A stretch of DNA of 40,236 nucleotides, taken from Entamoeba histolytica HM-1:IMSS (Eukaryota > Evosea > Mastigamoebida > Endamoebidae). Below, in pieces: positions 1 through 40,236 of the stretch (positions within the stretch are counted from its first letter, which is position 1; each line of letters opens with the position of its first letter). The position numbers and the translations under genes are program-made. The stretch spans positions 1 to 40,236 of the forward strand of contig NW_001915008.1 of NCBI RefSeq assembly GCF_000208925.1, written 5' to 3'. The notes beneath the pieces were generated by a model, which was given only the letters and a program-made list of their open reading frames with translations, searched no databases and was not told where the DNA came from.

Positions 1-1009
1 ATTTTTCACATCAAAACGAATTATAGTAATTGAAAATGAAATAAAAAAGAATAGAAAAATAAATCAATGAGAAAATATGAAGAACTCGTTCATCTGCAAT
101 GAATGAAATGGTGAATATCAAAGTGAAATGTTTCATTATTTATTTGTATTTGTTTTAATATCTGTTTAATTTGTTGTTTAATTCATTTCATTTTCATCAA
201 TGTTCAATTGAATTTTATTTCATTTTACTTGTTATTTTCATTTTCTATACATTTATTATCATCTCTACTCTTATCTTCTTCTTTCTCTCATATTTCTTTT
301 TTTTCTATATTATTTTACATTCAATTATCATTTAACATTGTTCATTATTAACATTATCATTATTTCTTTTGTATTCTTCATTTATTGTATTTCTTCATTC
401 TTCATTTATTCTCATTTAATTAGTTAGTTATATTCATTATTTATGATGTTATTTATATCTTATTTTCATTTTACATTACGTCATTTCTCTTCAAATTCTA
501 TTAATGAATGAAATTGTATTATCATTACACAATGAAATTCAATGATTTAATATAAATACTATTTCATTCATTTTATCATTTACTATGTATACTTTCATTG
601 ATATTATTTTAGTTATTTTCTCTTTTGACTCACTCTCTTTCCATCTTTCAGATACTTAATTTCTCTTTTTAATGTTTCAAAACATCAATTTGAATTTAAA
701 TAACAAAATATAAATAAAAATGAAAGAAATAAAAATAGAGAAAGAATATTCCAAAATAGAACTAAAAAATATACAAAAAAAGAGGAAAAATAAATTTAAA
801 AAAGATAGAAATAAATAACAAAAATAAATAAAGTGTAGTTTATAATAAATAAGTATCTACAACTAACAATACTAACTATGGTTTAGTTGTAATTCATAAA
901 AACTAAAAAGAAGTGAGTTATTTATACAATACCATACCAATAAAATTAAATTAAATTAAAATTTAAAATAAAGAAATTATAAATGCCAAACAAAAAGAAT
1001 ATCAAAAAA
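1..1009. other. AT-rich intergenic DNA, no gene seen
   Basis: No open frame of useful length lies on either strand. The first 660 bases are dominated by TTCATT/ATTCATTT words, in a style resembling the far right end of the window. The part from about 660 to 1000 is A-rich and leads into the promoter of the phosphatase gene. I see no tRNA, Sm site or clear LINE reading frame here. Confidence 0.6.
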
Positions 1010-1018
1010 GAACTTAAA
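1010..1018 (+). promoter_or_regulatory. GAACTTAAA promoter box
   Basis: A GAACTTAAA motif starts 37 nt upstream of the phosphatase ATG. It combines the Entamoeba GAAC core element with a TTAAA run. The same word, or a close variant, sits at a similar distance upstream of several other genes in the window. Confidence 0.5.
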
Positions 1019-1046
1019 TTAAATACTAAAACAACTATTTTTAAAG

Positions 1047-2348
1047 ATGCAAATACTTTATAGTTATTTAATTTCTCTTATAATAGGAACATTAACATTA
1101 TGCCTTGGAGTTTATCAATTAGTTCAATGTGACTTTTCTATAACAACAGGATATGGAATTGCACGTATATTATTGTCTTTGTCTTTATGTTTTATTGGAC
1201 TTTTTATTGGACTTTCTCAATTATTTATTAGTATATTACCTATAAAAAAAAGATGGAAAATGATTCCATTAGAAACAGATTATTGTGGACCAATAATTAA
1301 AGACAAAATTGATGCAAATTATGCTTATCAATTATATTCATTTTTTAAAGAAGGAAATGGTAAAGGATTATTATGTAAAAGAGATGTTTTTAGGATTGTT
1401 GAAGAAGCTAATGTATTATTACAAAATAAAGATGGATTAGTTAAAGTAACAATTGAACCAAATGAACATATTACAGTTGTTGGTGATCTTCATGGACAAT
1501 TTTATGATTTATGTAATTTATTTCAACAAAATGGACTTCCATCTGCAACAAATAAATATATATTTAATGGAGATTTAGTTGATCGAGGAGTATTTGGTAT
1601 TGAAATTGTATTAACTCTTTATAGTTTTTTAATAGCTTTTCCTCAATCACTCTTTATTAACAGAGGAAATCATGAAACTTATGATGTTAATTATTCTTAT
1701 GGATTTTTAACTGAAGTACAAAGTAAATACGATCAAGAAACATTTATAGAAGTAGCTGGATCACTTCGTTGGTTACCTTATTGTCATCTTATTAATAATT
1801 CTGTTTTTATTGTTCATGGAGGATTACCTCCAACACCTTTGGAGATTGACAAAATTAATCAATTACAACGTGGAGATGATCCTGAAGATGGTTCTATTGA
1901 ATCAGAATTATTATGGAATGACCCACAAGCAGCAAAAGGAAATAGTCCAAGTTACAGAGGTATTGGACATGTTTTTGGTCCAGATGTTACACAAGAATTT
2001 CTTAACTTAAACCATCTTGACTTAATTATTAGAAGTCATGAAATGAAAATGAATGGATATGAATGGAATATTGAAAATAAATTAATGACAATATTTTCTG
2101 CTCCAAATTATTGTGGAACAGTTGGAAATAAAGGTGCATATGTTCTTTTATCTTTTGATGAAAACACTAAACCAATTACAAAAATTATTCAATTTGATTC
2201 AGTAATTGCTCCACATATTACTTTATCAAAAGAACCTAAACTTCATGAATTTGAAGATATTGAAATTGATGTTGAAACTGTCTGGAATAATGTTGCCCCA
2301 TTATTAGCTTGTGCTTTTTCCCTTTTTGCAATTATTAATGAATTATAA
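1047..2348 (+). CDS. PPP-family Ser/Thr phosphatase with N-terminal membrane segments
   Basis: The protein has 433 residues. The metal-binding motifs of PPP phosphatases are intact: GDLHG (146-150), GDLVDRG (175-181) and RGNHE (206-210), followed by the HGG motif, the RSHE motif and the SAPNYCG segment. It should hydrolyse phosphoserine/threonine. Before the catalytic domain are two hydrophobic segments (about 5-26 and 36-64), and the last 15 residues are again hydrophobic. This suggests a membrane-anchored enzyme, which is unusual because most PPP catalytic subunits are soluble. No TPR or EF-hand is visible, so it is neither a typical PP5 nor a PPEF. The start is the first ATG after a GAACTTAAA box, and no intron is needed. 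The family call is secure; membrane topology and cellular site are inference. Confidence 0.9.
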   Translation: MQILYSYLISLIIGTLTLCLGVYQLVQCDFSITTGYGIARILLSLSLCFIGLFIGLSQLFISILPIKKRWKMIPLETDYCGPIIKDKIDANYAYQLYSFFKEGNGKGLLCKRDVFRIVEEANVLLQNKDGLVKVTIEPNEHITVVGDLHGQFYDLCNLFQQNGLPSATNKYIFNGDLVDRGVFGIEIVLTLYSFLIAFPQSLFINRGNHETYDVNYSYGFLTEVQSKYDQETFIEVAGSLRWLPYCHLINNSVFIVHGGLPPTPLEIDKINQLQRGDDPEDGSIESELLWNDPQAAKGNSPSYRGIGHVFGPDVTQEFLNLNHLDLIIRSHEMKMNGYEWNIENKLMTIFSAPNYCGTVGNKGAYVLLSFDENTKPITKIIQFDSVIAPHITLSKEPKLHEFEDIEIDVETVWNNVAPLLACAFSLFAIINEL

Positions 2349-3201
2349 TTAAATGAAATTATCATTTTTTATTATTACTTATTATATTATTTAGGATTTA
2401 ATTTTACCTTTTTAATACAATTTAAAACATTTATTTATTTTTTTCTTCGTTTTAATGTTTGTAACTTATTATCTTAATCATTAAAACCATATTAATATTA
2501 AAAGGTCAATTATTAGATATACCAACAATTGGATTTTCTAAATCATAATAATATTAAAATATATTAAAATAATTTAATCTGTTTATTATTAAATTATTAG
2601 TAGTATAATATTTTAGTATATTTATTATATTACTATGGAAATTATTTACATTTATGATAATTTAATATAATGTCTTCTAATAGGAAGAAAATTTTTTATT
2701 TTTTTTATAATACAATAAATGTCAAGAATGAAAATAAGTTTTTGTTTTACTTCTTCTCCTAAGACTATTGAACCATCGTTAACTTTTTAATTTTTAGAAT
2801 GAATCCAAAAATTTTTGAAAAAAATAATATAAGACTTGATTTAAATAACAATATCACAAATGTCATTACATTCATTTGGTGAACAAACGAAGTATAATGT
2901 AATTAAAAAGAAATAGTAAATTATTTTTATAAAACAGTGGTATATCAAAATAATTATAATAAGAATAAAATTTGATAAAGAAGTGTAACAAATTAAAGAA
3001 ATAAGAGTGTCATTTCTCATATCAAAAAAAAAATTAAAAAAAGTACAAATAAATTTTATAATTAGATTTTAAAAAAGATGTATGTTCTGTTTAATATCTT
3101 TTTTTTTCTTATGATGAAATATTTACATCATAGTTGCTTAATTTTCTAAATCTATCTTCATTAAACCCATGCTACTGTTTATTATATGAAAAAAAGAAGT
3201 A
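2349..3201. other. intergenic, nothing recognised
   Basis: AT-rich DNA between the phosphatase and the next small gene. It presumably carries the phosphatase 3' end and the next promoter. I found no RNA gene, repeat or plausible exon on either strand. Confidence 0.5.
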
Positions 3202-3732
3202 ATGGAGAGGAGTCTCATCAAATTTGATACTAAAAAATATCTCTGTATTGCGTTTGCATGTTGTGTTGGAATGAAGTGTGTTCTTTCTTTTCCAAGAAAA
3301 AAGACGAGAAATGTGACTACTTTCAATATTGATTCGTTGTGTTATCTTCAAACAGATTACATCACTCAATCAAATAATTCGTTTCGTGATGAAAGAACAA
3401 TGAGAGGAAGAACAAAAAGAAGAAAAGTTGAAAAAGAAGCTTTAAAAAGCTCTAAAGACAAAATTGATAGTATTCTTGTTGAAAAAAATATTAAAAAAGA
3501 TTCAAAAACTTTTCTCTCATTCTTTAATAAAACCCAAAGTCAATATTTATGTATTCAGTTAATCAATTTACTAGAAAAGAAAAAAGAAAATCAAAGCAAT
3601 GAAAATCAAATTACTCTCACTCCAGGTGAAGATGATGTAAAACAATTAGTAAAAGGTGTTATAGAATCTATTAACCCAACTTCTTCCTCTTCTTTTTTTA
3701 ACAAAGAATTGCTCTTGAAATTCTTACAATGA
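3202..3732 (+). CDS. hypothetical protein, lysine-rich
   Basis: The open frame allows 176 residues from the first ATG, but the product is not recognised. The C-terminal 110 residues are highly charged and probably helical, with an RGRTKRRK basic patch that could act as a nuclear localisation signal. A later ATG at 3400 (residue 67) would give that 110-residue protein. It lies about 20 nt after AATAATTCG, which resembles the Entamoeba initiator AAAAATTCA, so the true start may be 3400. The first 66 residues are Cys-containing and uneven in composition, which also favours the shorter form. No intron with GTTTGT is seen. Antisense frames over the 5' part are taken as shadows. Confidence 0.4.
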   Translation: MERSLIKFDTKKYLCIAFACCVGMKCVLSFPRKKTRNVTTFNIDSLCYLQTDYITQSNNSFRDERTMRGRTKRRKVEKEALKSSKDKIDSILVEKNIKKDSKTFLSFFNKTQSQYLCIQLINLLEKKKENQSNENQITLTPGEDDVKQLVKGVIESINPTSSSSFFNKELLLKFLQ

Positions 3733-4409
3733 TAATTAAATAAGCAGCTTATTCTTTTTTTTTTGTTGATTAATTTTAATATGCCTTATTCTTTGATAAT
3801 ATCCAACACTTAAAACAACAAAATAATTTTTTTTAATTTCATTCTTTTTTTATCTGTAAAACCCAAAGACTATTTTTTTCATAAACTTTCATCTTAAACA
3901 ACATTAAAAGAGGTAGAATCGAGTATTGTTACTCTAAGAAAAATTATATGAAAAATTTTTACATAATATTATAAATAGGATGTTGTGCTAATTATTCTAT
4001 AAATTAAGATAATCTTATGATATTAAAAGAAATATAATTATAATCAATAAATAAAATAAAAGAAGTTATAATTATCCTTTAAACTACTCATTATATCTAT
4101 TACCATAAAAGAGACCTTAGTTACAATACAATTATTATTTACAAAAAAAAACATCATTAACAAAATTTGTATGATATGATGAAAGTTGAATAAAAAGAAT
4201 GATTGAAACTGTGTTATAAAAGAAAATGCTAACATAACATATTTAAATGATTATTATTAATTAATACAAAAAGAAGATATTCAATGTTTATTTAAAACAA
4301 TAAAATATTTCTGAATTATCTTTATATACAAAAATTAAAATATCATAAAGAAAAGATTTGTAGTGAATTCCTCTTTTAAAAAACGCTAACTAAAAATGAA
4401 AAACTAAAA
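3733..4409. other. intergenic between convergent genes
   Basis: This stretch lies between two genes whose 3' ends face each other (3732 on + and 4410 on -). It is AT-rich with long A and T runs. A 63-codon minus-strand frame here is hydrophobic and low in complexity and looks like chance. No RNA gene is seen. Confidence 0.5.
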
Positions 4410-7400
4410 TTAATTATCGCTTGATAATGATGAAGATGAATCTTGTACAGCAGTTGTCTTCTGTATTAATTGATTAGAAGAAGGATTTTCATCACAATCA
4501 ATAACAAGAGCATATTTAATATCTAATCCCCATTTCTCAATTTCTTTTAAAACATCAATAAATGTTGGTCTATCTTCAGGGTTTTGACTCCAACAATCCT
4601 GAGTCAACTGCCAATAATTTTCAGGAATTCCATCAGGTTTAGGAAGTCTTTTTCCTTCAATAACAAATTGGGGGATTTTCCAAGGTTGATCAAATACATT
4701 TTCATCAGAATATCCTCCTTTTTCAATATAAGTTTCATATAATACAATACCATAAGCATAAACATCAATAGGATATGAATAATCAAAGTTTTGAAGACAT
4801 TCAGGTGCCATATAAGTAGGAGTACCAATTCCTTGAGTAAGTTCTTTATTTAATCTATTTCTTTCAGAAATATTTCTACAAGTACCAAAATCAGTTAATT
4901 TACCACAAACATCACTGTGTGGATTTAATGAATAAATTAACACATTTTCTCCTTTAACATCTCTATGAATGATTTGGTTTTGATGAAGGAATTGTAATGC
5001 TATTGCAAGATCATCTAATATTTTTATTTTTAATTCAAATGATAATTCATGTTTACCCCAAATCTTACTTAATGATCCATATTCTGCAAATTCTGTAACA
5101 ATAGCAATCTCTCCTTCAGTATATACTGCCCCAATAAATTCTACAACACATTTATGTCTTAATTGAGTTAACATAGAAACTTCATGACTAAATTCTTTTT
5201 CTTGTTCTTGAGTCATATTTCTTGATTTCATTTTTTTAATAGCAACTTCTCTTCCTCTATAAGTTCCTCTAAACACCATACCAAAAGCACCTTCACCAAT
5301 TGGTGGCATTTGTGGAGTTAAATCAGTATGGTCAAGTTTTAACGAAAGATCAGATTCAATAATCAAATTAATTTTTGCTGTTTCTTTATTTTGATCATCA
5401 ACATCCATAGCAATAATACCAATTTCATCACTAACAGAAGCAGTACATAACATTTTAATTTTAAATTTTAATTCCATTGCTTCACCAGATTTTAAAGTAT
5501 ATCTTGGAGGTTCTACTTTTAAATCATACCTATGAGATGGAGTAGCAAGGACTTCAAAGAAATAAGCTTTTTTTGTAGTATTAGCAATTTGAATATTTTG
5601 TTCATATTCTTTATCTACAAGTGCTTTATTTTTATCTAACCCAAAGTTTAATTCCCAGGTTTGAGTTTTTAAAGGGAAGTTTTTATTATCTGCTGTTAAT
5701 AAACTTAACTCTAAATCAGAAGTAACTTTAAATGGTTTAATACTTTTAGTAGTATTTTTTTTATGAATACTTTTCCACGAGACAATAACAATAATAATAA
5801 TAAGTATTGTTACAATAATAATAATTATTACTACTACTACTGGAATTATTATATTTAAATTATTCTTTGAACACATTCCATTGTCTTTAGGACTATATCC
5901 TTTTTCACATTTTTTACATCCATTTTTATCACATGATAAACAATGTTCTATAGTTTGACATTCTATACAATATTTTGTACTATTTGGATAATGTTGTTCA
6001 TCATCACATTCTTTACATCCAGGTGCTTCTAAATCAGAATACCAAATACAATTTTTACAATTAAGTTCAATTGGACATTCTGTACAATTAATTTGACTAG
6101 TATTTACTGCATAATATCCTTTATTACAATTTCCAGCACATCCTGTCATTGTTGGTGAACATGTCATATTAATTTCACTAAAAGGTGAACAAAATGATCC
6201 ATTATTTCCTCTATAATAATATGGTGCACAATTTGTACATGAATTTGATGATTCACATGAACCACAACTTTCATCACAATGAATACATTGCATATCTAAT
6301 CCAATAAAATAATTTTGTTTACATTCAATACAATATCCCATTTGTGCTTTTTCACATGTATCATCCATATCTTCACATGTAAATGTTCCATCTGCAGTTG
6401 GTTTTAACATTTTATTTGCAACACATGCTGTGCAATGATCTGCTTCTTTATCACATAATGTACAATTCTCTGAACATGAATGACAAGTTTTTTGTCCTTC
6501 AGGAATATATAATCCAGTATGAACTAAATCATTTTTACATTCTTTACATCCTGATTGATCATATTTACTACAATTATCTGCAACTTTTTTACAATTATCT
6601 CCATCAAAATAATATCCAATTTTACATGATAAACATGTTTTTGAATCTGTAATACATGTACTACATGATGTATCACATGACTCACACATTAAATCTGAAT
6701 TAAGAAAATATCCATCAACACATCTTTGACATCCATATATTTCACTTCCTACTTCACAATTAATTGATTTTAGTGTAATACATTGTCCATTGTATGGTAT
6801 AAATCCTGTTAAACATTTAAAACATTTTTCTTGATTCTTTTCATCAATAAAACATTCATCACAATTTTCTATAGTACATGCTACACATCCACCTCCATTT
6901 AAACGATATTTTTTATCACATTTCTCACAATGATCATCTTTTATACTACTACTATCACAATGATCAATTTCAAGACAATTATATGTTCCATTTAAATAAT
7001 GTTTATCAGTACATTGGAAACAATTATCTGATTCTGTACATAATGAACAAAATGATGAACATTTTGTACATGCTTTTTGTTCTACTGAAAAATAATATCC
7101 CGACTTACATTTACCACATTCATGTGCATCATCTCCAGTACATTGTGTACATCTTTTTTGGTCTATTGATAAGAAATACGTTGCATTACATTTATAACAA
7201 ACTAAATCATTACATAACTCACAATTTTCAGTACATCTAATACAACTATTATCTTTTAAATAATATCCATCATAACACTTTACACAATATCCATCAACTA
7301 TTGTTTCACAATTTGAATCTGTTGTTTGAGAGACACAAACTATTTTAGGAACTCCTTCTGTTGAAGGTAAAACACTTAATGTAAATCCACTTTTACACTC

Positions 7401-7499
7401 AATACATCTTCCTTCACTAAATTCTTTAGCACAATTTTCAACACTACCATAACAAATAGAAAGAAAAATAATCTCAATGATTAATAATTTCCCTTTCAT
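4410..7499 (-). CDS. transmembrane receptor kinase (Entamoeba TMK family)
   Basis: The protein has 1029 residues. An N-terminal signal peptide (about 1-18) is followed by about 530 residues of CxxC/CxC repeats of the furin-like Cys-rich type, an isoleucine/valine-rich membrane helix at about 548-575, a juxtamembrane segment, and a protein kinase domain at about 730-993. The kinase motifs are complete: GEGAFG, the VAIK lysine, HRDVKGEN (about 846), DFG (about 870), and GTPTYMAPE. It should therefore be an active Ser/Thr or dual-specificity kinase, of the tyrosine-kinase-like group by motif style. The architecture is that of the large TMK family of Entamoeba, thought to act in surface sensing and phagocytosis. 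The ligand is unknown. The start fits the signal peptide and lies 36 nt after a GAACTTAAA box. Long antisense frames inside the Cys repeats are shadows. Confidence 0.93.
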   Translation of the reverse strand: MKGKLLIIEIIFLSICYGSVENCAKEFSEGRCIECKSGFTLSVLPSTEGVPKIVCVSQTTDSNCETIVDGYCVKCYDGYYLKDNSCIRCTENCELCNDLVCYKCNATYFLSIDQKRCTQCTGDDAHECGKCKSGYYFSVEQKACTKCSSFCSLCTESDNCFQCTDKHYLNGTYNCLEIDHCDSSSIKDDHCEKCDKKYRLNGGGCVACTIENCDECFIDEKNQEKCFKCLTGFIPYNGQCITLKSINCEVGSEIYGCQRCVDGYFLNSDLMCESCDTSCSTCITDSKTCLSCKIGYYFDGDNCKKVADNCSKYDQSGCKECKNDLVHTGLYIPEGQKTCHSCSENCTLCDKEADHCTACVANKMLKPTADGTFTCEDMDDTCEKAQMGYCIECKQNYFIGLDMQCIHCDESCGSCESSNSCTNCAPYYYRGNNGSFCSPFSEINMTCSPTMTGCAGNCNKGYYAVNTSQINCTECPIELNCKNCIWYSDLEAPGCKECDDEQHYPNSTKYCIECQTIEHCLSCDKNGCKKCEKGYSPKDNGMCSKNNLNIIIPVVVVIIIIIVTILIIIIVIVSWKSIHKKNTTKSIKPFKVTSDLELSLLTADNKNFPLKTQTWELNFGLDKNKALVDKEYEQNIQIANTTKKAYFFEVLATPSHRYDLKVEPPRYTLKSGEAMELKFKIKMLCTASVSDEIGIIAMDVDDQNKETAKINLIIESDLSLKLDHTDLTPQMPPIGEGAFGMVFRGTYRGREVAIKKMKSRNMTQEQEKEFSHEVSMLTQLRHKCVVEFIGAVYTEGEIAIVTEFAEYGSLSKIWGKHELSFELKIKILDDLAIALQFLHQNQIIHRDVKGENVLIYSLNPHSDVCGKLTDFGTCRNISERNRLNKELTQGIGTPTYMAPECLQNFDYSYPIDVYAYGIVLYETYIEKGGYSDENVFDQPWKIPQFVIEGKRLPKPDGIPENYWQLTQDCWSQNPEDRPTFIDVLKEIEKWGLDIKYALVIDCDENPSSNQLIQKTTAVQDSSSSLSSDN

Positions 7500-7526
7500 C
7501 TTATTTTTCGTTTTAGTAACTCATTT

Positions 7527-7535
7527 TTTAAGTTC
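7527..7535 (-). promoter_or_regulatory. GAACTTAAA promoter box
   Basis: On the minus strand GAACTTAAA lies 36 nt upstream of the TMK ATG at 7499. The spacing matches that seen at 1010 and 9674. Confidence 0.5.
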
Positions 7536-7749
7536 TTCTTTTTTGAATTATCTTCTCTTGAATTTTCACCTTCATTTCTTATATTACATTAATAATTCTT
7601 TTTGTTATTTTTTATTATTTTTTCTTTTTTATTTTTTAGTATCTTTTTCTTTTAAACTATTAGTATAGTTTAAATACTATAATATATAAATTAAAATAAA
7701 AACTTATTTATGACTCAATATTCGTTTAATACTCCTTTCTGTTTTTTCT

Positions 7750-9639
7750 TCATTCATACCATAACATTGTGCGATATAATTTTAATGAACTTAATGTTTC
7801 ATCTAATTTATCGTTAATTCCTTTGGGATTTGTTCTTTGTTTTAATACACCACAATAAACTTTTTTTCCTTCTTGTTCAATTGTCCATTTAATATGACCA
7901 ATTAATTCCCTAACTGTAGTGTTTTCATTTCCATTAAACTGTATTGTTGAGTATTTTGTTTTAATTTTTACAATATATCCTGCTTTACTAAGTTCTTTTG
8001 GATATTCTTTACTTTCAATGCCATCATCGTTAGTCTCTTTTGGCTGTTCTGTTTCAACTAATTTATGTCCTTTTGGTTGTTCTTTTTCTTCTTGAAATTC
8101 AAATCCACAATTTGCTTCTTTTGTCTTTGACACTTTAAGTAATAGTTGTATTAACTTTTCTTGAATTTCTAAACTACTGTCTTTAGGTTGTATGTCTAAA
8201 GTAGAGATATTTGATTTTCTATTTTTATTGGATATATCTTGATATAGTCTAGGACTTCCATGTTTTTCATAGCTTTTATACTCTCCTGAAGGTATTTTTT
8301 TTGGTTTCAATACATTAAGTTTGTTATCTTGAATTGTTTCATTGGTACTTTGATGATTTATTTCTTTTTCATTATTATTATCTTTATTTATTTTGATTTG
8401 TTCTTGATGTAATTCATTTGAACCTTGCAAAAGTTCATGACTAAGTTCTTTTGTTTCTTTGTTATCTTCTTTAGATAAACTAGGTGTATTATCTTTAACT
8501 TGTTGTTTAGCTTTACAGTTCAAATTTTCTTTCTTTTCAATTAATTCTTTCTTTTCAATACATCCTTTTCTTTCATTTTCGTTTTGATTTTCTTTCTTCA
8601 TTTGGTCATTATCTTCTTTTATACTCTTCTTTAATTCTATACAATCCTTAGAAAGTGCGTTTAACAAATCAATTTTAAAATTATTCTTTTCTTTTGAATA
8701 TATTTCATTTACTGTTATTTCTTCCTTACTTTCATTTAACTTCATATTTGGAGGTGGTAAATCAAATGAATCACAAAAATCAAATAAGTTATACAATGAG
8801 TAGAAGTTTGATTCTTCTAATGAATTTAATTGGTACAAAAATCCTTTATAGATTGAGTTATAGAATTTGATAAAATAAATGTATTGATTTTCAATTGAAA
8901 CATTAGAAAAAAGTGCTAAACTATTGAACGAAATACTTTTTTTCTTTGTGAGAAGATAGTCTTGACTCTTTCCATGACAATAATTGTTGCATTTTGTTAA
9001 TTGTGCCAACTCAAAAAATGCGTCTGATAATCCTTTAAAAACATACATCACAACACATAAATCAAGTCCACATTGTTCACATATATTACAAAGATTTGAT
9101 AGTAAACTTTTTCTAAAATCAATACCAACTAATCTGTTTTGAAATAAAAAGACCATATCATAGATTTGATTACCTATTTGATGTTTGTATCCACATGGAC
9201 ATTGTCCTTCAATTTTAATTATTGTAGAAGCAATCTGAGGATCATTATTTTCAAAACGAAAGGATTGAGTTGGGGGTTCAAAAACTCTTGATTCACATGA
9301 AGATATAAAGCTTTGAAAGATTTTTTTTATAATAACATGATCTGTAAGAAATCCAACAAAATTATTTTGTTCAGTGAAAAGATATGATAAAATGAATGGA
9401 CAAGTCTTTTCAGGAAACCATTTCTTTTGTTCTTTTATGAAATTAATTGAAAAGTCATAAGATGTTCCAGTTGTACAAAAAATTTCCCATTTTGTTGTAT
9501 TTAATGAAAGTAGAATTAATTCATTACCATTTTTATTAATTGTATACATTTCAGCAGGTCCATTTCTATCATCATGTATTGATCTTCCACATGGACATCT
9601 TACAGACACTAACTTTCTTAATGGAATATAATCTTCCAT
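7750..9639 (-). CDS. unrecognised protein, two CPCG modules and possible ubiquitin-like C-terminus
   Basis: The protein has 629 residues and I do not recognise it. Two related N-terminal modules each open with the motif CPCG: one near residue 15, followed by a GPAEMYTINKNGNELILL stretch, and one near residue 148, followed by an IYDMVFLFQNRLVGID stretch. They look like an internal duplication of a domain with a possible metal-binding Cys pair. Residues about 310-540 are low-complexity, rich in K, E, N and Q. The last 80 residues alternate strands and a helix with TVRELIGHIK, then D.LDETLSSLKLYRTMLWY, which resembles a ubiquitin-like or UBX fold. The gene is divergent from the RhoGAP gene across a 190-bp gap. 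Function is unknown; the Ubl reading is a guess from pattern. Confidence 0.75.
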   Translation of the reverse strand: MEDYIPLRKLVSVRCPCGRSIHDDRNGPAEMYTINKNGNELILLSLNTTKWEIFCTTGTSYDFSINFIKEQKKWFPEKTCPFILSYLFTEQNNFVGFLTDHVIIKKIFQSFISSCESRVFEPPTQSFRFENNDPQIASTIIKIEGQCPCGYKHQIGNQIYDMVFLFQNRLVGIDFRKSLLSNLCNICEQCGLDLCVVMYVFKGLSDAFFELAQLTKCNNYCHGKSQDYLLTKKKSISFNSLALFSNVSIENQYIYFIKFYNSIYKGFLYQLNSLEESNFYSLYNLFDFCDSFDLPPPNMKLNESKEEITVNEIYSKEKNNFKIDLLNALSKDCIELKKSIKEDNDQMKKENQNENERKGCIEKKELIEKKENLNCKAKQQVKDNTPSLSKEDNKETKELSHELLQGSNELHQEQIKINKDNNNEKEINHQSTNETIQDNKLNVLKPKKIPSGEYKSYEKHGSPRLYQDISNKNRKSNISTLDIQPKDSSLEIQEKLIQLLLKVSKTKEANCGFEFQEEKEQPKGHKLVETEQPKETNDDGIESKEYPKELSKAGYIVKIKTKYSTIQFNGNENTTVRELIGHIKWTIEQEGKKVYCGVLKQRTNPKGINDKLDETLSSLKLYRTMLWYE

Positions 9640-9665
9640 TTATTCTTTTTTATTATCAACAAATT

Positions 9666-9674
9666 TTTAAGTTC
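9666..9674 (-). promoter_or_regulatory. GAACTTAAA promoter box
   Basis: Minus-strand GAACTTAAA lies 35 nt upstream of the ATG at 9639, in the 190-bp region shared with the divergent RhoGAP gene. Confidence 0.5.
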
Positions 9675-9813
9675 TAACAGATAAGTCAATTTTATACCTC
9701 ATCAATATTTAATTTGTTATATATCACATTATTCAACTATTTTATGAATATCAACAAAATATTAAGATTTTTATAATTTGAGATTAAAATAAAAGAGAAA
9801 AAGAAAGAAAAAT

Positions 9814-9822
9814 GAACTTAAA
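9814..9822 (+). promoter_or_regulatory. AATGAACTTAAA promoter box
   Basis: Here the full Entamoeba GAAC element AATGAACT runs into TTAAAG, only 16 nt before the RhoGAP ATG. The spacing is shorter than at the other genes, so either the 5' UTR is very short or the box acts at another distance. Confidence 0.5.
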
Positions 9823-9829
9823 GGAATAA

Positions 9830-11647
9830 ATGAAAAGGTTTGTTCAACAAAGCCGACCATTTTATTCTGAGAAGATTGAAGAGGAAGAATTATTTTGGAA
9901 ACGATATGAAAGTGGATTTCTTGAAATTAGAAAATGTTTAGAAGTAATAATATTTCATTTAAATTCTATCAAATCTCTTAATCTCCCTCGAATGACTTTT
10001 CATTGTAAAAAAGATAAAGGATACATTGATGAATATCAGAGATGTTTAAATGAAACTCTTAATAACATTCAAATTTTCTCTGATTCACTTCAATCAATTA
10101 TTATCAAAACTTCAAATATGTCTAGTCAATTTAATGCACTTAGAAAAGAGTTAAAAGAAGATAAAAAGAATTATAATCACCAATTAGGAATATTGTATAT
10201 TTATCATATTAAATGTAACATAGAAGGTTTTAAAGTCATGAAACTAATCTCTGAAGCAAGTTTTAATTTATTTAAAAATGGAGGGATGGTATGGGATAAT
10301 ATAAATATTAATAAACTTAAACAATGTAGTGAACGAGAAATTATACAATATAATATGGTCAAAGACGAACATTTTATTGAATATTATGGAAATTCGTTAG
10401 ATGTAATTCTTCAACAAGAAAAAAGAACAAGTAAACAATTACCAAAAATGATAGAAATAATGATACTTCTTATTCTTGAAAATGGAATGGATTTTAAAGG
10501 AATCTTTAGATTCTCTCCTTTTGCTAATTTAAAAGAAATAGAAGAAGGGACAAGAAGAATATCAGTAACTGATATTTCTGAATATAGTGTTGATATTATT
10601 GCATGTTTATTAAAATGTTTTCTGCAAAAAATGCCAATACATATTATTGATACTATGAAATCATTAGAAATGATTTCTATTTTCTTAAAGAATAAAACAG
10701 AACCTACTGAATTGAAAAGAGAATTATATAAGAAAATAATATTTACTCTTCCTGATGCAAATATTACTTTATTAATGAATTTGTGTTATTTGTGTAATGA
10801 AATTAATAAAAAGAAAGAATTGAATGGAATGAGTTCAAAAAATTTAGGTGTTGTTCTTGCTCCAAGTATTTTAACATTACCTGATCCAGAGTTTCTTGCT
10901 AATTCAAATATTGATCCAAATACTGGAAAAGAAGTTGGATATGGAATTGATATTTTAACATTTCTTATTGATGAATATCCAATGATATTTAAAGAAGAAT
11001 TAGAAAAGCATGAAAGGGAATTAGTTACCATTGGTAGTATTCAAATACAAAGAAGTCAAAGTCCTAGTTTATTTTTTAAGAATGAAAAAAATCATAAAAA
11101 GAAATTAAGTGATAACGTAATCCCGAATACTGAACAGGTAGAAATTAAAGAAATTCATGACAGTCAGAATGAAAAGACAGATAAAATCAGTGATGAGTTA
11201 CCAGTTATTACAACAGTTACATCAATTAATTTTGGGAAGTTTCAAAGAAATAATACTATTACAAAAATAGATAACCCAAATGGAAAATTTGGTACATTTA
11301 CTCCTGGTTTAGATTCATCTTCTCCATGTATTTCTTCAAAAGAAAAAAGAATTATTTTAAGAAGTGATCGTGCACATGAATGTATTAAAGTGTTAGACCA
11401 AATAAAGCAAGAAAATACATTTGATAATAATTTTTTTGAACAAATTGATGAAAATGGAGAAAACCATGATAGCATTAAAACAAGAAGTTCATTTACAATA
11501 AAAAGGTCAAAATATTTTAATCCAATAACAAATAAATTAAGTTCAAGTGTAATTTCATTAAAACCAAACGAAAATTCTAGTGAAGATGAAACTAAATTAA
11601 AAGATACATCAGAACAAATTCAAAGTAATAACATATCAGACGTTTAA
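9830..11647 (+). CDS. RhoGAP-domain protein
   Basis: The protein has 605 residues. A RhoGAP domain covers about 189-390. The arginine-finger motif is GIFRFS with Arg227, and NLGVVLAPSIL is the conserved late-domain motif that usually reads NLAVVFGPTLL. It should speed GTP hydrolysis by Rho/Rac GTPases, which control actin and motility. The N-terminal 185 residues are helical and contain a long charged helix, which could be a BAR- or F-BAR-like membrane region, but I cannot prove this. The C-terminal 210 residues are Ser/Asn-rich and probably disordered. It is divergent from the CPCG/Ubl gene. The start follows an AATGAACT element, and there is no other in-frame ATG for 54 codons. Confidence 0.88.
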   Translation: MKRFVQQSRPFYSEKIEEEELFWKRYESGFLEIRKCLEVIIFHLNSIKSLNLPRMTFHCKKDKGYIDEYQRCLNETLNNIQIFSDSLQSIIIKTSNMSSQFNALRKELKEDKKNYNHQLGILYIYHIKCNIEGFKVMKLISEASFNLFKNGGMVWDNININKLKQCSEREIIQYNMVKDEHFIEYYGNSLDVILQQEKRTSKQLPKMIEIMILLILENGMDFKGIFRFSPFANLKEIEEGTRRISVTDISEYSVDIIACLLKCFLQKMPIHIIDTMKSLEMISIFLKNKTEPTELKRELYKKIIFTLPDANITLLMNLCYLCNEINKKKELNGMSSKNLGVVLAPSILTLPDPEFLANSNIDPNTGKEVGYGIDILTFLIDEYPMIFKEELEKHERELVTIGSIQIQRSQSPSLFFKNEKNHKKKLSDNVIPNTEQVEIKEIHDSQNEKTDKISDELPVITTVTSINFGKFQRNNTITKIDNPNGKFGTFTPGLDSSSPCISSKEKRIILRSDRAHECIKVLDQIKQENTFDNNFFEQIDENGENHDSIKTRSSFTIKRSKYFNPITNKLSSSVISLKPNENSSEDETKLKDTSEQIQSNNISDV

Positions 11648-11752
11648 TATCTTTTCTTTTAATTCTAATTTATACTGTTTTTAACTTCTGTATATCTTAA
11701 ATATAAAATTCTTTATATTTTTTTATTTAATTATATAGGAATTATAAACTTA

Positions 11753-11852
11753 ATCAAAGATTATACCATCTTTGATATCACCAAATTTCATTATTTTATC
11801 TACCACAACTTGTAACCATTACCTTAGAAAAGGGTTGGTGGCTAGTTCTGGA
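11753..11852 (-). ncRNA. candidate Sm-type small RNA, identity unknown
   Basis: Reading the minus strand, a TATATAAA box (11877-11887) is followed by a GC-richer stretch. A stem pairs 11834-11841 with 11803-11809 (CCAC/GTGG then AAC/GTT with one bulged C). An AAATTTGG word (11781-11788) fits a weak Sm site. Last comes a 9-bp terminal hairpin, ATCAAAGAT/ATCTTTGAT (11753-11776). This order (TATA, stems, Sm site, 3' hairpin) is that of spliceosomal-type RNAs. I find no exact U5 loop, U2 branch-pairing or U4 signature. The 5' end is a guess. It may be chance structure. Confidence 0.25.
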
Positions 11853-12028
11853 GGTTTTCGTTATAGTAATAATTCATTTATATAAAAGTTTAAAAATGGA
11901 ATATGACGTGGATTATATAGTTTCTTTAATAATAATTATTATTATATAAATAATTATTTTATAAAAAAGAATAAAAATATTGAGAACTAAGTAATTTGTA
12001 AAATACATAGTAATTAGAATCAATTAGT

Positions 12029-12050
12029 ATTATTATTATTATTATTATTA
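12029..12050. repeat. (ATT)n microsatellite
   Basis: About seven ATT units are followed by a T run of about 12. It is a simple repeat without visible function. Confidence 0.8.
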
Positions 12051-12275
12051 TTTTTTTTTTTAATCAAATCAAAGTTTTTATTCAGGTAGTTAAATATAAT
12101 TTTATTAATTTATCAACAAAAAGGGTTTATTATTTTTTAGAAATTTTTAATGTTTATTTTTTGTTTTTGAATAATTAATTTTATTAAAGTACTTTTTATA
12201 GAAATTATCTTATTTGTCTAAAAAAATACTTTAATAAACTGTTATTACTCTGTTAATTGAAATAAAGTATTATAA

Positions 12276-12292
12276 GATAAATATATTTTTAA
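12276..12292. repeat. target-site duplication, 3' side of LINE A
   Basis: GATAAATATATTTTTAA is repeated exactly at 17075-17091. The two copies flank the LINE and are best read as the duplication made on insertion. Confidence 0.85.
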
Positions 12293-12309
12293 ATAATAAA
12301 ATCAATTAA

Positions 12310-15300
12310 TTAAGTATTAATAGAAATAGATTCTATTCTTCCTGGCTCAGGGGAGACTAATCCCGTCCCTTCGTCTTCTTCTTCTAGTAGCTCTACGGAG
12401 TATGTTTGATTGTGATCTCCGCAGTATTCCATGACATCCATCATGTTTTTAATCACAAGGTTTTTTACTTCTTTTTCGATGTCAATGTCAATTTTTAATT
12501 CTTTAATTAATTTAACACTTGAGTTATTTATTAATCCATTTATTGAAATTACTACTGGAATTATTCTGACATCTTTTATTTTCTCTATTTTCATTAGCAT
12601 ATTCTTTAATTCCTTATACATATTTCTTTTTTTCCAATAGGCTCCATTAATATTGTGATATTCAACATTAGTTTTATCAAATAATAGACCAGTTTTATTC
12701 TTTTTATCTAATACGTATATGTCTGGTCTTTTGTGGTATTGTCCATCACTTTTAGGCATTATTTGTTTGTTCCATATCATTGTGATGTCTTTATATTGGA
12801 ACACTGTTTCATATGGAGGTTTTTTATATTGATTATTTCCAGTGTATTTTCTTATTAATCCCTCCCATATTATTATGCCTATATGGTCATGTTTTTCCAT
12901 TTGTGATTTTTTATGACCAATGCAAGATAGTAGAATGTGCTCTACTGTAGCTATATTGTCTTTACAAAGTGTTGAGTATTTCAATCTTTCATTTTTCATT
13001 ATTTTTGCTTTCTTATACCCACAAAATATTGCTCCATCTTGCATTTTAGTTAATTGAAGAAATTCATTCTTTTTAATATTGATGGACTTCCATGCTTTCA
13101 CTGTAGTAGTTTTATCTACTCCTTTTGACTCGAACCATCTTCTAAAATATCCACTAATTTGATGACACTTCCATTTTTGATGTATTTATCATTAATTTTT
13201 TATTTCTACTACTACTTCTTTTTCTTTTTTCTTTTCTTTCATTTATTATTTCTTCTATTTTTGTTTCATTTATTTTATGAATTATTGTGTTTTTAATTCT
13301 ATTCCATATTCCTTTCTTATTGTACCATCTATCTAATATGTTATTTCCTATTTCACTTTCTCTGGTACAGTAGTACATTACTGTTCTAATTAATTCAATA
13401 ACATATTCGTCCCTTATATTTATTAATCCTTCACCCATTTCTTCTAGAGGGACATATAACCTATCTTTGGAGTTTCACCATTGTATTTTGCCTTTCTTAA
13501 ATATTTTCTTATCTCCAAATCAATTTTATCTAGGTCGGTAATTTTCCAATTTACAACTGATGCTGAATATCTGAAGATATTGATTACTTCATTGTTTATT
13601 CGAGTAATATATCTTCTATTACTACTTTCATCAGTGTTTATTTCTTCCATCTTCTTCATTTTTTCTTTGATGGTTTTACAATTGAAGGTGTCATCAATTT
13701 CGTCGGACTGCCATATTCCTAAGTATTTATACAAGTCCTCACCTTCAACTACGGGGATGTTTTGCATTCCATCTGGTATTTCCTTAATGTTTTTTAATAC
13801 CATTCCTGACTTTTTCTCATTCATTTCCATCCCTATTCCACTTATTATTTCCTTAATTTCATTGTGGATTATTCCCATTTCTTCACTACTTTCTGTCATT
13901 ATTCTCAAATCATCCATATATAATGTGTGATTTGCTTTTGGGAATTTCTCTTCGATGATTTGAGAAATTACATTCATCTGTATGATGAAGAGTAGATTTG
14001 ATAAGGAATCATTTGTAAAATTCCTCTATTTAATTTAATATTGCCTAGATATTCATTAAATTTATAACCGATGAATATCTTCAATCTAATCATCATACTT
14101 TCAATAATGTCAATGATGACACACTCATAATTAAAATATTTTAATGATTCAATTACCCATTCGTGGTTTACTGTGTCATATGCTTTCTTAATGTCATAAT
14201 ATGACTCCACATATTTTGGGTATTTCTCTTCTTTCTGCTGCTTCATCATATAACTATTAATTATTCCTTCTTTAGCAGCTAAAGATTGCAACTTACATCC
14301 CAGTTGATTTTTACTAATTTTCAATGATTCATTATTCATGTTAAGTCTTCTGTGAATCTTTTCTTTTAATATGGAGGTAAATACTTTCTTAATTACATTT
14401 GTACAACTGATATGATAATAATTAGTGACTTCATTCATATCAATTTGTGGATTAATAAAGTTCTTCCACTTATCATGTCTAATGGGATGTTTTGAATGAA
14501 GTTCAACCATTCATTAAAGATATTGAGAATGATTTCTCTTGATGATGACATCCTTTTCCAATAATACCCATATATAGTGTCTATTCATGGTTTTTTCCAG
14601 TTACTTATTCTCATTATACTTAAATTTAATTCATTTATTGTTATTATGACATTATCATAATTGAAATATCTTTCATTCCATGAGGTGATTTGTTTTATTT
14701 TCCAATTATCTTTATTTAATATCACCTGTGTTTCATATAACGATTTCCAATATTCTAAAGTAATATCGTTATTTGGGTATATTTCGTTTTTTGGGTCTTT
14801 CTTCCTTATTCTAATTTTCTTGTTAGAATCAAACATGATTTTATTTGTATTGATTCTGATTATTTCATCTTTATTAAATTTAATTCTTTCTTTGATCATT
14901 GTCATCATATATTTTAGGTATTTTATTCTTTCTAGTGCTTTAACTTTAATTCCTTCTTCATCATGTTCTTTTAATTTCATGATGCACTTTATTCTGTACC
15001 ATTTCCTTCCCTTGACCAAATCTTCTAGTCTATTGATTTTCTTTAGGATTTCTTTTATTTCATCAAATTTGTCTCCTATTATTTTATTTTGGAGATAGAG
15101 GTGCATAATCATTGAAATCATCTTCATATCATCTTGCAGATCATCCATTCTGCTTCCTGAACATATCAATCTATTATTAATTTCTCTTATTAATTGGTCA
15201 GCTTCTTTTCTTTGAAAGTAGTAATTAATATTGATACATTTTCTACTTTCATTTCTTTCACTTTATTGATGAGAGTTTTAAGGTATTCTTCATCAATTTC

Positions 15301-15560
15301 AGTAGAGTTATTCTTTAATATGATGTTTTTTATTATTGAATTACACTCTACTCTTCTTTCTATTATATCATTTACTTTCACTTTAATGTATTGTTTAATG
15401 CTTTTCTTTTATTTTATGTGACATTTTAATATATTTAATATATTCATTTTCATTATTTACATTGATTTTTATTACTTTTATTATACTTTCAATTTGTTCA
15501 TTTCTTATTTTCTTATATAATTTCTTATTCAACCAATTAATTGCAAAACAATACAACACT
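12310..15560 (-). pseudogene. LINE A ORF2, reverse transcriptase and endonuclease, frameshifted
   Basis: ORF2 is split into open pieces at 15190-15381, 14585-15169, 13974-14510, 13444-13977, 13154-13438 and 12310-13101. The RT active site reads LYMDDLRI, with the expected catalytic aspartates. An AYDTVNHEW segment lies upstream at about 14155-14195. The last piece holds the endonuclease: a zinc-type motif (LCKDNIATVEHILLSC, at about 12950) and RPDIYVLDKK...LLFD (about 12680-12740), the PD-(x)14-D nuclease core of R2/R4-like LINEs. The first Cys of the expected CCHC set is a Ser here, while the related element B keeps it. Breaks between pieces look like one- or two-base indels. It cannot make full-length protein. 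Confidence 0.88.
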
Positions 15561-15564
15561 TCAA

Positions 15565-17060
15565 TTAGAATTCTATTTGTTTGTTCTGTTGTATTTCTTG
15601 TCTGATTATCATCTCTTGTTTTTTGACAATCAGTGCTTTGCTTTTCTCTTCGATTTCCACTACTGTCTTTTTCATAGGAGTAGTTTCGTTCATCTCCATC
15701 GTTCCCGATGATGCTTTCCTCAATACTGGTTGTGTATTTATCACAAGTGTCATCGTTTTCTTCTTCTCTAGTTCCTTCTGTGAAATAAAATTTTCAATAT
15801 CATCTTGTTGTTTTGATATTATTTGTTTTTGTGCTTCATTTTCTTTTTGTGTGTTGTCTAATTCTTCTCTTGTTATTTCTGCAATTTCTTGGTTTTTAAT
15901 TGCAATTTCTTGATATTCAGAGATTTGTTTTTCTTTATCTCTTATTTCTTTCTTTAATTCTTTAGTATTTTCCTCTATCATTTCAATTTTCTTCTCTAAT
16001 GTGTTTGCATTTTGTTCTAGCGTTTTGTTTCTCTTTTTTAGCTTTTCAATTTCTTCTTTCATTTCTTCATTTTCTTTTTCAATTTTCTTTTTATTAGCTT
16101 GGATGCTTCGGATTTTCTCTTCTTTATTATTTACTTCTGTGATTTTCTTTCCTTCTATCTCATTTATTTTTCCTCGTAGTTTTAAGTTTTCTTCTTCTAA
16201 TTTTTCATTTTCTTTCTTCACTTCTTCATAATTCGTTTGAATCTTTTTAATTTGTGTTTTCATTTCTGTAATTTCTTCTTCAAATTCTTTCCTAACTATT
16301 TCTTTTGCTTTTCTCATCATTTCTTCTGAGATGGCTTGTTCTTCTTCCATTCTTTTCATACTTAATTCTTAAGTTTTTCTTTTAATTCAGTAATTTGATT
16401 TTTAAGTGCAAGTATTTCTTCTTTATCTTTTTCTTCTTCTATCTTTTCTTCTTTATTTTCTATTTCTTCTTGTACTTTCTTTATACTTTCTGTTTCATTT
16501 ATTATTCTTGCAATTTTACATCTATCATTCATTTCTTTAATTGGGTTTTTGTTTTTAATTTCTGCTTCTATAGCCTTAATGTCTTTTTCCTCCCAATCTT
16601 TTGTTTTTTCTTTAAACTCTTCTTTCGTCTTTTCAATTATCTTTTTCTTTTTAATTGAATATACTTCTTGAAGAATATCATACCATTTTTTCTTCTTACC
16701 TTCATATTTTTTAAGTATTTCTTCATATTCTCCTTCTTTCCATTCACTTGTTATTTTTTTTTATTCTTTCTTGTATCTCATTTATTGTTAGCCATTTGTA
16801 TTTGTTATTTGTATAATCTTTATTGTTATTGTATTTACCTTGTTTTTATTTGTTTTTCTTTGTGTCTTTCGTCTTCTAAACCCTTTTTCCTTGGTGTATC
16901 GTTTACCTTTATTATTATAATTGTTATGCCATTTATTGCTATTGACATTTCTTTTTTTATTGTATGACATTGAATTTCTATGTCTTGTTTGCTTTTCTTT
17001 ACAAGACTCTAAGGTTTTACACAATAGCCATGGCATTAAAATTTGTTGTATTTCCTGCAT
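15565..17060 (-). pseudogene. LINE A ORF1, basic coiled-coil protein, frameshifted
   Basis: The N-terminal piece (16788-17060) is Lys/Arg/Asn-rich. A middle frame (about 16375-16785) and the open piece 15565-16359 are Glu/Lys-rich heptads, a long coiled coil. This fits an RNA-binding, self-associating ORF1 protein of Entamoeba LINEs. The breaks lie at or near homopolymer runs (for example the T run at about 16755 on the plus strand). ORF2 follows within a few bases of the ORF1 stop. Confidence 0.8.
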
Positions 17061-17074
17061 TGGAAAAGGATCTC

Positions 17075-17091
17075 GATAAATATATTTTTAA
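17075..17091. repeat. target-site duplication, 5' side of LINE A
   Basis: This is an exact copy of 12276-12292. It marks the 5' junction of element A at 17074. Confidence 0.85.
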
Positions 17092-17289
17092 GAAGAAGAA
17101 ATAATAAATAATGACAAATTCATAGCAATAAAAAGAGTTAAATAAAAAAACAAATATTAAAATATTAAAAATATTCATTTTCATTGAGATAATAAATTTT
17201 TATAAAACGTTATATATAACTTAAATTAAAAAAAAAAGAAGAAAAAACTAAAAAAGAAAAACTTCAAATTAATTTGTAATAAAAAAACA

Positions 17290-18264
17290 ATGAAATACCA
17301 AGCACATTCACAATCAACTACATCAATCCATTTTCTTAATAAAGACCAAGGAATTGTCAGTACATGTTTGTAGGTAATTTTTTTTAAATAACAAAATATT
17401 AGATTTATTAAATAATAACTGAATGAAACTAGCTGCTGATGGAACTCTTGTAATTCATGATTTAATAAAAAATGAAAATAAAGGAAAATTTGTTGCTCAG
17501 AAAGGAGGAATTAATGATAGTAGTGTATTTGATGAAACAACAATATTTGTTGTTGGAGAAGATGATAGTTTATGGCAAGTAGATACAAGAGCTCCTTCAT
17601 TAATAAAGAAAATACAAATTAATCCAAATTCATCTCATCTTTGTGTTTCATGTTCTTTATCTAAACTTGTGGCAGTTTCAACAAACAATTTAATTAATTT
17701 ATATGATATGACAGCTGATAAAATAATTAATGTTGACCAATCTATTCACTCAAATATTATTACTTCATTATGTTTTAATGGTATTTCATTACAAAGTTCT
17801 TCACTTGATGGTACAATTGTTCGTACCTATAAAGAGTCTGTAAAAACACGTCTTCCAGTTTCTTATTCACCAGTGTTTGTTAAACTTATTATAAATTATA
17901 ATATAAAATAATAGTAATAAATAGTTTATATTCAGATTTCCCTCATTGGGATATCTCCATTGGTGGATGTGCTGATGGAAATATTGTATTATATAAAATG
18001 AATAATATTATTCAAACATGGAAAGGCTATCAACCTAATGGAAGAATTGTTCCAATTAAACCATTTGATAAAGACTTTCAAAAATTTGTTTCTGGAAGTG
18101 AAGATGGAACAATTAAAATTTATTCTGTTGGAAATGAAGAACCACAACAAATTAAAAAAGAGTTAACTGGTTCAATAACTTCAATAGATTGCAATGATAC
18201 TCATATTGTTATTGGAGGTGTTGATCCATTTATATCTCTCATACAAAAGTCTTCTTTAAATTGA
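17290..18264 (+). CDS. WD40-repeat protein, three exons
   Basis: Exons are 17290-17365, 17433-17874 and 17925-18264, giving 285 residues. The introns are 67 and 50 nt; both start GTTTGT and end TAG, and the frame is kept across both joins. Joining exon 1 to exon 2 restores a WD40 strand (STSADGTLVIHDL), and the second join runs into ISIGGCADGNIVLYK. Several blades are seen (SADGTLVIHD, GEDDSLWQVD, SLDGTIVRTY, SGSEDGTIKIYS), so it should be a seven-bladed propeller that serves as a protein-binding scaffold. I cannot assign it to a named family. A weak AAACTTCAAA box lies about 30 nt upstream. Its 3' end faces the PHAF1-like gene with only 19 bp between the stop codons. Confidence 0.85.
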
Positions 18265-18283
18265 ATAAATGATTGAATTATAA

Positions 18284-19404
18284 TTATTTTTTCTTTTGTT
18301 CATTCCAAATCATTATTTTTAATACTCTATCATTATGAACTGCAAAAAGGGTATGAGGAATTTCTTTTAAAGAATATAAGTCAGAGTCTGTATTACTACT
18401 TGAATTTTCATTCACTTTAACATATTCTCTATCTCTTTTAATAATTCCCCACTAAAAAATAAATTAATCTCTTCTTTTTTTTTTGTTTGATAATTTCCTT
18501 ATTAAAAGTAAATTAAATAAATAAAAAAAACAAACATTATCACTAAATTGAAATTTATTCTTTTCTACTTCAAATTTCCAATGACATTGTGCATATTTAA
18601 GAAATTCTTTATCAGTTTGATCATTTGTATGAAGAACAATTCCAATAATAATAAAAGAAATATTACATAAAATATCAATTCCAAAGTCATAAAAAGAACA
18701 AACAATAATACCATTACTAACAATAACAGAGTCTGGTTCTTTATTAAATATCACTTTAATTTCATCAGCACTTTTTCCTAAAAAAAGTTCTTTACATCCA
18801 TCACAACCTGAAGAATCAATACAAAATAATAATTTATTATCTTTCTATTAATAAATAAAAGTTATTTTAATTTATTGAAGAAAAAATAATAAATACAAAC
18901 AACTTGAACATCTCTTAAACTTCTATATTTTTCTTTTAAATCATATTTCATTTTTTCATTATTTGAATAACATTTAATAACAGTTAAAATAGGTCCATTA
19001 TATTCTACTTGAATATGTTTATAATTATTAATAGCAAATTTAATATCTTCATTTATTTCACAATGATTCTTTAAATAATACTTTCCATCTTTTGTAAATA
19101 TTGATGGATATTTAATTTCTATTCCTGTTATTGTTTGTTGTTCATCAAAAAAAATACTCATTTCCATTTTATTCCAACTATATATTTTACACATCTCTTT
19201 ATTCTTTTTATTTTTTGTTTGATTATCTCCTTTCTTTTCTTCTATTAATTCAGTTTCTTGAGGATCTTTATTCTTTTCAAATATTGGTTGACTATCTGCA
19301 CTTTTTATTATTGGTTTAATTAATTGAACAAAGTTATATAATGGCATTCCAATTTCTGCTCCTGCTATAATAGCGTCTTCAAAATTAACTTCAACACCTT
19401 CCAT
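18284..19404 (-). CDS. PHAF1/UPF0183-like protein, three exons
   Basis: On the minus strand the exons are 18901-19404, 18536-18844 and 18284-18451, giving 326 residues. The introns are 56 and 84 nt; both start GTTTGT, end TAG and lie in phase 0. Residues about 205-260 resemble the UPF0183 family (PHAF1/C16orf70): a YDFGIDIL motif at 220-227 and GIVLHTN at 236-242, then a Cys/His-containing segment, as in the family's LGVDILF and VLHTNYPGH. The N-terminal EMSIFFDEQQTITGIEI matches the family's strand IRLIFD. A Lys/Glu-rich insert at about 43-70 is extra. In animals the protein works with BCAS3 at forming autophagosomes. That role here is inference from remembered family motifs; the exon structure is much firmer. 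Confidence 0.7.
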
Positions 19405-19517
19405 ATCTATTATTGTTGTTTTATTCTTTTTGAGTTGAATTATAAATATTATTTTGTTTAATAAAAATATTAATAAATATAATACAAAAAAAAAATATTT
19501 ATTTTAGTAAAGTTTGA

Positions 19518-20898
19518 CTATTTATTTAATAAAGTATGAAACACACAACAAATGTCTGTAAACATTGAACACCCAAAACACGTTTGAAACAATACTTGAT
19601 GACACCCATCTTTGGTTGAATAAATAACTTCAAATGGAATTTTACTTTTTCCATTAATTGTAGAAAATGTCCATTCTTTAATTCTTAATTCATCACAAAT
19701 TTGATTAATCTTTAATTTCATTTCATTTTCATTCTCATAACTTTCACAAACAACTTTTCTTGTAGTTCCTCTGGTTGTTTTATCAATTAGAATATTATTA
19801 TCTGCTGTTGGAATTGCAAGTAATATATTTTCTGATTTAATTTTAAAAGTATTTGTTTCATTTGATGAATTAAAAAATTGATTTTCTAATAACCGATACA
19901 TTTCTTTTATTGTGTTAGGATTAGGTGATGCTAAATAATCTCTAATTGATAATTCATTAATATTAGGTAATATATAACAAATTATTTCTAATAAATCTTT
20001 TTGAGGAGTCAATATAACTGGACCATTATACATAGCTATTGATGTTTCTTTTGTATTGTCTAATGCAGCTTTAACAAAAGGATGTTTCATAACTTGTTGT
20101 AATGTAATTCTTTTTGAAGGATCTTTTTGAAGCATTTTTGATAAAAGATCACCTGACCCATGATTATCAGGGAAGTTTGTTTGTATGCCATCAAAAAAAT
20201 AATGATGATTTCCATATAACATTACATGTAATAATTCTCCACATGAATAAACATCTGCTAAGAATGGGTCATAATCAACTCCATTAAATACTTCTGGAGC
20301 AATATAACCTGGTGTACCAATACGTTCTTTTAATTTTTCATTTAATGAAAATAATGAATAACCAAAATCAATGAGTTTGATATTCGTATGACCTGAGTCT
20401 AATAAAATATTTTCTGGTTTAATATCACGATGACTATTGATATAAATCACGAAATTATCAATTTTTTTAATGAAAAGACAAATGAAATAAAACAAACCAA
20501 ATTCCTTTAGAATGTAAATATGATATACATCTTAATACCTGACAAAATAACTTAATAGAAGTTGTTATATCTAATGTTCCTTGTGTATGAATTAAATCAT
20601 ATAATTCTCCACCTTCCATATAATCTAAAACAATAAATAAATGAGTAGAATTTTCATAAACTTGATGGAGTTGTACTATATATGAATTTCTTATTATTTT
20701 CATAAAAATAATCTCTCGATAAATTTGTGATTTGATTTTCTCTTGTTTATATGAGCTTTTTTCAATGATTTTAATCGCATATTTCATTCCTGTCATTATA
20801 TGAATTCCTAAAAACACAACGGCAGTTGAACCATGTCCTAATTTCTTTCCAATAATGTAATCTCCTATTTTATATACTGTTAAATCAGGTCCTTCCAT
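19518..20898 (-). CDS. Ser/Thr protein kinase, CAMK/SNF1-like, two exons
   Basis: Exons on the minus strand are 20498-20898 and 19518-20433, giving 438 residues. The 64-nt intron starts GTTTGT and ends TAG. Splicing joins SKGI-C to HRDIKPEN and so restores the catalytic loop exactly. The motifs are GHGSTA (21-26), the AIK lysine (43), HRDIKPEN (135-142), IDFG, GTPGYIAPE, and the subdomain IX motif (ADVYSCGELLHVMLYG). The fold ends near residue 270. The last 110 residues alternate strands, with WTFSTINGKSKIPFEVIY and a Cys-rich end, which is reminiscent of a KA1 domain of MARK/KIN1/SNF1 kinases but not certain. An AAACTTAAA box lies 40 nt before the ATG. It should be active. Confidence 0.88.
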
Positions 20899-21052
20899 TT
20901 CTTTCTATTATTTTTGATTTTTCTTTTTTATTTTAAGTTTTTTTTAACTTTATTTTAAAAAAATGTTTTATTTTTAATTTTATTCATTTCACAAAAAATA
21001 TAAATATTTTTTGTTATAAAAACCAATTAAATTTTAAAAAAATGTCCCATAT

Positions 21053-22333
21053 TTAGATGAAGAAAGTCATTAATAAGACGAATAAAGTAATAACAATTCC
21101 TGTTGTTTTGTTATCATTATCACCAGTTGGACTAACAACAACACAACCAATTGGGTCTTGCTTGTTTTCACCTGCACCATCTTGAGGATTGTAATCAGCA
21201 GTATCACCATCTCCTAATTCCATTTCAACATATAAATTATTTTGAAGTTGAGAACCATCTTCATAATGATCAATACCATTAATTCCACAAAGAGTATCCC
21301 AATCAATTTTGAAATGTCCACCTTCAACTCCCCAATCATTTCCCCATGAATTTCTTACCCAAAGGAATTTATGTCCATCACATTCTCCATAACCATCAAC
21401 AGTAATAACATGGTCAGTAATTTGTCCAGTACAACTTTGAGATTTATAAATACCACCTGAATATCTATATAATGATTCAGTAACTTTCATTGCACTAATA
21501 AATCCATGATATGTATAAATAATTTCTTTTATTTCTTCCCAATTTTTATTGGCAAAGTGAGTAAATTTATTACTAGTAGCAAATTTTAATGGATAACCAA
21601 GATTTAATTTCTTACATTCATGTTTAAATCTTGTACAATCAGTAGGGTCTTCACATTCTGTATTACCATCAATAAATGGATAATCATCTGCATAATAAAT
21701 TCCATCTACAGAATTAAGAACATTTTCAGCAAATCCTCCTCCACATCCACCCCATGATTCAGTATTACAATCAATTAATTGTTGGGCAGATAACATTTTT
21801 CGTTTTGGTTTATTATTATCAGCTTGTTTAGTTAAGTAAGCATAGATTGTTGATAAATGTTGTGCTGGTCCAACAGCATAACATCCACCACATACATTTT
21901 GGTCAATATTATTGGTTCCACAATAATTATATTCAGCTTCAGAAGTACATAATGTATAATTAGCTGGAACAGCTTGTTTAAGAGTTTGTTTTGTTAAATT
22001 TACTTTTTCTGTTTTAATTTTTTCTTGAATTCTTCTAGCACCCATTCTTCTATTATTTTGTATTTTACTTGATGTTGCAAGAAGTTCATTACCTTCCATA
22101 TCTGCAAATTTATTAATTCCCATTGTATATGAACTTTCTTTTGCATTGTGCTCTCTCATCATTTTTACATTTTTTATGAAAACAGCTTTTCTTCTTAATT
22201 CTTCAACAAGATTTACATATTCTTTTTTATATTCTTGTTTAAATTGCTCAAATAACTTAACTGGATCTTCATTTAAATTAAATGAACTTCCTTCACTTCC
22301 TAATACTAGCAAAACTAAAACAACTCCTATCAT
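21053..22333 (-). CDS. papain-family cysteine protease with C-terminal hydrophobic tail (EhCP-B-like)
   Basis: The pre-pro-protein has 426 residues: signal peptide (1-15), inhibitor I29 propeptide with an ERFNIN-type helix (EELRR..VF..NV...REHN), then a C1A domain from about 120. The catalytic residues are Cys151 in NVCGGCYAV, His308 in DHVITVDGYG and Asn328 in VRNSWGNDWG, so the triad is intact. The residue after the nucleophile is Tyr instead of the usual Trp. After the protease domain comes an acidic linker and a 17-residue hydrophobic C-terminus, which would be a membrane or GPI anchor. That layout is the one known for the Entamoeba CP-B group rather than CP-A or CP-C. It should act at the surface or in lysosome-like vesicles. 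A GAACTTGAAAAC box lies just upstream. Confidence 0.92.
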   Translation of the reverse strand: MIGVVLVLLVLGSEGSSFNLNEDPVKLFEQFKQEYKKEYVNLVEELRRKAVFIKNVKMMREHNAKESSYTMGINKFADMEGNELLATSSKIQNNRRMGARRIQEKIKTEKVNLTKQTLKQAVPANYTLCTSEAEYNYCGTNNIDQNVCGGCYAVGPAQHLSTIYAYLTKQADNNKPKRKMLSAQQLIDCNTESWGGCGGGFAENVLNSVDGIYYADDYPFIDGNTECEDPTDCTRFKHECKKLNLGYPLKFATSNKFTHFANKNWEEIKEIIYTYHGFISAMKVTESLYRYSGGIYKSQSCTGQITDHVITVDGYGECDGHKFLWVRNSWGNDWGVEGGHFKIDWDTLCGINGIDHYEDGSQLQNNLYVEMELGDGDTADYNPQDGAGENKQDPIGCVVVSPTGDNDNKTTGIVITLFVLLMTFFI

Positions 22334-22341
22334 AATTCTAT

Positions 22342-22353
22342 GTTTTCAAGTTC
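22342..22353 (-). promoter_or_regulatory. GAACTTGAAAAC promoter box
   Basis: This is a variant GAACTT box, its far end about 20 nt from the protease ATG. It fits the GAAC/TTAAA pattern of the neighbours but with one changed base. Confidence 0.4.
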
Positions 22354-22621
22354 TTCGTATTGTCTTTTTATTTCAAAGTATTCTCATGATTCTTACTATT
22401 TCTTATTTTTTTTAACTCACAAAAATTTATTAATTCTATTTTTATTTTATTACAAAATTTTTTCTTTCAATTATTTTATTCTATTATTTATTATGTTTTT
22501 ATTATTATTTTAATTTTGTAACAAACTCTTAATGTAAATTATGAGATATTGGAATCTAAAAATAAAACATCTTATTGATGAATAACTTGTATTTTTTGTT
22601 AATATTTTTTCAGTATTTCTA

Positions 22622-22694
22622 TTTTTCAAAAATAACTCTGCGAAAAATAATCATACTTTATTTTTGAAAAGTGAGATGACTTTTCATCTCATTT
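22622..22694. repeat. two tandem inverted repeats upstream of the ANTH-like gene
   Basis: TTTTCAAAAATAA (22623-22635) is the exact reverse complement of 22658-22670. At the edge of that arm, 22669-22679 pairs with 22684-22694 (11 bp including one G-T, loop CTTT). The pair ends 30 nt before the ATG at 22724. It may be a control site, a 5'-leader structure or a small RNA. Confidence 0.6.
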
Positions 22695-22723
22695 GATAAG
22701 ATTAAAGCAATAAAAATTACAAA

Positions 22724-23545
22724 ATGAAAAAAAAAATGAGTATCAATCTAAAATGGGTTTTGCATGAACTTATTGGACAAGGTAATTTTAATCCAGAAAA
22801 AAAGTATCTTGATAAGGTTATCCAGAAATCATTCCAAGGGAAGAGGTATATTATATTTAAAAAGATTAAAAACAAATTAAAAAGTAGATATTTTGATGAA
22901 GTTTTTAAAGGATTAATTCTTCTTCATTTTCTTTGTCAGAATGGAAATTGTATCATATTTACTGAATTTAAAGAAATTGTCATTCCAAAACATGATGTAA
23001 AAAATGTATTTAATATTAACCCAAATACATATCAGTTTTGGTGTGAACATTATTCCATTTTACTCAATTATTTATTTAATTTCCATCATAAATATCCTTA
23101 TTTTGATGGTTCTTTTCATTTTACAAGAAAGAGTTTATTTCTAGTACTATTAAAAGAGAAAGACATGTTTATTAATTTATGGAATGATTGTTATACTTTA
23201 TTTAATCAATGTAATCAATATGTAATTGACATAACAAAAATGATTAAATTTAATGAACAATTATGTTTTAGTATAGGTATTGTTGTGAGTGATATGGTTG
23301 GTATGTATTTAATGCTTACAGAATTACTTAATTTCATTACATCTGAAACAACATGGGAATTAAATAGAATTGAAGTAGATAAACAAAATTGCATAAAGTG
23401 TCTTTATCAAATAAAATCAACGTTATCAAACCAAAGAATGGGAAAGTATTTACCTAATAACCCTATTAGTAAATTACTTTTACATAAAACAAGAAATTCA
23501 GAAGATAATATGTTATGTAATAAAACTCATTTACAATTATTTTAA
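22724..23545 (+). CDS. possible ANTH/AP180-like helical protein
   Basis: The protein has 273 residues, is helical throughout, and has no signal peptide. Residues about 25-90 read like an ANTH domain: a Lys-rich stretch (QGKRYIIFKKIKNKLKSR), then VFKGLILLHFLCQNGN, which resembles the VFKSLI..H.L...GNE motif of AP180/CALM proteins. These bind PIP2 and clathrin during endocytosis. The following helices and the length (about 270) fit a bare ANTH module. The usual K(x)9KxKH lipid site is not exact, and there is no clathrin- or adaptor-binding tail. The identity is therefore tentative. The ATG follows an unusual pair of inverted repeats. Confidence 0.6.
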   Translation: MKKKMSINLKWVLHELIGQGNFNPEKKYLDKVIQKSFQGKRYIIFKKIKNKLKSRYFDEVFKGLILLHFLCQNGNCIIFTEFKEIVIPKHDVKNVFNINPNTYQFWCEHYSILLNYLFNFHHKYPYFDGSFHFTRKSLFLVLLKEKDMFINLWNDCYTLFNQCNQYVIDITKMIKFNEQLCFSIGIVVSDMVGMYLMLTELLNFITSETTWELNRIEVDKQNCIKCLYQIKSTLSNQRMGKYLPNNPISKLLLHKTRNSEDNMLCNKTHLQLF

Positions 23546-24219
23546 ATATGAGGAAATTTAATGTAATTTTATTATTTTAAAATTAATTAAACAATTATTA
23601 AAAAATATTTATTAACAATTTGTTTTTATAACTTCAAAAAAAAAATGACGCAACAAAGAAAAAACTAATAAACTTTCACAGTACTATAAAAATTTTGACT
23701 AATTTATAAATTACTCATTCTTTTATAAAATATTTTATTTTTTAAAGAATTTAAGAATTATTTTGTTAATTTCTTGAAGAGCATCATTTTTTTTTTATCA
23801 ATTTCTCTTCTTTAATGTTATAGATAAATAAAATATTCATAATAACTACAATAAACCTTATTATTATTATCTTGTCTTTTAATTTCATTTTTTTTGTTGA
23901 GATTATGATTAGATATAATAATCATAAACTCATTCAATATTCTTTAAGAAGACTATTATTAAGTTAAACTTTGTTTGAGTCTCACTTAGTTTTTGCAATT
24001 GATTTGAGGTAATTGTTATATATACTTATTGAATAACGTTTTATCACAAAAAAAATTTGTTTTTGTTTTAATAAATTGTTTTTCTTGATGTATAAATAAA
24101 ACAATAAAAAAAAAGTGATAAAAATAGAAATTTTAATAAGTTTAATAAATTAAACTAAAAAGAATTAAAAAATAAAAAGTTAAAAAAGAAAGAACCCTAA
24201 AATAGGGTTATAAAGATGG
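23546..24219. other. intergenic, nothing firm
   Basis: AT-rich DNA after the ANTH-like gene. At 24194-24209 ACCCTAAAATAGGGT can form a short hairpin about 40-55 nt before the U1 candidate and could be part of its promoter. No tRNA or coding exon is seen. Confidence 0.5.
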
Positions 24220-24228
24220 TATAAAAAG
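24220..24228 (+). promoter_or_regulatory. TATA box of the U1 candidate
   Basis: TATAAAAAG starts 28 nt upstream of the proposed RNA 5' end at 24248, the normal place for a TATA box at a small-RNA or mRNA gene. A short inverted repeat (24194-24209) lies further upstream. Confidence 0.5.
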
Positions 24229-24247
24229 CAAACGAAAAAATGGTAAA

Positions 24248-24392
24248 ATCAACAAACTTATCCTTGATTGTTGTGCCTCAAGAAACACAATAATCTTTGC
24301 ACAATGCGTCATGTGCACTGCGGCGTGTTGATGTCAAATGGGTTAACCTGGGAGTAATTTTTGTATTGCCTTTTAAGAGGCACCTCTTAACA
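24248..24392 (+). ncRNA. candidate U1 spliceosomal RNA
   Basis: Five features occur in U1 order. (1) ACAAAC (24252-24257) lies near the proposed 5' end and is the exact complement of GTTTGT, the 5' splice site of all six introns found in this window. (2) Stem-loop I: 24266-24275 pairs with 24286-24295 over 10 bp; its loop CCTCAAGAAA resembles the U1-70K loop. (3) Stem-loop II: 24302-24310 pairs with 24322-24330 over 9 bp including G-U pairs; its loop ATGTGCACTGC contains TGCACT, as in the U1A-binding loop. (4) Sm site AATTTTTG (24356-24363). (5) A terminal hairpin, TTAAGAG/CTCTTAA with loop GCAC (24373-24390). A TATA box lies at -28. Stem III is tiny, if present. The ends are estimates. A 66-codon frame across it is not considered coding. 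Confidence 0.65.
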
Positions 24393-24930
24393 ACTTTTAA
24401 TTTAATTTACCTTTTCTTTACTAAAACATTAGTTTACAAAGAATTTAATTTTGTCATAATTTTATTTCATTGTTTTGATAATGTTAAGAACATTTAAAAA
24501 TATTAAATTAATAAAATATAATTAAATTTAAGAAACAATTATAAAGAAAAAAGTGATCAAACAGATGATAAATTAAACCAAATTACATTAAAATTAATAT
24601 AAAAATAAACTACTAGGTGTGGATATGACTTAGTATAATATTATCAATACATAAACCATCAGAAATTAGTTTTGTTATAAATAATGAAAGTGTTTTTGTT
24701 CAAATAATCAGTCATTTCTTGAAACTCTTTTTCTTTACTCTACCCACACTTTTTATTTATTGTGTAATACAATCCACTAATAATTATCATTCTGTAATAT
24801 TCATATAATGTTCATTCAAATATTTGAGTTTGTTTTTGTTTGTATTGTTTCATCTTTTGTATTTTGTTTTTTCCAAATAATTCATAATAATAAATTATAA
24901 AAAAAGAAAAATAAAGAAAAAACATAAAAA
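24393..24930. other. intergenic, nothing recognised
   Basis: AT-rich DNA between the U1 candidate and the 3' end of the TFIIH gene. AGATGAT near 24563 looks like a snoRNA C box, but no matching D box follows. No gene is called. Confidence 0.5.
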
Positions 24931-26043
24931 TTATTTTTTTTTAAATTGTGTTATTGCCTTTTTAAGTTCTTTAAGTATTTGTTCCCACAAAGGACGATGA
25001 GCAATCGGTTCTGAAGAAATTTGTTTTTCTACGAAATTAAAACAATCACAGATAACTTTTTCATAACGGGTTTGGAGTGTGGCAGAAGTTAACTCTTTGT
25101 AAAAACACTTTAAACAAAAAGAACACAACTGATAAAATAATAAAACTTTGACAAGCTCTTGTCCTTTATGTATTGAATGTTGGGTAGAAGGTTGTTTGAT
25201 AATTTCACCTTGTTGAGTGGTATTCCAAATTTTTAAAGAATCAATTTTATTGATTTCTATTCCATCAAATAATTTTGGATCAATTCCCCATTGTGTATAG
25301 TCAACATTTTGGACATTAGAAAGTCGTTTACTTTCTACAAACCCATAGTCTACTTCTTGCTCATCTTTAACATTTTTTTCCATCTGCCTAACAACAACTT
25401 CGCTGTGCCAATTAATTTGGTCAATAAATCGTTTAACAGAAACATTTCTTTCAACGTCAATTTGTCTTCTACTATTCATTTCTATCCCCCAAGTTATACC
25501 TCTAGTACCAAAACCTTCCCAGCCATCATTTTTTAATTCAATAGAAGCAATGTCTTTTTGATAAAAATCTCCCCTGATTTTTTTCTTTCTTTCTTTTCTT
25601 TCACGTTCATCAGTTCGGAAAGTGTCTTGAAATATATCAATACTATTCTTTTCTACTTCTCCAAAATATCTTGACTTAAAGAATTTCTCAAAAAAATCTT
25701 CTTCTTTCATTCTGTTGTCAAACACTTCTCTTTTGTACCTTTCTTCAATCATTGGATATTCCATAAATATTTGTTTTCTAAATGGCTCCCATTCTTTACT
25801 TTCAATAAATTTTTTAAATTCTTCTCTTCTGGGAGGTTCTCCTTCTCTAAAATATTCACTTACACAATCAGTTATTAATGCTGAAGAAAATCCAGGTTTT
25901 ATGGTGTTTAATTTTGTTTCTTTTTCTTCTTCTATTTCACTATAAAATATTTCGTCATCAGGGATTAATAGTGTTGCAACGAGTTCATTATAAAGAAAGA
26001 CTTTTCTTGGTGTGTCTAGTCTAACATCTTTTGATTTAGACAT
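24931..26043 (-). CDS. TFIIH core subunit p62/TFB1-like
   Basis: The protein is 370 residues from the start chosen here. Around residues 112-130, EEDFFEKFFKSRYFGE matches the BSD-domain core found in p62/GTF2H1 (FW..FF.S.YF). A preceding helical pair (ITDCVSEYF, FKKFI..KEWEPFRKQIF) could be the first BSD unit. The C-terminus is helical, as in the p62 part that contacts XPD. The subunit acts in transcription start and nucleotide excision repair. The frame extends 15 codons further to 26088, but those codons coincide with GAACTTTAAAAAG, the promoter box seen elsewhere 35-40 nt before starts, so the second ATG (26043) is preferred. It is shorter than human p62 (about 548) and no N-terminal PH domain is visible. 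Confidence 0.75.
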   Translation of the reverse strand: MSKSKDVRLDTPRKVFLYNELVATLLIPDDEIFYSEIEEEKETKLNTIKPGFSSALITDCVSEYFREGEPPRREEFKKFIESKEWEPFRKQIFMEYPMIEERYKREVFDNRMKEEDFFEKFFKSRYFGEVEKNSIDIFQDTFRTDERERKERKKKIRGDFYQKDIASIELKNDGWEGFGTRGITWGIEMNSRRQIDVERNVSVKRFIDQINWHSEVVVRQMEKNVKDEQEVDYGFVESKRLSNVQNVDYTQWGIDPKLFDGIEINKIDSLKIWNTTQQGEIIKQPSTQHSIHKGQELVKVLLFYQLCSFCLKCFYKELTSATLQTRYEKVICDCFNFVEKQISSEPIAHRPLWEQILKELKKAITQFKKK

Positions 26044-26073
26044 GTGAAGAAAAATTAACAAATAAAGTTTAAT

Positions 26074-26086
26074 CTTTTTAAAGTTC
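26074..26086 (-). promoter_or_regulatory. GAACTTTAAAAAG promoter box
   Basis: Minus strand, preceded by TAT. The box lies 43 nt before the ATG at 26043 and inside the first codons of the longer frame, which argues for the shorter protein. Confidence 0.45.
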
Positions 26087-26088
26087 AT

Positions 26089-26915
26089 ATAATTAATAGA
26101 ATTATTATTAAAAATTATAGTAATAGAAGAAATGAAATGATTTAATTAACAAGACACCTTAACTATTAATAAGTTAAATAAAACATTATCTATTTCATAA
26201 ATAAAGATTCTTATATTAATTATATTATCTTTTTTTATTCTATTTTGTACTTTTTATAATCTATTATCATGAGGTTATTGTTTGTTATATTTATTTATAT
26301 ATTAGAATATTTTTATATATATTTATTCTCTCTAATATTATATAATTATTTTGAATTGAAGTAAATTGATGTTATTTATTGACTAAAATTTCATTCTTCT
26401 ATTGAAACAACTCTTTTTGAGTGTTATAAATAATAAAAAAATATGTTGAAGTGATAAATAATGAATAATTTTATTAAATTATAGACATTAAAATTCAAAA
26501 ATGTTTTATTTTCATTATTAAAAAGACATTCCAGGTATTTAAAATATTAGAATAATATTTTTATTAATAAATAAAATTGATATATTAATTTTATAGTTTG
26601 TACTTAATAGTATTAATAAGTATAATTCAAATTGATTGTTAAATGAAAAGCATTAAGTTAATAAATATTTTTATAAGAATGAAAGGGAATATAAAAATTT
26701 TATAAAGTGAAAGTTAATTCATTCAAATAAATATTTAAAAAGAAAAAGAATTAAAAAAAATATCTTTTCTTTTGAACATTCATAAGAATTAAAAAGAAAA
26801 AAAAGTAAAATCATTAATTCAAATAATAATTTTAAGAAAGAGTTATTCTTAAAAAGATTTTTAGGAATTTTCATCAATAAAAAAATGAATTTCAACTAGA
26901 AAATTCAATTTAAAA
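26089..26915. other. intergenic between divergent genes
   Basis: AT-rich upstream DNA shared by the TFIIH-like gene and the large TMK. GAACATTAAAA (26916-26926) and AAAATTCA just before it look like promoter parts of the TMK. I see no RNA gene or repeat. Confidence 0.5.
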
Positions 26916-26940
26916 GAACATTAAAAAAATAAACAAATTA

Positions 26941-29900
26941 ATGTTAATTTATTTCATTTTATTTCAATTAGTCAATTCAGACTGTTGGTACTCACAAGAT
27001 AATGAAATTATTTATGATCCAAATATTTCAGGAATGACATGTAGTAATCGTGGATATGGATGGAAATTAATTTGGGATGGAACAATTGATTGGATTATAT
27101 TTACAGGAGAGTGTTGTGAAAATAATGAAAATTATTATTCTATTAGTTCATTAGCAGAAAATAGAAATCCAAAAGGAATAACATTTGATGAATCAGCATC
27201 AATTTCATTAATAAAACTTTTACCACCATTTATAGATTCCAAATGGATTATTGATGGAAGAAATATAAATAATGAATGTGAAATTTATATAGGAAATACA
27301 AGAGAATATGTTGTAAAAGATAAAGAAACAATAATTATAATTGGAACTAAAACATTAAAAATATATTTTGAAAATCAAGAAATTAATATTCTTCAATTTA
27401 AAGAAAAAGAACGACCGTATATGTTTATTTCTGGAAATTCAACTATATTAAGAGTCCAAGAAGATTATCAAATTAATGAATGTCATTATCTTTTTAATGC
27501 TAAAAATGTTATTGTTGAACAATCTAACGATTTTGTTATTCAAGGAATTTGTTCTTTTATGTCACAAAAACGTTATATTAAATGTCCTAAATCTAAATTT
27601 ATTGAAAATGACTGTAGTTGTTTTATTAAATCAACTGTCAGTGAAGTTTCATTTACTGAATTTAATATGAATTATCCTGACTGTTTTGTATCAAGTGATT
27701 TCTTACCTTTAACAATTAAATCTCATCAAACAAATATTAAATTTGATCAACATAATCACTGGTTAAAATTAATTATTGAACCAAGAACACAACCACTCTT
27801 AATTCAAAGTAATGAACCAATTATTATTAAAGAAGATTTTATTCTTCCATCAATTACTTTTATTTTACAAACGAAATTAATAATTTCTTCTTCTTTAATA
27901 ATTCAAAACAATGAGAATGAATTTTGTTATTTTAAAGAAATTTATGCTTCTTCATTAAAAGTAAATGAATTAAATAAAAACAAAATAATATTTAATTGTG
28001 GTTCATATTATATATCTAATAGTTTTAATTTACGAATTGGTTGTAAGAATGGTTTATATAATAGAATAGTATTAAATGAAAGTCAAATAGAATGTAATTG
28101 TTATTATAATAATAATACATTTGATCAAAATGATTGTAATTATGTTTCTCAAATGGAATCAAATCAATTAAAGTTATTTGTTTTGAATAAAAATTCTTAT
28201 CATCCTAAAACTGAAGTATATTGGAATGAAATAATAATTCGAAATGGAAAAATTGGTGGATTTATTAAAGCAAATAAATGTATTTTAGATAATACAATAA
28301 TTAATTCAGGAATTCTTATGTGTAATGAAATGGTTATTACTAATTCAATTATTGTTAATGATATTGCAAAAGTAGAAATAAATCATTTAATAGTAAAAGG
28401 TGTTTCTCGTTGGAGAGGAAATTGTCATTTTATTAAAATAACAGTAAATGGAAAATTTGATTATGATGGAAACTTTGTTTATGCAGACATTGTTGAAATG
28501 AGTGAAGACACTTCAATAACTTTTATTAATGGTGGTTATATAAATAATTTAACTTCAAATGGATATTGTGCTATTACAAGTGCATTTGATTTAATTATTA
28601 ATGAATGTAATAGTATTTATATGATAGATATAATAGCACGTTCATTAACAATAAAAAAAGGAATGATCAATTTTAATATATTATCAGTAACTCAACCATT
28701 AATAATTAATGAACAAGTTATTTCTATTGCAATTAATTCAATAATACAAAATATTGATAATCTCTTTCTTCTTCTTGATATTCAAAGAACTTCCAAACCT
28801 TTAATTATTCAAAAAATTCCAATTATTAGTCCTCGTTCACATCCAGTAGCTTTTCTTGAAACTAAGAAAAGACCAAGTATTGTAATTTCATTAGAAAATC
28901 AATTTAAATATATGTGTGATAGTCAAGTTATTATTATTGGAAATATAACAAAATCACCATGTTCTTCACTTCATCTTGATAATAAAATTTGTAATTATGT
29001 TGGTGGATCAATATATTTAAATTCAAATGGAAATATTGATTATTCATGTCCTTGTAATAATGATAAAAATGTAAATAAAACATTAATGATTAATTCAAAA
29101 GAATATTATATGAAACAAAATGAAGAATATAATCAAATTTATAATCAATATAATAGTATTTTATATTCTCAAAATAAAGAACTTGTTATTATATTAGAAA
29201 AAGATATTCAAATAAATGGAAATAATAATTCTATTTTATTTAAATTAATGAATGACAATAATAATAATAAAACAGTTTTAAATATTCATATTAAAGGAAC
29301 TGCTATTTTATTTTGTGAATTGCATTTTGGTTATGATATAAATATTCAATCTAAATCTATTAGTTTATCTCAAAATGGTTTATGTAAAGTTGTGGTAATT
29401 GAAAATAATAAAATATATTGTGTAGTTTGTCGGTATTTAATGAAAAATAATGAATGTTTAAGTGGTAAAGTTGAAGAATGTATGCATTATACAAAGAATG
29501 GAAAATGTTTTCAATGTAATGAAGGATATTATATTGATAAAGAAAAGAATAAATGTAATAAATGTTCTGAACATTGTCAATATTGTAATTCGAGTGAATG
29601 TATTTTATGTTATAATGGTTATCAACTTCAAAACAAAAAGTGTGTATTATATAACGAACCATGTAATTATTTTAAAGGAGATATTTGTTATAAATGTCCT
29701 CTTGGATATTATAGTATAAATGGAAATTGTACTCAATGTCAAGAAGGTTGTATAATGTGTCAAAATAATAATACATGTGAAAGTTGTGACATTGGTAATG
29801 GATATTTTGGAACAAATTGTTCATATATTGATCATTCAAAAATAATTAGTTCAATAGTAATTTGTGAACATGGATATTATTTTGATGGAAATAATTGTAC

Positions 29901-32235
29901 ACAATGTGGAAATAATTGTGGAGAATGTCAAATAGATTCATATGGAATAAAAAAGTGTTTAACATGTATAAGTGATGAATATTATCTTAATGAACAAGGA
30001 GAATGCATATTTGGAAAAGATATTTGTTATATTGATAATTGGAAATGTGTTTCATGTATTAATCCAAATGAATATTTTAATGGATTAAATTGTACTTCTT
30101 GTGGAGAACATTGTATTTTATGTTCTACAATTGGAATTTGTGAAGGATGTGAAAATGGATATTATTTACATAAAGAATTAAATGAATATGATCAAATTAT
30201 TTTTCAATGTAAACCAAATCCTATTAGTAATTGTATTGAATATAATAAAGGAAAATGTATATCATGTAATAACGGGACATATTCTAACAATTATCAATGT
30301 CTTCCATGTCATGTAACATGTTTAAATTGTGTATTAAATTCAAAAACATGTTTAAGTTGTATTTCAGGTTTTATGATTCAAGATAATACATGTATTAGTG
30401 CTAAACAAGAAATTGAATCATGTGAAATATTTGCATCAGAAATAAAAGGAGAATGTGCAAAATGTAAAGATTTTTATTATTTAAATCAAAGTATTTGTGA
30501 ACGATGTTCAAATAATTGTAAAATTTGTAATAATTTAACTTCATGTATTGAATGTGGCATAAATTATTTTTTAAATGAAACAGGAGAATGTGAATCAATT
30601 TTTCATTTAACGAATTGTAAAGAATTTAGAAATAAAGGATGTATTTATTGTGATAATGATACTTATCTTGATGGAATACGATGTGTTTATTGTAATGATA
30701 TTCAAACGTATTGTAATAAATGTCATTGGGAAAGTGGAATATGTATAGGATGTAAAGAAGAATATATATTATATCAAGGGAAATGTATTCATTATTCATT
30801 TATTAGTCATTGTAAAATGGCATCTAATTCTATATGTAGTAAATGTTCATTTTGGTATAAACCAACAATAACAGGAATAGAATGTGAAATTAATATAAAA
30901 TGGTGGATCATAGTTATTATAATAATTATGATATTAATAGGAATGATAATAATAATAATAATTCTTTATATAATTCTTATAAATATTTGTTTAAAAAGAA
31001 ATCAAGAATATCAACCTTTATTAATTTATCAAAAAGTTTCTCAAACTCATTTAAATTGGATAAATTTACATTTAAAAGGAATTGTTGTAAATAAGAAAAT
31101 ATTAAAATTTACAGGAAATATTAATGAATTAGTTGAAATTGATCAACCAATATCAGATACTTTTTATATTGGAAATACAAGTAAAGAAACAATATATATA
31201 ACATTTACATATTTAAATAAAAATAAAGAAAAATATTGTATTTTAATTAAACCAGAAATACTAGAATTAAAACAAGATGATTGTTATTGTATTACTGTTA
31301 CTGTTATACCATATTGTACAACAATTATTAATGAACAATTAAAAATTGTTAAAACAAATAATAAATTAGGAATTGATTCAATTGATTCAATTAATATTAA
31401 ACTTAAAACACAATTATCAACAAAACTTGATTATGATGAATTAATAATAGAAAAAAAAATTGGAGAAGGAACATTTGGAATAGTTTATAAAGGAATATTT
31501 AGAAATAATATTGTTGCAATTAAAAATCTTAAAAACATTCAAATTATAGAAGGAGTTGTAGAAGAATTTAAAAGAGAAATATTTTTATTAGAAAACTTTA
31601 GAAGTGATTATATTGTTTATTTTTATGGATCTGTTTTATCTACAAATAAATTTTGTATTGTAACTGAATTTGCACAATATGGTTCTTTACAAAATCTTAT
31701 TAATACTTTAACCTTAAATGAAATATCTTTAAAATTAAGAATTAAACTTTTAATTGATGCTTCAAAAGGAATTAAATATCTTCATTCAAATGGAATATTA
31801 CATAGAGATATTAAACCTGATAATCTTCTTATATTTTCTTTAGATCAAGACATTTTTGTTAATGCAAAATTATCAGATTTTGGTTCTTCTAGAAGTATTA
31901 ATTTACTGGTAACTAATTTGACTTTTACTAGTGGAATTGGTACTCCTGTTTATATGGCTCCTGAATTGTTAAAAAGAAAAAAATATAAAATGTCGGCTGA
32001 TATTTATTCATTTGCTATTTTAATGTATGAATGTATTAATTGGTGTTATGCTTATCCAATTTCAATGAAAACTTGGAATATAGCTCAAGATGTTTGCTCT
32101 GGAAAAAGACCTCCAAAATTAGATTCAATGAATTCTTCATTTTATGAATTATTAACACAAATGTGGTGTGATATTCCAAATGAACGTTTAACAATAGATG
32201 AAGTAGTTAGACAATTAGAATATTTACGTTATTAA
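26941..32235 (+). CDS. very large transmembrane receptor kinase (Entamoeba TMK family)
   Basis: The protein has 1764 residues. A short signal peptide (about 1-13) leads into about 800 residues rich in I, N and V with repeated strand-like units (NVIVEQSNDFVI, KIGGFIKANKCILDNTIIN), suggestive of a beta-helix or adhesin-like region. Then come about 480 residues of CxxC repeats (about 830-1310), a membrane helix at about 1318-1350, and a kinase domain from about 1500. The kinase motifs are all present: GEGTFG, VAIKNLK, HRDIKPDN (about 1620), SDFGSSR (about 1646) and GTPVYMAPE. It should be a surface receptor with an active intracellular kinase. It belongs to the same broad family as the 4410-7499 gene but is 735 residues longer, mainly through the extra N-terminal half. 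No intron is needed. Confidence 0.92.
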   Translation: MLIYFILFQLVNSDCWYSQDNEIIYDPNISGMTCSNRGYGWKLIWDGTIDWIIFTGECCENNENYYSISSLAENRNPKGITFDESASISLIKLLPPFIDSKWIIDGRNINNECEIYIGNTREYVVKDKETIIIIGTKTLKIYFENQEINILQFKEKERPYMFISGNSTILRVQEDYQINECHYLFNAKNVIVEQSNDFVIQGICSFMSQKRYIKCPKSKFIENDCSCFIKSTVSEVSFTEFNMNYPDCFVSSDFLPLTIKSHQTNIKFDQHNHWLKLIIEPRTQPLLIQSNEPIIIKEDFILPSITFILQTKLIISSSLIIQNNENEFCYFKEIYASSLKVNELNKNKIIFNCGSYYISNSFNLRIGCKNGLYNRIVLNESQIECNCYYNNNTFDQNDCNYVSQMESNQLKLFVLNKNSYHPKTEVYWNEIIIRNGKIGGFIKANKCILDNTIINSGILMCNEMVITNSIIVNDIAKVEINHLIVKGVSRWRGNCHFIKITVNGKFDYDGNFVYADIVEMSEDTSITFINGGYINNLTSNGYCAITSAFDLIINECNSIYMIDIIARSLTIKKGMINFNILSVTQPLIINEQVISIAINSIIQNIDNLFLLLDIQRTSKPLIIQKIPIISPRSHPVAFLETKKRPSIVISLENQFKYMCDSQVIIIGNITKSPCSSLHLDNKICNYVGGSIYLNSNGNIDYSCPCNNDKNVNKTLMINSKEYYMKQNEEYNQIYNQYNSILYSQNKELVIILEKDIQINGNNNSILFKLMNDNNNNKTVLNIHIKGTAILFCELHFGYDINIQSKSISLSQNGLCKVVVIENNKIYCVVCRYLMKNNECLSGKVEECMHYTKNGKCFQCNEGYYIDKEKNKCNKCSEHCQYCNSSECILCYNGYQLQNKKCVLYNEPCNYFKGDICYKCPLGYYSINGNCTQCQEGCIMCQNNNTCESCDIGNGYFGTNCSYIDHSKIISSIVICEHGYYFDGNNCTQCGNNCGECQIDSYGIKKCLTCISDEYYLNEQGECIFGKDICYIDNWKCVSCINPNEYFNGLNCTSCGEHCILCSTIGICEGCENGYYLHKELNEYDQIIFQCKPNPISNCIEYNKGKCISCNNGTYSNNYQCLPCHVTCLNCVLNSKTCLSCISGFMIQDNTCISAKQEIESCEIFASEIKGECAKCKDFYYLNQSICERCSNNCKICNNLTSCIECGINYFLNETGECESIFHLTNCKEFRNKGCIYCDNDTYLDGIRCVYCNDIQTYCNKCHWESGICIGCKEEYILYQGKCIHYSFISHCKMASNSICSKCSFWYKPTITGIECEINIKWWIIVIIIIMILIGMIIIIIILYIILINICLKRNQEYQPLLIYQKVSQTHLNWINLHLKGIVVNKKILKFTGNINELVEIDQPISDTFYIGNTSKETIYITFTYLNKNKEKYCILIKPEILELKQDDCYCITVTVIPYCTTIINEQLKIVKTNNKLGIDSIDSINIKLKTQLSTKLDYDELIIEKKIGEGTFGIVYKGIFRNNIVAIKNLKNIQIIEGVVEEFKREIFLLENFRSDYIVYFYGSVLSTNKFCIVTEFAQYGSLQNLINTLTLNEISLKLRIKLLIDASKGIKYLHSNGILHRDIKPDNLLIFSLDQDIFVNAKLSDFGSSRSINLLVTNLTFTSGIGTPVYMAPELLKRKKYKMSADIYSFAILMYECINWCYAYPISMKTWNIAQDVCSGKRPPKLDSMNSSFYELLTQMWCDIPNERLTIDEVVRQLEYLRY

Positions 32236-32382
32236 TATTTATTCATAATTAATCATTTTATTTTTTTAATTCTCAAAATTATTGATATATAAAGCACAAA
32301 AAAATTAAAAAAAAAAAAACAAGAAAATTCAAATTATATAAAAAATTCAATTCAACAAAAATAAACTTTAAAATATAAATTC

Positions 32383-32842
32383 ATGTCGTTGTTATTTATT
32401 GTAATTTGTATTATTGTTGTTTCTGGTAATGATAATCAAAAAATTGATAGAAACCAATATTTTGTTTGTGAATTTCATACACCAAGAAAATGTCAAATAG
32501 AAAATGAAGAAGGTATTAAAGCATTTTTAAAATCAGAATTTCCAAATTAGTTTGTTTTAATTTATTAATTTACTTTTTTAAAAAAAAATATGGATTGAAT
32601 TATATTTCAAATAAAATTAATTATTAAGCCCAATGCTAATTCATACTAATTCAGATCGTGCTGCTTTTGTGTTTTATAACATTATTGGACAAAAAATTGA
32701 AGAAATTTCATTACTAGGATTAAAACAATCACAAATTGAAAATATTCTTGAAAAACGTGGTTTTTATAATGAAAATCCAAGTCAATTTAAAAAATTTGAA
32801 GAATTATTTAATGATGAATTTGTAATGAACTTGATTAAATAA
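32383..32842 (+). CDS. Sep15/SelM-like thioredoxin-fold secretory protein, two exons
   Basis: Exons are 32383-32549 and 32629-32842, giving 126 residues. The 79-nt intron starts GTTTGT and ends at its only AG; the phase-2 join keeps the frame. A signal peptide covers about 1-14. The pattern C-Q-I-x8-K-A-F-L, then FP..P, SDRA..VFYN..G, LK..QIENIL...GFY follows selenoprotein M and Sep15, where U-Q-L-x8-K-A-F-V and a closing GFY motif occur. Cys37 falls exactly at the Sec position. The partner Cys three residues before it (CGGU in SelM) is Pro here, so the usual CxxC pair is missing; Cys29 might substitute. The animal proteins are ER oxidoreductases that help glycoprotein folding. Family call from remembered motifs. 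Confidence 0.72.
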
Positions 32843-32879
32843 TTGAAATTCCATTTTTTTTTATAATTTTATTTTAAGC

Positions 32880-33566
32880 AGTGAAGAAATGGGAATAATC
32901 CACAATGAAATTAAAGAAATAATAAGTGGAATAGGGATGGAAATGAATGAGAAAAAGTCAGGAATGGTATTAAAAAACATTAAGGAAATACCAAATGGAA
33001 TGCAAAACATCCCCGTAGTTGAAGGTGAGGACTTGTATAAATACTTAGGAATATGGCATTCCGACGAAATTGATGACACCTTCAATTGTAAAATCATCAA
33101 AGAAAAAATGAAGAAGATGGAAGAAATAAACACTGATGAAAGTAGTAATAGAAGATATATTACTCGAATAAACAATGAAGTAATCAATATCTTCAGATAT
33201 TCAGCATCAGTTGTAAATTGGAAAGTCACTTAGATAAAATTGATTTGGAGATAAGAAAATATTTAAGAAAGGCAAAATACAATGGTGAAACTCCAAAGAT
33301 CGGTTGTATGTCATTATAGAAGAAATGTGTGAAGGATTAATAAATATAAGGGACGAATATGTTATTGAATTAATTAGAACAGTGATGTATTACTGTACAA
33401 GAGAATGTGAAATAGGAAATAACATATTAGATAGATGGTACAGTAAGAAGGGAATATGGAATAGAATTAAAAACATTAATTCATAAAATAAATGAAACAA
33501 AAATAGAAGAAATAATAAATGAAAGAAAAGAAAAAAGAAAAAGAAGTAGTAATAGAAATAAAAAAC
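32880..33566 (+). mobile_element. LINE A fragment, part of ORF2, truncated at both ends
   Basis: This 687-bp stretch is nearly identical to element A 13195-13887 read on the opposite strand: the RT thumb and the region after it. Over the best-preserved 120 codons I count three amino-acid differences. It starts just after the YMDD site and stops inside ORF2, so neither the promoter end nor the 3' end of the LINE is present. An early stop lies at about 33231. It sits 38 bp after the stop codon of the SelM-like gene, so it may have changed that gene's 3' end. Confidence 0.88.
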
Positions 33567-33608
33567 TTAAAAAAAGGTTAACTAATAGATATATCCACAA
33601 TTTGATTT

Positions 33609-36600
33609 TTATGAATATTGAGAAGTGTTTATTTCAGTTTCTTCATTATGCCATATTTCTATAATAGAGTTTATTTCTAATACACTCGTATTAGATTGTT
33701 TTTCTTCTAATGTACTGACAGAACTGAATGTGTAAAACATTAAGTCTTTCATGTTTTTGATTATTATTGTTCGTAGGATTTTAGAAAAGTATAATTGTAA
33801 TTTTAGTGTTTTTAATCTTCTTATAGACTCTTTTTGTATTAATCCATTTATTGATGATATTACAGGTATTATTTCTACATATATTATTTCTCTATTATTT
33901 CTTAATTTCTCTTGTATTTCTTTGTATTTATTTATTTTATGAATATAATTTAATTCTAAATTATTATCTTGACATATAACAACATCTATAATATATCATT
34001 TCTTCTCTTTCATATTCTGATAATATGCGTCTTGTCTTCTATCATGGAATGAATTATCAATAACAAATAAATCTTTATTGTAAGTAATGACCATTTTATC
34101 ATTATTAATACATTTTGGAGGATTATTAAAGTCAATTGCATCAAATTCATTAAAATATGTAATTAATATCTGTTTATATATTTGTTTACATAATCATGTT
34201 TTAATATTTGATTCTTTTCCATTACATCCTAACAGGATGTGACTAATAGATGCAATTGTGTTATGACAATGTTTGCAATATTTTAAAACATCATTTTCGA
34301 GTATTTTTGATTTAATACTTCCTGTCATACTTACTCCTTCTTGCATCTTTATTATTTTGATGAATGCATTTCTTTTTATATTCAATCATCTCCATGTGGC
34401 TACTGTTAATTTTTTTATCATTGAGAGTAATATTTGCACATCTTATATATTCACAACATTTCTTTTCTTTCCATTCATTTAAATATCTATCATTTAATTC
34501 ATTATTTACACATTCAAATACATTCTTTACATTGTGCTTTCTTTCATTTAATTCTATTATATTCATTAATTCATTAAAATTAATTTTCTTACCAAATGCT
34601 TTCTTCATTCTTTTATTTATTCCATTTGGATTTTCTTTTATTGCTTCTGTCATTTCTCATATTCCTGTGTTTGATATTTTTATTTTAAATATATTCTTAT
34701 TAATTCTTTACCACATTCATCTCTTGCTGACATTAATCCTAATCCCAATTCATTTATTTTAACAAATAGCATACTTTTTGGGAATGTTTCTACTATATAA
34801 TTGGAGTTGTATCAATGATTTTCTTATTTGTTTATCTATCTTCTCCAATTCTCCTAGTTTCCATTGGACAATACAAAATCCATATCTTAATTTGGAGATT
34901 ATATCTCTATTAATCTTTCTTATTGTATTAAGGTTGCTATATTTCATAGTATTTAATGATGATAGAATAGAAGATACATCATTTAATATTCTTGTACAAT
35001 ATTTATTAATATTTACTTTATCTCATATTTCAATACCAATGTATTTATAATGATTATCATTAGTTACTCTTGGTAGTTCAGCTAATTCACCATTTATTTG
35101 ACTATTAATATTAGTCATTATCCCACTCTTCTCTACATTAATTTTTAATCCTATTCAATTAAATATTTCTTTAGTTAATTTGTGGGATTTTTTCCATTTC
35201 ATCGAGGCTATTAGTTATTATCTTTAAATCATTCATATATAATATATAATTTAGCTTGACTTGTTTTTCTTCTTCATTCATTTTAATATTTAATTTGTTT
35301 ATTTGTTTATCTAATTGATTAGATAGTATATCAATAGATAATACAAATAAAAGTGGAGATAAATTATCACCTTGTATTATTCATCTTTCTACATTAACTA
35401 TACCTACACTTTCATGATTATAATATAAATTAAGTTATGTATTATTTAATATGTATAATATACTATTAATTACTACAAGTGGGATATTAAAATAAATTAA
35501 ACAATGTTTAATCCATTGATGATTAATACTATCATATGCTTTGGAGACGTCATAATATGTTTCTACCCACTTCCATTTAGCCTTTAATAATAATTGATTG
35601 ATTATAGTGTTATATAATAATCATTCTTTTGATGCATATGTATATTTCTTACATCCAATTTGATTTAATGAGAGTTGTTTTTCAATTGGATTTAGCATCA
35701 GCTGGCTTTCTATTTTCATTTTTAGTATTGATGTATATATTTTTAACAGACAATTTAAACAAGTTATTTGTCTGTAATTCTGTTGGTCTAATTTATCTCC
35801 TTTCTTATATATTAATATTGTTCTTCATTGAATAAAATGAAGAGGTATTTCATTAGGATTGTTTAACCATTCATTAAATAATTTTATTAAATGTTTCATT
35901 GGTTGTTCTAAATATTTAATCAAAAATCATTGTATTTTATCATTTTCATTTTACTTTCAAATTATCAATGAATTTAATAGCACAGTCTATTTCATTGGGA
36001 ATGATTATGAACATTCTATTATTAATTCTATTTTCAATTAATATTTCATATAAATTAATATTCAGGAAGTCTATATTGGTGTTAGTTTCATAGATTCATT
36101 TCCAGAAATTAATAGATGAGATATTATCTGGATATTCATCTTCTTTAGATTTATTTAGGTGTTGCAATTTTCCATATTTCATCATTTTATATTTCAATCT
36201 TATTCTTTTCCAATTATTCTTTCTTGCTTCTATTTCTATTCTTTTCATCTTTCGGAGGTATTTATAATAATTTATTTGTTCAATTGTTTTTATTTTAATG
36301 TGGTATATATCATATTTCTTAATATGTAATATTCTTTTTAATTTCATATATTGTTTATTATGAAGTAAATCTCTCAATCTACATATTTTGATTGTAATAT
36401 TCTTTCTATACTTTTCTTTCTACTTCTTTCTTGTTTATTTTTATTAATGATGTTAATAGTGGAAGCTACAGATTTAATATAATGATAATAATCATCTAAT
36501 GTATTGATTATTATTTCATTTTTATTAATAATATTAATTATTTGATGTATTTTCTTCTCATTATTATATTAATAGTTAATAAATTGTACTTCTTCTTGTT

Positions 36601-36920
36601 CTTTCTTTTCTTGTTCTTTAAATATCTTCATTACCTCCTCTTCTTCTATTTCTTCTTTCTTGTTCATTTTAGTTATTATTTCTTTTAATTCATTATCTTT
36701 CCATTGATGTTTTATTATTTCTTCCTCCATTATTCTATTTATTTCTCTTTTAATTTCATTCTTTATTTTAAATGTCTTCTTTAATATTTCTTTATATTCA
36801 TTAATATCATTTACTTTAATTTCAAATTCTTGTATTAGTCTTTCTATTAACTCTTCTTTTAGTTAACCTCTTAATTTTCTTTCAAATAATTTCAAAGCAA
36901 AACATTTATAAAGTGTTAAA
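33609..36920 (-). pseudogene. LINE B ORF2, reverse transcriptase and endonuclease, many in-frame TGA
   Basis: The RT core lies at about 35190-35930. The active site reads YMND rather than YMDD (AAT at 35231-35233), which would kill polymerase activity. The zinc motif CKHCHNTIASISHILLGC (CX2CX8HX4C) is intact at about 34210-34290. Stops in frames that align with element A: ten TGA (36096, 35927, 35825, 35621, 35381, 35155, 35023, 34386, 34194 and 33996, lower coordinate) and one TAA (35435). Several align with or suit Trp. At least three frameshifts lie in A runs. The last 265 codons are free of TAA and TAG. Confidence 0.8.
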
Positions 36921-38200
36921 ATTTCTTCTTCTCTGTCTATTTACTTCATTTGTTTTTTTTTTTTTGCTTGTCTAATTCTAATGTGATGATATTCTTATGA
37001 TGAATATCCATTTCTTCAATTGATTTCTGCGTTAACTTTCTTTTTTTGGAAGATCATCTTCACTTGATGATATTTCATCAGCTACTACCACATTGGGGTG
37101 AGGTCATTCACAATTTGTGTTTCAGATGAGTCTGTCATATTATCTTTTATCATGTTTCTTCTTTTCTTCCTGTGTATTTTCATTTTCTAATTTGGATAAT
37201 TTATCTTTCAAGAATATTAATTGTTGTGTTAAGTTATTTACTTCAAACATTTTTCTTTCAGATTCAGCATGCAATTTGAATATTTTTTATCACACCAGTG
37301 TTTTGTGCTTATCTCATTCTCATGCTTCTTCTTTAATGCTATAATATCTTTTGTCAGTTTCTTAATGGTTTGGTCTTTTATTTGTATTTCCTTTTTCATT
37401 TCTTCTTTCTCTTTCATATCCTCCTCCATTTTTTTCAATTCTTCTACTCTTTTTTACTTTCGTAGAATCTTGGTCATCTTTATTTTCTTCTTCTTTTCTT
37501 TTTTAGTAAACTCTTTTTCATCTTTATCTTCATTTTCAATACACATTGAATAGTTATTGTATATTCTATTGTCCTTAATTTCAATTGGGTTGTACTGATT
37601 ATTGTCTTCTTTCATAGTCATACTAATAGTTTCTTCTTCCATTTTGATTGTTTTTGTTTTTTCTCGTGCAAGAAAATACCATCTTCTCCATATTATTGAT
37701 GATGTATATTCTTTAATCTTTATTTTCTTTATTTCATATATTTCTTGTGACGTAAATATTTTAATTTCTTCTTCAAAGAATCTTTTTCAATATTCTTGAT
37801 TTTGTATTTCTATCATTTCTTTGATTTCTGTTTGTTTTTGTTTCTTATTTCGATATTATTTATACCTTCCTTGTGTGTTATTATGGTATTTATTTCTATT
37901 ATGATAATATTGTTTATTTCTATTGAAAATATTATTAAAGTGTTTATGACGATGATTATGATTGAAGTGATGAGTGAAATGATTCATATCATCAGTATTG
38001 TGATAGTTATGGTTATAATTATTATAATTGTTATCAGATGACTAATGTATCTCATTCTAGGAAGATAATACATATTTTCACTCATTCTTCTATCATTTAT
38101 ATTTCTTAGTTGACGTAAATTTCTTCTTCTTTGTTTATTTGTTTTTCTTTATTTTTTGTAATGTCTTCTGTAATGCATCTTCTTTTTGCCACATTCTATC
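36921..38200 (-). pseudogene. LINE B ORF1, basic and coiled-coil protein, broken
   Basis: An Arg/Lys-rich N-terminus (MWQKEDALQKTLQKIKKNKQ... from about 38198) is followed by Ser/acidic and long Glu/Lys coiled-coil pieces (37454-37642 and 37238-37438 are open). Frameshifts and stops separate the pieces. The match to LINE A ORF1 is in order and composition more than residue by residue. Confidence 0.6.
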
Positions 38201-38205
38201 TATAA

Positions 38206-40236
38206 GCAAATAAATAACAAGAAAAGAAATAAATAACAAATAAATAAGAAAGAATGATTCTTTGTTGTACTTTTAAATAAATAATAAATATTAATAAATT
38301 AATGAAATGAATAATAATGAGAATAATGTAATTTAAATAAAATGAAATAAAAAGAATGATAAATAATCTGTATTTCAATGAATAAAATATTATTTAATAT
38401 TCATATTTCATAAATTAATTAATTATTTCATTTATTATTCATTTTATTTAAAATATAAACTATTATATTTTATATTAAATTATTCAAAATAAATTTAAAT
38501 AAAAATTCATTTAATTTATTTAACGTTTTTAAATTATTTCATCAAATATACAGTAGAAATACAATCATATCATCTTTCTAATGATGTTCAATCATTATAC
38601 ATATTTATTATCTTTTTAATTATTTCTTCTTTATGATGAATAGTACTGACAAATTATTTTCTAGTTCCTATTTATCAATAAATCCATACCTTCTTTTATA
38701 AACACAAATATTTTGGTAATTTTGTTTTCTATTTATTTCTTTTATTTCTTTCTTGTTCTTCTTCTTATTGATTTTTTAGAAAGAATAATTTATTTAATTT
38801 CAGTTCTTTCAACTTCTTAATTATTATAACTAATTTATTCTATGTATTGTATTCTTTTATTTCTTTGTAATTTCTTTATTTTTATTTATTTGGGTATGCT
38901 TTTCTTGTTTAATGTTTTATTCTTTTTCTTCAGTAATACTCTGATAATCAATATCTCTTTTTCATTTATTCTACATCAATTAATGTTAATAATAGTATCA
39001 TTATCATCATCCTTACAATTCCATTTTAGCTTTTTGTATTATTATAACAAAATGAACATTTTGATTCATTAAATTACATTGGAAATGAATATTTTCCAGT
39101 TATTCCATTAAAAATTTCCAAAAATTTTTGTTGATATTTATCTACTTTTGTTTTCTTTTTTTCTTCGTGAACTTCTTTATAAATATAGCAATAACATTTG
39201 ATCAACACGATACAAACATATCTCTAAATGTCTAATATTGGAAAAAAATATTCTATATCATTTTATTCATTGTTTTATTATTTTATGAAAACCTTGATTG
39301 AAATTCAAAACAATATTAATTATTTAAATTTCTTTTTATTCTTTTTTTTAATATAATCAATACTATTTATTCATATATATTCTTTTCATTCTTCTGTGTC
39401 TTGTAACACAGATATAATAATAATAAATATATCTCATTTATCACTTTCTCATTATATTCATTTTATTTATTTAGTTTCTGATTTTGCGGTATTATTTTCT
39501 TTTAAAACATTCTTCTTCATTTTGAATTTACAAATTGTAATTTTTCAATCACTTATATTTCAAATGATTAGTAATTTAATTTATTTAATATTCATTGATT
39601 GTTGTTAGTTGATAGTCGGTTTAAATAACAATTAAACATGTCAATTATTTATTTATCAATTTGAAGAATTGAAGTTATTTATTATTAAAAAACATTTCAT
39701 TTTCGTTTGAAATAAATAACTGCAATTCTACATTTTTTAAATATTCTTCACAATATATTTTATTTAAATGAAAAACAACAAAATATTTTTAAAAATAAAA
39801 TATTTTATCGAATGTTATATAAACATTATTGTTGTTTTTATTTAATTTTTACATAAAAATATATATTTTTGAAATAAAAGGAAATAGAAAATATTTAAAA
39901 ATAAATGAATAAATTTATCGATAATTTAACATGACAATTTGTTTTTGTTTATGAGTTTGAAATACAAACATCATTAAATAAAAATAAATTTGTAATGTTA
40001 TGATTGAATAAAAACAATTAAATAATTTTACATATTTTTGAAATATATTTATTGTTATTATTTTTAATTTCCATTAAACAATTATTTTTTATTTTATTTA
40101 GTCACAATAATTATATTTTTATTCATAGATTATTAATTAGAATGGATGGTGATAATATTGTTAAATAATCAAAATAAAAGAATGAAATATGAATAAATTA
40201 TTTATTATTTCATCTTCATTAAACAAAAAGAAATAT
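38206..40236. other. AT-rich DNA, no gene seen
   Basis: This stretch of about 2 kb is rich in TTCATT, TTTATT and AATAAA words, like the first 660 bases of the window. The few open frames are hydrophobic Phe/Leu/Ile strings typical of T-rich DNA. I see no RNA gene, LINE motif or tandem repeat with a clear period. Confidence 0.6.

Follow-up and report, generated by a model that had tools for sequence, protein, structure and literature searches.

A candidate U1 snRNA gene of Entamoeba histolytica whose 5' end fits the GUUUGU splice site

Layout and predicted fold of the locus

The window analyzed here, a stretch of 40,236 nucleotides of the Entamoeba histolytica genome, carries at positions 24248–24392 of the + strand a segment that we describe as the candidate body of a U1 snRNA gene. 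Its extent rests on an Rfam match, on the predicted fold and on similarity to a second copy in the same genome. Both ends are provisional: the start is placed at 24248, the A of an AUC that lies two bases 5' of the Rfam match, and the 3' end is set where similarity to the second copy ceases (24393). The segment sits between the 3' ends of two convergent open reading frames, an ANTH/ENTH-domain gene on the left (+ strand, end at 23545) and a 385-amino-acid frame without a Pfam match on the right (− strand, end at 24931). As these neighbors converge, the segment is the leader or promoter of neither. Its GC content of 0.40 is the maximum among 14,253 windows of 145 nt outside the larger open reading frames (mean 0.20), the two windows that rank higher both overlapping the segment itself.

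Upstream, a TATA-like box, TATAAAAAG (24220–24228, + strand), begins 28 nt 5' of position 24248 and may act as the promoter element. Farther out lies a perfect inverted repeat, AACCCTA-AAA-TAGGGTT (24193–24209, + strand), a weaker feature; AACCCTA occurs in the window at chance frequency (3 observed, 2.41 expected).

Other parts of the window hold two large proteins with C-terminal kinase domains (4410–7499, − strand, and 26941–32235, + strand), whose cysteine-rich front parts and transmembrane stretch were recognized by eye. Broken open reading frames at 12310–16359 (− strand) and 32889–33233 (+ strand) look retroelement-like by eye, one of them with a YMDD stretch, and the latter repeats a piece of the former almost exactly. 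The window also encodes a Rho-GAP protein with 95% identity to a five-member E. nuttalli cluster, 84% to E. dispar and 44% to E. invadens, as would be expected of E. histolytica or a close relative.

Unconstrained minimum-free-energy (MFE) folding of 24248–24392 yields a U1 cloverleaf, whose parts all lie on the + strand. ACAAAC (24252–24257), the presumed 5' splice-site recognition sequence, is followed by the predicted helix H, in which 24261–24264 pair with 24350–24353 over 4 bp. Stem-loop I (24266–24295) has 10 bp (24266–24275 with 24286–24295) and, like the Rfam consensus, a 10-nt loop, CCUCAAGAAA; its UCAAGAA also agrees with that consensus and would, by homology, be bound by U1-70K. Stem-loop II (24296–24338) consists of a 15-bp helix, interrupted by two one-base bulges, and the 11-nt loop AUGUGCACUGC, which holds UGCACU at 24314–24319; this loop is of the (AU)UGCAC type with one inserted base and is by homology a putative U1A site. 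Of the arms expected at a U1 four-way junction, stem-loop III (24340–24348) is weak, a minimal element of just 2 bp in the MFE structure that is absent from the centroid. The Sm site UAAUUUUUG (24355–24363), recognized by Rfam and from its sequence, is mostly free in the predicted fold and precedes the 3' stem-loop IV (24367–24382; 6 bp, four-base loop), which is the U1 arrangement. In the MFE structure five bases of the 5' end also base-pair to the Sm region; we infer that this pairing would be opened in the particle. The folding energy as such is ordinary (z −1.27), with 22 of 200 shuffled sequences folding equally well. An earlier note on this DNA, made from the letters alone, had listed ACAAAC, stems I and II, TGCACT in the second loop, an Sm site, a 3' hairpin and a box at −28, and every one of these elements is present where it had placed them. 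The 9 bp it gave for stem II are the unbroken inner run of a predicted helix that extends to 15 bp.

Agreement with the U1 family and chance expectation

The earlier note had proposed a covariance search with the Rfam U1 model. In a cmscan with permissive filters of the region 23900–24700 (801 bp) against 4227 families, the sole match was U1 (RF00003; 19.6 bits, E 0.012), over the full model (positions 1–166). The segment is thus called U1, yet below the family's gathering cut-off of 69.5, which is an annotation threshold and not a property of the RNA; at gathering thresholds the scan returned no match. The score gives the 5' end no credit, as this departs from the consensus though it fits the local splice site. 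A sub-threshold score of this kind can explain why a U1 gene was overlooked. When the whole window was scanned permissively, the U1 match had an E-value of 0.61 and was one of five matches, all under their own cut-offs. Among these a SAM-II riboswitch match (8873–8929, + strand; 28.2 bits against a cut-off of 44) had a lower E-value than U1, 0.2; it lies antisense to an open reading frame and is probably due to chance. Arithmetic scaled from the scan E-values gives about 0.06 expected matches to the U1 model at such a score over 16.95 Mb.

Comparison with RF00003 shows the same order and form of 5' end, helix H, stem-loops I and II (UCAAGAA, UGCACU), Sm site and 3' stem-loop. The candidate differs from the family in its 5' end (ACAAACUUA instead of ACUUACCUG), in the additional base of loop II, in the near absence of stem-loop III, and in its length of about 145 nt against a model of 166 positions, besides scoring under the cut-off.

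The likelihood of such an assembly was gauged in the genome (16,953,004 bases, 392 contigs) and in random sequence. TCAAGAA, TGCACT and ATTTTTG, in this order and with set gaps, occur once in the 16.95-Mb genome, at the candidate, and not at all in the reversed control, whereas ACAAACNTATCC by itself is common (13 occurrences versus 9 for its reversed control). The chance that ACAAAC falls within 8 given sites is about 0.002. A descriptor drawn up with knowledge of the candidate was run on one strand of 40 Mb of random sequence that had the dinucleotide make-up of the window; it gave 385 stem-I hits, none of them with stem II and one with ACAAAC upstream. The window itself gives a single stem-I hit on each strand: the one on the + strand is the candidate, with every element, and the one on the − strand is without any other element.

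Twenty other loci of the genome (60,630 bases) gave no U1 match at E≤10, with U2, U4, U5 and U6 over their cut-offs. A genome search with RF00003, in which 41 of 93 candidates were scored, gave no match at the locus, and sub-threshold matches at E≤10 also arose in 9 of 14 prokaryote controls; with so few candidates scored and such noisy controls, this search shows neither absence nor presence. Outside the genome, ACAAACYTATCCTTGATT turned up in 6 viral and 26 prokaryotic stretches. None of the 32 aligns over 27 bases by BLAST, and they were rejected as relatives, the lack of a longer alignment pointing to chance. Two longer patterns had no match in viral contigs.

Splice-site complementarity, companion snRNAs and a diverged second copy

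The 5' end of the candidate differs from the canonical ACUUAC at two positions, precisely those required to pair with GUUUGU. The claim of the earlier note that this end fits GTTTGT holds, ACAAAC being complementary to GUUUGU: the predicted duplex with AAGUUUGUUU has −8.4 kcal/mol for the candidate and −1.3 kcal/mol for the canonical U1 end, while with AAGUAAGUAU the values are −4.5 and −7.5 kcal/mol, respectively. The 5' splice-site consensus of E. histolytica is given as GUUUGUU (PMC6085484), and PMC6046404 calls the site GUUUGUUU strong and conserved. Within the window, a kinase gene (20898–19518, − strand) has an intron GUUUGUUUU...AUAUCAAUAG, whose removal by eye brings the catalytic HRDIKPEN into frame. 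Introns of the U1-70K gene can likewise be read as starting with GUUUGU; they were not used as evidence because the script allowed only GTTTGT donors. In a published minigene, conversion of GUUUGUUU to GUAAGAA nearly abolished intron circles, from which the authors inferred impaired activation of the 5' splice site (PMC6085484). This outcome is consistent with lost pairing to ACAAAC and is no proof of it. Because both changed positions of the 5' end suit the site, selection has probably favored the pairing. Assignment to U11 snRNA failed: the 5' end is not complementary to RTATCCTTT, and no family but U1 appeared at E≤10. For E. histolytica, neither RNAs nor introns of the U12 type are listed in Table 2 of PMC2846911.

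The other four spliceosomal snRNAs are encoded elsewhere in the genome, all over their Rfam cut-offs: two genes for U2 (contig C384) and one each for U4 (C283), U5 (C111) and U6 (C231). Weak look-alikes of U4 and U6 at four loci (L006, L007, L008 and L011) were set aside as under the family cut-offs. The two U2 genes lie about 21 kb apart in opposite orientation and share 58 identical upstream bases and short downstream repeats. The candidate resembles this set in several respects. The starts of U2, U4 and U5 can, like its own, all be read as AUC, which stands one base before the Rfam match in U2 and two bases before it in the candidate. With U2 it also shares a TATA-like box about 28 nt upstream (TATAAAAGG in the U2 genes, at a distance similar to that of TATAAAAAG) and raised GC, its 0.40 lying near the 0.41 of U2 and the 0.41 of U6. 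AAAACCCTA, half of the inverted repeat upstream of the candidate, stands 5' of the U2 TATA boxes as well, and the occurrence of AACCCTA in both upstream regions is suggestive. The candidate differs from U2, U4, U5 and U6 in that these score over their Rfam cut-offs and were previously described (PMC6018208), and from U4 and U6 in that CTCATAATTT, found upstream of both, is absent from U1. A comparison of the U1, U2, U4, U5 and U6 promoters revealed nothing common beyond short words. Separately, ACTCATAATTT stands about 59–65 nt before the Rfam match in U4 and U6, and U5 has CCCATAATTTT similarly placed; these are perhaps a shared snRNA promoter element.

The genome also encodes proteins specific to the U1 particle. 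Both U1-70K (PF12220, E 2.1e-12) and U1C (PF06220, E 1.9e-8) are present, and among the PDB structures the sequences closest to them are those of U1-70K (a U1A/U1-70K fusion construct ranking first) and U1C. U1A is reported for E. histolytica, where the tagged protein was used for CLIP (PMC6018208). As to the LSm fold, we noted 14 stretches in the genome, 8 near full length and 6 partial (one with a stop); a 2026 review names just two LSm proteins and raises the question of where the other five are (PMC13292270).

DNA search of the genome gave one relative of the candidate, at C129:13657–13803, which is 75–76% identical over 24251–24393; with flanks added to the query, the match spans 24230–24393 at 74%. 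Upstream of the presumed start, similarity thus covers at most 18 nt, and downstream it ends together with the gene. The second copy lies near open reading frames resembling (by eye) a Rab GTPase and a ribosomal protein. ACAAAC, loop I, the Sm site and the 3' hairpin are all preserved in it. The copies differ at 35 of 142 positions, and no difference falls within the 21 bases of ACAAAC, UCAAGAA and AAUUUUUG (P 0.0015); with the five loop II bases included, one of which differs, P is 0.003. The stems fare unevenly. Stem I of the second copy has lost 5 of its 10 pairs, and a bulged alternative is predicted at +4.9 kcal/mol. Stem IV keeps 6 of 6 pairs, one of them changed on both sides and one on one side, and a 6-bp stem III can form; of the 36 pairs that can be counted across the entire structure, 27 persist. 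The three two-sided changes between the copies are no excess over shuffled controls (66 of 500), so covariation is not used here as proof of structure. Rfam does not call the second copy U1. It may represent a variant U1 gene or, alternatively, a decaying copy. Dissimilar U1 genes within one genome are known from the human variant U1 snRNAs (vU1, PMC5159530); the second copy differs from these in its divergence of about 25% from the candidate and in the breakage of half of the stem-I pairs. The earlier note had named another locus clearly encoding U1 as an argument against its reading. DNA searches, which are blind to any U1 unlike both copies, gave just this diverged and worse-structured relative, the RF00003 genome search being too loose and having missed the candidate itself.

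If the candidate is called U1a and the C129 copy U1b, their 5' ends read ACAAACU and ACAAACC, and U1b has a changed U1A site. Predicted duplexes with AA/GUUUGUU have −8.4 kcal/mol for U1a and −6.1 kcal/mol for U1b, and those with AG/GUUUGUU −8.1 and −10.7 kcal/mol, respectively. One might model from this two U1 RNAs that share the labor, U1a serving exons that end in A and U1b those that end in G; in both, two positions of the recognition end would have changed in step with introns throughout the genome. We offer this as a speculative and rather unlikely proposal.

Identity of the RNA and its bearing on splicing in Entamoeba

We conclude that 24248–24392 is, with high probability, the gene for the major U1 snRNA of E. 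histolytica, which would find introns through pairing of ACAAAC(U) with GUUUGU. On sequence and modeling evidence this is by far the best reading: U1 is the sole Rfam family for the region, the cloverleaf arises unaided, the 5' end is complementary to GUUUGU, and the genome has genes for U1-70K and U1C and, at separate loci, for the other four snRNAs. The same evidence bears out the U1 snRNA interpretation put forward in the earlier note. The gene is probably a divergent, nearly complete U1 gene, with stem III minimal, that was missed because it scores below automatic thresholds. A TATA promoter of its own, situated between the two convergent genes, would drive transcription. The RNA, presumably capped, would adopt the U1 cloverleaf; its UAAUUUUUG would carry the Sm ring, loop I would bind U1-70K, loop II U1A and the 5' end U1C, and introns would be recognized by base pairing of ACAAAC(U) with GUUUGU. 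The two departures from ACUUAC would be the counterpart of a shift from GUAAGU to GUUUGU at the splice site. Speaking against U1 are the low Rfam score, the miss in the RF00003 genome search, the z of −1.27, the near absence of stem III, the additional base of loop II, the predicted pairing of the 5' end to the Sm region, and the broken stem I and ordinary covariation of a second copy that Rfam does not call U1.

The modest score and the roughly 0.06 matches expected per genome for the U1 model leave some room for an Sm-class RNA of another kind, or for motifs brought together by chance in AT-rich DNA. We hold this to be extremely improbable, as stems I and II never occurred together in the 40 Mb of random sequence, the motif order is unique in the genome, Rfam gives U1 alone for the region, and the same motifs are conserved in the second copy. 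Somewhat less remote, though still very improbable, is a silent relic of a U1 gene that has ceased to be expressed or required, recognition of the 5' splice site having passed to U1 proteins or U6. This would accord with the published view (PMC13292270, PMC6018208) and with a second copy that appears partly decayed. A relic, however, would hardly retain fully paired stems I and IV, the Sm site and loop I, or have a 5' end whose two changed positions both suit GUUUGU, and the genes for U1C and U1-70K remain.

The remaining alternative refines the U1 reading rather than replacing it. An expressed U1 may share the choice of 5' splice sites with proteins or U6, the pairing of ACAAAC being minor. 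U1C recognizes 5' splice sites without base pairing, according to the title of Du and Rosbash 2002 (cited in PMC3488318), and the strength and conservation ascribed to GUUUGUUU (PMC6046404) would suit such a division. We consider it unlikely, since a U1 end fitted at both changed positions suggests that the pairing itself has been selected. A U1 RNA that finds introns by pairing is the reading that we prefer.

The supposed absence of this RNA can be traced in the literature. A 2026 review states that amoebas were concluded, for lack of homology, to have no U1 snRNA, its place being taken by U1 proteins (PMC13292270); PMC6018208 and PMC6085484 treat it as absent, PMC6046404 as possibly lacking while also speaking of absence, and PMC8876499 states that no U1 snRNA was identified. 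The statement in the earlier note that U1 was the missing snRNA is therefore correct. All five papers (2018–2026) cite one screen, Davila Lopez 2008. Among the matches listed by full-text searches of openly available papers, no title or start of an abstract reports an Entamoeba U1 snRNA. The accessible parts of PMC4383343 (human U1 structure), PMC4053983 (E. invadens genome), PMC8874941, PMC6796981, PMC9247205 and PMC2483917 hold nothing on it.

Since the 2008 screen, E. histolytica has been regarded as splicing in the absence of U1 snRNA. That supposed absence underlies models in which the role of this RNA falls to U1C, U1-70K, TIA-1 or U6 (PMC13292270, PMC6018208). The candidate offers a concrete sequence that is open to immediate probing. 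If the gene is expressed, the exception vanishes and the U1-less models need revision. A natural compensatory experiment would then be at hand, in which the end of U1 and the 5' splice site of the whole genome altered in concert at two positions.
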